From positions 1-64,000 of the forward strand of contig CAISEZ010000071.1 in assembly GCA_903884535.1 (NCBI GenBank): a stretch of 64,000 nucleotides of DNA. Direction: 5' to 3'. The stretch's first letter is position 1. Every line of letters starts with the position of its first letter. Both the position numbers and the translations under genes were made by a program. This document shows positions 1 through 64,000 of the stretch, one piece after another. This stretch comes from an uncultured Verrucomicrobia subdivision 3 bacterium. Its GTDB lineage: Bacteria > Verrucomicrobiota > Verrucomicrobiia > Limisphaerales > UBA11358. The notes under the pieces are model-generated. The model did no database searches. It was not told the origin of the DNA and saw only the letters and a list, made by a program, of their open reading frames with translations.

Positions 1-123
1 CAACTTTCCGTCAGCCCAGCGGTCGGATTTCGGCCTCGGTTGGGACAAACGTTACTGCTGTTCCCACGCCGATTTCTGAAAATTTCACCCATAAAAATTG
101 CAGGTCCGAAAATTCACCCGTAG

Positions 124-3100
124 TTCAACAGACTGTTAGGTTCCGGTCCAAATATCTTTACGGGCACGGTGACGTATGGCGGCACGGCCGGCGTGACGGG
201 CACCTCGGCGGCATTTGTGGCGGGCGTGTTGTCCAGCGCCAGCGTGACGGCACCCAATGGTGGCAACAGTTTGACGGTGACGGTGAACGATGGCTCAGGC
301 CATACCGGAAGTCAGACCATCGCCACGATCAACCTGATTTACCATTACCGGACCGCCGCCGGCTTTGTCAGCGGCAATTGGAGTGACTTTAATACCTGGG
401 AATACTCAACGGATGGAGGAAGCACATGGACCCAATCCACCTCGACCACGCCCGACTCCACGTCTGACACGATTGAAATCCGCACCGGAAATGTGGCCGT
501 GGACGCGGCGACTTTGACGGTGGATCAAGTCACCATTGATGCCACGGCCACGGTGACAGTCAACAGCGGAAACGTGCTGACCATCGCCACCGGCGGGCTT
601 ACCGTGGCGGCGAATGGCACGCTCGCCTGCGCCGGCACCGGAGCGATCAATATCAATGCCTCCTCCACGCTTGTGAACAACGGCACGGTGAATTACACCA
701 GCACGACGCTGATGGGTGGTTCTTCTTCAGGCTCTTTCACCCAAGGCGCGAATGCCACGTTTAATTTCGCAGGAGCTTCCATTACTCCGGCACTTACGGC
801 GACTGCGAGCGGCAACACGGTCAATTATACTACCGGCACCGGACAAACGGTTAAGCCAACAACCTATGTGAATCTGACCTTCTCCGGCAGCGGCGCGATG
901 ACAAGCAGCAGCAGCGTGACTGTGACTGGCAACTTGACTATGAAGGCTGCTGTCACACTATCCAGTTCGCCTACCTATACGGGTGCGGGTGCCTTGATAT
1001 ATGATGGAGTCACCATGACGGTTGGGAAGGAGCTTGTAGCGAATGCTCCGGTTACGCTTCAGAATGGCAGTGTTATATCGCTGGCTGGCTCAAATTTTGC
1101 CACGACTGGCAATTTTACTGTCGGTGTGAATTGCACGTTTGATACTACCGTAAGCAGAAAATTAACAGTCAACACGCCTGGCATTCTTGACGTATCTGGG
1201 ACCTATATTTCAAGAGACGGTTCTAGCGACGGAACAACTGGAACTGGAAGCTGTAATATTGAAAGTGGCGGTGTTTTTCAGTGTAACGACACTCATACTA
1301 CGTTGACCATTGCCAGTGTGACTGTGAAAAGTGGCGGCATTGTTCAGGTGCTCGCAAACACGACCGTGCCGACTGCGACATGGCAGAGTGGTTCAGAGCT
1401 TCAACTGAAAAATAATGGGACGCTGCTGGGAACAGGAATGGCGCAAACCTTTGACAAGATTACAGTCAATTCTGCAGGCACGGTTACGCTCCCCGCGTCA
1501 GCCGCCCCGACCGTGAATAACACGCTGACGATCACTGCCGGCGCGTTGGCTGATGGTGGAAATACCATTACCGCCAAAGCCAATGTGTCCAATTTCGGCA
1601 CGCATACTGGCGCGGGCAAAATTTCACTTACCGGAGGATCGGCTCAACATCAGCTTTCCGGCACGGGTGCTTACTCAAATCTGGAATTGAATGATGCCAA
1701 CGGCGCGGCCATCGCCAGTGGAACATCAACCATCAACGGCACGCTCACACTTACCACCGGCACATTCAGCAATGCAGGCAGTATCACAATGGCTGCCGCT
1801 TCAACCATTTCCCGCGCCACGGGCTCTTTGGATGCATCGCCTACATTTGGCGCGTCGGTAAAAGTGACCTATACCGGTTCTACCTCCATAACCACCGGCA
1901 ATGAAATACCATCTGTAGCGGGTGTTTTGAGCATACTTACCGCCAACAACACAGGCACTACGGGTGTAACGCTTGGCGGCAACGTTACCATCAACGGTGC
2001 TTCCGCCGTTGGGGCTTCCGGTGTCCTGACCGTGCCTGGTTCTACAACTCTTGAAATCGCTTCAGGAGGAACTTTGGTAGTCAACGCGAGCGGCCTGGTA
2101 GCTGTGCAGTCAGGTGGTATTTTGAAGAATTCCGGGGCGGCAAGCGATATTACGTCCACGGCGACTACTTTGACCTTAGCTTCTACAGCCATCTACCAGC
2201 ACAATCCTGCAAGTGGAGGCGGGACCATTCCGACTGCTGGATGGAATGCAAATTCCACCTGTGCGATCATCGGCGCGCTGTCGAGCGCGCCAGGTGGCCT
2301 TGCCCAGACATTCGGGAACTTTACCTGGGATACTGCCACCCAGTCGGCCAACATTGGACTTGGACTGAGTGCCAGCACATTTAACGTCGGCGGCACTCTT
2401 ACCATGAACAATTCCGGCAGTAGTAAGCGGGTTTCTATTGCAAGCACGGGAAGTCCCACGATAAGCGTCGGAAATTTGGTGGTTTCAGGGGGCGAACTGG
2501 ACTTTACAACCGGTGCCGGAATTCCGGTTGTTACCGTAACGGGCAATGTGACTTTGAGCGGCGGGGGCATACTTGCTCCAGTTAATGGCGGAACGAGCGC
2601 GAGCTTAAATGTTGGCGGCAACTGGGCGAACAGCGGAACATTCACGTCAGCCGGCAGCACGGTCACGTTCAATGGCACAGCTGCCCAATCCATTGGCGGC
2701 AGTGGCATCACCACCTTCAACAATGTGACCATCGCCAACACCGCGCAGCCGGTCTCTTTGGGCATCAATGAGACGGTCAGCGGCACGCTGACGGTCAATG
2801 CGAGCGCAAACTTGGACTTTAACAGCATGATCCTTACGACGTCCCACGCCCCGGTATTGAATGGCGGCTTGACGATGGAAGTCACCAAGAGCGGTTCGTT
2901 ATCCGGCTCGCAACTGGCGCAAACCGCCGGGGCGCTCACCTATGGCGGCACGTTGACGGTCAACCTGCTCAGCGGCACGTTGGCCAGCGGTGACACCGTA
3001 ACATTGTTTAGTAGCACGAGAACGGGCCATGGCTACAGCGGCTATTTCAGCAGCGTCACCGTGCCGGCCGTTCCTAGCGGGACTTCCTGGGATACCAATG

Positions 3101-3666
3101 ATCTGCGCACCGCCGGCGTGCTGGACATTTATCCATTCACAACTACTTCTCTGACTGCGTCCACGCCGATGAACACGGCGGCAGTGATTGCGCCCCTCAA
3201 GCTGGCTAATCACGTCACCGCTTCCCGGGCGTCAACTCTCACGGACAACAAGGTGACGTTGGTGACTACGCCGTCACACGGCAGTGCCAGCGTGAGCAGC
3301 GGTGTTTTGACCTATACCCCGACGGGAGGTTATACAGGCAGCGACAGTTTCACCTGCACTTTCCAAGACGGACATGGTTGGCAGACGATGGCGGTGAGCG
3401 CGACGGTTGGTTCCGGCACGGGCCAGTCACCCAACGCGGTTTATACGGGCACCAGCGGCGGAAATTTCGTGGTGAATTTTGCTGGCATCCCCGGCGACAC
3501 CTACACGGTGGAGTCCGGTCCATCGGCGAGCGGTCCGTGGACGAAATTGGCGAACTACACCGCCCCGTCTGATAATGGTCAGGGCTTTGGCATCGGGGTG
3601 TTTCAAGTGAGCGATCCGATGAGCAACGGGGCCGGCTTTTACCGCACGGTTTATCCCAGCTACTGA
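124..3666 (+). CDS. large secreted repeat-rich beta-helix/adhesin-like protein, probably lacking its native 5' end
   Basis: 1165-aa ORF from a GTG at 169; frame is open back to a TAG at 121. Low-complexity G/T/S/N repeats such as 'GNLTM', 'GTLTLT'; C-terminal 'YTVESGPSASGPWTKLANYT' resembles tails of secreted proteins. No signal peptide at the apparent start. Confidence 0.6.
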   Translation, partial: FNRLLGSGPNIFTGTVTYGGTAGVTGTSAAFVAGVLSSASVTAPNGGNSLTVTVNDGSGHTGSQTIATINLIYHYRTAAGFVSGNWSDFNTWEYSTDGGSTWTQSTSTTPDSTSDTIEIRTGNVAVDAATLTVDQVTIDATATVTVNSGNVLTIATGGLTVAANGTLACAGTGAININASSTLVNNGTVNYTSTTLMGGSSSGSFTQGANATFNFAGASITPALTATASGNTVNYTTGTGQTVKPTTYVNLTFSGSGAMTSSSSVTVTGNLTMKAAVTLSSSPTYTGAGALIYDGVTMTVGKELVANAPVTLQNGSVISLAGSNFATTGNFTVGVNCTFDTTVSRKLTVNTPGILDVSGTYISRDGSSDGTTGTGSCNIESGGVFQCNDTHTTLTIASVTVKSGGIVQVLANTTVPTATWQSGSELQLKNNGTLLGTGMAQTFDKITVNSAGTVTLPASAAPTVNNTLTITAGALADGGNTITAKANVSNFGTHTGAGKISLTGGSAQHQLSGTGAYSNLELNDANGAAIASGTSTINGTLTLTTGTFSNAGSITMAAASTISRATGSLDASPTFGASVKVTYTGSTSITTGNEIPSVAGVLSILTANNTGTTGVTLGGNVTINGASAVGASGVLTVPGSTTLEIASGGTLVVNASGLVAVQSGGILKNSGAASDITSTATTLTLASTAIYQHNPASGGGTIPTAGWNANSTCAIIGALSSAPGGLAQTFGNFTWDTATQSANIGLGLSASTFNVGGTLTMNNSGSSKRVSIASTGSPTISVGNLVVSGGELDFTTGAGIPVVTVTGNVTLSGGGILAPVNGGTSASLNVGGNWANSGTFTSAGSTVTFNGTAAQSIGGSGITTFNNVTIANTAQPVSLGINETVSGTLTVNASANLDFNSMILTTSHAPVLNGGLTMEVTKSGSLSGSQLAQTAGALTYGGTLTVNLLSGTLASGDTVTLFSSTRTGHGYSGYFSSVTVPAVPSGTSWDTNDLRTAGVLDIYPFTTTSLTASTPMNTAAVIAPLKLANHVTASRASTLTDNKVTLVTTPSHGSASVSSGVLTYTPTGGYTGSDSFTCTFQDGHGWQTMAVSATVGSGTGQSPNAVYTGTSGGNFVVNFAGIPGDTYTVESGPSASGPWTKLANYTAPSDNGQGFGIGVFQVSDPMSNGAGFYRTVYPSY

Positions 3667-3698
3667 AACGCGCAGACAAAACCTCAACTTTTCAAATC

Positions 3699-3863
3699 TA
3701 TGAAAACCATCAGCGGCTCAATCAGCCCGACTTCGGGCAGCGAGTCCACGATGGCTTTGAACCGTCGGATGTTCGTGTGATCTTTGATGACCTTCGTCGG
3801 CAGCAGTTTCGCCACGTCCACCACTTGCTTCCGCATCTCGAATGCAATTTTGCCGGCGCTCAT
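3699..3863 (-). pseudogene. truncated second ParB-like protein (N-terminal fragment only)
   Basis: Reverse-strand reading from ATG at 3863 gives MSAGKIAFEMRKQVVDVAKLLPTKVIKDHTNIRRFKAIVDSLPEVGLIEPLMVF, a ParB N-terminal-like segment, then unrelated sequence and an early stop. Start overlaps the stop of the upstream ParB-like gene (ATGA). Confidence 0.6.
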
Positions 3864-4750
3864 GCCGCCTCCAGTTGTTTTTCCGTGACCCGGCTCCAGA
3901 TGTCTTTGGGCATGGTTCCCAATTTTTCCGCCCGCAACAGCGTCACGAAATGTTCATCGGCCACCAGCCGCCGCAACGCCGCCACTAAAAACAATACTTT
4001 TTCTTCGCAGAATCGTGCCTTCTTGACCATCAACCGCTGCTTCTGGCTTTCCCGGCGATAGGCATTTACCAGACTGTCGGCGCTCGTGGCCGGCTGTTTG
4101 GAACTGTGCGGCCCGTTGCCGCGCTGCCGGCCAATCAACCGCCGCCGGTCCATCACGCGCCGGATCATCCGCAGTGCATTCTGTGTCAGTTGCTTTTTTT
4201 CGCACGCCTTCAATAGCTCGCGCTGCATTTCAATCCCTTCCGTGCGCGCAATCTCCACGGCCACGCCGACGGGAATCCGCCCGTTCAAGGCCGCATCCAA
4301 AAGCCGTGTTTCGCCCGACTTTTTGAGCGTGAGCAGGTCATGGATACTGGTCGGGTCCATGTCAATGCGGGCGCTGATTTGTTTCAGAGTTAATCCCTCC
4401 TTTTTCAAACGCTCGATTTCTGTCAGCATTTCAATCGGCGCGGGATTGCGCCGTGCCATGTTCTCCGCCAGGCTGCACAACAGCCGGTCTTCCTTGCTGA
4501 TCCGCACCACCACCGCTGGAATTTCGGTATAACCCAGCACCCGGAACGCTTCGATGCGTCCTTGTCCGCAAACCAGGTCATACGTCGGTCCTTCGCCCTC
4601 GTCGGCCTCCCGCTCGCTGACTTTGATCGGCTTTTTTAATCCTTGATTCTTGATGCTTTGCACAATCATCGCGAACCTCTTTGCATCCCGGTGCCGGTGA
4701 TTCAGGATGCGGATTTGGTCGAGCGGAATCATTTTTATTTCATCGTTCAT
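3860..4750 (-). CDS. RepB/ParB-like partition family protein (ParB N-terminal plus RepB C-terminal-like region)
   Basis: 296 aa; 'MIPLDQIRILNHRHRDAKRFAMIVQSIKNQGLKKPIKV...YDLVCGQGRIEAFRVLGYTEIPAVVV...LAENMARRNPAPIEMLTEIERLKKEGLTLKQISARI' matches ParB/RepB architecture with a downstream HTH. Confidence 0.8.
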   Translation of the reverse strand: MNDEIKMIPLDQIRILNHRHRDAKRFAMIVQSIKNQGLKKPIKVSEREADEGEGPTYDLVCGQGRIEAFRVLGYTEIPAVVVRISKEDRLLCSLAENMARRNPAPIEMLTEIERLKKEGLTLKQISARIDMDPTSIHDLLTLKKSGETRLLDAALNGRIPVGVAVEIARTEGIEMQRELLKACEKKQLTQNALRMIRRVMDRRRLIGRQRGNGPHSSKQPATSADSLVNAYRRESQKQRLMVKKARFCEEKVLFLVAALRRLVADEHFVTLLRAEKLGTMPKDIWSRVTEKQLEAA

Positions 4751-6293
4751 GGTCGTCCTCCAAATTGATGCGTTCCATCAGGCTGAAAAAATAATCCAGT
4801 GAGTCGCAGCGGTAGGTGTCGAGATAAATGCCATTGGCTTCCGCCACACGCAGGTTTTCCCAAGTCATATCTAGGCCGGGCAGCAAATAGTAATCCTGAA
4901 TGCCGTGGTTGGTGAAATCCATCCGCACGGCAATCGTGATGTCCGGTTTCAATCCTTCATCCAGCCGGATCAACCAGCGCGACGTTCCGGCGGCGGTGGA
5001 AGTGTGCCGGCACAGCACAACGGACACCCGCAGTTCGCCGTTCACCAGCAGCAGGTCCGTTTCGTCGTCTTGGATGGCCGTGCCGCCCTGGGCCATGATT
5101 TGTTTAACCACCGACGCCACGAGGTCCGGTCGCAGTTGGCGCAGCCGCCGGTTTTCCTCGATGAAACTGAAATCTATGCCGGGATCATAGCCGATGAGCT
5201 TGTAGGCATTGATGAGTGACCCGAACCGATGCCCAAAGGCTGCGCTTGACGGCAGCCCTTCCGTCTCATCAATCAGGATGCCCGAAATGCGGCCGTGCTG
5301 TTTGAATAGTTCGCGCAGCTTTTCCAGCATTTCTTCATTCGTCAATTTCTGGCTCCGCGCCAGGATGATTTCTTGTGCCCGTAAAAATATGTCCCGCTCG
5401 ACGATTCCTCGATAAGCCCCTTCCTTGCGAACCCATTTGTCTGGTGGATTGTTGACATGCTTCTTCTTCAGCTTGCACGAGGTGCGGTGATACACGTTGT
5501 TGCCAATGTATTTTTCGTTGATCAGCACTTCATGCACCGTCCCCCGGTTCCATTCCCGTCCAAAGTCAGTCTTGATACCTTGCGCGTTGAGGAGGGCGGC
5601 AATCTCAGTTTCCAATTTTTCTTCGGTGACGAATGCCTGATACATCCAGCGAACGGTTTTGACTTCTTCGTCCGGCCCTGGCTCCAGTATCACGCGGTCA
5701 GTCTGGATGCTTTTGTGTTCACCCATCTTGAGTTCGCCTTTCCGGTTGCCGCCACCGTCAATCAGCACCCGCCGCAGACCGAAACCGGCCGTGCCGCCTT
5801 GCCGGTAGCCCAGCGTCACCAGCCGGCAGGCCCATTGAAAAACTTTCGTGGAAAGCTCGCGGCTATATTCGCCCGCCATCATCCGTTTCACGCCCTTGAT
5901 GATGGTGCTCACCGGCGTGCCGTCGTTCTCGAATTGTTCCGCGCAGTAATGCACGGCTACGCCGGCACGTCGGCAGACAAATTCATAATGCGCGCTTTCA
6001 TCCGCATCCTGAAACCGCCCCCACCGGCTCACGTCATAGACCAGGATGCTGGAATAATCGGCCTTGCCCTCCTCGACATCGCGGATCATTTGCGCCAGCG
6101 AATCCCGGCCCTCGATGTTCAGCCCGCTTTTCCCGTCATCGGAATAATCCTTAACAATCTCCAGCCCGCGCACGTTCGCATACGCGAGAATCACATCCCG
6201 CTGGTTGCTCGTCGAATACTGCTGATGCTCCGTGGACATGCGCACATACAGCGCCGCCCGCTTGGCCCGAAGTTGTTCGTCATCCCGGCTCAT
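4740..6293 (-). CDS. large serine recombinase
   Basis: Start at 6293 (MSRDDEQLRAKRAALYVRMSTEHQQYSTSNQ...). Resolvase motifs 'YVRMS', 'VYDVSRWGRFQDADESAHYEF'; recombinase domain 'GYRQGGTAGFGLRR...LNAQGIKTDFGREWNRGTVHEVLINEKYIGNNVY'. Overlaps the downstream ParB-like gene by 11 nt. Confidence 0.9.
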   Translation of the reverse strand: MSRDDEQLRAKRAALYVRMSTEHQQYSTSNQRDVILAYANVRGLEIVKDYSDDGKSGLNIEGRDSLAQMIRDVEEGKADYSSILVYDVSRWGRFQDADESAHYEFVCRRAGVAVHYCAEQFENDGTPVSTIIKGVKRMMAGEYSRELSTKVFQWACRLVTLGYRQGGTAGFGLRRVLIDGGGNRKGELKMGEHKSIQTDRVILEPGPDEEVKTVRWMYQAFVTEEKLETEIAALLNAQGIKTDFGREWNRGTVHEVLINEKYIGNNVYHRTSCKLKKKHVNNPPDKWVRKEGAYRGIVERDIFLRAQEIILARSQKLTNEEMLEKLRELFKQHGRISGILIDETEGLPSSAAFGHRFGSLINAYKLIGYDPGIDFSFIEENRRLRQLRPDLVASVVKQIMAQGGTAIQDDETDLLLVNGELRVSVVLCRHTSTAAGTSRWLIRLDEGLKPDITIAVRMDFTNHGIQDYYLLPGLDMTWENLRVAEANGIYLDTYRCDSLDYFFSLMERINLEDDHER

Positions 6294-6442
6294 GATTCGC
6301 CATCGGTTGCCACGCTTACGATTTTCAGGCCGCGCTGCCGCGCATACCGGCGGATCACCTTCAGTTGGGCGGCGACAGAATGATCCAGTTGCCGCCCGGA
6401 TTTGCGCCCGTAAGCGGCAGTTCGATGTGTTCGTTTTTTCAT
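6290..6442 (-). CDS. micro-ORF resembling a serine recombinase N-terminus
   Basis: MKKRTHRTAAYGRKSGRQLDHSVAAQLKVIRRYARQRGLKIVSVATDGES aligns with recombinase residues RAALYVRMSTEHQQYSTSNQRDVILAYANVRGLEIVKDYSDDGKSG; ATGA overlap with the recombinase start. Confidence 0.6.
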   Translation of the reverse strand: MKKRTHRTAAYGRKSGRQLDHSVAAQLKVIRRYARQRGLKIVSVATDGES

Positions 6443-6527
6443 GGCTTGATAATTCCACTTATCAGGAATCAAAAACCATGATAACGGCGGCTGACCGTAG
6501 AATCTAACTGGATTTGTAACGCAACCG

Positions 6528-6779
6528 TTATGCGGTGCGTTTGCGTCGCCAGTAATCGGGATGTTTTTTGCGCCACTCTTGGACGCGCAGCACGTTGGCC
6601 GGGCCGCGCCAGTGATCCCAATTTACGGGTTGGGCCAGCCAGCGCTTGTAGCTCGCGATTTTGCGCGCCTTTTGGCAGCGTTGCTTGGAGCAGTAGCGCT
6701 GGTGAAAAGCGGCTTTGGGATCCGGCGTGAACCATTGCTGGCAGCCGGCACATAATTTGCGGAGATGCTTTTTTTGCAC
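6528..6779 (-). CDS. small CxxC...C zinc-finger-like protein of the mobile cassette
   Basis: 83 aa: MQKKHLRKLCAGCQQWFTPDPKAAFHQRYCSKQRCQKARKIASYKRWLAQPVNWDHWRGPANVLRVQEWRKKHPDYWRRKRTA; CxxC plus YCSxxxC spacing suggests a metal-binding site. Confidence 0.65.
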   Translation of the reverse strand: MQKKHLRKLCAGCQQWFTPDPKAAFHQRYCSKQRCQKARKIASYKRWLAQPVNWDHWRGPANVLRVQEWRKKHPDYWRRKRTA

Positions 6780-7139
6780 CCCGCATTTTCAACCGGTCCG
6801 TTTAGGATCGCAGCTTTGACCACTACGTTTTTTCAGCCAAGCTGACCGATGGACACGCGGCCTGGACAACGACAATCAGCCGATTTTTAATTTTCATTGC
6901 TGCCGTATTACCCTTACGCCGGACGGATCATTTATCTGGCCGGCACGACCTGACACTGTCAGTGAAATTGCCAGTGAAAGCGGTTGAGGAGCGTTGAAAA
7001 ATAGTGGTGAGTTAAAGCAGGTTTCCCTTGTATTCACAGGCGATTTTGCTATTTTATTAGCACTAAATCGTGCCGTCAACCTCGCAGCGCGCTGTTGCTA
7101 CCGGACCCGAATAACGCGCCGGGCATGGCATGGCTTGGC

Positions 7140-7263
7140 GTAGGGCAGATTTTCCAATCTGCCGGTTCACGGAACTTTCCAGTTCCGTGGAGGCGCTCCG
7201 GTTGCGCGAGGAACTGGCGACTGGAAAGTCGCCCGAACCCGCAGGCTGGAAAGCCTGCGCTAC
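7140..7263. repeat. REP/BIME-like multi-hairpin element, copy 1
   Basis: GTAG...CTAC boundaries; hairpins GGCAGATT-TTCC-AATCTGCC, CACGGAACT-TTCC-AGTTCCGTG, GGCGACT-GGAA-AGTCGCC, CGCAGGCT-GGAA-AGCCTGCG. Confidence 0.85.
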
Positions 7264-7456
7264 ACGCGCGGCGGTCTTGGCGGGCGGTCACCACCTAGCC
7301 CAAAGCGGAAACTCCTGGCGGAGGGCCACCAGGTAAAGCGAAAGCGAAAAGCGGTATGCGAAAAGTGAATAAATCTTAGCCGCAATAAAGCACAGAAGGC
7401 GCGGGCGAAAAACTTGAAAGTTGAAAACAGAAAGCGGAAATGAAACCGCCAAGACC

Positions 7457-7481
7457 GGACGGCCCAGCGGTCCGTCCCTAC
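7457..7481. repeat. single REP-like palindrome (inverted, CTAC end)
   Basis: GGACGG...CCGTCC followed by CTAC (reverse complement starts GTAG-GGACGG). Confidence 0.55.
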
Positions 7482-7520
7482 GATGGATGAATCGGCTTAC
7501 GCTGACGGCCACTCCTTGGC

Positions 7521-7644
7521 GTAGGGCAGATTTTCCAATCTGCCGGTTCACGGAACTTTCCAGTTCCGTGGAGGCGCTTGGGTCGCGCGCGGAACTGGCG
7601 GTTGGAAAACCGCCTCAACCGGCAGGCTGGAAAGCCTGCCCTAC
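7521..7644. repeat. REP/BIME-like multi-hairpin element, copy 2
   Basis: Same 124-bp layout as copy 1: GTAGGGCAGATTTTCCAATCTGCC ... GGCGGTT-GGAA-AACCGCC ... GGCAGGCT-GGAA-AGCCTGCC-CTAC. Confidence 0.85.
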
Positions 7645-7751
7645 ATGGTCTTTGCAGACGGCCTCCAAAAGGACGCCGCGCCGCGTGTGGCTGCGCGCTG
7701 GCGCGAAATATTCCTTTTGGGAAAACCGGTTTTCAGATTTAAGCTTCGGCC

Positions 7752-8000
7752 ATGAGTGCGATACTGGAACAAGTGACGGAAGAAATCAGTGAACTTTCTC
7801 CGCAAGACCGCAAGGAACTGCTCGCCCGCCTGATCCGCGAGCTGGAGCCGGCAGAAGATCTTTCCCAAGCTGAAATTGAAGCCGCATGGAATCAGGAAAT
7901 TTCCCGGCGCTTGGAGGAAATTGATTCCGGGAAGGTGAAGCTGGTTCCGGCTGAAGAAGTTTTTGCCAAGATTCAAGCCCGGCTGGATGAAGCCCGTTAA
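7752..8000 (+). CDS. addiction-module antitoxin-like protein (TIGR02574-type)
   Basis: 82 aa 'ISELSPQDRKELLARLIRELEPAED...EAAWNQEISRRLEEIDSGKVKLVPAEEVFAKIQARL', typical of small antitoxins paired with RelE/ParE toxins. Confidence 0.8.
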   Translation: MSAILEQVTEEISELSPQDRKELLARLIRELEPAEDLSQAEIEAAWNQEISRRLEEIDSGKVKLVPAEEVFAKIQARLDEAR

Positions 8001-8292
8001 ATTTCATCCGCATGCCGCATGCGAACTGGTCGAGAATGTTGGTTTTTACAATGGCCGTCTTTCCGGTTTGGGCAATGACTTATTCAAGGCGGTTAAAGTG
8101 GCTGGTCGCCACATTCAAGCCGACCCGGTGCGCCGCCCGCTTCGACGCGACGGCACGCGTCAGGTAAAATTGCCGCGGTTTCCGTATGCTGCGGTTTATC
8201 GGGATCAGCTGGAATGGATTGAAATCGTTGCTGTCGCCCACGGCGCACGCCGTCCGGGTATTGGCGGAATCGCCTGTGAAGCCTACGCATAA
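7987..8292 (+). CDS. RelE/ParE-family toxin
   Basis: MKPVKFHPHAACELVENVGFYNGRLSGLGNDLFKAVKVAGRHIQADP...VKLPRFPYAAVYRDQLEWIEIVAVAHGARRPG; ParE-like fold signature; start overlaps the antitoxin stop. Confidence 0.8.
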   Translation: MKPVKFHPHAACELVENVGFYNGRLSGLGNDLFKAVKVAGRHIQADPVRRPLRRDGTRQVKLPRFPYAAVYRDQLEWIEIVAVAHGARRPGIGGIACEAYA

Positions 8293-8399
8293 CTCACTCG
8301 GCACACTGGCGCTAATGCGCACCGACTTTGACCGGTTCGCCTTGGCCCGCCGGCGCGAGATTAGTCTGAATCCAGCATTTGTCTTCCTGCCTTCCGGCC

Positions 8400-8948
8400 T
8401 TATTTCGCAATCATCCCGCTCTGGCGCGCGTAATTGAAAATGCCGCCGGCATCCACCACGGGGCGGACGTCGCCGAGCGGTTTGAAATGATACACTTTGC
8501 CGGTGGCTTGCGCCGTCACCGTCGCGGCGTCGAGATCCACGGTGACGATGTCGCCGGTTTTCAGCACGTCGCAGAGGCGCTCGGTGATTTCGCACGGATA
8601 AAGTTCGCCGGTGGCGACGCAGTTGCGGAAGAAGATGCGTGCGAAACTTTCGGCGAGCACGAGCTGGCAATTGGCCGAACCCATCGCGATGGGCGCGTGT
8701 TCGCGCGAGCTGCCGCAGCCGAAATTTTTCCCGCCGACGACGATGGGATATTCGCTGTCGAGCTGGCCGTCCTTGACGTAGCGAATCGGATAAAGCGATT
8801 TGGGCAGGCCGTCCAGCGCGTAGCTGCCGAGCTTTTCATATTCCTCGGCGATGGTGGGCACGAGGTTGAGAAACTGCGCGGAGATGATCTGGTCAGTGTC
8901 GATGTTGTCGCGCACGACGTAAACGGGGCCGGTAAAAACAGATTGCAT
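8400..8948 (-). CDS. leuD: 3-isopropylmalate dehydratase small subunit
   Basis: Start at 8948: MQSVFTGPVYVVRDNIDTDQIISAQFLNLV...GKNFGCGSSREHAPIAM; LeuD/aconitase swivel motifs. Confidence 0.9.
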   Translation of the reverse strand: MQSVFTGPVYVVRDNIDTDQIISAQFLNLVPTIAEEYEKLGSYALDGLPKSLYPIRYVKDGQLDSEYPIVVGGKNFGCGSSREHAPIAMGSANCQLVLAESFARIFFRNCVATGELYPCEITERLCDVLKTGDIVTVDLDAATVTAQATGKVYHFKPLGDVRPVVDAGGIFNYARQSGMIAK

Positions 8949-9103
8949 AACGAGCTTAATGTGCCGCGTGCGGACGGAATTTTCAATTCTAAATCTATCG
9001 GGGGAGAAACCGTGTCGCGCGAAGGCTGCGAAGGGAGCGAAGTAATTGCAAAGCGGATTTCCCCATTCGCCAACTTCGCGGCCTGCGCGCGACACCGCTT
9101 CCA

Positions 9104-9454
9104 TTAAATATCAATGACCGGTTTGTCCGGTGGTGCGGTCGGGCGGTTGTGTTGTTCGCGTTTGCGCAGCGCGATGACCGCCGCCGCGCACGCCGTCCAA
9201 GTCGGCAAATCTTCCAAAACAGGCACCAGTTCGACGACAAAGGTGGGCAGGAATAAAACGTGAAAGCCGATCACCCAACTCAAAAGGATCATCGCCACGC
9301 TGTCAATGACCTGATCAAGGAAGGCCCAGCCGAGCGGGCCGAGCAGCAATTGCAAGCCATCGGCCCCGGCGGCAATGGCCAGCGCGAGGATCATGCGCCC
9401 GCGCGTAAAAGTCGGGACGCGGAACAAACCGTTTAATTTTTCCGGCAGCTTCAC
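9104..9454 (-). CDS. small membrane protein, unknown function
   Basis: 116 aa with hydrophobic segments 'MILALAIAAGADGLQLLLGPLGWAFLDQVIDSVAMILLSWVIGFHVLFLPTFVV'. Confidence 0.6.
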   Translation of the reverse strand: MKLPEKLNGLFRVPTFTRGRMILALAIAAGADGLQLLLGPLGWAFLDQVIDSVAMILLSWVIGFHVLFLPTFVVELVPVLEDLPTWTACAAAVIALRKREQHNRPTAPPDKPVIDI

Positions 9455-9708
9455 GGTGGGGAGATGTTCCTCTGCGGCAGCTCGGTTTTCAATCGCGGAA
9501 ATGAGCTTCGTATTGTCTCAAATTTATCCTTGAGTGTCCCGGTGGCAGACACGGGGAACTATTTGCCGTTGAATTTTGCGCTAGGAAAATAGTGCTCACA
9601 TCGCTGTTTCCATTGAAAACAAAGGGTGAAAAGCAGGTGGCCTTGCAATTGCTAAAGGAGCTTCAATTATCGGCGATAACTCCGATAAGGGGAAATTTAA
9701 TCAGAAAT

Positions 9709-12237
9709 ATGAAAACTATAAAAATGCGGGCTGCCGCATGCGTGACAGTATTGTCGGTGTTGGCCTTTGCGCTGACAGGGTCGGTCGCCTCGGCGGCAAC
9801 CAATTCGCTGGTCTTCAAAACGCAACCGGCCAGCAGTGGCGTCGGAATCGTCATCAGCAATGTGGTGGTGCAGGTGGTGGATGGCAAAGGCAGCAATGTA
9901 TTGCAGGGCGGGGTGGCGATCACGCTGGCATTGAATAAAACCGGCCTGACGGGCACCACGGTCGTCATCACGGCTACGAATGGCGCGGCAGCCTTTTCGA
10001 ATTTGACAGTCACGCAGGTTGGCAATGGCGACACGTTGACCGCCAGCGCCATTGGATTGAAAAGCGCGGTGAGCAGCGTATTTTCGATCACGCAAGGCAA
10101 AACCGCGGTCGTGCTGACGGCGTCAACGAATCTGGTGACCTACGGTCAGGCGGCAACTTTAACGGCGGCGGTGAGTGCGGTGGCACCGGCGAGTGGAATG
10201 TTGTCAGGCATCGTCACGTTCAAAGATGGCAGCACGACGCTGGGAACCGGCGTTTTGAACGCGACGAATCAGGCCAGCTTCACGACCACCAACCGGTTGC
10301 TGGCGGGCACGCATGCCATCACGGCGACGTTTGGCGGCAGCACAAATTTCGCCGCCAGCGCTTCGAGCGCACTTTCACTAACGGTCGGCAAACTGGCCTT
10401 GACGGTTTCCGGCATCACCGCGAGCAATAAAATTTATGACGCGAAAACAACGGCGACGATCAACGTCAGCAATGCCGTGCTGTCGGCGGCATTGAGCGGC
10501 GACAATGTGATTTTGAACACGAGCGCGGCGAAGGGCGTGTTTGCCAGCAAAAATGCGGGCGCGGCCAAGGTCGTGACGATTTCCGGCCTGACGATTTCCG
10601 GCACGAACGCCGCAAATTATTCACTGACGCAGCCGGCCACAACGGCGAACATCGCCGCGGCAAATATAGCCGTCACCGCCAAGGGCGTGAACAAAGTTTA
10701 TGACGGCACCACCAATGCCACCGTGACGCTGGCGGACAATCATCTGGTCGGCGATGTTGTGGCCGACAGCTAAGCGTCCGCTGACTTCGCCAGCAAAAAT
10801 ATCGGCACGGCAAAAATCGTCACCGCGTTTGGCCTAGCAATTTCCGGCACGGATTCTGGAAACTATGTTTTGACCAATGCCACGGCCGTGACCACGGCGA
10901 ATATCACTTTGGCGCCGTTGACGGTTTCCGGCATCACCGCCAGCAACAAAGTTTATGACGCCAAGACGACGGCGGGATTGAACTTTGCCGCGGCGACATT
11001 AATCGGAGTGTTGGGCGGCGATGTGATCACATTGACCACGACAAATGCAAAAGGTTTGTTCGCCAATAAAAATGTCGGCACGGCCAAACCGGTGACCGTC
11101 TCCGGCCTAGCCGTCGCGGGAACCAGTGCCACCAATTATTCGCTGACGCAGCCCGTCGCCACGGCGAACATTTCCGCTGCGAATCTGACTGTCACCGCCA
11201 AAGGCGTGAACAAAGTTTATGATGGCACGACCAACGCCACGGTGACTTTGGCGGATAACCGTGTGGCCGGCGATGTCCTGACCGATTCAGCCACCGCCGC
11301 CTTTTTTGCCAGCGCCGGAGTTGCCACCAACAAAACGGTCAGTGTTGGCGGCATCACTATTTCTGGCACAGACGCTGCCAACTACACCTTGCTTAACACG
11401 AATGCCGTGACCGTCGCCAACATTACCACGGCAAAACTCACTGTGACGGCCGTCAGCCTGTCGCGGCCTTATGGCACGACGAATCCGCCGCTGACATATT
11501 TTTATTCCGGTTTGGTGAATGGCGAGACGAACACCACCGGCGGCGTCACCGGCGCTCCGGTTTTGACAACGACGGCGAAGACAAACAGCGCCGTTGGCAG
11601 TTATCCCATCACCGTTGCCAAAGGCACGCTCGCCTCGGTTAATTATGCCATCAGCTTGGTCAACGGAGTGCTGACCGTGACCAAGATGAGCACCGCTGCG
11701 CTGCTGACGTCGGGGCAAAATCCTGCGCTGACCAATCAAAACATCACCTTTGTTGCGAAAGTCAGCCCGCTGGTCGCGTCCGTGGCGCCGCTCACCGGCC
11801 AGGTGCAATTCAAGAGCAACGGCACAAACAATCTGGGAACTCCGGTGGCAGTGACCAATGGAACCATCAACCTCACCGTGGTCGCGGTCGCTTTGGCCAA
11901 CAACACCAACGGCAGCGTTTTGGTCACCGCTGAATACTCCGACCCGGCCGGCAATTTCAGCAGCAGCACGAACAGTTTGAACCAGAGCATCGTCGCCGTG
12001 ACCCCGCCGCCGCCGGCCATCGGCAAAATGTCTCTTGCGCCGATTTCGCTCAACGGCTCAGTGCAGGCCACGTTGCTGGGCACGCCCGGCCAGACCTTTG
12101 TCCTGCAAGTCTCGACGGACATGGTTCACTGGTCCTCGGTTTCCACGAACGTGGCCGATGCGAGCGGCGCCGTCTCCATCATCGAATCGAATGCGATGCA
12201 ATTCCCCAGCCGGTTTTATCGTGGCATGATGCCGTAA
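9709..12237 (+). pseudogene. secreted YDG/MBG-repeat protein interrupted by an in-frame TAA at 10771-10773
   Basis: Signal peptide MKTIKMRAAACVTVLSVLAFALTGSVASA; repeated 'GITASNK(I/V)YDAKTTA...NKVYDGTTNATVTLADN'. ORFs 9592..10773 and 10870..12237 are in the same frame and homology runs through the stop. Confidence 0.8.
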
Positions 12238-12317
12238 GTTTGCCGGGCTCCGACGGAAATGCAAAAAGTGATTCGGCGGGGTTCTATGAAAAACTTCGCT
12301 GTGGGTGGCGTGGCGAA

Positions 12318-13559
12318 TTAGAGCCGCAGGAAAATTTTCCGCTGGTAAAGAAAACGGGCGAACCCGATAAACAGCGCCACGCCGGTCGCGGCGATGACCA
12401 GGTCGCCGGAACCACCGGCGACGTGCGTGTCCAAAAAGTTTTTCACCGGGCCGCCCGCCAGCCGGCGGGCGAGTTTTTCAAAACCGAGGCCGCCCAGAAA
12501 ATTGCTGGTGAGGTAAATGGTCAGCGGGTTCATCCCGATCCAGACAAACGGCTGGCACCAGGTCCGCCATTGTTTGATGTCCACGATCCAGTAAAACGCG
12601 CCGAGCAGCAGGGCACTGTAACCGCCGGCGACAAGCACGTAGGACGACGTCCAGATTTTTTTGATGACGGGAAATTCCAAGCCCCACAAAAATCCCAGCG
12701 CCACGCCGGCGGCGCCGGAACCCAGCAACCACAAAACTTTTTTCTCGTCCGAAACCCGTTTGTTTTTGATCAGTAGTCCGGCGAAAATCCCCAGCAAGCC
12801 GGTGACAATCGCGGGCAAGGTGCTTAAAAAACCTTCGGGATCGTAAGTGCCGTCGTATTTCCGGCCCGGCAAATATTTTTGATCCAGATAATTGGGCAAC
12901 GTCACGCCTTGAACGTAGGAGCCGTGAATATAATTGGTGCTGGCCATGTTTAATTGCGAAACATTCTTGAAGCCAGCTTCCTTGGTGATGACCGCATCAC
13001 CGCCGGGCACCGGCCGCACATCGGGAAACGGCACGCACGCCAGCAGCGCCCAATACCCCAGCAACAGCGCCGCCGCGGCAGCGACCAGCACCCGCGTCCG
13101 AAAGAAAATGAACAACAGACCACCGCAGGTATAGCAAATCGCAATCCGATTCAAAACACCCATTAGCCGCATGTCCGGCCACGGATTGGTGAAGCCGCCG
13201 GAATAGATCAGGGCAACGATGAACAGCAAAATGCCCCGTTTCAAAACGCGTTTCACGGCGGCGGCACGCCCTTCATGCGCGAGGATTTTGGTCAGCGAAA
13301 GGACCGTTGAGACGCCCATCATGAAAACAAACAGCGGAAAAATCAGGTCGTAAAAATGAAAGCCCTGCCATTCGGCGTGGTCAAGTTGTGTCGCGAGGAA
13401 TTTGGTCGGCGCGGTCTGGCTGGTTTCGTGCAGCGCATAAACGAACGAGTCCGCGCCGAGAATCCAAAACATGTCGAAGCCGCGCAGCGCGTCGAGCGAC
13501 ATCAGGCGTTGCGGTTCAGGCGCGGCGGCAGTTGCGGTGGCGGGGACATGGGTGGACAT
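12318..13559 (-). CDS. acyltransferase-like membrane protein (heparan-alpha-glucosaminide N-acetyltransferase/NagX-like)
   Basis: Start at 13559: MSTHVPATATAAAPEPQRLMSLDALRGFDMFWILGADSF...; 'RLMSLDALRGFDMFWI' and multiple TM segments typical of the family. Confidence 0.8.
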   Translation of the reverse strand: MSTHVPATATAAAPEPQRLMSLDALRGFDMFWILGADSFVYALHETSQTAPTKFLATQLDHAEWQGFHFYDLIFPLFVFMMGVSTVLSLTKILAHEGRAAAVKRVLKRGILLFIVALIYSGGFTNPWPDMRLMGVLNRIAICYTCGGLLFIFFRTRVLVAAAAALLLGYWALLACVPFPDVRPVPGGDAVITKEAGFKNVSQLNMASTNYIHGSYVQGVTLPNYLDQKYLPGRKYDGTYDPEGFLSTLPAIVTGLLGIFAGLLIKNKRVSDEKKVLWLLGSGAAGVALGFLWGLEFPVIKKIWTSSYVLVAGGYSALLLGAFYWIVDIKQWRTWCQPFVWIGMNPLTIYLTSNFLGGLGFEKLARRLAGGPVKNFLDTHVAGGSGDLVIAATGVALFIGFARFLYQRKIFLRL

Positions 13560-13849
13560 AAAATTATGGCAGCAGATTAAAACGAACCGTGTCCGCCGAA
13601 TTTCCGGAGAAACCGCCGGTTTGTCCAACCAAAAAAACGACCAGAATTAGGGGGGCATTGGTCCGAATTTTATGTTTCAAAAAAACGGGAAAAGCGGCAT
13701 TTTTGAATTTATTCAAACGGTTGCCAGCCAACCGCAATGCCGAACTTATTACGCCATGCGATTTCAGACGACAGTTTTTTACGCCCACCGCCATTGCGTG
13801 GCGTTCGTGTTTGTCCCCGGGATGACTTCCCATTTCCAACGCCACACGC

Positions 13850-15625
13850 ATGAATAATTCCATTCAAAACACGAATCCCCAATCAGGCTACAACCGTTTT
13901 CTGCTGCTGGTTGCGGGGTTGGGCGGGCTGCTCTTTGGCGTGGATGTCGGCATCATCGCCGGCGCTTTGCCGTATCTGGAAGCCACGTCTGGCCTGAATG
14001 CTAACCAGCTTTCTTTCATCGTCGCGGCGGTTTTGCTGGGCGGTGTGATCTCCACTTTGTTCGCCGGCGCGCTGGCGGATTTTTTTGGCCGCAAAAACAT
14101 GATGATCTTCAGCGGCGTGCTGTTTGTCGTCAGCGTGCCGGCCATCGCGCTGTCGCATAGCTATGCGGCGCTGATTTTCGGCCGGTTGCTGCAAGGCGTC
14201 AGCGGCGGACTCATCGGCGTGGTCGTGCCGTTGTATCTCGCCGAATGTCTTTCCGCTGCGGATCGCGGCAAGGGCACCGGCATTTTCCAATGGCTGCTTA
14301 CGCTTGGCATCGTGGCGGCGGCGGTGATCGGTTTTTATTTCAGCGGGCGCGTCGAGGAAGTCGCCCAACTCGGCGATGCGGCAAAACTATTTGCGTTCAA
14401 GGACACTGCTTGGCGCGGCATTTTTTGGGTATCGCTGCCGCCGGGAATTCTTTTTGTCATCGGCGCATTCATGGTCTCGGAATCGCCGCGCTGGCTCTTT
14501 CGGCGCGGCCAAAAAGACGCGGCGATGCGGGCGCTATTGCGTTCGCGCTCCGATGAGCAGGCCAAAATTGAATTGCAGGAAATGGAGGACATTGCTGTGG
14601 CGGAAAAATCGTCGGCGAACTCCGCCGGGAAAAATTCCGAGTCGCTGCTTCAGCGCAAATACATCCTGCCATTTGTTCTGGCGTGCGTCATCCTCGCGTG
14701 CAACCAGGCCACCGGCGTCAATTCCATCATCGGTTACAATGCCACCATTCTCATCCAAGCTGGCTTGAGCGACAAGCAGGCGCACCTTGGCTACGTCATT
14801 CTTACCGTCGTCAATTTTCTGATGACCATCGGCGCCATCGCGCTGGTGGACCGCAAGGGACGGAAGTTTTTACTCTCGCTCGGCAGCGCTGGCGTGATCG
14901 TTTCGCTGCTCGCCGTCGGTATGATTTTTCACAAGACGGAGGCGCAGCGAGTGGACGTGAAAGACGCGGTGCAGGCCACGGTGATGGCTTCCAACCAAAC
15001 GGCAGTGGTAGAATTCAGTGAAGAATCGGCACTAAAACTTCTCGCGACGTCAGGCAAATCCTTCACGCAGCCCAAATCGCTCGTGGTGATTTATGCCTAC
15101 GGCGACTTTCAAGCCGCCACCAAAGTCGTCCGTTCGGATGAACTCGGTGCGAAGCTCGCCATTGACCGCGACAGTTGCGTGCCCGCCACCAAGGTGGCCG
15201 CGTTTTTCAAAAATCCTTTTGCCGACCTCGCCGCCGCGCGTATCGCGCCGTTGAAAATTGAGAACGCACTCATCACGCCCGTGCCATCCGCGCAAAATGG
15301 CTGGCTCACCGCGCTGTTGATTTACTGTTTCATGGCGTCGTTCGCCGTCGGTCCCGGCGTCTGTGTCTGGCTCGCGCTGTCCGAGCTGATGCCCACGCGC
15401 ATCCGCTCCAACGGCATGAGCGTTGCGCTGCTCATCAACATCGCCGTCTCCACGACCATCGCCGGCGTGTTTCTGCCGACCGTCGGCCAATATGGCTACT
15501 CGACGATGTTCTTCATTTTCGCCGGCTGCACGGTGATTTATTTCATCACCGCGACATTTTTTCTGCCGGAAACAAAAGGAAAAACGCTCGAAGAAATCGA
15601 GGAGCATTTTGAAGGGAACAAATGA
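13850..15625 (+). CDS. MFS sugar porter with a long insertion
   Basis: 'GGLLFGVDVGIIAGALPYL', 'GALADFFGRKNMMI', 'ESPRWLFRRGQ', 'LVDRKGRKFLLSLGSAG', 'PETKGKTLEEIEEHF'. Confidence 0.9.
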   Translation: MNNSIQNTNPQSGYNRFLLLVAGLGGLLFGVDVGIIAGALPYLEATSGLNANQLSFIVAAVLLGGVISTLFAGALADFFGRKNMMIFSGVLFVVSVPAIALSHSYAALIFGRLLQGVSGGLIGVVVPLYLAECLSAADRGKGTGIFQWLLTLGIVAAAVIGFYFSGRVEEVAQLGDAAKLFAFKDTAWRGIFWVSLPPGILFVIGAFMVSESPRWLFRRGQKDAAMRALLRSRSDEQAKIELQEMEDIAVAEKSSANSAGKNSESLLQRKYILPFVLACVILACNQATGVNSIIGYNATILIQAGLSDKQAHLGYVILTVVNFLMTIGAIALVDRKGRKFLLSLGSAGVIVSLLAVGMIFHKTEAQRVDVKDAVQATVMASNQTAVVEFSEESALKLLATSGKSFTQPKSLVVIYAYGDFQAATKVVRSDELGAKLAIDRDSCVPATKVAAFFKNPFADLAAARIAPLKIENALITPVPSAQNGWLTALLIYCFMASFAVGPGVCVWLALSELMPTRIRSNGMSVALLINIAVSTTIAGVFLPTVGQYGYSTMFFIFAGCTVIYFITATFFLPETKGKTLEEIEEHFEGNK

Positions 15626-17256
15626 GACGCACCGTTAAACAAATTCTTGGCATTATTCTAATCGCATCCGTTGGCGCTGTTGTCCGGGCAGCGAATCCAA
15701 CGCCCATCCTTCCCGCGCCGCTGAAGGCCGAAGCGCGGGAAGGACAATTTCAACTGACGGCCGCGAGCCGTATCCGTGCCGACGGCGCTTTCAAAAACGA
15801 AGCGCAATTGCTGGCTTCGCGGTTGCGAGCGGCCACCGGGTTTGCGCTGAAACTCAAAGCTGACAAATCCCAAATCGCCGGCGCGGACATTGTGCTGACG
15901 ACCAACGGTGCGGACGCGGCGCTCGGCGCGGAAGGCTATGGATTATCGGTCACGACCAACGGCATCGTCATCCGCGCGACAACGGCAGCGGGAATTTTTT
16001 ATGGCGCGCAGTCACTATTGCAACTGCTGCCGCCGGAGATTTTTTCCGCAAAACCTGCGGACGGAATGGCGTGGACGATTTCCTGTGTGGAAATTTCCGA
16101 CGCGCCGCGTTTCGGCTGGCGCGGTTTCATGCTCGACGTGAGCCGCCATTTTTTCACCAAGCCGGAAGTTGAACAGGTTTTGGATTTGATGGCGCTTTAC
16201 AAACTGAACACGTTTCACTGGCATCTGGTGGACGATCAGGGCTGGCGCATCCAGATCAAAAAATACCCGCAGTTGACGAGCGTTGGCGCGTGGCGCGACA
16301 ACATCGGTTTTGGCCTCGCTTCAAACTCTGCGACGGCCTACGACAAAAACGGGCGCTACGGCGGATTTTACACGCAGCGTGATATTCGTGAAGTCGTGGC
16401 TTATGCGGCAGCGCGACACATCACGGTGGTTCCGGAAATTGAAATGCCCGGCCATTCCAGCGCGGCGCTCATGGCGTATCCGCAGTTTGCCTGCGCGAAT
16501 GCAAAAATTGCCCTGCCTGAAAAAGGTGGCGTGTTTAACGGCGTTTATTGTGCGGGCAACGACGCGACATTTGTGTTCCTCGACAATATTTTGTCGGAAG
16601 TCGCCAGTTTATTTCCCGGAAAATATATCCACATCGGCGGCGATGAAGTCGTGAAATCCAACTGGATGGCATGTGCCCAATGTCAGGCACGCATCAAAAA
16701 TGAAGGCCTTAAAAATGAAAAAGAATTGCAGGCCTATTTCACCCGGCGCATCGAAAAAATTGTGAACGCCCACGGCAAAAACCTCATCGGCTGGAGCGAA
16801 ATTCGCGAGGGCGGGCTGGCACCGAGCGCCGCATTGATGGACTGGATCGGCGGCGGCGCGGAATCCGCTGCCAGCGCCCACGACGTGGTGATGGCGCCGA
16901 CGAAGTATTGTTATTTTGATCATTATCAGTCCACCAACCACCTCGCTGAGCCGAAAGCCATCGGCGGATTTTTGCCGCTGGAACGCGTTTATCAATTTGA
17001 ACCGTTGCCGGGAAAACTCGCGCCGGAATTTCAGGCACACGTGCTCGGCGGCCAGGCGAATTTGTGGACGGAATACATTCCGAATTTACGCCAGGTGGAA
17101 TACATGATGTTTCCGCGCCTCGGCGCCTTGGCGGAAGTGGATTGGTCGTTGCCAGCGGCGCGCGACTGGGAAAGTTTCAAAGTGCGCGCCGCGCAAAATG
17201 AAAAACGTCTCGACGCCCTCGGCGTGAATTATCGTCCGTTGTCCAAACCTGAATAA
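15622..17256 (+). CDS. beta-N-acetylhexosaminidase (GH20)
   Basis: 'APRFGWRGFMLDVSRHFF', 'NTFHWHLVDDQGWRIQIKKYPQLT', 'YIHIGGDEV'; start overlaps the MFS stop (ATGA). Confidence 0.95.
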   Translation: MRRTVKQILGIILIASVGAVVRAANPTPILPAPLKAEAREGQFQLTAASRIRADGAFKNEAQLLASRLRAATGFALKLKADKSQIAGADIVLTTNGADAALGAEGYGLSVTTNGIVIRATTAAGIFYGAQSLLQLLPPEIFSAKPADGMAWTISCVEISDAPRFGWRGFMLDVSRHFFTKPEVEQVLDLMALYKLNTFHWHLVDDQGWRIQIKKYPQLTSVGAWRDNIGFGLASNSATAYDKNGRYGGFYTQRDIREVVAYAAARHITVVPEIEMPGHSSAALMAYPQFACANAKIALPEKGGVFNGVYCAGNDATFVFLDNILSEVASLFPGKYIHIGGDEVVKSNWMACAQCQARIKNEGLKNEKELQAYFTRRIEKIVNAHGKNLIGWSEIREGGLAPSAALMDWIGGGAESAASAHDVVMAPTKYCYFDHYQSTNHLAEPKAIGGFLPLERVYQFEPLPGKLAPEFQAHVLGGQANLWTEYIPNLRQVEYMMFPRLGALAEVDWSLPAARDWESFKVRAAQNEKRLDALGVNYRPLSKPE

Positions 17257-17257
17257 A

Positions 17258-18634
17258 ATGAATTTGTTGCCTGCCAATTTCCCGGCACCGCTGGATCCGC
17301 AGTTCCAGCCGGCGGTTTTGTTTAATCGCAATTACGTCTTCGCCGCGAAAACAATCGGCCGTGCCGTGCCGCTGGTCATCGGGCTGGAGCGCGAAAATCA
17401 GCTCGTCTCCCGCTACGAAACCGCAGTATGGCCGGAAGCGGATGTGGCGACCCGGCTTTACGCCGAGCGGCTGGTGAAATTTTTATTGTGGCAGCGCGGC
17501 GGCTGGAAGCTTTATATCGGTGGGCCGAAGAGAATCGGTGAATTTATTCGCCAGCAGTATTCGTCGAGCGGCGTGCGCAAGTTTGACTGCGACATGATGA
17601 CGGCCGCTTACGGGAAAAAATTTCAGGTGGTCGTGACGACGGCGGAAAAAGTGCCGGCGGCGAAGGAAACGCAGACTGCGGCCGGCGGCCATTTGAAAGG
17701 CTGTCGCATCGGCTTTGACCTGGGCGCAAGCGACTACAAAGTTTCTGCGGTGATGGATGGCGAAGCAATTTTCACCGAGGAAGCGCCGTGGGATCCCAAG
17801 TCGCAGCCGAATCCAAATTATCATTACCACCACATCGCCTCGGCGCTGCACCGCGCGGCGGCGCATCTGCCGCGCGTGGACGCCATCGGCGGCAGCTCGG
17901 CGGGCATTATTGTGGACAACGAAATCCGCGTGGCGTCGCTGCTGCGCGCGGTGCCGAAAAAACTTTTTCCGCAGGCAGCAGGCATGTTCAAGCGCATCCA
18001 AAAAGAATGGAACGTGCCGCTGGTGGTGATGAACGATGGCGACGTGACGGCGCTGGCGGGCGCGCTGTCGCTCGGCAGCCGCGGCATGTTGGGCATCGCG
18101 ATGGGTTCGAGCCAGGCGGCGGGTTTCATGGACCGGCAGGGCCGCATTCCCGGCTGGCTGAACGAACTCGCCTTTGTGCCGGTGGACTATCAGCCGCAAG
18201 CCGCCGTGGACGAATGGTCGGGCGATCGCGGCACCGGTGTGATGTATTTCTCGCAGCAGGCGGTCAACAAGCTTTTGCCGGCGGCCAAAATCAAACTGCC
18301 GGAAAAAATGGGTTTGCCGGAGCGGCTCAAGGAAGTTCAAAATCTCATGGTCAAAGGCGACACGCGCGCGGCGAAAATTTACGAGACCATTGGCGTCTAT
18401 CTCGGCTGCGCGTTGGCGCAATATGCGGAGTTTTACGATTTTCGGCAGGCCTTGATTTTGGGCCGCGTTACCACCGGTAAAGGCGGCGATATCGTGATCG
18501 AAAAAGCGCGAAACATTTTGAACACGGAGTTTCCAGAAGTCGCGCGCAAAATCGAGCTGCGCGTGCCGGACGAAAAATCGCGGCGCGTCGGGCAGGCGGT
18601 CGCCGCCGCCAGTTTGCCGGCGCTGCGGAAATAA
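17258..18634 (+). CDS. ROK-family sugar kinase-like protein with N-terminal extension
   Basis: 'IGFDLGASDYKVSAVMDGE', 'GGSSAGIIVDNEIRVASL', 'VVMNDGDVTALAGALSLGSRGMLGIAMGSSQ'. Confidence 0.75.
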   Translation: MNLLPANFPAPLDPQFQPAVLFNRNYVFAAKTIGRAVPLVIGLERENQLVSRYETAVWPEADVATRLYAERLVKFLLWQRGGWKLYIGGPKRIGEFIRQQYSSSGVRKFDCDMMTAAYGKKFQVVVTTAEKVPAAKETQTAAGGHLKGCRIGFDLGASDYKVSAVMDGEAIFTEEAPWDPKSQPNPNYHYHHIASALHRAAAHLPRVDAIGGSSAGIIVDNEIRVASLLRAVPKKLFPQAAGMFKRIQKEWNVPLVVMNDGDVTALAGALSLGSRGMLGIAMGSSQAAGFMDRQGRIPGWLNELAFVPVDYQPQAAVDEWSGDRGTGVMYFSQQAVNKLLPAAKIKLPEKMGLPERLKEVQNLMVKGDTRAAKIYETIGVYLGCALAQYAEFYDFRQALILGRVTTGKGGDIVIEKARNILNTEFPEVARKIELRVPDEKSRRVGQAVAAASLPALRK

Positions 18635-18637
18635 ATT

Positions 18638-19495
18638 ATGAAATTGCACCATTCCACGGCGGACGTTTTTGTGCCGGACGGCAAACCGGTGGCCTCGGCC
18701 CTGAAACGCATCACGCACCTCGGCATCGGCGCGCACCAGGACGATCTGGAATTCATGGCGTTCCACGGCATTCTGGAATGTTTTTCCAGCAAATCAAAAT
18801 GGTTTGGCGGCGTCACCTGCACGAACGGTTCCGGCAGCGCCCGCGCCGGCAAATACAAAACCTTTTCCGATCAGCAAATGATGGCCGTGCGCCGGCGCGA
18901 GCAAAACCAGGCGGCCAAGCTCGGCAAGTATGGCGTCATGATGCAACTCGATTTTCCCAGCAGGGTGGTGAAAAGCGCCACTGACACGGCGCTGAAGGAT
19001 GACTTGAAAAAAATTCTCGCCGCGACGAAGCCGGAAATTGTTTACACGCACAATCTGGCGGACAAACACGACACGCACATCGGCGTGGTGGTGGCGGTGA
19101 TTCAGGCCCTGCGTGAACTGCCGCGTTCGTCGCGTCCCAAAAAAGTCATCGGCTGCGAAGTCTGGCGTAATCTCGACTGGCTGGCGGACGCCGCCAAGGT
19201 GGTGATGGACGTAAGCGGCCATGACAAGCTGGCCGCGAAGCTGAACGGCGTTTTCGATTCGCAAATTGCCGGCGGCAAACGCTACGACCTCGCCACGCTT
19301 GGCCGCCGCTCGGCGAACGCGACGTTTTTCGATTCGCACGCGACGGACACAGCGACGCAGTTGATTTTCGGTATGGATTTGACGCCGATCGTCGCCGATG
19401 AATCAACGGACCTCGCGGATTACGCCACCGGTTTCATCGACCAATTTCGCGACGACGTGAAGACAAAATTAAAAAAACGACTGGGCCGCGCGTAA
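18638..19495 (+). CDS. PIG-L family deacetylase
   Basis: 'LGIGAHQDDLEFMAFHGI' (AHxDD motif) and 'YTHNLADKHDTHIGV'. Confidence 0.85.
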   Translation: MKLHHSTADVFVPDGKPVASALKRITHLGIGAHQDDLEFMAFHGILECFSSKSKWFGGVTCTNGSGSARAGKYKTFSDQQMMAVRRREQNQAAKLGKYGVMMQLDFPSRVVKSATDTALKDDLKKILAATKPEIVYTHNLADKHDTHIGVVVAVIQALRELPRSSRPKKVIGCEVWRNLDWLADAAKVVMDVSGHDKLAAKLNGVFDSQIAGGKRYDLATLGRRSANATFFDSHATDTATQLIFGMDLTPIVADESTDLADYATGFIDQFRDDVKTKLKKRLGRA

Positions 19496-19502
19496 ACGGA
19501 AA

Positions 19503-20573
19503 ATGAATCTGCGCAAAAATAGCCGGCTGGTTTTCTCCCGGTGGTTCGGCGCTTTTTTCCTGCTGCTCGCTTTTGCCCCGCTCGTTTTGTCCGCCGGTGA
19601 AGCGCGGCTGGAAGTCATTTCGGTGAACAGCCGCGCGCTGAAAAATAATCCGCTGCACGATTCCGCCGCGCGGCTGGTGCCGGTTTTTTTGCCCGTGCAG
19701 GCAACCATTGGCGCGCGACTGCCGGTGATTTATTATCTGCCCGGCTTCGCCAATTCAGCGGACAACTTCATCCGGTATTCGAATGTGTGGCTGAAGTTGA
19801 CCCAGAAAATTGCGGATGAAATCACGCCGATGGCGCTGGTGGTGGTGGATGGTAAGACGCGCTGGGGCGGCAGCCAGTATTTGAATTCCGCCGCGCAGGG
19901 AAATTACGAGGATTTTGTCTGCGACGAAATCATTCCTGCCGTCGAGGCGCGGCATCCGGCACCGACAAACGGCGTGCGCCGCCTCATCGCCGGCCATTCC
20001 AGCGGAGGTTTTGGCGCGCTGCGGCTGGGCAGTTCGCGGCAAAAGCTTTTTGACGCGGTCATCGCGATGAGTCCGGATTCGGATTTTCCGACGAGCCATT
20101 TGCCGCTGGTGACCGTCGCAGCGGTGACGAATGAGCCGCTGGCCGAGATTAAAAAAATTGCCGCCGGCAAATCGCCGGTGCCGAAAAACGGCGACCTGAC
20201 TTACGCGCTCGCCTTGTCCGCCGCCTACGCGCCGCGCGGGTTTCCGCATCGCGGCGAATTTGAGTGGCTTTACGACGAGCACGGGAAATTTCGTCCGGAA
20301 GTCTGGCAGCGCTGGCTGGACAACGATCCGCTGACCATCGTGCAGAAAAATTCCAAGGCGTTTGCCGACGGTCAGGCGATTTATCTCGAAGGTGCAGCCA
20401 AGGACGAATATTCGGCGAACATCGGCGCGCGGGAAATTTACAAACTGCTGCAATCGCGTCCGGCGCGCTGCGCTTTTTACGAGCCGCCCGGCCATCACGC
20501 CGACCATGTCCGCGAACGCCTTCAGCGCGGATTGGAATGGGTTTTCAACCGGCCACTCACAGACATCAAATGA
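19503..20573 (+). CDS. secreted esterase (alpha/beta hydrolase, esterase D-like)
   Basis: N-terminal hydrophobic signal; 'PVIYYLPGFANSADNF', 'IAGHSSGGFGALRLG' nucleophile elbow, 'MSPDSDFP'. Confidence 0.8.
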   Translation: MNLRKNSRLVFSRWFGAFFLLLAFAPLVLSAGEARLEVISVNSRALKNNPLHDSAARLVPVFLPVQATIGARLPVIYYLPGFANSADNFIRYSNVWLKLTQKIADEITPMALVVVDGKTRWGGSQYLNSAAQGNYEDFVCDEIIPAVEARHPAPTNGVRRLIAGHSSGGFGALRLGSSRQKLFDAVIAMSPDSDFPTSHLPLVTVAAVTNEPLAEIKKIAAGKSPVPKNGDLTYALALSAAYAPRGFPHRGEFEWLYDEHGKFRPEVWQRWLDNDPLTIVQKNSKAFADGQAIYLEGAAKDEYSANIGAREIYKLLQSRPARCAFYEPPGHHADHVRERLQRGLEWVFNRPLTDIK

Positions 20574-21622
20574 AACCAGAAAAATATTTTTTTGCCGGCC
20601 TTGCGTTAATAGTTTTCGCCAGCGGTTGTAGCACGTTGCCACGTCCTGGTCAGCCGGAGGCGCGTCGGGGCGACGAGATCGTGGCGGCGGGCCATTTTTT
20701 TCATATCGGCACGCCGGTGGTTCTGTGGCTGGATCCGGGCGGCTACGACGCGTATCGCGTGGAGCGGCGATTTGGCCCAATTGAAAAATCCGACTGGGAC
20801 ACGTCGCACGCGGAAGTCAAAACGCTCAAGACACCCAACCGCTACGGTCAGCGGCTGGCAATGTTGACTCCAGCGGAAACGGAGCGGGTGCGTGGCGGCG
20901 GCTGGGATTTGCCGCTGCTTCGGCGTGTCGTTGACCAGTTTGTGCTGCACTTCGACAATTGCGGCACTAGCCGGACGTGTTTTCAAGTTTTGCAGGATGA
21001 CCGCGATTTGAGCGTGCATTTCATGCTGGATCTGGACGGCACAATTTACCAGACCCTTGATTTGAAGGAACGCGCCTGGCAAGCAACCATTTCCAACGAC
21101 CGGTCCGTCGGCGTGGAAATCGCGAACATCGGCGGTTTTCCGGTGAACAAAAAAAATCCGCTGGCGCAGTGGTATAAAACCGGGACGAACGGCGTGACGA
21201 CCGTCACGTTGCCGGCGCGGTTTGGCGACGGCGGCATCCACACGAAAAATTTCACCGCGCATCCCGCGCGGCCGCAGCCGGTGCGCGGCGTGATCCAGGG
21301 CGAGGAACTGGAACAATACGACTACACGCCGGAACAATACGCGGCGCTGACCAGATTGACGGCGACGCTCTGCAAAATTTTTCCGAAGATCCAATGCCGC
21401 TATCCGGTGGACGCCCAAGGAAAATTGATACCGCACAAACTGGCGGAAGCGGATTTGAAAAATTATTCGGGCGTGCTGGGCCATTACCACATCCAGACGA
21501 ACAAGACGGATCCGGGGCCGGCATTCGACTGGGACCGCGTGGTGGGCGGGGCTAGAAAACTTCTGGGTGAAAATCCGCCTGGATTATCCGCCCATCGGCA
21601 GCGCGCGGCAGTGGGGCGTTAA
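20570..21622 (+). CDS. lipoprotein N-acetylmuramoyl-L-alanine amidase-like (amidase_2)
   Basis: Start at 20570: MKPEKYFFAGLALIVFASGCSTLPRPGQ (lipobox); 'VDQFVLHFDNCGTSRTCFQVLQDDRDLSVHFMLDLDGTIYQTLDLKERAWQATISNDRSVGVEIANIG'. Confidence 0.8.
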   Translation: MKPEKYFFAGLALIVFASGCSTLPRPGQPEARRGDEIVAAGHFFHIGTPVVLWLDPGGYDAYRVERRFGPIEKSDWDTSHAEVKTLKTPNRYGQRLAMLTPAETERVRGGGWDLPLLRRVVDQFVLHFDNCGTSRTCFQVLQDDRDLSVHFMLDLDGTIYQTLDLKERAWQATISNDRSVGVEIANIGGFPVNKKNPLAQWYKTGTNGVTTVTLPARFGDGGIHTKNFTAHPARPQPVRGVIQGEELEQYDYTPEQYAALTRLTATLCKIFPKIQCRYPVDAQGKLIPHKLAEADLKNYSGVLGHYHIQTNKTDPGPAFDWDRVVGGARKLLGENPPGLSAHRQRAAVGR

Positions 21623-21765
21623 AACGTCCGACATCGGATGGATTATTCACCTGGTGTGATTGTCTCTGCCAGTCTACTCCTGCTCGCCGGTAGCGTGGCT
21701 TTTGTTTCCGCCGGTTCAAGGTTGCGCCGGCAATTTCTTTCTGCAAAAATTTCGCCGCGCGCGCG

Positions 21766-23247
21766 ATGCAAAATCAAACTGATTATCCCAAACATTACTG
21801 CGGAGTCTTCGGCATTTTCGGTCATCCGAATGCCGCTGAACTGACCTACTACGGCCTTTACGCCCTGCAACATCGCGGCCAGGAAAGCGCGGGGATCGTC
21901 ACCGGACACGACGGGAAATTTTTCAAGCACCACGGCATGGGGCTGGTGCCGCAGATTTTCAACGATCCGAAAATTTTGCACGACCTCGTCGGCGACCGCG
22001 CCATCGGCCACACGCGCTACTCGACGACCGGCACGTCCAATCTCCGCAACGCCCAGCCGCTCACGGTGGATTGCGCGCGCGGCCAGATCGCCGTCGCCCA
22101 CAACGGAAATTTGACGAACGCCGCGCAACTCCGCGACGAACTCGAAAGCCGCGGCCTGGTTTTCCAGACCACCGTGGACAGCGAAATCATCATTATGATG
22201 CTCGCGCAGCCGACCATGGGCGGCGTCGCCAATTCGCTCGTCCACACGCTGCGTCGCATCGAAGGCGCGTATTCATTGGTCATCTTGACCGAGAAGGAAC
22301 TCATCGGCGCCCGCGACCCGCACGGTTTCCGCCCGCTGTCCATCGGCCGCACGGCCGAAGGCGCGTGGGTGCTTTCCAGCGAAACCACCGCGTTTGACCT
22401 GATCCACGCCGAATTCGTCCGCGATGTGGAACCCGGCGAAATCGTCATCATCAACGAGAAGGGGCTGACCAGTATTCCGGCTTTTCCTGAACACAAGAAG
22501 CGCGCGTTCTGCATTTTTGAATACGTTTATTTCGCCCGGCCTGACAGCGTCATCAACGGTCACAGCGTCTACGAAGTCCGCAAGGAAATGGGCCGCCAGC
22601 TTGCCCGCGAACACAACGTCCAAGCGGATTTGATCATTCCCGTGCCGGACAGCGGCGTCTGCGCGGCGATGGGCTATTCCGAGCAGTCCGGCATTCCCTA
22701 CGAAATGGCGTTCATCCGCAACCATTACGTCGGGCGCAGTTTTCTCCAGCCCACGCAGCTCATCCGCGATTTCAACGTCCGCGTGAAGCTCAACCTCATC
22801 GAATCGCTGGTGAAGGATAAACGTGTCGTCATCGTTGACGATTCCATCGTGCGCGGCACGACGTGCAAGACGCGCGTGAAAACGCTCAAGGAAGCCGGTG
22901 CCCGGGAAGTTCATGTCGCCGTGAGTTGTCCGCCGCACATGAATCCGTGCGTGTATGGCATTGATTTTCCCGACCGCAGCAAGCTTATGGCCGCGAATAA
23001 TTCCGTGGACGAAATCCGCAAATATCTGAACGCTGACTCGCTCCATTATCTTTCGCAAGAAGGGATGGTTGCCGCTACCGGTCAAAAGAAGGATGCGTTT
23101 TGTATGGCCTGTTACGATGGCAATTATCCCGTCGCCTACGATCCGCTGCTCGACAAGCACATCATCGAACGCCGCCGCAAGGAGACGCAAACGCTTGGCG
23201 AAGCCGCCGCCAAGGAATCCGCGCAATTCCGACTGCCGCAAATCTGA
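21766..23247 (+). CDS. purF: amidophosphoribosyltransferase
   Basis: '[35 protein letters not shown]', 'GHTRYSTTG', '[13 protein letters not shown]'. Confidence 0.95.
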
Positions 23248-23254
23248 TCCGGTC

Positions 23255-23938
23255 ATGAGTTTTACTGCTGCGCAACTCGCCGCCTTTATTGACCACACGC
23301 TGCTCAAGCCCGATGCTTCGCTTGCACAAATCCAACAGCTCTGTGCCGAGGCGCGTGAACATCAATTTTTCTCCGTCTGCGTCAACGGTTCATGGGTCGC
23401 CACCGCGTATCAACTGCTCGAAGATTCGGACGTGAAAGTCGCCAGCGTCGTCGGCTTTCCGCTCGGCGCGATGGCGGCCGACGCGAAGCGCTTCGAGGCC
23501 GAGGCGGCCATTGACGACGGCGCGCACGAAATTGACATGGTGCTGAACATCGCGCGGCTCAAGGCTGGCGATGACAAATACGTTTTGCGCGAAATCATCG
23601 ACGTGGTCGAAGCCGCCGATGAGCGCATCGTCAAAGTAATTTTGGAAACCTGCCTGCTGACTGACGCGGAAAAGGTTCGCGCCTGTCAGTTGGTCGTGGA
23701 AAGTGGCGCGCATTTCGTAAAAACTTCCACCGGTTTCAGCACCGCCGGCGCGACCGTGGCCGACGTGAAATTGATGCGCGCAACCGTCGGTCCGACTTTC
23801 GGCGTCAAAGCTTCGGGCGGCATCCGCGATTCGGCGACGGCTCTGGCCATGATTGAGTCGGGCGCGACGCGGCTGGGCACTTCCGCCGGTTTGACTATTC
23901 TCAACGGCTTGGCTGCAAACGAAACCAGCTCATACTGA
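23255..23938 (+). CDS. deoC: deoxyribose-phosphate aldolase
   Basis: Start at 23255: [22 protein letters not shown]...; '[18 protein letters not shown]', '[22 protein letters not shown]', 'VKASGGIRD'. Confidence 0.95.
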
Positions 23939-23940
23939 AT

Positions 23941-24141
23941 ATGAAAAAAATTGTTGGAATCATTTGTCTGGCGGCATGCGGTTTCCTGTTGCTGAAGGCG
24001 CATGATCTCGGAAATTCGTTCGTGTGGCAGCTTCAGCAGGTGGTCGGTGGCCGGCCGGTGGATCAGGCGATGGGCTACTACGTGGTGGGCGGTGCCTTGG
24101 GAATTTTCGGCCTGTTCCTGACTTTCTGGAAAATTAATTGA
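23941..24141 (+). CDS. small two-TM protein, unknown function
   Basis: 66 aa with N- and C-terminal hydrophobic segments, immediately downstream of deoC. Confidence 0.5.
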   Translation: MKKIVGIICLAACGFLLLKAHDLGNSFVWQLQQVVGGRPVDQAMGYYVVGGALGIFGLFLTFWKIN

Positions 24142-24144
24142 GCT

Positions 24145-25718
<1,574 letters not shown>

Positions 25719-25730
25719 TCATATTTCCTT

Positions 25731-25750
25731 CGCGGCCTCGCGGGGCTGCG
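25731..25750 (-). promoter_or_regulatory. candidate PyrR-binding loop
   Basis: Minus strand CGC-AGCCCCGCGAGGCC-GCG; matches the PyrR recognition consensus ARUCCNGNGAGGYU at 12 of 14 positions (both mismatches U to C), flanked by a 3-bp stem. Confidence 0.55.
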
Positions 25751-25767
25751 TTAAAGGACTTGTTGAT

Positions 25768-25989
25768 TTAGTTGGATGCGTTGGCGTGACGGTTTTTCCG
25801 CCAGGTCGAGCGGTGTTTGATAATCCAATCCGTCAGCGCCTGTTCAAAGCCGATGTCGCGGCCGGCCTTTTCGGACTCGATCCACTTGTGTTTGAGGATT
25901 TCCTCGCGTTCCGCCTGAAACTCGCGATACAACGACGAGTTCTTCAACAAATCGTTGGCTGACGATGAATCTTTAGCCGCGTTCGACAT
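25768..25989 (-). CDS. small conserved-looking hypothetical protein
   Basis: 73 aa: MSNAAKDSSSANDLLKNSSLYREFQAEREEILKHKWIESEKAGRDIGFEQALTDWIIKHRSTWRKNRHANASN. Confidence 0.5.
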   Translation of the reverse strand: MSNAAKDSSSANDLLKNSSLYREFQAEREEILKHKWIESEKAGRDIGFEQALTDWIIKHRSTWRKNRHANASN

Positions 25990-26129
25990 AAATGAAAATT
26001 TGATGTTACGGCTACGTTAAATCTTCAGCCCCCAGCCTGCAACATAAAATCATATCGCCAATTCATGCGAAAAACGGGTCATGTCTGCCGTTGCCAACGC
26101 GCGCCACTTTGGTAACGTGCCGGCGGCAC

Positions 26130-26205
26130 GGGCGTTTGGCACAGCGGTTAGCGCAACTCGTTTACACCGAGTAGGTCGGGGGTTCGAATCCCTCAACGCC
26201 CACCA
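26130..26205 (+). tRNA. tRNA-Val (anticodon TAC), CCA encoded
   Basis: GGGCGTT ... AACGCCC acceptor; anticodon arm ACTCG-TTTACAC-CGAGT; T arm GGGGG-TTCGAAT-CCCTC; 3' ACCA. Confidence 0.95.
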
Positions 26206-27353
26206 TTTTCAATCAACGTTCCGTCCCGCTGCAGTTTCATTTTGCGGCCCCGCCATTCCACGGTGTTCCCGGCAAAGGCACAAAACCAAATCGCTACCTG
26301 CAATACATCTTTCACCGGCACCAGCCACGCGGGCGAAACCAGTTGGCGTTCCGGCGTGAACCGGCGTTGCAGATTTTGCGCGAGGCTAATCCGCACCAGC
26401 ACGAAAACCAGCGCGGTCAGCGGCGCGTAAAAAGTATTCGCCACGGCGAGCGAAACCAGCAGCCACAGCCCCGGCCAGAACGTGGCATTGGATAGCAGGC
26501 TGAAAAAATAGGGCAGGGGCTGGCAGACGCGGATCGTGCGCGCCCAGCGCAGTTGATGTCTCCAAACCTGCGCCCACGTCATCGGCGCGTCCCAGCATTC
26601 CACGACGACCGGGCAGAGCGCGATGCGATGACCGTTTTGCGCGATGCGATGGCCGAGCTGGTAATCGTCGGCCAGGCAATTGGCAAGCGACTGAACCCCG
26701 CCGATTTCACTGAGCGATTTGCGTCGCACCAGAATCGCCGCGCCGAGCGCGAAATCGAGCGGCTTGAGCGTGGCAGCCTGCAAAACCTGACTCCAGAAAT
26801 CCGCGTTGATGGCGATGGCTTCCCAGCGCATCGCGGTGGTGACCGGATTAGCAAGGCGGTAAAAACAATTCACCAGCGCCGTTTTTTCATCGCGCAACGG
26901 CGCGACAAAACTGGCGAGAAAATCCGGCGGCACGCGCACGTCGGCGTCGCAGACGAGGATCAGGTCGTGTTGCGCGAGCTTCTCCAGTTGCGCGAGCTTG
27001 GCGGCCTTCGCGTTGGTGCCGACGAGCTTTTCGCAGACGACCAGGCGCGCGTTCGCCGCCGGAGTTTTTGCCAGCAGGGCGCGGACGATTTCGCAAACCG
27101 GGTCGTTTTCCTCGGCGACTCCGAACAGGATTTGCAGCGGCCCGGCGTAATTCTGGTGGAGCCAGGATTCAAGTGAAGCGGCGGTGGTGTTGTCACAGCC
27201 TTTGAGTGGTTTGAGAATGGAAATGGCCGGCGCGAAATCGGCGTTGGCAATTTTTTGGTGCAGCGGAAATTTTCGCGCGGCCAGCCATTGCCAGGCGGCA
27301 ATCGCAAGACTCAACAGCGCGAACGCAAAAAAAATCAGGTTCAACAAATTCAC
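26193..27353 (-). CDS. glycosyltransferase family 21-like (ceramide glucosyltransferase/HpnI-like)
   Basis: 'ISILKPLKGCDNTTAASLESWLHQNYAGPLQILFGVAEENDP', 'LVCDADVRVPPDFL', 'QVWRHQLRWARTIRV'. Confidence 0.85.
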   Translation of the reverse strand: MNLLNLIFFAFALLSLAIAAWQWLAARKFPLHQKIANADFAPAISILKPLKGCDNTTAASLESWLHQNYAGPLQILFGVAEENDPVCEIVRALLAKTPAANARLVVCEKLVGTNAKAAKLAQLEKLAQHDLILVCDADVRVPPDFLASFVAPLRDEKTALVNCFYRLANPVTTAMRWEAIAINADFWSQVLQAATLKPLDFALGAAILVRRKSLSEIGGVQSLANCLADDYQLGHRIAQNGHRIALCPVVVECWDAPMTWAQVWRHQLRWARTIRVCQPLPYFFSLLSNATFWPGLWLLVSLAVANTFYAPLTALVFVLVRISLAQNLQRRFTPERQLVSPAWLVPVKDVLQVAIWFCAFAGNTVEWRGRKMKLQRDGTLIENGGR

Positions 27354-27374
27354 CGCCGCAGAGGAAACAAAAAA

Positions 27375-29450
27375 TCAGACGGCGACGCCAGCGGATTTGG
27401 CTTCAGGATGCTCGTCAATGATGAGCACGCCGTGCGGCTGCAGGTCGTAATTGCCGACAATGTTGCTGCCGGTGAGGAAGTCGTGCATCGGTTTGTAAAA
27501 CTGAATGCGCACGGGCGAATTCTGGTGGTTGAGCAGAAAATACATGCGCACGCCTTCTTTTTCGCGCATGGAAACCTCGATGTTTTCCGGCACTTTCAAC
27601 AGCGGATGCAGACCGGTGGTCTGGCGCAGCCACAAGACGAGGTCGTGATAAAAATGCTGGTGGCTCTGGGTGCCGATGTAAATGGCCTTGCCGAGGCCGA
27701 ACGTGTTGAGCGTAATTGCGGGTTTGCCAGCGTAAAAATCTTTTGTGTAGGTCGCCAGGATCTGGCAGCCCTTTGGTTCAATCAGGTCGCACCACAGTTT
27801 GGCCGGATGCAGATGGCTCGTCGGAAAGGCCCCTTTGAACGTAAGATGATTTTCTTCGCTCGGCGGCAAGGTGTCGAACTCCTGGACTTCGAGGCCGAAG
27901 AGGTCGGTCAGGTCGTGCGGAAAACCGGTGGTGGGCGTGATGTTGTTTTCGTCCACGAGGCCGGTGTTAAAGGTGCCAATGAGCGTGCCGCCGTTTTGCA
28001 CAAACAGTTTCAGGCGGTCGGAATCGTTCGCGGACAGCAGGTGCAGCGACGGCGCGAAAACAATTTTGTATTTCGATAAGTCTTCCGACGGCCGCGCAAA
28101 ATCCACGAGGATGTTACGATCGTGCAGCGCTGTATAGATGAGTTGGATGTGTTCGCGCAGGCTGTAAAACTTGTTCGGCTGGTTAGGCTGTTGCAGCACC
28201 CAGTCATTGTCGTGCGAATAAATAATGCAGGTTTCGGCGGTGACTTTGGTGTCGGCCAGCGAGGGCGCAAGCAGTTTGAGTTCTTCGCCGAGATGCGTGA
28301 TCTCGTCATAGACGCGGCGGCTGCCGTCGAGATTGTGCGGCAGCACGGCGCCGTGAAATTTTTCCGAGCCGATGCGCGGCTGCCGCCAGCGGAAAAATAA
28401 AACCGCCGTCGCGCCGCGGGAAATCAGCTGGTAAGTAAACATCCGCAGCACGCCCGGCCGGACGAGCGAATTGACTTCCTGCCAGTTCACGTTGCCAGCT
28501 TTTTGTTCCATCACCCAGAAACCACTGTCGCCATCCGGGGTGCGGACACCGGTTTTTTTGAGCGAGCGGAGCATGTCAATTTCACAGGCGATTTCCGACG
28601 GCTTGGACTTGATCGCGGCGGTGCTTTCAATGGAAACAAAGTCCAGTTGCTCGGCGATGTCAAAATGGTCGAAGCGATGGCGCAGCGCGCGGAGATTGGT
28701 GGTGACGGGCCGGGCGGGCGTGATTTCGCGTAAAACATCCGCCTGCATTTTAACGAATTGCACGATGGTGTCGCTGCAAAATCGGTTCCAGTCCAGGACG
28801 AGCGCGGGATTGTGCTGCGTCGGCGCGGCCATCGGCATGGGCACTTGGTTCCAAGCGGAAACAATTTGACCCCAGTGGCGCAAGCCCATGCGGTCGTTGA
28901 GGCGTTCGATGGTTTCGTATTTGGCTTCGAGCCAGAGATGCCAGTCGCGGCGCGCGTCTTCGTTGAAGGCGGCCTCGGTGAAATTGCCGCCGAGGCTGTT
29001 GTCAATCTGCCACGCGATTAATTGCGGATGTTCGCCCAGCGCCCGCGCCATTTGTTCGACGAGCCGCTTGGAATAATTCCAATAAATTTCGCTGTTCAAG
29101 CAGACGGCCCGGCGGGTGCCTTCGTGCTTGGTGTTGCCGTGTTCGTCGAGTGGAAGAATCTCCGGATGCTTTTTGGCAAGCCAGACGGGCGGCGCGGCGG
29201 TAGGCGTAGCGAGGATGACTTGAATGCCGTGTTCGCCCAGCACGTCCATCACGCGCTTGAGCCAGTCAAAATTATATTTGCCGTCCTCGGTCTCGCACAG
29301 CCCCCAGGAAAATTCGGCGATGCGGACAACGTTGAAGCCGGCGGCGGCCATCAGCTCGGCGTCGCGCCGCCATTGCGCTTCGGGATTTTCGGCGGTGCCG
29401 CCGAACGGGAAGACCCAATGTTCCGGGTAATAATCAACGCCGAAATACAT
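27375..29450 (-). CDS. beta-galactosidase (GH42)
   Basis: Start at 29450: MYFGVDYYPEHWVFP...; 'MAAAGFNVVRIAEFSWGLCE', 'LIAWQIDNSLGG', 'SSTAAIKS' region, GH42 trimerisation-like C-terminus. Confidence 0.9.
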   Translation of the reverse strand: MYFGVDYYPEHWVFPFGGTAENPEAQWRRDAELMAAAGFNVVRIAEFSWGLCETEDGKYNFDWLKRVMDVLGEHGIQVILATPTAAPPVWLAKKHPEILPLDEHGNTKHEGTRRAVCLNSEIYWNYSKRLVEQMARALGEHPQLIAWQIDNSLGGNFTEAAFNEDARRDWHLWLEAKYETIERLNDRMGLRHWGQIVSAWNQVPMPMAAPTQHNPALVLDWNRFCSDTIVQFVKMQADVLREITPARPVTTNLRALRHRFDHFDIAEQLDFVSIESTAAIKSKPSEIACEIDMLRSLKKTGVRTPDGDSGFWVMEQKAGNVNWQEVNSLVRPGVLRMFTYQLISRGATAVLFFRWRQPRIGSEKFHGAVLPHNLDGSRRVYDEITHLGEELKLLAPSLADTKVTAETCIIYSHDNDWVLQQPNQPNKFYSLREHIQLIYTALHDRNILVDFARPSEDLSKYKIVFAPSLHLLSANDSDRLKLFVQNGGTLIGTFNTGLVDENNITPTTGFPHDLTDLFGLEVQEFDTLPPSEENHLTFKGAFPTSHLHPAKLWCDLIEPKGCQILATYTKDFYAGKPAITLNTFGLGKAIYIGTQSHQHFYHDLVLWLRQTTGLHPLLKVPENIEVSMREKEGVRMYFLLNHQNSPVRIQFYKPMHDFLTGSNIVGNYDLQPHGVLIIDEHPEAKSAGVAV

Positions 29451-29493
29451 AATAAATTTTCTTTCCTCGGGTTGCGTTGACACTAAAACCAAA

Positions 29494-29528
29494 CCGCCGC
29501 GCTGGCAATATAAATCGCCGCGCGGCGG
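29494..29528 (-). terminator. intrinsic terminator-like hairpin
   Basis: CCGCCGCGC ... GCGCGGCGG 9-bp stem; minus strand followed by TTTGGTTTT; downstream of the 29545..30372 gene. Confidence 0.55.
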
Positions 29529-29544
29529 CAAAAAATAATTGGAA

Positions 29545-30372
29545 TTATTTTCCGAACAACCCGCCGAGACCTTTTTTGAGGGTGTCCACGCCGGCGCCCA
29601 CGGCATTGGTGCCGTTCGCGGCGGCACCGGACAGGATATCCTTGGCGGCGCCGGTCAGATTTTTGCTGAGGTCGCTGACGGAGTTGGCCAGAGCTTTGAC
29701 GGTGTCGGCGGTGACTTGACCGAGAATTTTTTGGACCAGTTCGCCGGCGGTGATGCCGTCGTTGCCCTTGCCGAGATCGCTGAAATGAATGTCGGGAATC
29801 GGCACGGTGATTTCCTTGACCGCAATACCGGGAATGCCGGTGATGCTGGCGTGGACCTTCGCCCCGCTGATGAGAAAGTCGTCCACTTCCAATTTCTTGC
29901 CCGGCTTGTTGCCGCTGGCGGCGGGCGTGCTGGCGGCCGGCGCATTGGTGCCAGCCGCGCCGCCGCCGGCGAGGGCGTTCACGTTGTCCATGATTTGTTT
30001 GAGATTGTTCGCCCCAAACGGACTGCCTTCAAACGTGATTTCAGCATCGCGCACCTCGACGGAGTGGATGATGATTTTATCCGACAGAATCGAGCCGGGC
30101 ACGATGCTGACGGCGGCTTTGCCGAGACTGATGGCCTGCGCGGATTTGTAGCCGTCGGGGTTGCCCAGCACAAAACCGTTGATGCCCGCCGCTCCGCTCA
30201 AGGGCGAGAGGTTCACGGAATCCACCCTGAAACTAGTCTGCGTGATTTTCGGGCCGACGGTTTCGATGCCGGTCTTGACGATTTTGCCAAGGGACATTCC
30301 CACGGCGAGGACGCCCGCAACGAGGAGGAGCAAAAGGGCCAAGCCGCCCCAGAGAAGAATTTTCTTTATCAT
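29545..30372 (-). CDS. AsmA/DUF748-like membrane-anchored protein
   Basis: N-terminal TM helix then 'FRVDSVNLSPLSGAAGINGFVLGNPDGYKS...SVEVRDAEITFEGSPFGANNLKQIMDNV'. Confidence 0.6.
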   Translation of the reverse strand: MIKKILLWGGLALLLLLVAGVLAVGMSLGKIVKTGIETVGPKITQTSFRVDSVNLSPLSGAAGINGFVLGNPDGYKSAQAISLGKAAVSIVPGSILSDKIIIHSVEVRDAEITFEGSPFGANNLKQIMDNVNALAGGGAAGTNAPAASTPAASGNKPGKKLEVDDFLISGAKVHASITGIPGIAVKEITVPIPDIHFSDLGKGNDGITAGELVQKILGQVTADTVKALANSVSDLSKNLTGAAKDILSGAAANGTNAVGAGVDTLKKGLGGLFGK

Positions 30373-30421
30373 GATAATAAACGTGCCACTCCGTCGGCAG
30401 GTTGCAACGAAAAAATGCAGC

Positions 30422-30808
30422 TTAGGCCGCGAGCAGCCGGCGGACGCATTCGGTCAATTCTTGAATCTGATACGGCTTGCTCAAAAATTCGTTCGACTTG
30501 GCCGGCGCATCGGCGAACACTTGACCGTCCACGGTGCCGCTCACGAGAATCAATTTCTGCCGGGGATTGAGCCGCCGGCATTCCCGGATCAAATCCATGC
30601 CGCTCATGCGCCCCATGGCATAATCCGTGATGATTACTTCCGGTGGCGCGATCGCCACTTCTTTGAGCGCCACTTCGGGATCGCGGAAGGTCCGGACCTG
30701 GCAGCCGAGCGGTTTGAGGATGACTTCGGCGAGTTCAAGCAACATGGGTTCGTCGTCCACCACGAAGACCGTGGGCTGGGCCGCGACATTGCTCGGGGAA
30801 GATTTCAT
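30422..30808 (-). CDS. stand-alone response regulator receiver protein
   Basis: 'TVFVVDDEPMLLELAEVIL', 'VIITDYAMGRMSGMDL', 'LILVSG', 'FLSKPY' phospho-receiver motifs; no output domain. Confidence 0.9.
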   Translation of the reverse strand: MKSSPSNVAAQPTVFVVDDEPMLLELAEVILKPLGCQVRTFRDPEVALKEVAIAPPEVIITDYAMGRMSGMDLIRECRRLNPRQKLILVSGTVDGQVFADAPAKSNEFLSKPYQIQELTECVRRLLAA

Positions 30809-30966
30809 GGGCTGCGGACAAATTGCTTTTTCTTGGCGACGAAACTACCTGCCGGCTCTGCACAGGGCAAGTCCCAATCGCAAAAATGCGTTGCTTCGGC
30901 GCGCGGTCATCATTAACCTACGCCCACGGTGATGCAATTGTCGTAAAACAAGGAACTGATAATGCC

Positions 30967-32397
30967 ATGAAAAAAAAATCAGCGTCCGTGACGCCCTCGA
31001 AAAAATCCGCCGAAAAATCTTCCGCCACCAAGTCCGTCGCGCCGGTTGAAAAAGCCCAAACCACCCCGCGCAAACCACTGCTTGAAGCCGCCGTGGACGC
31101 CGCCAAAAAATTTCTCAAAACCAAGCGCGCCGCCAAACCGACCGCCGCCGCTGAACCGGCGACCGAGATTGACGCCACCACCGTGGTCCGCCGCACCTAC
31201 ACACGCAAAAAGAAGACCGAGGTGCCGCCGATTTTGCTCGAAGGTGATGCGCCCGCCGCCGCCAGCGCCAGCGGTCCCGGTGAAAAATATTCCCTCGGGG
31301 CCACGCCGCCCGCACAAAGTTTTTCCGGCGGCGAATTGCCCGAAGCTTACGGCACCAAAAAGTTGTTTCTCACCGCCCGCGATCCGCACTGGCTTTACGC
31401 GCACTGGGACCTGACCCGCGAACAGCAGCTTGAACTGAACAATGCCTCCACCGACGGCCATCTCATCCTCCGCATTTACACCGGCAAGATTGAAGGTCAT
31501 CCCGCTTACGAAATCCACGTCCATCCCGAATCGCGCCACTGGTTCGCGCACGTCGAGCGCGCCGGCAATTCCTACGCCGCCGAACTCGGCTATTATTCCG
31601 CGCTGGGCAAATGGACGCGCGTCGCGGTTTCCAGCGGCACGGTCACCCCGCCCGACGCGGTGTCATCGGAGAATGACGCGGAATTCGCCACCATTCCATT
31701 TGAATTTCCGTTCGAGAAATTGATGCAGATCATCGAGGACGCCGTGCGCGACAATATTCCGCTCGCGCAGGCCATCGAAGAGCTGCGGCGCGCCGGCCAT
31801 CCCGATCTGCCACGGCTGGCGGCTTCGTTCTCGGCTCGTCCCGGCACTGCTGCGGCCGCGACCGGACCAGCCCGCGTGTGGACGCCAGAACAGGAGCGCG
31901 CCCTCGCCAAGATCATCAGCATTGACGAGACCCGTCGCGTTTGGATGGGATCGCTTGAAATTACCGAACTCATCCGCCGCCGGTTGTCGCACGATGTTCC
32001 GCCGCACGGAGTCACTTCGCCCACGAGCGCGTTTGGCATTTCCAGTCCCGGTTTGGCCAGCAGTCCTACCAGTCCGTTCGGTGGTGCCAGTGCTTCGTCT
32101 GCCAAAGGTTTTTGGTTCAACGTCAATGCCGAGCTGATCATTTACGGCGCCACCGAACCCGGCGCAAAAGTCACGCTGGGTGGTCACGAAATTAAATTGC
32201 GCGCCGATGGCACGTTCAGTTTCCGGTTCGCGTTGCCTGATGGAAAATATGATCTGCCCGCAGTCGCGGTTTCCGAGAGCGGCGATGATGCTCGCGCTGC
32301 CGATCTGAAATTCAGCCGCTCCACCGATTATCTCGGCGATGTCGGGGCGACGCCACAAGACCCGGCCCTCGAACCGCCGCTGCCCGATAATATCTGA
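30967..32397 (+). CDS. DUF4912 domain protein
   Basis: Start at 30967; lysine/alanine-rich N-terminus, then 'LPEAYGTKKLFLTARDPHWLYAHWDLTREQQLELN...LRIYTG'. Confidence 0.8.
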   Translation: MKKKSASVTPSKKSAEKSSATKSVAPVEKAQTTPRKPLLEAAVDAAKKFLKTKRAAKPTAAAEPATEIDATTVVRRTYTRKKKTEVPPILLEGDAPAAASASGPGEKYSLGATPPAQSFSGGELPEAYGTKKLFLTARDPHWLYAHWDLTREQQLELNNASTDGHLILRIYTGKIEGHPAYEIHVHPESRHWFAHVERAGNSYAAELGYYSALGKWTRVAVSSGTVTPPDAVSSENDAEFATIPFEFPFEKLMQIIEDAVRDNIPLAQAIEELRRAGHPDLPRLAASFSARPGTAAAATGPARVWTPEQERALAKIISIDETRRVWMGSLEITELIRRRLSHDVPPHGVTSPTSAFGISSPGLASSPTSPFGGASASSAKGFWFNVNAELIIYGATEPGAKVTLGGHEIKLRADGTFSFRFALPDGKYDLPAVAVSESGDDARAADLKFSRSTDYLGDVGATPQDPALEPPLPDNI

Positions 32398-32402
32398 TTT
32401 TT

Positions 32403-32642
32403 ATGGACGCGCCTGAACGCGGAGCTTTGATGCTCGTCCGTTTTATTGCCGTCGCGCTCATCGGTTGGTCAATGGTGGATTTTGGTTTGGACTGGGCGGG
32501 CCATCATTATAGTCCCCAAACACATTCCGAACTAAAATTGCCCGGCATGATTGAAGACAGCGTGCCGGCACTGCTCGGCCTCGTCGTTCTCATCAAAGCC
32601 AAAGCCTTGGCGGAATGGATTTCGAACGCTTTGGACAATTAG
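32403..32642 (+). CDS. small hypothetical protein
   Basis: 79 aa between the DUF4912 and GH57 genes, co-oriented. Confidence 0.5.
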   Translation: MDAPERGALMLVRFIAVALIGWSMVDFGLDWAGHHYSPQTHSELKLPGMIEDSVPALLGLVVLIKAKALAEWISNALDN

Positions 32643-32657
32643 GCGTCCAATTTCACC

Positions 32658-34232
32658 ATGCAAGGCTACCTTTCCATTATTCTCCACGCGCACCTGCCGT
32701 TTGTGCGCCATCCGGAGCATAAAAAATTTCTCGAGGAAAGCTGGTTGTTCGAAGCCATCACCGAAACGTATCTGCCGCTCGTCCACGTGCTCGACGGCTG
32801 GTCGCGTGACCGGCTCGATGCCAAAATCACTTTGTCGCTGTCGCCCACGCTTTGTGCGATGCTGCAGGATGAACTGCTCCGGCACCGTTACGAAAAACAT
32901 CTCGACGGCCTGATCGAACTCGCCGAAAAAGAAATCCATCGCACGCACTGGGACCGCGCCTACCGTGATCTCGCGTGGATGTATCACCACAAGTTTTCGC
33001 TCGCCCGCGAAACCTGGCGGCACCACGGCGGCAATCTGGTCGGCGCGTTCAAACAATTTCAGGATGCCGGCCAGATTGAAATCATCACCACGGCGGCGAC
33101 GCATGGATTGCTGCCACTCCTCGCCGGCCATCCGCCGTCGGTCCGCGCGCAAATTTTGACGGCACGCGATCACTACGGCAGTTGCTTCGGGCGCGATCCG
33201 CGCGGCATCTGGCTGCCGGAATGCGCCTACGCGGCGGGCGTCGAAGATTTTCTGCAAGAGGCAAATATTCGTTGGTTCACGCTCGACACGCACGGGATTT
33301 TGCATGCCAAGCCGCGGCCGCGTTATGGCACCTTTGCGCCGATTTTCACGCCCAACGGCGTCGCCGCTTTTGGCCGCGATTATGATTCTTCGCGGCAGGT
33401 TTGGAGCAAGCACGAAGGTTATCCCGGCGATCCGCGTTACCGCGATTTCTACCGCGACATCGGTTTTGATCTGGATTTTGATTACGTCAAACCGCATTTG
33501 CCCTCACCGGACAATCGTGGTTTTACCGGGCTGAAATATTACCGCATCACCGGCGGTGCGGGCCAAAAAGAAATTTACCAGCGCGACCATGCGCTCAAGG
33601 CCGCGAGCGAACACGCCGTGCATTTCATGGGCGAACGCGCCGAGCAAATCAACAAGCTCGACGGGTTGCTCGACCGGCCGCCGATCATCGTCGCGCCGTA
33701 TGACGCGGAATTGTTCGGACACTGGTGGTATGAGGGGCCGGAGTTTTTGGATTTTGTCGCGCGCAAGGCCTGCCACGACCATAGAAATATTTCGCTCATC
33801 ACGCCCGGCGAATATTTGGCCCGCCACCCAACGAATCAAATCGCCACGCCCGGCGCGTCGAGTTGGGGTGAAGAAGGTTATTGGCGCGTGTGGCTCAACG
33901 AAACGAATGAGTGGATTTATCCGCACCTGCAAGTCGCGCAGGAACGGATGACCGGTTTGGCGAAACAATTTCCGCAGGCGACCGGTTTGCAGGCGCGCGC
34001 CTTGAAACAGGCCGCGCGCGAACTGCTGTTGGCACAAGCGAGCGACTGGCCGTTCATCCTGCGCGCCGGCACCAGTCCGGACTACGCGCGCCGCCGGGTG
34101 AAAGATCATCTACTGCGTTTTATTGCGCTCCACGACCAGCTCACCGCCACGAGCGTGGACGAAAAATGGCTGACGGAAATTGAATCACGCGACAATCTTT
34201 TTCCCGATGTGGACTGGACGTATTGGAAGTAA
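32658..34232 (+). CDS. glycoside hydrolase family 57 (alpha-glucan branching enzyme-like)
   Basis: 'GYLSIILHAHLPFVRHPEHKKFLEESWLFEAITETYLPLV', 'GIWLPECAYAAGVEDFL', 'YDAELFGHWWYEGPEFL'. Confidence 0.92.
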   Translation: MQGYLSIILHAHLPFVRHPEHKKFLEESWLFEAITETYLPLVHVLDGWSRDRLDAKITLSLSPTLCAMLQDELLRHRYEKHLDGLIELAEKEIHRTHWDRAYRDLAWMYHHKFSLARETWRHHGGNLVGAFKQFQDAGQIEIITTAATHGLLPLLAGHPPSVRAQILTARDHYGSCFGRDPRGIWLPECAYAAGVEDFLQEANIRWFTLDTHGILHAKPRPRYGTFAPIFTPNGVAAFGRDYDSSRQVWSKHEGYPGDPRYRDFYRDIGFDLDFDYVKPHLPSPDNRGFTGLKYYRITGGAGQKEIYQRDHALKAASEHAVHFMGERAEQINKLDGLLDRPPIIVAPYDAELFGHWWYEGPEFLDFVARKACHDHRNISLITPGEYLARHPTNQIATPGASSWGEEGYWRVWLNETNEWIYPHLQVAQERMTGLAKQFPQATGLQARALKQAARELLLAQASDWPFILRAGTSPDYARRRVKDHLLRFIALHDQLTATSVDEKWLTEIESRDNLFPDVDWTYWK

Positions 34233-34259
34233 AGTTCATCAAGAGGATTTGCACACCGC

Positions 34260-37200
34260 ATGGCGTCGGCTACACTGGGCGGCTCCGACATGAAGGACGC
34301 CCGCGTTGAAGAAATCCGACAGCTTCTGCCCCAAGCCATGTTGCCCGATTGGGTGCGGCTTGGCGGCCGGATGGTTCGGCTTTTGCGCGACCAGCTTCAT
34401 CCGCAAACGCACGACGCCGTTTTGGACCGGCTGCTCGCCCAAGCCCGCGCGTCGGTGGCGTTGCGCGAAGATCGCCGGCTGAATCTTCCCAAAATAAATT
34501 ATCCGCCCGACCTGCCGATCACCGCGCGCAAGGATGACATTGTCGCCGCTATCCGCGCGAATCAAGTCGTGGTCATCGCTGGCGAAACCGGTTCGGGCAA
34601 GACTACCCAAATTCCAAAAATGTGTTTGGAAGCCGGCTTGGGCATCGAGGCGAAAATCGGTTGCACGCAGCCGCGTCGTGTGGCGGCGTTGTCCATTTCG
34701 CGGCGCATCGCGGAAGAATTAAATGTGAACTGGGGCCGTGAAGTCGGTTGCACGATTCGCTTCGACGACCGCAGCAGCGCGCAGACTTACATCAAGCTGA
34801 TGACCGACGGCATCCTGCTCGCCGAGACGCAGGGCGATCCGTTACTTTCCGAATACAACTGCATCATCATTGACGAGGCGCATGAGCGCAGTTTGAATAT
34901 TGATTTTCTGCTCGGCTACTTGAAGACGCTGCTCGCCAAGCGCACCGATTTAAAGCTCATCATCACTTCAGCCACGATTGATACGGCCACATTTTCTAAA
35001 GCCTTCAACGACGCCCCGATCATCGAAGTTTCCGGCCGGCTCTACCCGGTGGAAGTGATTTACGCGCCGTTCGACGCGGAATCAGAAGAACGCGGCGACA
35101 TCACTTACGTGGATGCCGCCGTGCGCGCGGCAGAAACCGCTTTGTGCGAACCGGGCAACGGCGACATCTTAATTTTTATGCCTGGCGAGCGCGATATTCG
35201 CGAGACGAGCGATTTACTGGATGGCCGTTTCGGGCGCGAGGCGGAAATCATTCCATTGTTCGGTTTGTTGAGCGCAGCGGATCAGCAACGCGTTTTCGCC
35301 CCGTTGAACCGGCGCAAAATTGTCGTCGCCACGAACATCGCGGAAACGTCTTTGACCATTCCCGGCATCCGCTACGTCATTGATTCCGGTTTGGCGCGGA
35401 ACAGTCGTTACAATCCGCGCACCCGCACCAAGCGGCTGCCGGTGGAAGCCATTTCGCAGAGCAGCGCGAATCAGCGCAAAGGCCGCAGCGGTCGCGTGCA
35501 GGACGGCGTGTGCATCCGGCTTTATTCCGAAGAAAATTTCGCGGAGCGTCCGCAATACACGCAGCCGGAAATCCAGCGCGCCAATCTGGCCGAAGTGATT
35601 TTGCGCATGAAGGCGTATCGGCTCGGCGACATCGAGACGTTTCCGTTTGTGAATCCGCCGCCGCCCTCTGCGATTGACGGCGGCTACAAATTGCTTCAGG
35701 AACTTGGCGCGCTCGACGAGAAGCGCGAACTCACACAGCTCGGCCACGATCTATCGCGGCTGCCGATTGATCCGACGCTCGGCCGGATGCTGCTCCAGTC
35801 GCAGCACGAACACGCCGGCCGCGAACTGCTCATCATCGCCGCCGGCTTGAGCATTCAAGATCCGCGCGAACGGCCGCTGGACCGCAAGGAAGCCGCTGCC
35901 GCCGCGCACAAGCGGTTCACGGATCCGTCGTCGGATTTTCTTTCGCTGTTAAAAATCTGGGACGCGGTTCACGATCAATGGGAGCGACTGCGCTCGCAGG
36001 GCCAGCGGCGGAAATTCTGCAAGGCGAATTTTCTCTCGTATCTGCGGATGCGCGAGTGGCAGGATTTGCACGCGCAGTTGCTCGGCGCGCTGGAGGATTT
36101 GGGCCGGTTCAAATTGAATGAGAGTAATGCGGATTACGCCGCCATTCATCGCTCGATTCTCACCGGGTTGCTCGGCCACGTTGCGCTGCGCAAGGAACGC
36201 AATCAGTATCAAGGCACGGGTAACCGGCTGGTTTCAATTTTTCCCGGCTCGGCGCTTTATGACCGAAATGAGCGTCAACAAAAACCACCTGCGCACGCTA
36301 AAGGCAAGTCGCCGCCAAAAGTAATTTCCACACAGCAGCCGCCTTGGATCATGGCCGGCGAAATCGTGGAGACGTCGCAGCTTTTTGCGCGCACGGTGGC
36401 GGGCATTGATCCACTGTGGATTGTCCAGCTTGCGCCGCATCTTTGCACAACAACACATCAAAATCCGCACTGGAGCGTCGCTGCTGGCAATGTGCTGGTC
36501 GAAGAAAAAACCACGCTTTACGGCCTGGAAGTCCACAAGGCCAAAGTCGCACACGGCAATATCAATCCGGCGGAAGCCACGGAAGTTTTCATCCGCTCTG
36601 CGCTGGTGGAAGATGATTTGCTGCCGATTCGTCGTCGCGAAACGGAAGCCGAAGATGATAGCGACGATGTCCGCATTTTCCGTTCTGCAAATCAAAAACA
36701 ACCGCTGCCGCCGCAGTATTCCTTTCTCGAACACAATCATCAGGTGCGTCAGAAAATCGAAACGTGGCAGACGCGCGTGCGTCGTCACGATCTTGCAAAC
36801 CTCGATCAAACGCTCTTTGATTTTTATGCCAAGCGGATTCAGAATATTTCATCCGTTCACGAATTAAGCCGGCTCATCCGCGATTGCGGCGGGCCGGAAT
36901 TTCTTTGCGCCACGGAAGCCGATTTGACCGGCGGCCAAGCCTTGAGCTTCGACGCCGAGGCGTTTCCCGATGCCGTGCCGCTTGGCGGGCAACCCGTAGC
37001 GTTGAGCTATGCCTACACGCCCGGCGAAGAGCAGGACGGCGTGACTGTCAAACTTGGGTTCAGCCTTGCCCAAACCATTTCGCAGGCCAGCGTGGAATGG
37101 GCGATTCCCGGTTTGCGCGAAGGCTTGATCAACGAACTGCTCCGCGCGTTGCCGAAAAACATCCGCCGCGAACTGATGCCGTTCCCGCCGAAGGTCGAAG

Positions 37201-38393
37201 AAATTTTGCGCGACTTCCAGCCCGCCGGCGATTCGTTGCCGCTCGACCTCGCGGTTTTTATCCGGATGCGTTACGGTATCGCGATTCCGTCGAACACTTG
37301 GGCCAGCGATGCCGTGCCCGCGCATTTGCGGCCGCGCATCGAAGTCATGAGCCATGACCAGAAATCGCTCGGCACCAGCCGCGATCTCGGCGCGCTGCGG
37401 CAAAAGCTGGAAGCCACCAAAATCAAACCCGTGCCGGACGATTCCGCGTGGCATCGCGTGGCGCAGCAATGGGAGCAATTTGGTTTGAGCACGTGGACGT
37501 TGGGCGATTTGCCGGAGCGCGTCACCGTCAGCGCGAGTGAAACGGTGCCGGTTTATGCGTGGCCCGGTTTGCAGGCCGACGACAACGGCGTGAGCCTTCG
37601 GTTGTTTCGCACGGCCGATTTGTCGAAGCTGGCGACGCTCGGCGGGATTCAGCGGTTGGTGGAGCAGGCGTTGTCGAAAGATTTTGCCTGGCTGCAAAAG
37701 GATTTGCGCGAGCTGAACCGGTTTGACGCACTGACCACCAATCATTGTCCGCCGGACGAATTGCAGGCAACGGCGCTGAACAATCTCCGGCGCCATATTT
37801 TGCCCGCCGAAATTTTTCCGGCGCTGACGGAGAAAAATTTTCAGGCGGCCGTCGAATCATCGCGCCAGAAAATTCCCGGCCTCGCTGTGAAACTGGTTGA
37901 CCACGTCGGCGGCATTTTGAAACTGCGGCAGGAAATCCAGCGGCGCAGCGGGCCGACGCCGGTGCTCCCGACGACCCGGCCGCAAAAAATCTCCGCCTTG
38001 AGCCAATTGAATCTAGCCACGAAAGACGCCGCCAAGGCGACGAATGTTTGGGCGGAGGAACTGGCCGCTTTGCTGCCGCGAAATTTTCTGGAGCGAATTC
38101 CGTTTGCCCAGCTCGCGCAGTTGCCACGTTATCTGAAAGCGCTAGCCACGCGCATGGAACGGGCGAAATTGAATCCGGTGAAAGATCAGGAACGCGCCCG
38201 GCAACTGGCACCGTATCTCGCCGCGTTAAAAAAACTCGAAGCCAACCCGCCAAAGCTGGCCGAAGCGCGGCAACGCTTGGAGGATTTCCGCTGGCTGGTG
38301 GAAGAATTCAAAGTTTCGCTGTTCGCGCAGGAACTCGGCACAGCCTTGCCGGTTTCGGCGCAGCGGCTCGATCAGCAACTGCAGCGGCTGTGA
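34260..38393 (+). CDS. hrpA: ATP-dependent RNA helicase HrpA (DEAH family)
   Basis: 'VVIAGETGSGKTTQIPKMCLEAG', 'IIDEAHERSLNIDFLLGYL', 'QRKGRSGRVQDGVCIRLYSE', long HrpA-type C-terminal region; 1377 aa. Confidence 0.93.
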   Translation: MASATLGGSDMKDARVEEIRQLLPQAMLPDWVRLGGRMVRLLRDQLHPQTHDAVLDRLLAQARASVALREDRRLNLPKINYPPDLPITARKDDIVAAIRANQVVVIAGETGSGKTTQIPKMCLEAGLGIEAKIGCTQPRRVAALSISRRIAEELNVNWGREVGCTIRFDDRSSAQTYIKLMTDGILLAETQGDPLLSEYNCIIIDEAHERSLNIDFLLGYLKTLLAKRTDLKLIITSATIDTATFSKAFNDAPIIEVSGRLYPVEVIYAPFDAESEERGDITYVDAAVRAAETALCEPGNGDILIFMPGERDIRETSDLLDGRFGREAEIIPLFGLLSAADQQRVFAPLNRRKIVVATNIAETSLTIPGIRYVIDSGLARNSRYNPRTRTKRLPVEAISQSSANQRKGRSGRVQDGVCIRLYSEENFAERPQYTQPEIQRANLAEVILRMKAYRLGDIETFPFVNPPPPSAIDGGYKLLQELGALDEKRELTQLGHDLSRLPIDPTLGRMLLQSQHEHAGRELLIIAAGLSIQDPRERPLDRKEAAAAAHKRFTDPSSDFLSLLKIWDAVHDQWERLRSQGQRRKFCKANFLSYLRMREWQDLHAQLLGALEDLGRFKLNESNADYAAIHRSILTGLLGHVALRKERNQYQGTGNRLVSIFPGSALYDRNERQQKPPAHAKGKSPPKVISTQQPPWIMAGEIVETSQLFARTVAGIDPLWIVQLAPHLCTTTHQNPHWSVAAGNVLVEEKTTLYGLEVHKAKVAHGNINPAEATEVFIRSALVEDDLLPIRRRETEAEDDSDDVRIFRSANQKQPLPPQYSFLEHNHQVRQKIETWQTRVRRHDLANLDQTLFDFYAKRIQNISSVHELSRLIRDCGGPEFLCATEADLTGGQALSFDAEAFPDAVPLGGQPVALSYAYTPGEEQDGVTVKLGFSLAQTISQASVEWAIPGLREGLINELLRALPKNIRRELMPFPPKVEEILRDFQPAGDSLPLDLAVFIRMRYGIAIPSNTWASDAVPAHLRPRIEVMSHDQKSLGTSRDLGALRQKLEATKIKPVPDDSAWHRVAQQWEQFGLSTWTLGDLPERVTVSASETVPVYAWPGLQADDNGVSLRLFRTADLSKLATLGGIQRLVEQALSKDFAWLQKDLRELNRFDALTTNHCPPDELQATALNNLRRHILPAEIFPALTEKNFQAAVESSRQKIPGLAVKLVDHVGGILKLRQEIQRRSGPTPVLPTTRPQKISALSQLNLATKDAAKATNVWAEELAALLPRNFLERIPFAQLAQLPRYLKALATRMERAKLNPVKDQERARQLAPYLAALKKLEANPPKLAEARQRLEDFRWLVEEFKVSLFAQELGTALPVSAQRLDQQLQRL

Positions 38394-38416
38394 CGGACAA
38401 AGCGCGGATTGATTTG

Positions 38417-38436
38417 GGCGGCGCAGCAGCGCCGCC
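38417..38436 (+). terminator. intrinsic terminator-like hairpin after hrpA
   Basis: GGCGGCGC-AGCA-GCGCCGCC followed by GTTATTGTT. Confidence 0.5.
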
Positions 38437-38500
38437 GTTATTGTTGGGGCTGACCTGCTGGTCAGACTATTCACGGATAGCACGCCGAAGTTATGTGGCG

Positions 38501-39286
38501 TTAAATTAAATTCTCCGACACGCGCTGAATTTTCATCGCCTTGCCAGTAGCAATATCAATTTCAATGATCGCGCCGTTTAGCTTCACGGCATTGCGCGCC
38601 ACTTCAAAACGCTGCGGCATGGCGGTGCGGAAGCGTGTGATGACCGGCACGATTTCACGGCCCAAAACGCTTTCGTGCGGGCCGGTAAACCCGGCGTCGG
38701 TCAGGTAAGCCGTGCCGCCGGGGAAAATTTGTTCGTCCGCCGTCTGCACATGCGTGTGCGTGCCGACGACGGCGCTGACCTGGCCATCGAGCATCCGCGC
38801 GAACGCGATTTTTTCCGAGGTCGCCTCGGCGTGAAAATCCACAAAGATGATGGGCGTTTGTTGGCGCAGCCATTTCGCCTCCTCCAGCGCGAGCGTGAAG
38901 GGATTGTCCAGCGGCGGTTGCATGAAGGTGCGGCCCTGCACGTTCATCACGGCGACGGGCGGCAGGTTGCGAATTTTTAAAAACGCGCTGCCTTGGCCGG
39001 GCGTGCCGGGCGGATAATTCAGCGGTCGGAGAAAACGTTTTTCGTTTTGCAGCAGTTCCATGACTTCCTTTTGATCCCACAAATGGTCGCCGGTGGTGAT
39101 GGCGTCCACGCCATAGCCGAATAGTTCCTCGGCGATGTCCGGCGTGATGCCGTTGCCGCCGGCGGAATTTTCGCCATTGGCGATAATCACATCGAGGCCG
39201 TGCGCTGACCGCAATTTGGGCAGGAGTTCTTTGACCGCGCGCCGGCCCGGGCTGCCGACGATGTCGCCGATGAACAGGATTTTCAC
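38501..39286 (-). CDS. TIGR00282/YmdB family metallophosphoesterase
   Basis: 'MKILFIGDIVGSPGRRAVKELLPKLR', 'VIANGENSAGGNGIT', 'TTGDHLWDQKE', 'VVGTHTHVQTADEQIFPGGTAYLTDAGFTG'. Confidence 0.93.
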   Translation of the reverse strand: MKILFIGDIVGSPGRRAVKELLPKLRSAHGLDVIIANGENSAGGNGITPDIAEELFGYGVDAITTGDHLWDQKEVMELLQNEKRFLRPLNYPPGTPGQGSAFLKIRNLPPVAVMNVQGRTFMQPPLDNPFTLALEEAKWLRQQTPIIFVDFHAEATSEKIAFARMLDGQVSAVVGTHTHVQTADEQIFPGGTAYLTDAGFTGPHESVLGREIVPVITRFRTAMPQRFEVARNAVKLNGAIIEIDIATGKAMKIQRVSENLI

Positions 39287-39345
39287 TGGGAAAATTTAAC
39301 CGCGAAATACGCGAAACACACGAAAGAAAACGGCGAACAGCGGTT

Positions 39346-39446
39346 GTAGCGCAGGCATTCTTGCCTGCGGGTTCACGAAACTTTCCAGTTCCGTATTCTG
39401 GCGGTTGGAAAACCGCCGAACCAGCAGGTTGGAAAAACTGCTCTAC
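39346..39446. repeat. REP/BIME-like multi-hairpin element, copy 3 (variant)
   Basis: GTAG-CGCAGGCA-TTCT-TGCCTGCG ... GGCGGTT-GGAA-AACCGCC ... AGCAGGTT-GGAA-AAACTGCT-CTAC. Confidence 0.8.
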
Positions 39447-39454
39447 GCTAATTA

Positions 39455-40432
39455 TCAAAGCCAGCAGGCGATGGCACCAATGATGGCGGCGGCGAGCCAG
39501 AGCAGAAGCACGGCGCGCGTGCGGTTCAAGCCGGCGCGCGTTAGCCGGTGCGAAAGGTGGTTGGTGTCGCCGATCCAGAACGGTTTTTTATTCAGCGTCC
39601 GGAACAGGCTGACTTGCGCGAGGTCGAGCAGGGGAATTGCCAGCACCAACAGCGGCGCAAGCACGGCGAACGGGTGCGGATTTTTTTTAGTGTAAAAGTG
39701 CGGCAGGATGGCCATCACGGCGAGCAGGTAGCCGACGAGGTGACTGCCGGCGTCGCCGAGAAAAGCGCGGGCATTTGGAAAATTCCACGGCAGGAAACCG
39801 ACCAGCGCACCGCACATCAAAAAGCCCGTGATGGCGACGAGGTATTCGCCGTTGGTGGCGGCGATGAATGCAAAAAGAAATGCGCCAATGGCACCGACGC
39901 CGGCGCAGAGGCCGTTCATGTTGTCCATGAAGTTGAAGGCGTTGATGACGGTCAGAAGCCAGAGGATCGTGACGGCATAGCTGAAAATTTCGCTGTGAAC
40001 AAACAGCGTGATGCGCTTGCATGCGGCGGCCACGGCGATGGCGATCAAAATCTGGCCGATGAATTTCGGCAGCGCCTTGAGTTCATGTTTGTCGTCGAGC
40101 CAGCCGAGCATGGTGATGCCGACCGCGCCGAGTGCGAGCACCACCAGTTCCATCGCGCGGCGATCAATACCGTGGACAATCAACCCAGCGGAAGAAATTT
40201 TTACAAAACCAAGTTTCAGCAAAACCGCACCGGTAAAGAGTGGCAGGAGGATTCCCGTGAGCACGGCGAAACCGCCGGCGAGCGGGATGGGCGTGTTATG
40301 AATTTTTCGATGGCCGGGATCATCCACAAGATTGGTGCGCAGGCACCATTTGCGCCAGAGCGGCAGCGCCAGCAGCGTAGTGGCGCTAGCACCCAAAAAT
40401 GCGGCGGCAAAATAATGGAAGGGAAAAGTCAC
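39455..40432 (-). CDS. undecaprenyl-phosphate sugar-1-phosphate transferase (WecA/MraY-like)
   Basis: GTG start at 40432 overlapping the upstream GT stop; 'DDPGHRKIHNTPIPLAGG', 'GWLDDKHELKALPKF', 'NAFNFMDNMNGLCAGVG', 'FLGDAGSHLVGYLL'. Confidence 0.9.
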   Translation of the reverse strand: MTFPFHYFAAAFLGASATTLLALPLWRKWCLRTNLVDDPGHRKIHNTPIPLAGGFAVLTGILLPLFTGAVLLKLGFVKISSAGLIVHGIDRRAMELVVLALGAVGITMLGWLDDKHELKALPKFIGQILIAIAVAAACKRITLFVHSEIFSYAVTILWLLTVINAFNFMDNMNGLCAGVGAIGAFLFAFIAATNGEYLVAITGFLMCGALVGFLPWNFPNARAFLGDAGSHLVGYLLAVMAILPHFYTKKNPHPFAVLAPLLVLAIPLLDLAQVSLFRTLNKKPFWIGDTNHLSHRLTRAGLNRTRAVLLLWLAAAIIGAIACWL

Positions 40433-41628
40433 GCACGGAGGCCGCGTCCGGCGGCCAGTTTCAGATAAATATTGTATTGATCGTCCACCATTTTTTCGAC
40501 GGAGAAATTTTTGCGCACAAAGTCTCTCCCAGTCCGGCCGAATTTTTCGCGGAGGATTGAATCCTTGGCGAGTTGCAACAAGCGCTGCGCGGCAGCTTCC
40601 GTGTCGCCGGTGCGGACGATGAAGCCGGTTTCGCTTTCCAGGCAAACTTCATCCGCGCCGTCAAAATCATAGGCGACGACGGGTTTGCCGGCGGCGAGCG
40701 CCTGCGGCAGCGCGCGGGACAGAGCTTCGCGGTAAGACAAATGCGCGAGACAATCCATAATGCCGACGTGGCGCGCGACTTCGCCGGGCGGGACTAGGCC
40801 GGTGAAAATCACTTTGCCGGTGAGTCCAAGCGCGCGAATTTGATTTTCAATTTCGATACGCAGCGCGCCGTCGCCTACAAACAGCAATCGAGCGTGCGGC
40901 ACTTGCGGCAGCATTTTGGCAAATGCCGTCACCAAATCGGCGTGGCCCTTGAGCCGGAAGATGCGGCCGATTTTACCGATGACAAAATGGTTTTCGTCGA
41001 AGCCAAGTTTTTTACGCAGCGCGAGGTTGTTCGTCGCGCTTAGAAATGGCTCTAGGTAAAAGCCGCTGAAAATGCGCGTGAACATTGAGGGTTTGCCGAT
41101 GCCGGCGGCGAGATACAACTTTGTCATCGCGTCGGCGGAGCAGAAAAAATGGTCGGTAACTTTGGCCGCGTGTTTCTCGGCGGCGGTGAAAATATAGTTG
41201 GCCAGCGCGCCTTGAAAATTGCCGAACGACGGGCCGTGAATGTGATGAACAATAATGGGAACGCCCGCGCGTTTGGCGGCAAGCCGGCCGAGAATGCCCG
41301 CCTTGCCGCTGTGCGTGTGGACGAGGTCCGGCTTTTGGGCGCGCAGGATTTTTTCCAATTGGTGGAGCGCGCTAAAATCTTTTAGCGGATGCACCGGGCG
41401 GACAAGTTCAGGGACGATGATGAAATCATTTCTTGGCGATGACGGTAGCGCTGCTTCGCCGAACATTTTTTGCGCCGTGTTTTCCAGCGAACCTTCCGGG
41501 CCAATCGTCGGTCCGGAAATCAATTTTACTTCGAGGCCCGATTTCAGCCGCAGACCGTTGATCGTGGCGAGCGTATTTTCCTGGGCACCGCCCACGACCA
41601 GCCGGGTGATGATGTGCGTGACGCGCAT
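40429..41628 (-). CDS. glycosyltransferase family 4-like
   Basis: 'RVTHIITRLVVGGAQENTLATINGL', 'THSGKAGILGRLAAKRAGVPIIVHHIHG', 'SYREALSRALPQALAAGKPVVAYDFDGADEV'. Confidence 0.92.
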   Translation of the reverse strand: MRVTHIITRLVVGGAQENTLATINGLRLKSGLEVKLISGPTIGPEGSLENTAQKMFGEAALPSSPRNDFIIVPELVRPVHPLKDFSALHQLEKILRAQKPDLVHTHSGKAGILGRLAAKRAGVPIIVHHIHGPSFGNFQGALANYIFTAAEKHAAKVTDHFFCSADAMTKLYLAAGIGKPSMFTRIFSGFYLEPFLSATNNLALRKKLGFDENHFVIGKIGRIFRLKGHADLVTAFAKMLPQVPHARLLFVGDGALRIEIENQIRALGLTGKVIFTGLVPPGEVARHVGIMDCLAHLSYREALSRALPQALAAGKPVVAYDFDGADEVCLESETGFIVRTGDTEAAAQRLLQLAKDSILREKFGRTGRDFVRKNFSVEKMVDDQYNIYLKLAAGRGLRA

Positions 41629-41632
41629 GGCG

Positions 41633-44572
41633 TCATTTGGCGCGAAGCTGCGTCAGGCGTTCGCGGACGGTTTTGGCTTCCACCGAGTTGGTCGGCGCGT
41701 TGGCGAGGTAGGTCTGATAATTCTGGATCGCCTCGTTGGTGTTGTGCTGGCGCCAGGCAATCTCCGCGAGGCCGAAAGCGACTTGAAACGAATTGGTGTA
41801 GGTGGCCTGCAACTGGCGGTAATCCGCGCGCGCGGCGTCCAGTTTTTCGCTATCAAGGTAGGCGAGCGCGCGGTTGAACAGGGCGGTGGGATCATTGGTC
41901 TGGATGGTGAGCACGCGGGTCAACGAGGTGACTGCGCGATCATAAGCGCCGATTTGAATATTGACGTAGCCCTGGGTGAAGAGCCATTGGGCATCGTTCG
42001 GCGACCGCGCCAGCTTGCGTTCGATGAGATGCAGCGCGTTGGTGTAAAGGCCCCGCATCAAATAAGCCTGCATCGCGGTGGTCAGCAAGGTGTCGTTTTC
42101 GGGATGGCGAGCAATTTCTTTTTCAAAGAGTTCCACGCCGGCGGGGATTTCATTTTTTTGAAAATGCGCGGCGGAGGCGAGTAGGTTAATTTCGGAGGAA
42201 TTGGTTTCGTTCAAGCCGAATTTGAACGGGTGTGCCAGCGGGTCGTGCAGGGCCTCCAACGCCTGGTCCGGCTGGCGCGCATACAAATAAATCTGGCCGA
42301 GCCAGAGGCGCGTGGCGAGGTTGTCCGGGTTCAACTGGCGGACGCGGGCGAACGGTGCGGCCGCCTGCCGCATCAAGCCGCCCTGCATGAAGGCGACGGC
42401 GTTTTCAAAACAGAAACTGGGCTCGTCGAATGGGCCGTTGGCACCCATGACTTCGTTCCAGTTGCGAAATCTTCCGAACTGGTCGGCAGTGACATGCGTG
42501 AGTTCCACGGCGGCCGTGGAACCAGCCCGCAGACGTTGGTTGAAGGCGAGATTGATGGCGGCAGTGACGTTGTCGGGATTCAGTTTTTTAGCGGCGGTGA
42601 AAGCCGCCTCGGCGGGTTCCAGTTCGCCGGCGCGCTGGAGCTGGACGCCCCAGAAATCCAGACTGCGCGAATAATATGTGCCGACCAGAATGGCGTTCGG
42701 ATTCGGCTCGGCGGCGTTGTGCAGCCGTTTTAGCAGACGGTCGAAAATATTTTGCGCGTTCGGGTTGGGCGGGGCGAGGGCTTTTTCGATGCCGGGCGAA
42801 ACGTCGGCCAAGGCCTGCGACCAAAACGCTTCATTCTCGGCGACAATATTTTTTTCCATCGGCGGCGGCAGCAGCGTGTCCTCCGGCAGGTTTTTCATCG
42901 CGTAACCGAGGCCGTGTGGCTCCGGATAAAATTGTTCGAAATAATAGCCAAAGCTCGGGTTGAGATAATACAGGGAATTGGTCTTGGAAAGCTGGATGAG
43001 CAGATTGAGCTGGGCGATCGGATTCACAGTGCCCTGGTCTTTCCCCTCGACGATCAGCGGCCACGCTTTCGGAAAACGCGCGTGCAGATAACGGTGATAC
43101 GGCGCGAGATTCAGCGCCAGTGTGTCCACAACCGGATACTGCTGCGCGCGGCCTTCGCGTGCCAGCGCGGCCTGAATCAAAAGCGCTCGCGTCGGTTGTT
43201 CCTGGGTCGGGCTGTCGCTGTCGCACAGCAAAATCGCGCCACCGTGCGGCAGATTTTGGGTGGCAAACTGCGCGTATTTCAGCAGCGTGTCGTCGTTAAT
43301 GCGGCGGATGACCGGAGCATTTTTATAGAGCAGTGTGCCGACGGCGGCGATGGCGGCGATAAACACTCCGGCGACAATCACCGGACATAGCCACATGATA
43401 TTTTGGGGAAAGATGGGCAGCGGTTTGGGATTCCGACGGGTCGCCACCGCTGGCTTGGCGAACACGGCGAGAAAATAGCCGCAGAAATAGCCGAGACTCA
43501 ACGCCGCCAAATAATACAACGTCAGCGCCGGTGTCCCCAGCGCCAGATCATGCGGGCTGAACGGCGGGTCAAACATGATCCAGACACAGACGGTGAACAG
43601 CACGCCGAAGACGAGGTGAAACAGATTGTTCACCAGCGAAACGCCTATGCGACTGTTGTCGCCAAAATTTGCGCTCCAGCGAATGGATAGGATCAGCACC
43701 GGCAGCATCGTGGACAGCGACATCAACGCAAGATTGTGCCGGATGCCACCTTGCGAAATGGCTTTCAAAACCTGCCAGTCCAGACTGAGCGTGGGATGCA
43801 GACCCCGCCAAATGCCGTCAGGCAAATGGCCTGAAAATTTTGCCGCCAGCGGCAGCAGAAAAAGAAAAAACAATCCGGCGATCCCGCCCAGCACCATCCG
43901 GCCCAAAAAACGCAGGTTGAAAAAATCCAGTTTCTTCAGCCAGATCAGCGCCGTGAGAAATAAAGGGAAAAATCCGATGAACGCCCAGTTCTCTGTGATG
44001 CCGGCGCCATAGATGAGCGCCACCCAGAAGAGCCGGTTGTCATTTTCATCAATGCGGTATTCCAGCAGTTGCCAGATGACCACCGCGAACAGCAGCAGGT
44101 CAAAGGTTTCGCCGGTGAAACTGGTCGCATGTTCCCAGAACGTCAATTGCAGTCCGCCGAGCAACACCGCCAGCACCGGCGGCACCCACGCGATCCAGCC
44201 GGTCAAAAAAGCAAAATCGCTGCGTTCCCGCTGCCGCTCGGCGTCCGTGCGATCATGCGGCAGGAGTGCGACCGACCGCGCCAGCACCGCCAGCGTCAGC
44301 GCACCGCACAGCGCCGAAAAAATATTCAGCGCCAGCGGAATGTGGGCTGGCGCCAGCCAGCGGACCGGATACGTCGCCAGCCACATCAGCGGGCTGTAAA
44401 GTTGTGGTTGCCAGACGTAGCCCGAGAGGTTCGCCACCTGCCCGAGGTTGGCCAGGTTGATCCAGCGGTTCAGCGTCAGCCCGAACACGGCGAACATCGC
44501 CGCGCCCAATAGCCACGGTAGAAAACGCGGCGCAAAGTTTTTTCGCGGGTCTTTTTGAGTTTCGTTCGCCAT
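41633..44572 (-). CDS. DUF2723-like multi-TM protein with C-terminal TPR repeats
   Basis: 979 aa; N-terminal GT-C-like membrane part 'LQLTFWEHATSFTGETFDLLLFAVVIWQLLEYR', C-terminal TPR-like 'AQWLFTQGYVNIQIGAYDRAVTSLTRVLTIQTNDPTALFNRALAYL'. Confidence 0.8.
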   Translation of the reverse strand: MANETQKDPRKNFAPRFLPWLLGAAMFAVFGLTLNRWINLANLGQVANLSGYVWQPQLYSPLMWLATYPVRWLAPAHIPLALNIFSALCGALTLAVLARSVALLPHDRTDAERQRERSDFAFLTGWIAWVPPVLAVLLGGLQLTFWEHATSFTGETFDLLLFAVVIWQLLEYRIDENDNRLFWVALIYGAGITENWAFIGFFPLFLTALIWLKKLDFFNLRFLGRMVLGGIAGLFFLFLLPLAAKFSGHLPDGIWRGLHPTLSLDWQVLKAISQGGIRHNLALMSLSTMLPVLILSIRWSANFGDNSRIGVSLVNNLFHLVFGVLFTVCVWIMFDPPFSPHDLALGTPALTLYYLAALSLGYFCGYFLAVFAKPAVATRRNPKPLPIFPQNIMWLCPVIVAGVFIAAIAAVGTLLYKNAPVIRRINDDTLLKYAQFATQNLPHGGAILLCDSDSPTQEQPTRALLIQAALAREGRAQQYPVVDTLALNLAPYHRYLHARFPKAWPLIVEGKDQGTVNPIAQLNLLIQLSKTNSLYYLNPSFGYYFEQFYPEPHGLGYAMKNLPEDTLLPPPMEKNIVAENEAFWSQALADVSPGIEKALAPPNPNAQNIFDRLLKRLHNAAEPNPNAILVGTYYSRSLDFWGVQLQRAGELEPAEAAFTAAKKLNPDNVTAAINLAFNQRLRAGSTAAVELTHVTADQFGRFRNWNEVMGANGPFDEPSFCFENAVAFMQGGLMRQAAAPFARVRQLNPDNLATRLWLGQIYLYARQPDQALEALHDPLAHPFKFGLNETNSSEINLLASAAHFQKNEIPAGVELFEKEIARHPENDTLLTTAMQAYLMRGLYTNALHLIERKLARSPNDAQWLFTQGYVNIQIGAYDRAVTSLTRVLTIQTNDPTALFNRALAYLDSEKLDAARADYRQLQATYTNSFQVAFGLAEIAWRQHNTNEAIQNYQTYLANAPTNSVEAKTVRERLTQLRAK

Positions 44573-44614
44573 TGAATTTGTTCAGTTGAACCAATGCCGC
44601 GCAGGTTGGCAAGT

Positions 44615-45748
44615 TCAGTTTCGGCGGCGCAAGTCCGCCACGCATTCCACATGCTGCGTCTGCGGAAACATGTCCAGCGGCTGCACGCACGCCAATTCAA
44701 AGACACCGTCCGCGCATAAAATGTTCAAATCCCGCGCCATCGTCGCCGGATGGCAGGAAACGTAAATCACCTGCGCCGGCCGGGTTTTCCGCAATAACTC
44801 CAGCGTTTCCGGCCAGCAGCCCTTGCGCGGCGGGTCAAGAATCACCGAAGTTTTTTCCGCCGAAAATTTCGCCAGTAATGTCGGCAGGATTTCCTCCACC
44901 TTGGCCGCCACAAATTCGCCATTCTTGATGTTGCGTGCCGCCGCATTTTGCCGCGCCGCCGTGATCGCCAGTTTGTCGTATTCCACGCCGACAAACGACT
45001 CGACCACCTCGGCCGCTTCAATGCCGAAGAAGCCCACGCCGCAATACAAATCAATCAAATGGCGCGAACCGCCGGCTTGCAAAAAACCGCGCACGGTCTC
45101 GACGAGTTTCGGCAGAAGGAAAAAATTATTCTGGAAAAACGAATCCGCCGGCACCGTCCAGTTTTCCGGCTGCACGCGCAGCACCACTTTGATGCCGCCT
45201 TTCGGCGGCGGATTGGCGCGGACGTGCGTGATCTGGTCGTTCAGCGCCGGCTCGGCGATTTTGCATTCCGTGATGCTCTCGACAAATTTGTTGTCGGTGC
45301 GGACAAAGCCAATCTCCAGTTTTTTGGCCGGGCCGTTCCACTGGCTGCGGATCATGATGCGGTTGCGGTAACCGTAAGGCGCGGGGCAGGGCAGCACCGG
45401 CGCGACGACGTCGCGCAAGATTTTCCCGACGCGCTCGAATAAATCAGCGATCTGCTTTTGCTTCACGCGCAACTGCGCCGGATAATCCAAATGCTGATAT
45501 TGGCAGCCGCCGCACGCGCCGAAATATTGGCATTCCGGCGTGACGCGTTTCGGCGACGGCGTGACGATGCAGAGCAGTTTGGCGCGGGCAAAATTCTTTT
45601 TCACCTCCGTGATTTCCGCCTCGACCGTTTCGCCGATGATGACGAACGGCACAAACACCACAAATTCATCCACGCGCCCAACGCCCTCGCCGCCGAAGGC
45701 AATGTCGTGGATGGACAGCGTAATTTTGTCACCGATGTTGAAAGACAT
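44615..45748 (-). CDS. RumA/RlmD-type class I SAM-dependent RNA (uracil-C5) methyltransferase
   Basis: TRAM-like N-terminus 'GDKITLSIHDIAFGGEGVGRVDEFVVFVP', 'CQYFGACGGCQYQHLDYPAQLRVKQKQI' Fe-S Cys set, 'LIDLYCGVGFFGIEA', 'LDPPRKG', 'IYVSCHPATMARDL'. Confidence 0.93.
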   Translation of the reverse strand: MSFNIGDKITLSIHDIAFGGEGVGRVDEFVVFVPFVIIGETVEAEITEVKKNFARAKLLCIVTPSPKRVTPECQYFGACGGCQYQHLDYPAQLRVKQKQIADLFERVGKILRDVVAPVLPCPAPYGYRNRIMIRSQWNGPAKKLEIGFVRTDNKFVESITECKIAEPALNDQITHVRANPPPKGGIKVVLRVQPENWTVPADSFFQNNFFLLPKLVETVRGFLQAGGSRHLIDLYCGVGFFGIEAAEVVESFVGVEYDKLAITAARQNAAARNIKNGEFVAAKVEEILPTLLAKFSAEKTSVILDPPRKGCWPETLELLRKTRPAQVIYVSCHPATMARDLNILCADGVFELACVQPLDMFPQTQHVECVADLRRRN

Positions 45749-45818
45749 TCCGTTAGTTTAGAAAAAAAAAGCGCGGGAAAAAGATTTTTCGCCGCGCGCG
45801 GAAAGTTGGTTCCTCGGT

Positions 45819-46334
45819 TTAATTCATTTTCAGCCCCGCGATGGCGGCCTGCATTTCGTCAAAGTGCTTCTGCGGATTGCCCGCGTCGGTGACGTGGACG
45901 ATTTTGCCGTCCGTGCCGATGAGGAAGCTGACGCGCTTGGCCATGTTCAGCAGCGGCATTTTCACGTCGTAAGCCTCGGTGATCTTGCCGTCCGTGTCGG
46001 CGAGCAGCGTGAAATTCAATTGGTATTCCGTGATGAACTTTTTGTGGCTCGCGGCGGAATCATAGCTGACGCCGAGGACCGCGACGTTGTTGGTCTGCAA
46101 CTCGCCCATGCGGTCGCGCAGGCCGCACGCCTCCTTGGTGCAGCCGCCGGTGAAATCCTTCGGGTAAAAATACAGCAGCACGGTTTTCTTGCCGGCGAAA
46201 TCGGCGAGCGCAACGGTTTTGCCGTCCTGGTCCAGCCCGGTGAACGCCGGGGCGGTGTCGCCGGCCTTGGGCATCTCGGCGAACAAGGTGGTGGCGGCGA
46301 GGCAAAATGCGGCGAGCAGGATTTTGATTTTCAT
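45819..46334 (-). CDS. exported peroxiredoxin (BCP/AhpC-like)
   Basis: Start at 46334: MKIKILLAAFCLAATTLFAEMPKAGDTAPAFTGLDQDG...; 'LYFYPKDFTGGCTKEACGLRD'. Confidence 0.88.
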   Translation of the reverse strand: MKIKILLAAFCLAATTLFAEMPKAGDTAPAFTGLDQDGKTVALADFAGKKTVLLYFYPKDFTGGCTKEACGLRDRMGELQTNNVAVLGVSYDSAASHKKFITEYQLNFTLLADTDGKITEAYDVKMPLLNMAKRVSFLIGTDGKIVHVTDAGNPQKHFDEMQAAIAGLKMN

Positions 46335-46528
46335 TTCGCCTAAATTGGCACTCACTACTCATTTGGTCAAATCTTCAAAGCAAATACCTCTTGCCCATGG
46401 CGGGAGCCTTGGCAGTTTGAATGGTCGCCAACAAATCAGGCCGAAAGATTCCGCTGGAATAATAACCGTTGATAAAATTTCACGGGTGTGTTCCTATAAA
46501 TCTTATGGACAATATGGGCTTCAACTTT

Positions 46529-47184
46529 ATGAAACTATTTCGCATTGCTAATCTGGTGATTTGTTTTGCGTTTTTACAGAACGCCTCTGGTCAAGGTTTC
46601 GTAAATCTCAACTTTGAACAATCCATAGTCACAAGTTCCAACTATGTTCAGGGATTTTACTTTGGGTATTATGAAGGAACTGCAGTTGTGCCGGGCTGGT
46701 ATTGGAATGGGTCAGGCCAGTTTCACTATAATTTACTAAGCACTGGTGTTGACAACACGACATTAATTAGCGGGGCATTGGGCGGAATTGACGGAGCATT
46801 CAGCATGTTACTTCAAGCGTTTTTTTACATGAATGTTTCAGTCAGTCAAACAGGGGCGATTCCGGTAAATGCAGAGTCACTTCTATTCAAGGCACAAGCA
46901 GGCACTGGAGCTATGTTGGTTTCAGTGGGGGGCAAAACATTCCATTTTATGCTATATCGAATGGTGCAAACTACACCTTATATGGTGGCGATATATCAGC
47001 CTTTGCAGGGAATGTTGAACAGTTAGAGTTTTCTGCTGTTCCTAATGGCGGGGATAATTTTTGGACGATAGATGATATTCAATTTTCATCCGTTCCAATT
47101 CCAGAACCAAACACTTTAAGTTTGTTTGGCATTGGCATTCTGTTTTTTTATAAACGAGTGAAGCCCGCAACAAGCAGTCTTTGA
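46529..47184 (+). pseudogene. PEP-CTERM-tailed exported protein, frameshifted at a G-run
   Basis: Signal MKLFRIANLVICFAFLQNASGQ; frame breaks at G6 (46927-46932); next frame reads GQNIPFYAISNGANYTLYGGDISAFAGNVEQLEFSAVPNGGDNFWTIDDIQFSSVPIPEPNTLSLFGIGILFFYKRVKPATSSL*. Confidence 0.8.
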
Positions 47185-47233
47185 TAACTGTTTTTCTGGC
47201 GAAACGAATTTGGCGCAGTTCGCCCGGAACCGT

Positions 47234-47965
47234 TCACTTTTTTTGGCGCGGCCAACGGCGCAGCCCGTTTTGCAGCCACAGCCACCAGACCATCCAGAAC
47301 GCCTCGGTGACAATGCCGCGCGACAATTTGGATTTGCCTTCCACCCGTTCGGTGAAAATGATCGGCACTTCGGCGATGGTGTAGCCGTCGCGCCAGAGCC
47401 GGTGCGTCATCTCAATTTGAAAGCTGTAGCCGTTCGAGCGCACGGCGTCGAGCTGGATGGCTTGCAGCGCGCGGCGGCGAAAACATTTGTAGCCGCCGGT
47501 CGGGTCGGTGACCGGCATGCCGGTGATGATCCAGACGTAAATGCCGGCGCAACGGCTCAACAGCAGCCGTTTGAGCGGCCAGTTGAGCACGCGCACGCCG
47601 CCGGAATAACGCGAGCCGATCACCAGGTCGGCATTCTCCACGGCTTTGAGAAAATTCGGAATCTCGTCCGGGTCATGCGAGAAATCGCAGTCCATCTCGA
47701 AGATGAATTCGTAATTTTTTTCCAGCGCCCACTTGAAGCCGGTGAGGTAGGCGCGGCCCAGCCCGTTCTTTTTCGGTTCGTGGATGACGTGGATCTGCGG
47801 ATTTTTGGCGGCGAGTTCGTCGGCAATCTGGCCGGTGCCGTCCGACGAATTGCCGTCCACCACCAGCATGTCCACGGCGACGGGCAGCGACAACAGCTTC
47901 GCCGCAATGCGCGGGAGATTTTCCCGTTCATTGACTGTGGGCACAATGATGAGCGTTCGATTCAT
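47234..47965 (-). CDS. polyprenol monophosphomannose synthase-like glycosyltransferase (GT2)
   Basis: Start at 47965: MNRTLIIVPTVNERENLPRIAAKLL...; 'FIFEMDCDFSHDPDEIP', 'IGSRYSGG', 'DPTGGYKCFRR'. Confidence 0.92.
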   Translation of the reverse strand: MNRTLIIVPTVNERENLPRIAAKLLSLPVAVDMLVVDGNSSDGTGQIADELAAKNPQIHVIHEPKKNGLGRAYLTGFKWALEKNYEFIFEMDCDFSHDPDEIPNFLKAVENADLVIGSRYSGGVRVLNWPLKRLLLSRCAGIYVWIITGMPVTDPTGGYKCFRRRALQAIQLDAVRSNGYSFQIEMTHRLWRDGYTIAEVPIIFTERVEGKSKLSRGIVTEAFWMVWWLWLQNGLRRWPRQKK

Positions 47966-48077
47966 GCTGGCGGCGCAAATTGTTAAGGATAATTCACCCT
48001 GAAAACAAGCCGACACTTCCGGTGCGGTGAAAAACTTTCATTGCCAGCCGAAATCGTTCGACCTAGTTTTGCCGTAA

Positions 48078-48839
48078 ATGTTCATCTCGTTGCTCAATCG
48101 CCTCGGCGACCTGGCCTGGCTTTTCACCAATCCGCTCCTGCTGGCGGTGACGGTGTTCCAGATCGTGATGCTGGTGCATGCGGTCCGCAATCGCGAATGG
48201 CTATGGGCGTTTTTCATTTTCATCGGCTCCGGCATCGGCGCGTTCTGGTATTATTTCACGGCCTATCGCGATTCGCCGTCCACCGGTTTTGAACTGCCCG
48301 GCGCGCAGAGCCGCGCGCGCATCCAGCAATTGCAGGCGAAAATCCATCACCTCGACAACGCCTACCACCATTTCCAACTCGGCGACGTTTATTTTCAAAA
48401 GGGGAAATTCATCGAGGCGGAGAAATGTTACCGCGCCGCGCTGGAACGCGAGCCGAACGACATTGACACCCGCGCGCACCTCGGCCAATGCCTGTTGCGC
48501 CTGAAACGCCCCGCCGAGGCGCGGCCGCTGCTCGAAGCCGTCTGCCGGGAAAATGCCAAGCACGACTTTGGCTACTCGCTCATGGCCTACGCGGAAACGC
48601 TGACCGCGCTGAACGAGACCGACGCGGCGCTGAACATCTGGCAGCACGTCGTGGAAAACCATTCCTATCCGCGCGCCAAGGTTCAGCTCGCGGAACTTTA
48701 CCTTGCCCGGAAACAAACCGACCTCGCCCGCGCCCAGCTCAACGATGTCATCGGCGACGATGTTCACGCGCCGACGTTCCAGCGCAAGCGTGATCGCGTG
48801 TGGATCCGGCGGGCAAAAAGTTTGTTAAGAGCCTTGTAG
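48078..48839 (+). CDS. membrane-anchored TPR protein
   Basis: N-terminal TM segments, then 'FQLGDVYFQKGKFIEAEKCYRAALEREPNDIDTRAHLGQCLLRLKRPAEARPLLEAV'. Confidence 0.8.
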   Translation: MFISLLNRLGDLAWLFTNPLLLAVTVFQIVMLVHAVRNREWLWAFFIFIGSGIGAFWYYFTAYRDSPSTGFELPGAQSRARIQQLQAKIHHLDNAYHHFQLGDVYFQKGKFIEAEKCYRAALEREPNDIDTRAHLGQCLLRLKRPAEARPLLEAVCRENAKHDFGYSLMAYAETLTALNETDAALNIWQHVVENHSYPRAKVQLAELYLARKQTDLARAQLNDVIGDDVHAPTFQRKRDRVWIRRAKSLLRAL

Positions 48840-48907
48840 CAACGAACGTGAGTTCGCTCATTCTGATTTAGGCGGAAAAGTAAGAGCCGATTCGCCTCGG
48901 CTGCTAC
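48836..48907. repeat. GTAG...CTAC bounded palindrome pair (REP/BIME-like, different sequence class)
   Basis: GTAGCAA-CGAAC-GTGA-GTTCG ... AGCCGA-TTCGCC-TCGGCT-GCTAC; overlaps the stop codon of the preceding gene. Confidence 0.65.
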
Positions 48908-48964
48908 ATTGGCCGATATCCCGCTTTTGTTTTGCTTTCCGTCACCGGTAAAATTTCGCACACT

Positions 48965-50563
48965 ATGACCATGTCTGGACTCATCGCCATTGTCGGTCGC
49001 CCCAACGTGGGCAAATCCGCCCTGTTCAACCGCATCATCCGGCGGCGCATGGCCATTGTCCACGACCAGCCCGGCGTCACCCGCGACCGTGTCAGCGCCG
49101 AATCCGAGTGGCATGGCCGGCCGTTCACGCTGGTGGACACCGGCGGCATCGGCCTGATGCGCCGCGAAAAATCTGACGACGTCATCATCAAGGCCGCCGT
49201 CGAGCAGGTGGACATCGCCATCGAATCCGCGCAGGTCATCATTCTCGTCGTCAACGTGCAGGAAGGCATCGTGCCGCTGGACCGCGAGGTCACCGCGCGC
49301 CTGCGCCAGAGCGGCAAACCCGTGCTCGTCGCCGCGAACAAGGTGGACACGTTCCGCATGGAAAAAGAGGCCGATGTTTTTGCCGGTCTCGGATTCGAGA
49401 AAGTTTTTCCCGTCAGCGCCATTCACGGCGAAGGCATCGAAAATCTGATGACGGCGGCATTCGCCTTTCTGCCGCCGCCGGCGCCCACGGATGAAGCCGT
49501 TGAAATTGATGCGCCGGTGGAAATGGAAATCGGCCACGACGGCAAGGAACATCCCGTGCGCAAAACCGGCCCGCTGAAGATTGCCATCGTCGGCCGGCCG
49601 AACGTCGGCAAATCGTCCATCATCAATGCGCTCACGCATTCCGACCGCGTCATTGTGTCGCCGGTGCCCGGCACCACGCGCGATTCCATTGACGTGCCGT
49701 TCGAGGTGGAGACCGAGGGCGTGCGCTCGAAATATATTTTGATTGATACCGCCGGCATGCGGAAGGCGCGGCGCGTGGAGGATTCCGTGGAATTTTTCAG
49801 CGTGCAGCGCGCTGCCGAATCCATCATCCGCAGCGACATTTCCGTGCTGGTGCTGGACGCCGAGGTGGGCGTGACCGAGCAGGACAAAAAAATCGCCGAC
49901 ACCATCGTCGAGAACCGCCGCGCCTGCATCATTGTCATCAACAAATGGGATTTGTTCGCCGACAAGGTGCTGGCCGACCGGCAAAAAGAGATCAAGCGGC
50001 GCGAAGATAAAAAGCGCACCGAGGGCCAGGAGAAAACCATGTCCACGCTGGCGGAGTTCGGCGGGTGGGTGCAGAAGAAACTGTTTTTCCTCGACTACGC
50101 GCCGGTGATTTTCACCTCGGCCAAATCCGGTTTCCATCTGGACCGGCTGCTGGAGACCATCCGCTTTGTTGCGGCGCAGTTGCAGCAAAAGGTGCCGACG
50201 GCGATTTTGAACCGCTCGTTGCGCGATGCCGTTGAAAAACGCCAGCCCATCAGCGCCGCCGGCCATCGCCTGAAATTTTTCTACGCCACGCAGGTCCGCC
50301 AGGCCCCGCCGACCTTTTTGTTGTTCGTGAACCGCGACGAGTTGTTCTCCGACGCCTACAAAAAATATCTCGCCGGCGAAATGCGCACGGCGTTCGGCTA
50401 CGAAGGCTGTCCGGTGGTGCTGGTGCCCAAGGCCCGGCCGAAAACCGTGGAGTCGGTGCGCAAGCTCAAGCCGTCGAACAAAAATCTCGCCGGCCGGATG
50501 GATGCGCATCGCGCGGCCCGTCGCGCCCGCTACACGCGGACAAATCCGAAAAACACGCGCTAA
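48965..50563 (+). CDS. der: ribosome biogenesis GTPase Der (EngA)
   Basis: Two G domains: 'IAIVGRPNVGKSALFNRI' and 'IAIVGRPNVGKSSIINAL', 'DTAGMRKARRVEDSVEFFSV', KH-like C-terminus. Confidence 0.95.
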   Translation: MTMSGLIAIVGRPNVGKSALFNRIIRRRMAIVHDQPGVTRDRVSAESEWHGRPFTLVDTGGIGLMRREKSDDVIIKAAVEQVDIAIESAQVIILVVNVQEGIVPLDREVTARLRQSGKPVLVAANKVDTFRMEKEADVFAGLGFEKVFPVSAIHGEGIENLMTAAFAFLPPPAPTDEAVEIDAPVEMEIGHDGKEHPVRKTGPLKIAIVGRPNVGKSSIINALTHSDRVIVSPVPGTTRDSIDVPFEVETEGVRSKYILIDTAGMRKARRVEDSVEFFSVQRAAESIIRSDISVLVLDAEVGVTEQDKKIADTIVENRRACIIVINKWDLFADKVLADRQKEIKRREDKKRTEGQEKTMSTLAEFGGWVQKKLFFLDYAPVIFTSAKSGFHLDRLLETIRFVAAQLQQKVPTAILNRSLRDAVEKRQPISAAGHRLKFFYATQVRQAPPTFLLFVNRDELFSDAYKKYLAGEMRTAFGYEGCPVVLVPKARPKTVESVRKLKPSNKNLAGRMDAHRAARRARYTRTNPKNTR

Positions 50564-50653
50564 AAGAGTTCGCCGGATTGAAAGCTGGAAGCTTTTCCAA
50601 TTGGGCAGCGTCAACCCCGATTGGTTGTTGCTAATGGATCAGGCTCGGCTTGC

Positions 50654-51532
50654 TCAATACAACCATTTTTCGATTTTCCCCGCCGCGTCCAGCGTCACGC
50701 CCTGGCGGCGGAACGCCCAGCACATGTAGCTGATGCTCACGAAAAACGACGCCGGCAGCCGGTTCGCCGCGCAGATCTTCACGCCCAGTAGAGTTGTCTT
50801 GCCGCCAAAACCCATCGGACCAATGCCGAGTTCGTTCGCGGTTTTCAAAATGTCCTGCTCCAGCGCGTCGAGTTCGGGCACCGGATTGCGGTCGGGAATT
50901 AGCCGCAGAAACTGCGTCTTGCTCATCTCGTAGCCGGTCGCGCGGTCGCCGCCGATGCACACACCGAGAATGCCCGGGCCGCAGCCTTTGCCCTGCGCCT
51001 GCAACACCGCGTCGAGAATCACCTTCCGGCAGCCGTCGAGGTCGCGGTTCGCGTGCATTTTTTCAATCGGCAGCGAATATTGCGCGCCGACGTTTTCGCA
51101 GCCGCCGCCCTTGAGCGCCAGCCTCACGCTGACTTCGGCCGAACGGTGCTGATGAAAATGAAATGCCGGTGCGCCGGGGCCGCAATTGGTGCCGTCATTT
51201 TTGCCGGTGAGCGAATCCACGGAATTCTGGCGGAGAAAACCTTTCTTGGTGGCGAGTTTCACCGCTTCGCGCGCCGTTTCGGCAAAGGTGATCTGGTCGA
51301 AGCCAATCGGGCAATCCACGTAAAACAAAATGCTGCCGGTGTCCTGGCAGATGGGCTGCGATTTGTTTTTGGCGATGGCGATGTTCTGGTCGATGATCTT
51401 CATCGCGTTCTCGGCGATGGTGCCCTGCTTTTCATTTTCCAGCGACGTGAGAATGGCCTGATGCACGTCGTCGGGAATTTCGGCGGACGTGCGGCGGATC
51501 AGTTCGATCAGGGAATCTTGCAATGCGCTCAT
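50654..51532 (-). CDS. class I fumarate hydratase alpha-type Fe-S hydro-lyase
   Basis: 'QPICQDTGSILFYVDCPIG', 'RKVILDAVLQAQGKGCGPGILGVCIGGDRATGYEMSK', 'LGIGPMGFGGKTTLLGVKI'. Confidence 0.9.
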   Translation of the reverse strand: MSALQDSLIELIRRTSAEIPDDVHQAILTSLENEKQGTIAENAMKIIDQNIAIAKNKSQPICQDTGSILFYVDCPIGFDQITFAETAREAVKLATKKGFLRQNSVDSLTGKNDGTNCGPGAPAFHFHQHRSAEVSVRLALKGGGCENVGAQYSLPIEKMHANRDLDGCRKVILDAVLQAQGKGCGPGILGVCIGGDRATGYEMSKTQFLRLIPDRNPVPELDALEQDILKTANELGIGPMGFGGKTTLLGVKICAANRLPASFFVSISYMCWAFRRQGVTLDAAGKIEKWLY

Positions 51533-51594
51533 AAATTTGAACCAGCGTAAGGTTTCAAAGCGCCAGCGTCAACCGGTGGGCGAGGCTTGACTTG

Positions 51595-51624
51595 GTAGCA
51601 GCGGACAGGAGTCCGCTCTAACCG
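51595..51624. repeat. single REP-like palindrome with GTAG foot
   Basis: GTAGC-AGCGGAC-AGGA-GTCCGCT-CTAACC in an intergenic region. Confidence 0.55.
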
Positions 51625-51643
51625 TTGCCGTCAGAATTTCAAT

Positions 51644-54016
51644 TTGAGCCGGCTCACGTCGGCTGCCACTGTTCTGGTGGTTGCTTTTCGCGTCGCCGAC
51701 CGTTTTAATCTGCGCGTGCAACAACGCGGCAGCGACAACTTCGCCGATAAACTTTTCACGCCCGTGCGCTTTGGAATCCTCCTCGCGCTGCTGATTTTTG
51801 CCGCGTTTCCGCAGGTATTTCTCGGGCTGCAAACGTTTGTCGCGCGCGACTTCGGTTTTTTCGCGTTTCCGCTGGCGCATTTTCAACGGGAATGTTTCTG
51901 GCACGGCGAAATCCCGTTCTGGAATCCCTACAACAACTGCGGCGTGCCGTTCCTCGCGCAATGGAACACCATGCCGCTCTACCCGCCGGCGCTGGTTTAT
52001 CTGGCGCTGCCGCTCGCGTGGTCGCTGAGTTTTTTTTGTCTGCTACATTTGTGGTTCGCCGGACTCGGCATATATTTTCTCGCGCGCCATTGGACGGGAA
52101 ACAAGTTCGCCGCCGCGTTTGCCGGCGTGGCATTCGCATTCAATGGCTTCACACTCAATCTGCTCATGTGGCCGAGTCACATGGCGACCTTCAGTTGGAT
52201 GCCGTGGGTCGTGCTCGCCACCGGACTCGCCTGGCGTGACGGTGGTCGGAAAATTTTTCTGGCCGCATTCGTCGGCGCATTCCAAATGCTGGCGGGTGGA
52301 CCGGAAACCATTTTCCTGACGTGGCTCATTGTGTCGGCGTTGTGGCTTCAGTCGTTCATCAAAAAGGATTCTTCGCGCGGTGCCATGCTCTGGCGTTTTC
52401 CATTGGTCGTGGTGCTGGTGATTGCCTTGAGCGCCGCGCAATTGCTGCCGTTCCTGGACCTCGTGGCGCACGCGCAGCGAGCGACCGGCTACACGGATTT
52501 GCGTTGGTCCATGCCCGGCTTTGGCCTAGCGAATTTTCTCGTGCCGCTCGCCTTCGGTTCCACGATTACCGAAGGCATTTTTTTTCAGCACGGCCAATAT
52601 TGGACGTCATCGTATTACCTTGGTGTCGGAACTGTGTGGCTGGCATTGCTGGCTTGGTGGGTGGGGCGAGACTCCGTCGAACCCAAATCCAAAGTGCGTC
52701 TGCTCGCTGCCATCGCCGTCATCGGACTGGTGTTTGCCCTCGGTGAAAATACGCCAATTTATCCCGCGTTGCGAAAGCTGCTGCCACAACTAAGCTTCAT
52801 CACTTACCCGGTCAAATTCATCTCGGTCGCCGTGTTCGCCGCGCCGCTGCTGGCCGCGTTCACATTGGCGAATCTGGACGAGGCAAAAAGACAACTGCTC
52901 CCGCTCGGTGCGGTTTTGTTTTTGCTCATGGTTGGGATTGTCGCATGGACGCAGCTTGCGCCGTTGCCGGGCGATGAAACGCGCCTCGCCTTGATGAACG
53001 GATTTTCCCGCGCCGTTTTTCTGGGACTGACCGGTGCCGTTCTTTATGTTTTGGCGGGCAGAGTTGAAACAAGATTTTTTCGGATCGCGCCGCTGGTGTT
53101 GATTGCCTTTGCTTGGCTGGATGTTTTCACGCATGCGCCGGCGCAGAATCCCACGGTGCCGCCGTGGATTTTCGAGCCGGGCTTGACGCGCACCAAACTG
53201 GCTTTGCAGCCGCAGCCTGCGCTGGGTGGTTCGCGGGTGATGGTTTCGCCCTCGGCGGCAAATGAATTCCTGAACTTTGCGGCGAGCGATCCCAAGAATA
53301 ATTTTCTCACCAAGCGCCTCGGCTATTGCGCGGACGCCAATGTCCTCGACGCCGTGCCGAAGGTGGACGGATTTTTCTCGTTGACGCCGCGCGAGTGCGA
53401 CGATGTGCTGTCGCTGTTTTATACCACGACCAATGCCAGCTATTCGCGCCTCGAGGATTTTCTGGGCGTGTCGCAGATTTCCGCGCCGGACGCATTTTTC
53501 CACTGGCAGGCGCGCACCAATTTTCTGCCGCTGGTGACGGCCGGTCAGCGGCCGATTTTTCTGGATGACGCCACCACGCTGAAAGCGCTCACGCAAAATG
53601 ATTTTGACGGTCGCGCGGTCGTGCTGCTGCCCGCCGCCGAAAGGAACTTAGTCACTGTCACCAACCCGGCGGCGGTGCAAGTGATCACTTCGCGTTTTGG
53701 TTCGGACACGGTGGACGCGGAAGTTTCCGCCGCCGCGCCGGCGCTGGTCGTCGTGGCGCAGACGTATTATCACAACTGGCATGCGACGGTGGACGGCCAA
53801 CCGGTGCCGTTGCTGCGGGCCAATCATGCGTTTCAGGCCGTGCAGATTCCAGCAGGTGGCCACAAGATTCATTTAGTTTACGAGGATCGCGCCTTTGAGA
53901 TCGGAGCGGCCATCGCGGGGTTTATGTGGATCAACTGCCTGGTCAGTTGCGCGGCGATGTGGCGGCGCTCGCGGCCGGCATCGCCTGCGCTGAAGGACAG
54001 GGATGCTTATTTCTGA
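51644..54016 (+). CDS. YfhO-like multi-TM protein
   Basis: 790 aa; 'FPLAHFQRECFWHGEIPFWNPYNNCGVPFLAQWNTMPLYPPALVYL', C-terminal 'VVVAQTYYHNWHATVDGQPVPLLRANHAFQAVQIPAGGHKIHLVYEDRAFEIGA'. Start codon uncertain. Confidence 0.85.
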   Translation: MSRLTSAATVLVVAFRVADRFNLRVQQRGSDNFADKLFTPVRFGILLALLIFAAFPQVFLGLQTFVARDFGFFAFPLAHFQRECFWHGEIPFWNPYNNCGVPFLAQWNTMPLYPPALVYLALPLAWSLSFFCLLHLWFAGLGIYFLARHWTGNKFAAAFAGVAFAFNGFTLNLLMWPSHMATFSWMPWVVLATGLAWRDGGRKIFLAAFVGAFQMLAGGPETIFLTWLIVSALWLQSFIKKDSSRGAMLWRFPLVVVLVIALSAAQLLPFLDLVAHAQRATGYTDLRWSMPGFGLANFLVPLAFGSTITEGIFFQHGQYWTSSYYLGVGTVWLALLAWWVGRDSVEPKSKVRLLAAIAVIGLVFALGENTPIYPALRKLLPQLSFITYPVKFISVAVFAAPLLAAFTLANLDEAKRQLLPLGAVLFLLMVGIVAWTQLAPLPGDETRLALMNGFSRAVFLGLTGAVLYVLAGRVETRFFRIAPLVLIAFAWLDVFTHAPAQNPTVPPWIFEPGLTRTKLALQPQPALGGSRVMVSPSAANEFLNFAASDPKNNFLTKRLGYCADANVLDAVPKVDGFFSLTPRECDDVLSLFYTTTNASYSRLEDFLGVSQISAPDAFFHWQARTNFLPLVTAGQRPIFLDDATTLKALTQNDFDGRAVVLLPAAERNLVTVTNPAAVQVITSRFGSDTVDAEVSAAAPALVVVAQTYYHNWHATVDGQPVPLLRANHAFQAVQIPAGGHKIHLVYEDRAFEIGAAIAGFMWINCLVSCAAMWRRSRPASPALKDRDAYF

Positions 54017-54073
54017 AGATTTCTAAAAGTTCTGCTCGACAAATTTTCCCCAGCAATTCAAATAGTTCCCGGC

Positions 54074-55204
54074 ATGGCCAAAAAAATCAAACGCATCGGC
54101 ATCCTCACCGCAGGCGGCGACAGCCCCGGCCTCAACGCCGCCATTCGCGGCGTCGGCAAAACGTGTCTGGGCTATTACGGCATGGAACTCGTCGGCTTCC
54201 GCGACGGTTTCCGCGGTCTCGTCGAAAACAAGCGGCTCAAGCTCGACAAGACCACGCTCGCCGGCATCCTCACCGTGGGCGGCACCATCCTCGGCACCAG
54301 CCGCGACAAGCCGCACCGCATGGTCATTGACGGCCGGACCAAGGACATGACCAAGACCATCGTGGATAATTATCACGAGTGGGGACTCGATTGCCTCGTT
54401 TGTCTCGGCGGTGGCGGCACGCAGAAAAATGCGCTGCGCCTGCAGGAAGCCGGCCTTAATGTCATCACGCTGCCCAAGACGATTGACAACGACGTGGCCA
54501 TGACCGACGCCACGTTCGGTTTCGCCACCGCGCTGGACATCGCCACCGAGACCATTGACCGGCTGCACAGCACCGCGCACAGTCATCACCGCATTATTGT
54601 CGCCGAAATCATGGGCCACCGTTCCGGTTGGCTCGCGCTTGGCTCCGGCATCGCGGGCGGGGCGGACGTGATTTTAATTCCCGAAATTCCCTACGACGTG
54701 GAACACATCGCCGCCGCCATCAAACGGCGCAGTCGCGCCGGCACCAATTTCAGCATCGTCGCCGTGGCGGAAGGCGCGATGAGTCGCGACGACGCCCGCG
54801 CGCTGCTCGCCGCCGAAAAGAAACTCGAACGCGCCCGCACTTTGCACGACAGAAAAGAGGCAAAGCTCGAACTCGCCTCGCTCGAAGTGCGGCACACCGG
54901 CAACACCATGCGTCTGGCGAAGCATCTGGAGGAACTCACCCAATTGGAATCCCGCGTGACCATTCTCGGCTACGTCCAGCGCGGTGGCACGCCCTCGGCG
55001 GCGGATCGCATTCTCGCCACGCGGCTCGGCAGCGCGTGCGGCGACCTCATCAACGAGGAACATTACGGTGTGATGGTGGCCGCGCGCGGCGACGGCACCG
55101 AACCGGTGCCGCTGGAAAAAGTCGCCGGCAAACGCAAGAGCGTGCCGCCGGATCATTCCTGGGTGACCACCGCCCGCCGCGTGGGCACCTGCATGGGCGA
55201 TTGA
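54074..55204 (+). CDS. pfkA: 6-phosphofructokinase
   Basis: '[21 protein letters not shown]', '[16 protein letters not shown]', '[23 protein letters not shown]', '[12 protein letters not shown]'. Confidence 0.92.
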
Positions 55205-55256
55205 ATCTTTCTCACGCCGTTTCTTGCGCCGTGGTCATTTGGAAAAAATGGATCAG

Positions 55257-55286
55257 CCCGTGTGGCGCGAGCTGTGCGGGTTTTTT
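55257..55286 (+). terminator. intrinsic terminator after pfkA
   Basis: CCCGTGTGGC-GCGA-GCTGTGCGGG followed by TTTTTT. Confidence 0.7.
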
Positions 55287-55341
55287 CGCGCTTGAAATTG
55301 ACCGGGCGCGCGGCAAGCTCTTTTTCCGACACGGAAAATTT

Positions 55342-55905
55342 ATGCAGACTTTGATTACCTCGGAGCATCATCAGCAGCGGGAGACAACGCACAAGCTCGC
55401 GCGCTTCGCGCTCTTCAGCTTCATTGTGACTTTTATTCTTTCCCGCGTGTTCGTGTTTCTCATTATGTCCAAGGCGATGCCGAACCTGTATTTCTTCATG
55501 GGCGGCACACATGTGCATCATCTGAACTACGGCATTTTTCTGCTGGCGGCGGTGGCGGGTTACAGCGTGTTTCGCCGGCCCACTGGCCGCGCGGCGGAAG
55601 TCACGGCGTTGCTTTACGGTATGGCGATGGGACTGACGTTCGACGAATTCGGCATGTGGCTGCATCTCGGCGGCAGCTACTGGCAACGGGCGAGCGTGGA
55701 CGCGGTGATCGTCGTATCGGCGCTGTTCGGACTGCTGGCTTTCGCGCGCACCTTGAAGCGTTTTGAAAATAAACATTTCTGGTCGTTTCTTGTTTTGCTG
55801 GGGTTTTTGCTGGGGTTTGCCGCGGTCATCTACATTGCCGGTATCCGGCTCGGCGACATGATGGGTCAGCCGTTGCGCGAACTGGAATCGGCTTCGTCAC
55901 CGTGA
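55342..55905 (+). CDS. integral membrane protein, unknown function
   Basis: Start at 55342: MQTLITSEHHQQRETTHKLARFALFSFIVTFILSRVFVFLIM...; several TM helices; start uncertain. Confidence 0.7.
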   Translation: MQTLITSEHHQQRETTHKLARFALFSFIVTFILSRVFVFLIMSKAMPNLYFFMGGTHVHHLNYGIFLLAAVAGYSVFRRPTGRAAEVTALLYGMAMGLTFDEFGMWLHLGGSYWQRASVDAVIVVSALFGLLAFARTLKRFENKHFWSFLVLLGFLLGFAAVIYIAGIRLGDMMGQPLRELESASSP

Positions 55906-55911
55906 TTAATC

Positions 55912-56286
55912 ATGCCTGACGACTCCTTCAAAGAATTTGTCCTCGACCAGTTGCACGCGTTGCCGGAACTGCGCGCCAAGGCGATGTTCGGCGCACACGG
56001 CTTGTATGCCGGCGACCACTTCTTCGGGATTCTGGACGAAGGCCGGTTGTTTTTCAAAACGGACGTGCAGTCGCAGAAAGATTTTGTCGAGCGCGGCATG
56101 GAACCATTCACCTATGAAATGAAAGGAAAAGTGATGACGATGGGTTATCACGAAGTGCCGCCGGACGTTCTGGAAAATGCGCCCGAACTTACTCTGTGGG
56201 CACGGCGGGCTATTCAAATCGCCGCCAGTGCAAAGAAGCCTAAAAAGCGTCCGGCAAAAAGCGCAAAGAAATACGCCACCGATTGA
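55912..56286 (+). CDS. TfoX/Sxy N-terminal domain protein
   Basis: 'VLDQLHALPELRAKAMFGAHGLYAGDHFFGILDEGRLFFKTD', basic C-terminal tail. Confidence 0.85.
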   Translation: MPDDSFKEFVLDQLHALPELRAKAMFGAHGLYAGDHFFGILDEGRLFFKTDVQSQKDFVERGMEPFTYEMKGKVMTMGYHEVPPDVLENAPELTLWARRAIQIAASAKKPKKRPAKSAKKYATD

Positions 56287-56323
56287 AATATCAACCGGTG
56301 GCGTGATTCCATAAAACGAGCAA

Positions 56324-57745
56324 TTACTCCGCGACTTTTTTCTTCGTGAACGTGTGCGTGGCGTGTCCGAAGAAAACTTCCGCGCATTCCATCACCGTTT
56401 CGGAGAGCGTTGGATGCGGATGCACCGTTAGCGCGATGTCCTCGGCGGTTGCGCCCATTTCCATCGCCAGCGTGGCCTCGGCGATGAGTTCGCCGGCACC
56501 GGCACCGCAGATGCCCACGCCGAGCAAACGGTTCGTGTCAGGATCAACAATCATTTTCGTCACGCCGTCCGTGCGGTCAAACGACAACGCGCGGCCGGAT
56601 GCCGACCATGGAAATTTCGCGACCTGATAACTCAAGCCTTTTTCCTTTGCCTCGGCTTCGGTCAAACCGCACCACGCCAGTTCCGGATCGGTGAAGACCA
56701 CGGCCGGGATGATGACGTTTTCAAAAACCGTTTCTTCGCCATTGATGTTTTCCACCGCGATGCGCGCTTCCTTGTGCGCCTTGTGCGCGAGCATGATGCC
56801 GCCCGCGATGTCGCCGATGGCATAAATGCTGGGGTCGCCGGTCTGCTGATGGGCGTTAACTTTGACGAAACCTTTTTCGTCCAGTTCAACCTTCGTGTTC
56901 TCGAGGCCAAGGTCGGCACTGTTCGGCACGCGGCCGACGGAGACCAATACGCGGTCGTAAAGTTCAGTGAGCTTTTCGCCGTTGTATTCGGATTCCACTT
57001 TGATCTGCTTGCCGACGGTGGACATTTTCGTCACGCGCGCCTTGACCCGGATTTCCTTGAACGACTTTTTGGCATTCGCCACCACCGGACGGGCGAGGTC
57101 CGCATCCGCCGCCGCCAGTATGCTGTCGAGTGCCTCGACCACGGTGACCTTGCTGCCGAGCGCAGAATAAACAAAGCCCATTTCCATGCCGATATAACCG
57201 CCGCCGACGATGAGTAAATTTTCCGGAATGTCCTCGATTTCGAGCGCGCCGGTCGAAGTCATCACGCGCGGATTGCCGAGGTCAAACGCTTTGGGCATTG
57301 CCGCGAGCGAACCGACCGCGAGCACCGCCTTGTCATATTCGACAAATTGCTGGCCGCTTTCGGTTTCGACGCGCAGCTTGTTCGAGCCTTCAAAATAGGC
57401 GCGGCCTTGGATGACCTGGACGCCGCGCATTTTTGCGAGCGTCGCCACGCCGCCGCCTAGTTTTTCGATGACGGATTCTTTCCACGTGCGCAGCTTGGCC
57501 AAATCCACGCTCGGCTCCGCGAACGTGATGCCGCGATGCGCCGATTCGCGCGCATTGACGATTTGGTGCGTCGCATACAGCAGCGCCTTCGAGGGGATGC
57601 AGCCGCGATTCAGACAGACGCCCCCGAGCCGTTTTTCGCGTTCGATGAGAATGACTTTCTTGCCCAAATCGGCCGCATAAAAAGCCGCCGCGTAACCGCC
57701 CGGCCCGGCACCGACTACAACAATTTCCGTTTTAATGGAGTCCAT
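56324..57745 (-). CDS. lpdA: dihydrolipoyl dehydrogenase (E3)
   Basis: 'VVVGAGPGGYAAAFYAADLGKKVILIEREKRLGGVCLNRGCIPSKALL', 'GGGYIGMEMGFVYSALGSKVTVVE', 'HPHPTLSETVMECAE'. Confidence 0.95.
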   Translation of the reverse strand: MDSIKTEIVVVGAGPGGYAAAFYAADLGKKVILIEREKRLGGVCLNRGCIPSKALLYATHQIVNARESAHRGITFAEPSVDLAKLRTWKESVIEKLGGGVATLAKMRGVQVIQGRAYFEGSNKLRVETESGQQFVEYDKAVLAVGSLAAMPKAFDLGNPRVMTSTGALEIEDIPENLLIVGGGYIGMEMGFVYSALGSKVTVVEALDSILAAADADLARPVVANAKKSFKEIRVKARVTKMSTVGKQIKVESEYNGEKLTELYDRVLVSVGRVPNSADLGLENTKVELDEKGFVKVNAHQQTGDPSIYAIGDIAGGIMLAHKAHKEARIAVENINGEETVFENVIIPAVVFTDPELAWCGLTEAEAKEKGLSYQVAKFPWSASGRALSFDRTDGVTKMIVDPDTNRLLGVGICGAGAGELIAEATLAMEMGATAEDIALTVHPHPTLSETVMECAEVFFGHATHTFTKKKVAE

Positions 57746-57760
57746 GAAATTAATTTGCGC

Positions 57761-59047
57761 TTAAAGTTTAACCAGTTCTTCTTTGAAATCGTGGAACGCC
57801 GCGAGCAGATCCACCGTGAACCGCGCGGCGCTGCCGCCGTCGATCACGCGGTGATCGTAGCTCAACGCCATCGGCGTCATCATGCGCACCTCGACTTTGC
57901 CGTCGCGCACCACCGGCTTGAGCGCGCCGCGGCCGAGGCCGAGGATCGCCACTTCCGGCAGATTGATGATCGGCGTGAAATGCGCGCCGCCAATCGCGCC
58001 TTGATTGGAGATGGTGAACGTGCCGCCTTTCATTTCATCGGCGGAAATCTTCCGGTCGCGCGCCCGGGCCGCGAGTAGTTCCAATTCCTTGGCGAGATCG
58101 AACAGCGATTTTTTGTCCACGTCGCGGATGACGGGAACCATCAAACCTTGATCCGTGTCCACCGCGATGCCGAGATGGATGTATTCTTTCAAAATAATTT
58201 CGCTCGCCACTTCATCGAGGCTGGAGTTGAAAATGGAATGTTTGCGCAGCGTGCCGGCGACAGCGGCCAACACGAAAGGCGTGAGCGTGAGCTTGACGCC
58301 TTTGGCTTCGTAAGCCGGCGCGAATTTTTTCCGCAACTCGCCGAGCCGCGTGAAATCAATGTCGTCAAATTGCGTGACCCGCGCGACCGAACTCCAGCTT
58401 TCGGACATGCGCCGCGCGATCACTTTGCGCAACGGCGTGACCGGCTTCTTGAGAATTGGTCCCCACTGCGAGAAATCAATTTGCACCGCCGCCGGTTTGG
58501 CCGGAGCCGCGGCTGCGGCTGCAACCGTCGCGGGTTTGGCCGCCGCTTTCATTAACCGCTGAATGTAGGCGCGCACGTCGGCACTGACGATGCGGCCGCC
58601 GGAACCGCTGCCACGGATCTTGCCGAGGTGGATGCCAAATTCGCGCGCCATCTTGCGGATGGATGGCGACGTCGCGATCGTGGCCGTGGAAACTTCTTCT
58701 TCGATGTCCGCCGAATCATCTTCGACGGCGACGGGTTCCGGCGCAGCCTGCGCGGCAACTTTCTTCGCCGCCGGTTTTGGCGCAGCCGCCGGAGCGGGAG
58801 CCGCCGCCGCAGGCGCGTCGCCGCCGACCGACAAAATCTTCTGGCCTGCGCTGATGCGGTCGCCGGCCTTCACATAAACCTTGGTCACCACGCCCGCCGC
58901 CGTGGACGGGATCGAGGCGACGGCCTTTTCGTTTTCCAATTCCATGATGGCCTGATCCTTGGCAATCGTGTCGCCCTCTTTCACGAAGATATTGACCACG
59001 ACGCCGGAATCAGCGCCTTCGCCCAGCTTGGGAAGTTTTACGTCCAT
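57761..59047 (-). CDS. pyruvate dehydrogenase E2 (dihydrolipoamide acetyltransferase)
   Basis: Lipoyl domain 'ELENEKAVASIPSTAAGVV', E3-binding 'ATSPSIRKMAREFGIHLGKIRGSGSGGRI', catalytic 'ALSYDHRVIDGGSAARF'. Confidence 0.93.
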   Translation of the reverse strand: MDVKLPKLGEGADSGVVVNIFVKEGDTIAKDQAIMELENEKAVASIPSTAAGVVTKVYVKAGDRISAGQKILSVGGDAPAAAAPAPAAAPKPAAKKVAAQAAPEPVAVEDDSADIEEEVSTATIATSPSIRKMAREFGIHLGKIRGSGSGGRIVSADVRAYIQRLMKAAAKPATVAAAAAAPAKPAAVQIDFSQWGPILKKPVTPLRKVIARRMSESWSSVARVTQFDDIDFTRLGELRKKFAPAYEAKGVKLTLTPFVLAAVAGTLRKHSIFNSSLDEVASEIILKEYIHLGIAVDTDQGLMVPVIRDVDKKSLFDLAKELELLAARARDRKISADEMKGGTFTISNQGAIGGAHFTPIINLPEVAILGLGRGALKPVVRDGKVEVRMMTPMALSYDHRVIDGGSAARFTVDLLAAFHDFKEELVKL

Positions 59048-59126
59048 AAATTTGGATGGATAGGATGATGTAATTAGGTGGGATTTTCCAGAAAATAAAT
59101 TTTCAATACGCGGTTGCTCGAACTTA

Positions 59127-60476
59127 TCAATGATTGAATTGCGCCTGCTTGCTCACCTTCGCCAACCGCTTTTCCCAATCGCCCTTGTGCGCCAGCGGAT
59201 CGGCGTCCGTGCCCCAGAGCTTTTTCACCATCTCGCGCTGCGGCACGAACGGACATTTCGCCTTCGGATTCTTGAAGCTTTCTTCCGATTCGCGCAACGC
59301 TAGTTGCGCGCCGGTCATCACGCTCGTTTTGCCAAACTGCTCGTTCAGCTTGTGCGTCGCGTCATCCAGCGCGCCCCAGCGTTCCGCGTCCGTGCGGCCC
59401 CACAACGTCGGCTGCGTGTCGAGCCGCGCGAGATTCCAGAACGCGAGGCGGATCTGTCGCACCGGTTTTTGTTGCCCGCCCATGCACTCGCGGAAAATGC
59501 CTTCCAGCACGGTATTGAAAATGGAATTCAAAAACCGAGGCTCGCGGAAGCGATGGCTGCCGCCGACCTCGGAAAAATCCGTGAACCGAATCGTCAGCGA
59601 CACTTCGCGCGCCTGCAACTGCTCGCGGCGCAATTGCCCGGTCAGCCGCGTCGCCTCGCTCAACGCAAACGTCAGCGCGGCCTCGTAATCCGGTTCATCG
59701 AAGGGCAGGGTGGTGTTGCTGGAAATCGTCGTGCGGTCTTTCACTTCAAGCACCAGCGGCTCGTTCCACATTCCGTTGGAAAACAGCCAGAGTTGCTGGC
59801 CCCAGATGCCAAATTTTTGTTTGAGCAGCGGCGACGGCATTTTGGCGACGTGCCCGAACGTCAGCGCGCCGAGCGCCGCGAGCGAGCGCTGACGGTTTTT
59901 GCCGATGCCGGAAAGTTCGCGCACCGAGCGATCCTTCAAAAATTCTTTTTCCTCGCCCGGTTTGATTTCGAGAAAGCCCGGCTTGGCCGCGTCCGTCGCC
60001 AGTTTGGCGAGGTGCGAGGAATTGGCGAGACCGGCGGACACGGGAATCTCGACCTCGCGTGTGATGCGGTCGCAGATTTCGCGCACATATTTTTCCGGCG
60101 TCGTGTTGCGCCAGACCACGCTGTCCATCGTCGTGAAATCGAGAAAGCCTTCGTCAATGGAAACCGGCACGAGCATTGGCGAATACTGTTCCAGCACGCG
60201 GAACATTTTCTGCGAGATGTCGCGGTAAGCGTCGTAATGCGGCCGGCACAAAACGCCGCGCGGACAAATCCGCTTCGCCTCGAAACACGCCATGCCGGTT
60301 TTGACGCCGAACTTTTTCGCCGCGCGATTGGCCGCGATGACAATGCCGTCGCCGCGCCGGCCGCCGCCGACCCACACCGCGCGGCCCTGCAGTTTTTTAT
60401 CGAGCGCGATTTCGCAGCTCGCAAAAAAACTGTCGCCATCCACGTGCAGAATCCGGTTTTTCAAGTCAGCCGACAT
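59127..60476 (-). CDS. Y-family DNA polymerase (DinB/Pol IV-like)
   Basis: 'ILHVDGDSFFASCEIAL', 'VPVSIDEGFLDFT', 'VREICDRITREVEIPVSAGLANSSHLAKLATDAAKPG', 'LSGIGKNRQRSLAALG'. Confidence 0.9.
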   Translation of the reverse strand: MSADLKNRILHVDGDSFFASCEIALDKKLQGRAVWVGGGRRGDGIVIAANRAAKKFGVKTGMACFEAKRICPRGVLCRPHYDAYRDISQKMFRVLEQYSPMLVPVSIDEGFLDFTTMDSVVWRNTTPEKYVREICDRITREVEIPVSAGLANSSHLAKLATDAAKPGFLEIKPGEEKEFLKDRSVRELSGIGKNRQRSLAALGALTFGHVAKMPSPLLKQKFGIWGQQLWLFSNGMWNEPLVLEVKDRTTISSNTTLPFDEPDYEAALTFALSEATRLTGQLRREQLQAREVSLTIRFTDFSEVGGSHRFREPRFLNSIFNTVLEGIFRECMGGQQKPVRQIRLAFWNLARLDTQPTLWGRTDAERWGALDDATHKLNEQFGKTSVMTGAQLALRESEESFKNPKAKCPFVPQREMVKKLWGTDADPLAHKGDWEKRLAKVSKQAQFNH

Positions 60477-60579
60477 TAAGCTCTCCTCCGTCGCCGCGCC
60501 ACGTTGAATTGTTCACAACGGCAGACGACACGAAGATTTTGTCAGAACCGCTTGGACAAATGCTGTCCAACCAGAAAAT

Positions 60580-60610
60580 AAAAAAACGGCGCGGAAAAAT
60601 TCCGCGCCGT
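60580..60610 (-). terminator. strong intrinsic terminator immediately downstream of rplW
   Basis: ACGGCGCGGAA-AAA-TTCCGCGCCGT 11-bp perfect stem; minus strand followed by TTTTTTATT. Confidence 0.85.
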
Positions 60611-60628
60611 TCGTGTTTCAAATGCTGA

Positions 60629-60910
60629 CTAGGTCAAAACAATCTTGTCGCCCTCTTTCAAGGTGACGATGGCTTTTTTCCAGTTCGACGCGCGGCCCGC
60701 TTGCGCGGTGCGTTTGCGGCGGTCTTTGCCGCGCACGTTGAGCGTGTTCACGCGGACGACTTTGACCTTGAACAGTTCCTGCACGGCTTGCCGGATTTCC
60801 GGCTTGGTCGCGAGGCGGTCGGCCACGATGGTGTATTGGTTATATTTCTCGCTCTGGCGCGTGCCTTTTTCCGTCAGGCGGACGGTCTTGATGATTTCGA
60901 AAGCGTTCAT
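60629..60910 (-). CDS. rplW: 50S ribosomal protein L23
   Basis: 'IIKTVRLTEKGTRQSEKYNQYTIVADRLATKPEIRQAVQELFKVKVVRVNTLNVRGKDRRKRT'. Confidence 0.95.
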   Translation of the reverse strand: MNAFEIIKTVRLTEKGTRQSEKYNQYTIVADRLATKPEIRQAVQELFKVKVVRVNTLNVRGKDRRKRTAQAGRASNWKKAIVTLKEGDKIVLT

Positions 60911-60911
60911 G

Positions 60912-61538
60912 TTATTCCTTGTTCAAACGGGCTTCGACAGTTTCAAACGCGCTCTTGGTGAAGAGCAGTTTGTCCGGGCGCAACACGTCGTAGGTGTTCA
61001 GTGAATCGCCGGTGGTGAGCGTAACGCCAACGACGTTGCGCGCCGCGAGCGACAGATTTTTTTCCGCGCCGTTGGAAACCACCAGCGTGGTGCCGGTGAG
61101 ATCCAAAGCGGAAATCACTTTGACGAATTCCTTGGTTTTGGCTGAAGCGAGCTTCAAGTCATCAACGACAACCACGTCGCCAGCCTTGAGCCGGGCACTC
61201 AGAGCTTTGCGCAACGCGAGGCCGCGGGTTTTCTTGGAGATCTTCTTCGTGAAATCACGCGGCTTCGGACCGAAGACGACACCGCCACCCGCCCACAAGG
61301 GTGAACGGACGGAGCCGGCGCGGGCGCGGCCAGTGCCTTTTTGCTTCCACGGTTTCTTGTTGGAACCCTGGACCTCACCGGCGGTCTTGGTGCAAGCCGT
61401 GCCACTGCGCTGGGCCGCGTTGTAAGCGACGACAGCATCATGGACTGCCTGGGAACCTTTTCCGTTTTCAATGAGCTCGAATTTCACTTCGAGTTCGCCC
61501 GAGTCTTTTCCTGCGATATTTTTAATGGCAATTTTCAT
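60912..61538 (-). CDS. rplD: 50S ribosomal protein L4
   Basis: 'GEVQGSNKKPWKQKGTGRARAGSVRSPLWAGGGVVFGPKPRDF'. Confidence 0.95.
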   Translation of the reverse strand: MKIAIKNIAGKDSGELEVKFELIENGKGSQAVHDAVVAYNAAQRSGTACTKTAGEVQGSNKKPWKQKGTGRARAGSVRSPLWAGGGVVFGPKPRDFTKKISKKTRGLALRKALSARLKAGDVVVVDDLKLASAKTKEFVKVISALDLTGTTLVVSNGAEKNLSLAARNVVGVTLTTGDSLNTYDVLRPDKLLFTKSAFETVEARLNKE

Positions 61539-61545
61539 GGCCTAA

Positions 61546-62280
61546 TTATTTCTTGGCGGGTGCGACCGCGGATTTGGCTGCAGCTGCGGCTTTCGCATCA
61601 GCTTTTTTCTTGGACAGAGAAGCGTTCACGGCCGGTTTCCAGCCCTTCGGACGTTTCTTGGCTTCGCGAATGACGACGTAATCGCCTTCGGCTCCAGGGA
61701 TGGATCCTTTGATGAGCAAAATATTGTCCGCCTCGTGAACCTGAATGACTTCGAGGTTCTGCGTGGTGCGAGTGTCCTGGCCCATGTGACCGGGCATGCG
61801 CATACCGCGCATAACCGTGCCGGGGAACAAACGCTGACCGATTGCGCCGCCGCGACGATGCCAGCCTTTGGCACCGTGCGTGGAATCACCACCGGCCATC
61901 CGGTGACGTTTCACAACACCTTCGAAGCCGCGGCCCTTGGTGACGCCGATGGCGTCAATGAAATCGCCCACGGCGAAAACCGTGGCGCCGATGACATCAC
62001 CGGGTTTCACGTCCTTGGAGAAATCGCGAAACTCGCGAATGCGTTTGACCGCCGCGCCGTTGTGTTTCTTGACGTGACCGAGCAGGGCCTTGGTGAGGCG
62101 CTGTTCCTTTTGATCGTCGAAGCCGAGTTGCACGGCGTTATAACCGTCTTTGCCGGCCTGCGTTTTGACTTGCAGCACGCGGTTGGGACCGGCGAGCACG
62201 ACCGTGACGGCCGCGACTTTGCCATTCGCATCATAGACGCGTGTGTGGCCCAGTTTTTTTCCTAAAATTCCTAGTGGCAT
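61546..62280 (-). CDS. rplC: 50S ribosomal protein L3
   Basis: 'GILGKKLGHTRVYDANGKVAAVTVV', 'GRGFEGVVKRHRMAGGDSTHGAKGWHRRGGAIGQRLFPGTVMRGMRMPGHMG'; K/A-rich C-terminal tail. Confidence 0.95.
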   Translation of the reverse strand: MPLGILGKKLGHTRVYDANGKVAAVTVVLAGPNRVLQVKTQAGKDGYNAVQLGFDDQKEQRLTKALLGHVKKHNGAAVKRIREFRDFSKDVKPGDVIGATVFAVGDFIDAIGVTKGRGFEGVVKRHRMAGGDSTHGAKGWHRRGGAIGQRLFPGTVMRGMRMPGHMGQDTRTTQNLEVIQVHEADNILLIKGSIPGAEGDYVVIREAKKRPKGWKPAVNASLSKKKADAKAAAAAKSAVAPAKK

Positions 62281-62295
62281 GGTGTTCTCCTTAAA

Positions 62296-62601
62296 TCAAA
62301 TTTTGATGGTGATGTCCACGCCGGCGGGCAAATTGAGTTTCTTCAATTCGTCCACGGTCTTGGCGGTCGGATCGAGAATGTCAATCAGCCGCTTGTGGGT
62401 GCGTTGTTCAAAAGTCTCCTGCGACTTTTTGTCCGAGTGCGGGGAACGCTGCACGGTGAAGCGCTCGATCCGGGTCGGGAGGGGGATGGGACCGGCGACG
62501 CGTGCGCCAGTGCGTTTGACAGTGTCAGCAATTTCGCGTGCCGACTGGTCTATGACTCGGAAGTCATAAGCCTTGAGACGAATACGAATACGTTGGGCCA
62601 T
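62296..62601 (-). CDS. rpsJ: 30S ribosomal protein S10
   Basis: '[100 protein letters not shown]'. Confidence 0.97.
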
Positions 62602-62636
62602 ACAAAGAACGATTGTCTGTTAATGGTTAACTAAAT

Positions 62637-62663
62637 GCCCGCTCTTGATAATCAAAAGCGGGC
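62637..62663. other. stem-loop upstream of rpsJ
   Basis: GCCCGCTcTTGA-TAA-TCAAaAGCGGGC between the OmpH-like stop and rpsJ; no U-tract on the minus strand. Confidence 0.45.
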
Positions 62664-62730
62664 GTGAAAAATAGCAGCCGTGGAAAAATGTGCAACAAAT
62701 TAATTCACATTTTTTACAAGGTTGCGCGAC

Positions 62731-63345
62731 TTACGGCGCATTCGTGCTGATCGTGAGCGGCAGGCCGGTGCTCGGCGTGGACACGTCAATCGGCGCGCCG
62801 GCATTGAGCTGGCCGAGCACGGCGGTGGTGAGATCATTGTCGGGACTGACATAAACGAAGGATTCATTTGCGGCCGCATTGACGACGAGGCTGTAATTGC
62901 CGGCCTTGGCTTTGTCGTTGACCGCCTTCTGAATTTCGCCGACGAGGTTGCCGCTCATGCGCTGGCTCTGGTCGGCGAGTTGCGCCTCGGCCTGACGCTG
63001 AAACTGTTCAATGGCAGCCTTTGAAGTGTTGATTTCCTTGGCCTTGTCGCCGGCGGCGGCTTTGCGCTTGTCGCGCTCGTCCTGGGAAATGGCTTGGTCG
63101 TTGGCCTGGTCCAGCAATGTCTTATATGCGGCCTGCGCCTTGTCCAGTCCGTCGGCCATGTCCTTGATTTCCTTGCGCAATTCCGTCTTGCGGTTTTCCA
63201 GCGCGGTCTGGGCCTGCTTGGTTTTCCAGTAGCCGTTAAACAGTTTTTTCATGTCCACGCTGCCAACCTTGGTCTGGGCAGTGGCGGAAACGGTGGCGAG
63301 GGCGAGGATTAACGCGGCAATAATTGTGTAACGCAAATTTTTCAT
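62731..63345 (-). CDS. OmpH/Skp-family periplasmic chaperone-like protein
   Basis: Start at 63345: MKNLRYTIIAALILALATVSATAQTKVGSVDMKKLFNGYWKTKQAQTALENRKTELRKEIKDM..., coiled-coil-rich, signal peptide. Confidence 0.88.
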   Translation of the reverse strand: MKNLRYTIIAALILALATVSATAQTKVGSVDMKKLFNGYWKTKQAQTALENRKTELRKEIKDMADGLDKAQAAYKTLLDQANDQAISQDERDKRKAAAGDKAKEINTSKAAIEQFQRQAEAQLADQSQRMSGNLVGEIQKAVNDKAKAGNYSLVVNAAANESFVYVSPDNDLTTAVLGQLNAGAPIDVSTPSTGLPLTISTNAP

Positions 63346-63401
63346 GGGCAGAATAAAAGCAGATTTTTTTTTTGAAGCCAGCAGAAAATGCCGGCCATGG
63401 T

Positions 63402-64000
63402 TTATTGATGGAACCGGAAAAAGCGCGCCGGGTTGGTGGGAGCGAAGGTGAAAATATTGGTGCCGTTGACCATCGCCGGCGCATTGGAGATTACTACCCA
63501 ATTGGTGCTGATCAAAAGATTGGTGCTGGTTTCAAGACTGAAGTTGCCGGAATTCAGGTCGCCCACCGGCGGGACCGTCACCAGAAAATTGGTGCCGGAC
63601 AAGCTCGCGCTCAACAGCGGTGAAGCCATGATGATTTTGGCGAGGAACGCGTCATTCGTGCCGTTGAGGATTTTTTGCCGCGCATTGAAACTCGGGAAAT
63701 TGGTCGAGAGTGTCTGGCCGACGACGTAGGCGCTGCTGGCTGAATCCACCGCGATGCCGTAGCCGTAGTCATTGGCGGCACCGCCGAGATACGTCGAGTA
63801 GAGCAGGCCGGAGGCATTGGGATTGAAGGCGATCACAAACACGTCGCTGCCGCCGGCATTCGTCGCGCGGAGCGAACCGTAAATGTTCGCCCGGGTCACC
63901 GGGAAATTCGTGGAGGACGCGTAGCCGGTCACGAAGGCGTCATTGTTGGGATCCAGCGCCACGGCCGTGGCGACATCCACGCCGTAGCCGCCAAACAGAG
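63402..64000 (-). CDS. SBBP-type beta-propeller repeat protein, C-terminal part (runs off window)
   Basis: 'LFGGYGVDVATAVALDPNNDAFVTGYASSTNFPVT...YSTYLGGAANDYGYGIAVDSASSAYVVGQTLSTNFP'; open to the window edge. Confidence 0.85.
   Translation of the reverse strand, partial: LFGGYGVDVATAVALDPNNDAFVTGYASSTNFPVTRANIYGSLRATNAGGSDVFVIAFNPNASGLLYSTYLGGAANDYGYGIAVDSASSAYVVGQTLSTNFPSFNARQKILNGTNDAFLAKIIMASPLLSASLSGTNFLVTVPPVGDLNSGNFSLETSTNLLISTNWVVISNAPAMVNGTNIFTFAPTNPARFFRFHQ

Follow-up and report, generated by a model that had tools for sequence, protein, structure and literature searches.

A Limisphaerales family of GTAG-tagged, BIME-like repeats with two-hairpin arms and its probable RAYT partner

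Introduction

The closest described systems are the GTAG REP families 1-24, including GTAG-17, GTAG-19, and GTAG-20 of Opitutus terrae, which have a GTAG foot at the hairpin base, form head-to-head dimers and arrays, and are mostly intergenic, with in-frame copies in repair and tRNA-modification genes; heterodimers occur in several of them, and REPtrons, in which a RAYT gene lies between its own REPs, are known (PMC3733652). Heterodimers are possibly shielded from SbcCD-type cleavage, and their prevalence "has no obvious explanation" (PMC3733652). In other families, RAYT acts via GTAG on single-stranded REPs (PMC6006769). The REP/BIME repeats of Escherichia coli with their TnpA-REP (4ER8) resemble the elements reported here in having a sequence-related HUH-Tyr RAYT, a GTAG guide, and inverted dimers of unlike types, while the REPINs of Pseudomonas are likewise inverted, RAYT-linked REP doublets. 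The CGTC-3 dimers of Agrobacterium tumefaciens also combine foot-proximal hairpins with two extra ones at the spacer ends, but have a CGTC foot and no associated RAYT (PMC3733652).

Compared with GTAG families 1-24, each unit of the present elements has two hairpins that share a loop motif; the loops are of TTC type, where most GTAG loops are TY or CMA; the stems vary within one genome; and the distribution is confined to Limisphaerales among the genomes searched. E. coli REPs form one long hairpin with a mispaired stem, whereas the stems here are near-perfect, so that strand identity must come from the foot, the linker, and the loop. Most REPIN doublets of Pseudomonas are homodimers, described as pairing into a single long hairpin, unlike the present elements, whose dissimilar arms show local pairing only. 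The general features (GTAG foot, dimers, REPtrons, heterodimers, intragenic copies, extra spacer hairpins) are all precedented. We found no description of the family, of a two-hairpin GTAG arm, or of the RAYT clade in the open-access literature; the family and the two-hairpin arm look new, while the kind of element is known. To our knowledge, there is little REP literature on this bacterial group. We consider it very probable that the elements are BIME-like dimers of a Limisphaerales GTAG-REP family, mobilized by a cognate RAYT and apparently orphaned in the genome studied here.

Results

Four-hairpin elements in the 64-kb window

The window, that is, the whole stretch of DNA analyzed, comprises 64,000 nucleotides (C71:1-64000) of a 3.9-Mb MAG in 165 contigs. 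It was searched with a covariance model, R1, trained on 24 units of this genome, which therefore fit by construction. As the earlier note had reported together with the loops, the window holds two 124-bp copies of a four-hairpin element (7140-7263 and 7521-7644, 90% mutual identity) and a third of 101 bp (39346-39446). H1 and H2 below denote the foot-proximal and inner hairpins.

7140..7189 (+): copy 1, left half-unit, type A; R1 E=2.0e-16
7140-7143 (+): GTAG foot of this half-unit
7144-7163 (+): H1, TTCC loop
7164-7167 (+): GGTT
7168-7189 (+): H2, TTCC loop
7214..7263 (-): copy 1, right half-unit, type B; loops GGAA read on +, TTCC read on -; R1 E=4.5e-17
7260-7263 (-): CTAC of this half-unit
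7240-7259 (-): H1
7216-7233 (-): H2 core
7521..7570 (+): copy 2, left half-unit, type A; all 50 nt the same as in copy 1; R1 match
7595..7644 (-): copy 2, right half-unit, type B variant GGCGGTT; G-C replaces C-G as H1 base pair; R1 E=1.2e-15
39346..39395 (+): copy 3, left half-unit, type A; H1 CGCAGGCA, loop TTCT; a single mismatch in H2; R1 E=2.2e-14
39398..39446 (-): copy 3, right half-unit, type B; one H1 mismatch; R1 E=4.9e-11

All hairpins of the 124-bp copies (8/8) are perfectly paired over 7-9 bp, with TTCC loops on the left and GGAA loops on the right. The base changes between copies 1 and 2 in hairpins 3 and 4 had been quoted correctly, and the accompanying claim that pairing is kept holds for all eight hairpins of the long copies. 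Pairing is incomplete in the 101-bp copy, in which hairpin 2 (ACGAAACT/AGTTCCGT) and hairpin 4 (AGCAGGTT/AAACTGCT) carry one mismatch each. The window contains nine perfect hairpins with stems of 7 bp or more around a TTCC or GGAA loop; 100 dinucleotide shuffles contained 0.05 on average and never more than one, so that chance does not account for them. At the Rfam gathering score, a tRNA was the sole match in the window, with no known RNA family for the elements.

The surroundings of the first two copies contain the following features.

4740-6458 (-): serine recombinase, on the other side of the repeat pair from the antitoxin gene
7457..7481 (-): hairpin (GTAGGGACGGACCGCTGGGCCGTCC) belonging to a third GTAG family; situated between copies 1 and 2, outside the four-hairpin element
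7752-8000 (+): Unstab_antitox-type antitoxin gene (PF09720), beside the repeat pair
7987-8292 (+): small ORF overlapping the antitoxin gene, with the look of a RelE/ParE-type toxin and no Pfam match

The GTAGGGACGGACCGCTGGGCCGTCC hairpin is followed by GGTCTTGG, a motif that also directly precedes GTAG at several four-hairpin copies (L004, L008, L025); a mosaic, or preferred insertion beside older repeats, is possible.

Unit structure and distribution

Alignment of both arms in GTAG orientation gave a 50-nt unit composed of GTAG, an 8-bp H1 with TTCC loop, GGTT, and a 9-bp H2 with TTCC loop, and the element is a dimer of two such units placed head to head. As in GTAG-tagged REPs, GTAG or a close variant stands at the base of a short palindrome: the foot reads GTAG in 127 of 149 scanned units, the remainder being mostly GTGG, GTCG, GTAA, or GTTG. 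In the whole genome R1 detected 30 units at E<1e-9, spread over 17 loci, besides eight weaker matches. The copies are thus dispersed and mainly intergenic, with two loci clearly intragenic by heuristic gene calls. Inverted pairs with head-to-head spacers of 1-48 bp and alternating arrays, as in BIMEs, were found as well; one array of about 16 units lies at G009:C81:6778-7874, and identical units recur at several loci in G008 and G041.

Matches to R1 were present in 38 of 59 genomes of the genus and order (1 to 92 each, about half of the 38 with five or fewer). At E 1e-7, a sample of 245 further genomes from the same phylum gave no match. With a strict element pattern, the matches among named GTDB genomes all fell in MAGs whose labels read "bacterium", Verrucomicrobiia, Verrucomicrobia subdivision 3/Limisphaerales, or unspecified Verrucomicrobia; a single Akkermansia label among them we take as misassigned. 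The host group is a single verrucomicrobial order known from soil and freshwater. The dispersed copies that the earlier note had asked for were therefore found, both at the 17 loci and in relatives, and its reading of a GTAG-REP/BIME family is supported and was largely right.

Dimers join unlike arms

Inner hairpins fall into two classes, A (C[CG]GRACT-like) and B (GGCGACT-like), and all 41 typable dimers (41/41) combine an A and a B arm. As these classes were defined post hoc, we also permuted the arms class-free: inner arms within one mismatch of each other occurred in none of 42 dimers, with 13.8 expected and a minimum of three in 10,000 permutations, in a sample where dimers of one array or genome are not independent. 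Arm-to-arm stem identity was 73% for H1 and 55% for H2, against 94% local pairing. The dimers keep four small hairpins, not one long hairpin.

Stems covary and loops mark subclades

In an alignment of 87 distinct units fitted to the model, 96.9% of cells were paired, and sliding the partner by one column reduced pairing to at most 39%. Two-sided changes affected 13 pairs, compared with 9.7+-1.0 in column shuffles, none of 500 of which was as high. The cells changed on both sides numbered 269 vs. 91+-7 in shuffles, a count exceeding that of independent changes since variants are shared between units. The covariation score was 0.467; the two tree-free controls used to judge it, column shuffles and slid partners, gave 0.145+-0.008 and no more than 0.074, respectively. 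An independent alignment of 24 units gave the same picture; overall, paired cells make up 96-97%. The proposed covariation check thus came out well above both kinds of control. As for the structural selection read into it, the stems do covary, but these data do not tell selection apart from template switching that corrects the palindromes.

That template switching can correct quasi-palindromes is established. The elements may accordingly be a mobile REP family whose stem covariation arose by such correction, during replication or single-stranded transposition, and not by selection for pairing. This is possible, if rather unlikely, and would suit the variants, which are discrete, almost perfectly palindromic, and linked by few intermediates. 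On its own, however, correction leaves the constant TTC loop, the GGTT linker, and the strict A/B rule unexplained, and one-sided mismatches persist in some copies.

Another explanation holds that the hairpins act in RNA, as mRNA stabilizers, attenuators, or small RNAs, and that covariation reflects selection on transcripts. REPs are able to stabilize mRNA, most copies are bordered by co-directional genes, and GGAA is a GNRA-type loop. G-U pairs are usually tolerated more in transcribed RNA stems, yet here, once the two outermost H2 pairs are excluded, they account for about 0.9% of cells, roughly equal to other mismatches; this near absence of G-T/G-U favors pairing of the stems as DNA hairpins. 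Furthermore, the TTC(C/T/G) loops of the GTAG strand do not make up a single class of stable RNA tetraloop, both strands are represented in every dimer, some copies lie within coding genes, and the Rfam search was negative for the elements. Action in RNA is in our view very unlikely.

Loop identity had been described as conserved. In the core group TTC is nearly invariant and followed by C, T, or G, but the loop is shortened in more distant members (TCC(C) or TCT) and changed in the deepest, basal ones (TGC or GGA types). Loop identity is a property of subclades and is not universal.

In relatives, the elements flank members of one RAYT clade

The best PF01797 (Y1_Tnp) matches in the relatives were rejected as partners; they were mostly IS200-like or of TnpA-DnaA type, with no strong element adjoining. 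With a RAYT as query, RAYTs sitting between R1 dimers were found. They belong to a monophyletic clade (17 proteins from 14 genomes, support 96/93) with the signature LPHLKREG/LPHVKREG. Kinship with RAYT/TnpA-REP proteins is seen in the motifs HVH and Y-xx-NP and in a match to E. coli TnpA-REP 4ER8 (E 2.9e-7); the cut-off of NCBIfam REP_Tyr_transpos (NF047646), applied to sister-clade members only, was exceeded by a sister-clade RAYT. Elements bracket 15 of the 17 clade RAYTs on both sides, mostly less than 150 bp away, an arrangement corresponding to a REPtron. In the sister clade none of 16 was bracketed at comparable strength, some members being near weak R1-like matches. Two clade members, G001_C27 and G023_C35, lack good flanking matches, which counts against the association; G023_C35 has weak, diverged units at both ends.

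Of the 14 genomes that have a clade RAYT, 11 contain at least ten copies, vs. 6 of the 45 that lack one (Fisher p 1.1e-5). The six, which include the present genome and G053, with 40 copies and zero Y1 matches, count against the link. For copy-rich genomes without a clade RAYT we assume incomplete assembly or loss.

As a separate observation, RAYT-like (Y1/HUH) domains occur in frame within housekeeping proteins of relatives in 17 cases:

ClpB, 3 genomes: L266 1129-4506 (-), L267, L183
PriA, 4 genomes: L246, L331, L332, L335
DnaE, 2 genomes: L269, L256
DinG-like helicase, 1 genome: L247
alanyl-tRNA synthetase (AlaRS), 7 genomes: L330, L333, L334, L336, L337, L338, L339

The HUH motif and the tyrosine are retained in 16 of the 17, linkers encoded by repeats delimit several of the domains (in DnaE, for example, VARASRPC...TGETPVPL), and these RAYTs lie outside the clade linked to TTCC elements. 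No published description of such in-frame domains was found in the open-access literature.

Transposases in this genome

No clade RAYT was found in this genome (MAG 93.6% complete), and hence no REPtron; beside its copies, a search for RAYT remnants gave only matches to repeat-encoded peptides and weak noise. The suggestion that a RAYT gene should accompany the repeats is thus borne out in relatives, but not in this genome. MAG assembly easily loses repeat-bracketed genes, so absence here is not proven. The copies are apparently orphaned, or the RAYT gene is unassembled; of the two, we tentatively infer loss.

The sole Y1 gene found is an intact IS200-like tnpA on C130 (150 aa, NF033573). It is bordered by other GTAG hairpins, of the GTAG-CCCACGG and CCCACAG types, and, unlike a resident IS200/IS605 element with its MITEs, shares no ends with the four-hairpin elements; unrelated hairpins flank TnpA. 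The GTAG-CCCACGG/CCCACAG/CCCATAG family around this single tnpA maps to 1274-1302, 1403-1431, and 1980-2008 of L028 (G000:C130), and GTAG-CCCACGG-like hairpins also occur near a tnpA in G015 (L168). That this IS200/IS605-like TnpA (~150 aa) mobilizes the copies as non-autonomous MITEs is the least likely of the explanations weighed. An intact gene and a decayed element ~2 kb off (C130:17303-17410) speak for it; against it, the gene has those other hairpins at its flanks, and none of the IS200-like and 310-aa TnpA-DnaA-type Y1 loci inspected in relatives has strong flanking elements, whereas the RAYT clade does.

Insertions and target sites

Precedents exist for REPs lying in frame within genes for repair and tRNA modification (PMC3733652). 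In this genome, in-frame copies were found in an OGG-type glycosylase gene (C70) and a pseudouridine synthase/methyltransferase gene (C141), both with reading frames open across the element. A third apparent intragenic case (L011) was discarded as probably due to a wrong gene start. The pseudouridine synthase/methyltransferase gene is insert-free in about 20 relatives, with flanks joining cleanly; G031 has an element at the same linker, and in further relatives this linker or its vicinity is occupied by inserts of unrelated kinds. The glycosylase linker is more variable between species, making the empty site less sharp. In a comparison with the near relative G059 (92-95% identical), synteny was lost at the element and no clean empty site was seen. 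No sharp target motif precedes GTAG, where the bases weakly favor GAT (T at -1, A at -2, G at -3); this counts against the reading preferred below.

The same linkers also contain insert-like peptides that differ between species (e.g., ENLECGGTPPLFHWETCLPVPKRGHVRALQ, APSPRPSPPVGERGKT) in the pseudouridine synthase/methyltransferase (L300-L329) and the OGG-type glycosylase (L270-L299). Possibly they are hot spots for several REP families.

Discussion

The reading that we prefer, a GTAG-REP family mobilized by its own RAYT, would work as follows. Units of the form GTAG-H1-GGTT-H2, one A and one B, are joined head to head, which gives either DNA strand a complete GTAG unit of its own. When the DNA becomes single-stranded, e.g., on the lagging-strand template, small independent hairpins would form. 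The cognate RAYT (TnpA-REP; an HUH-tyrosine nuclease of the Y1 family) would recognize the GTAG foot, the conserved H1 base (GCAG), and perhaps also the pyrimidine loop; it would then cleave the strand and insert the dimer at another location, with no target duplication. Judging from the bracketed genes and protein motifs, it is probably the clade RAYT that cleaves and mobilizes these elements.

Stem sequences would be free to drift as long as they stay palindromic. In a perfect palindrome the two strands are identical in sequence, leaving the foot, the linker, and the TTC loop as the only strand-specific marks, which would explain why these remain constant; the loop may thus serve as a strand label. 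More tentatively, and with considerable doubt, we propose that the RAYT lineage reads foot, linker, and loop rather than stem, that the loop marks the substrate strand, that H2 is a second docking site, and that obligatory A/B pairing prevents one long hairpin cleavable by SbcCD-type nucleases.

The strict A/B rule offers a handle on the prevalence of REP heterodimers. Stem sequences differ inside a single genome, but pairing, foot, linker, and loop are constant, which makes the family a natural experiment on RAYT recognition.
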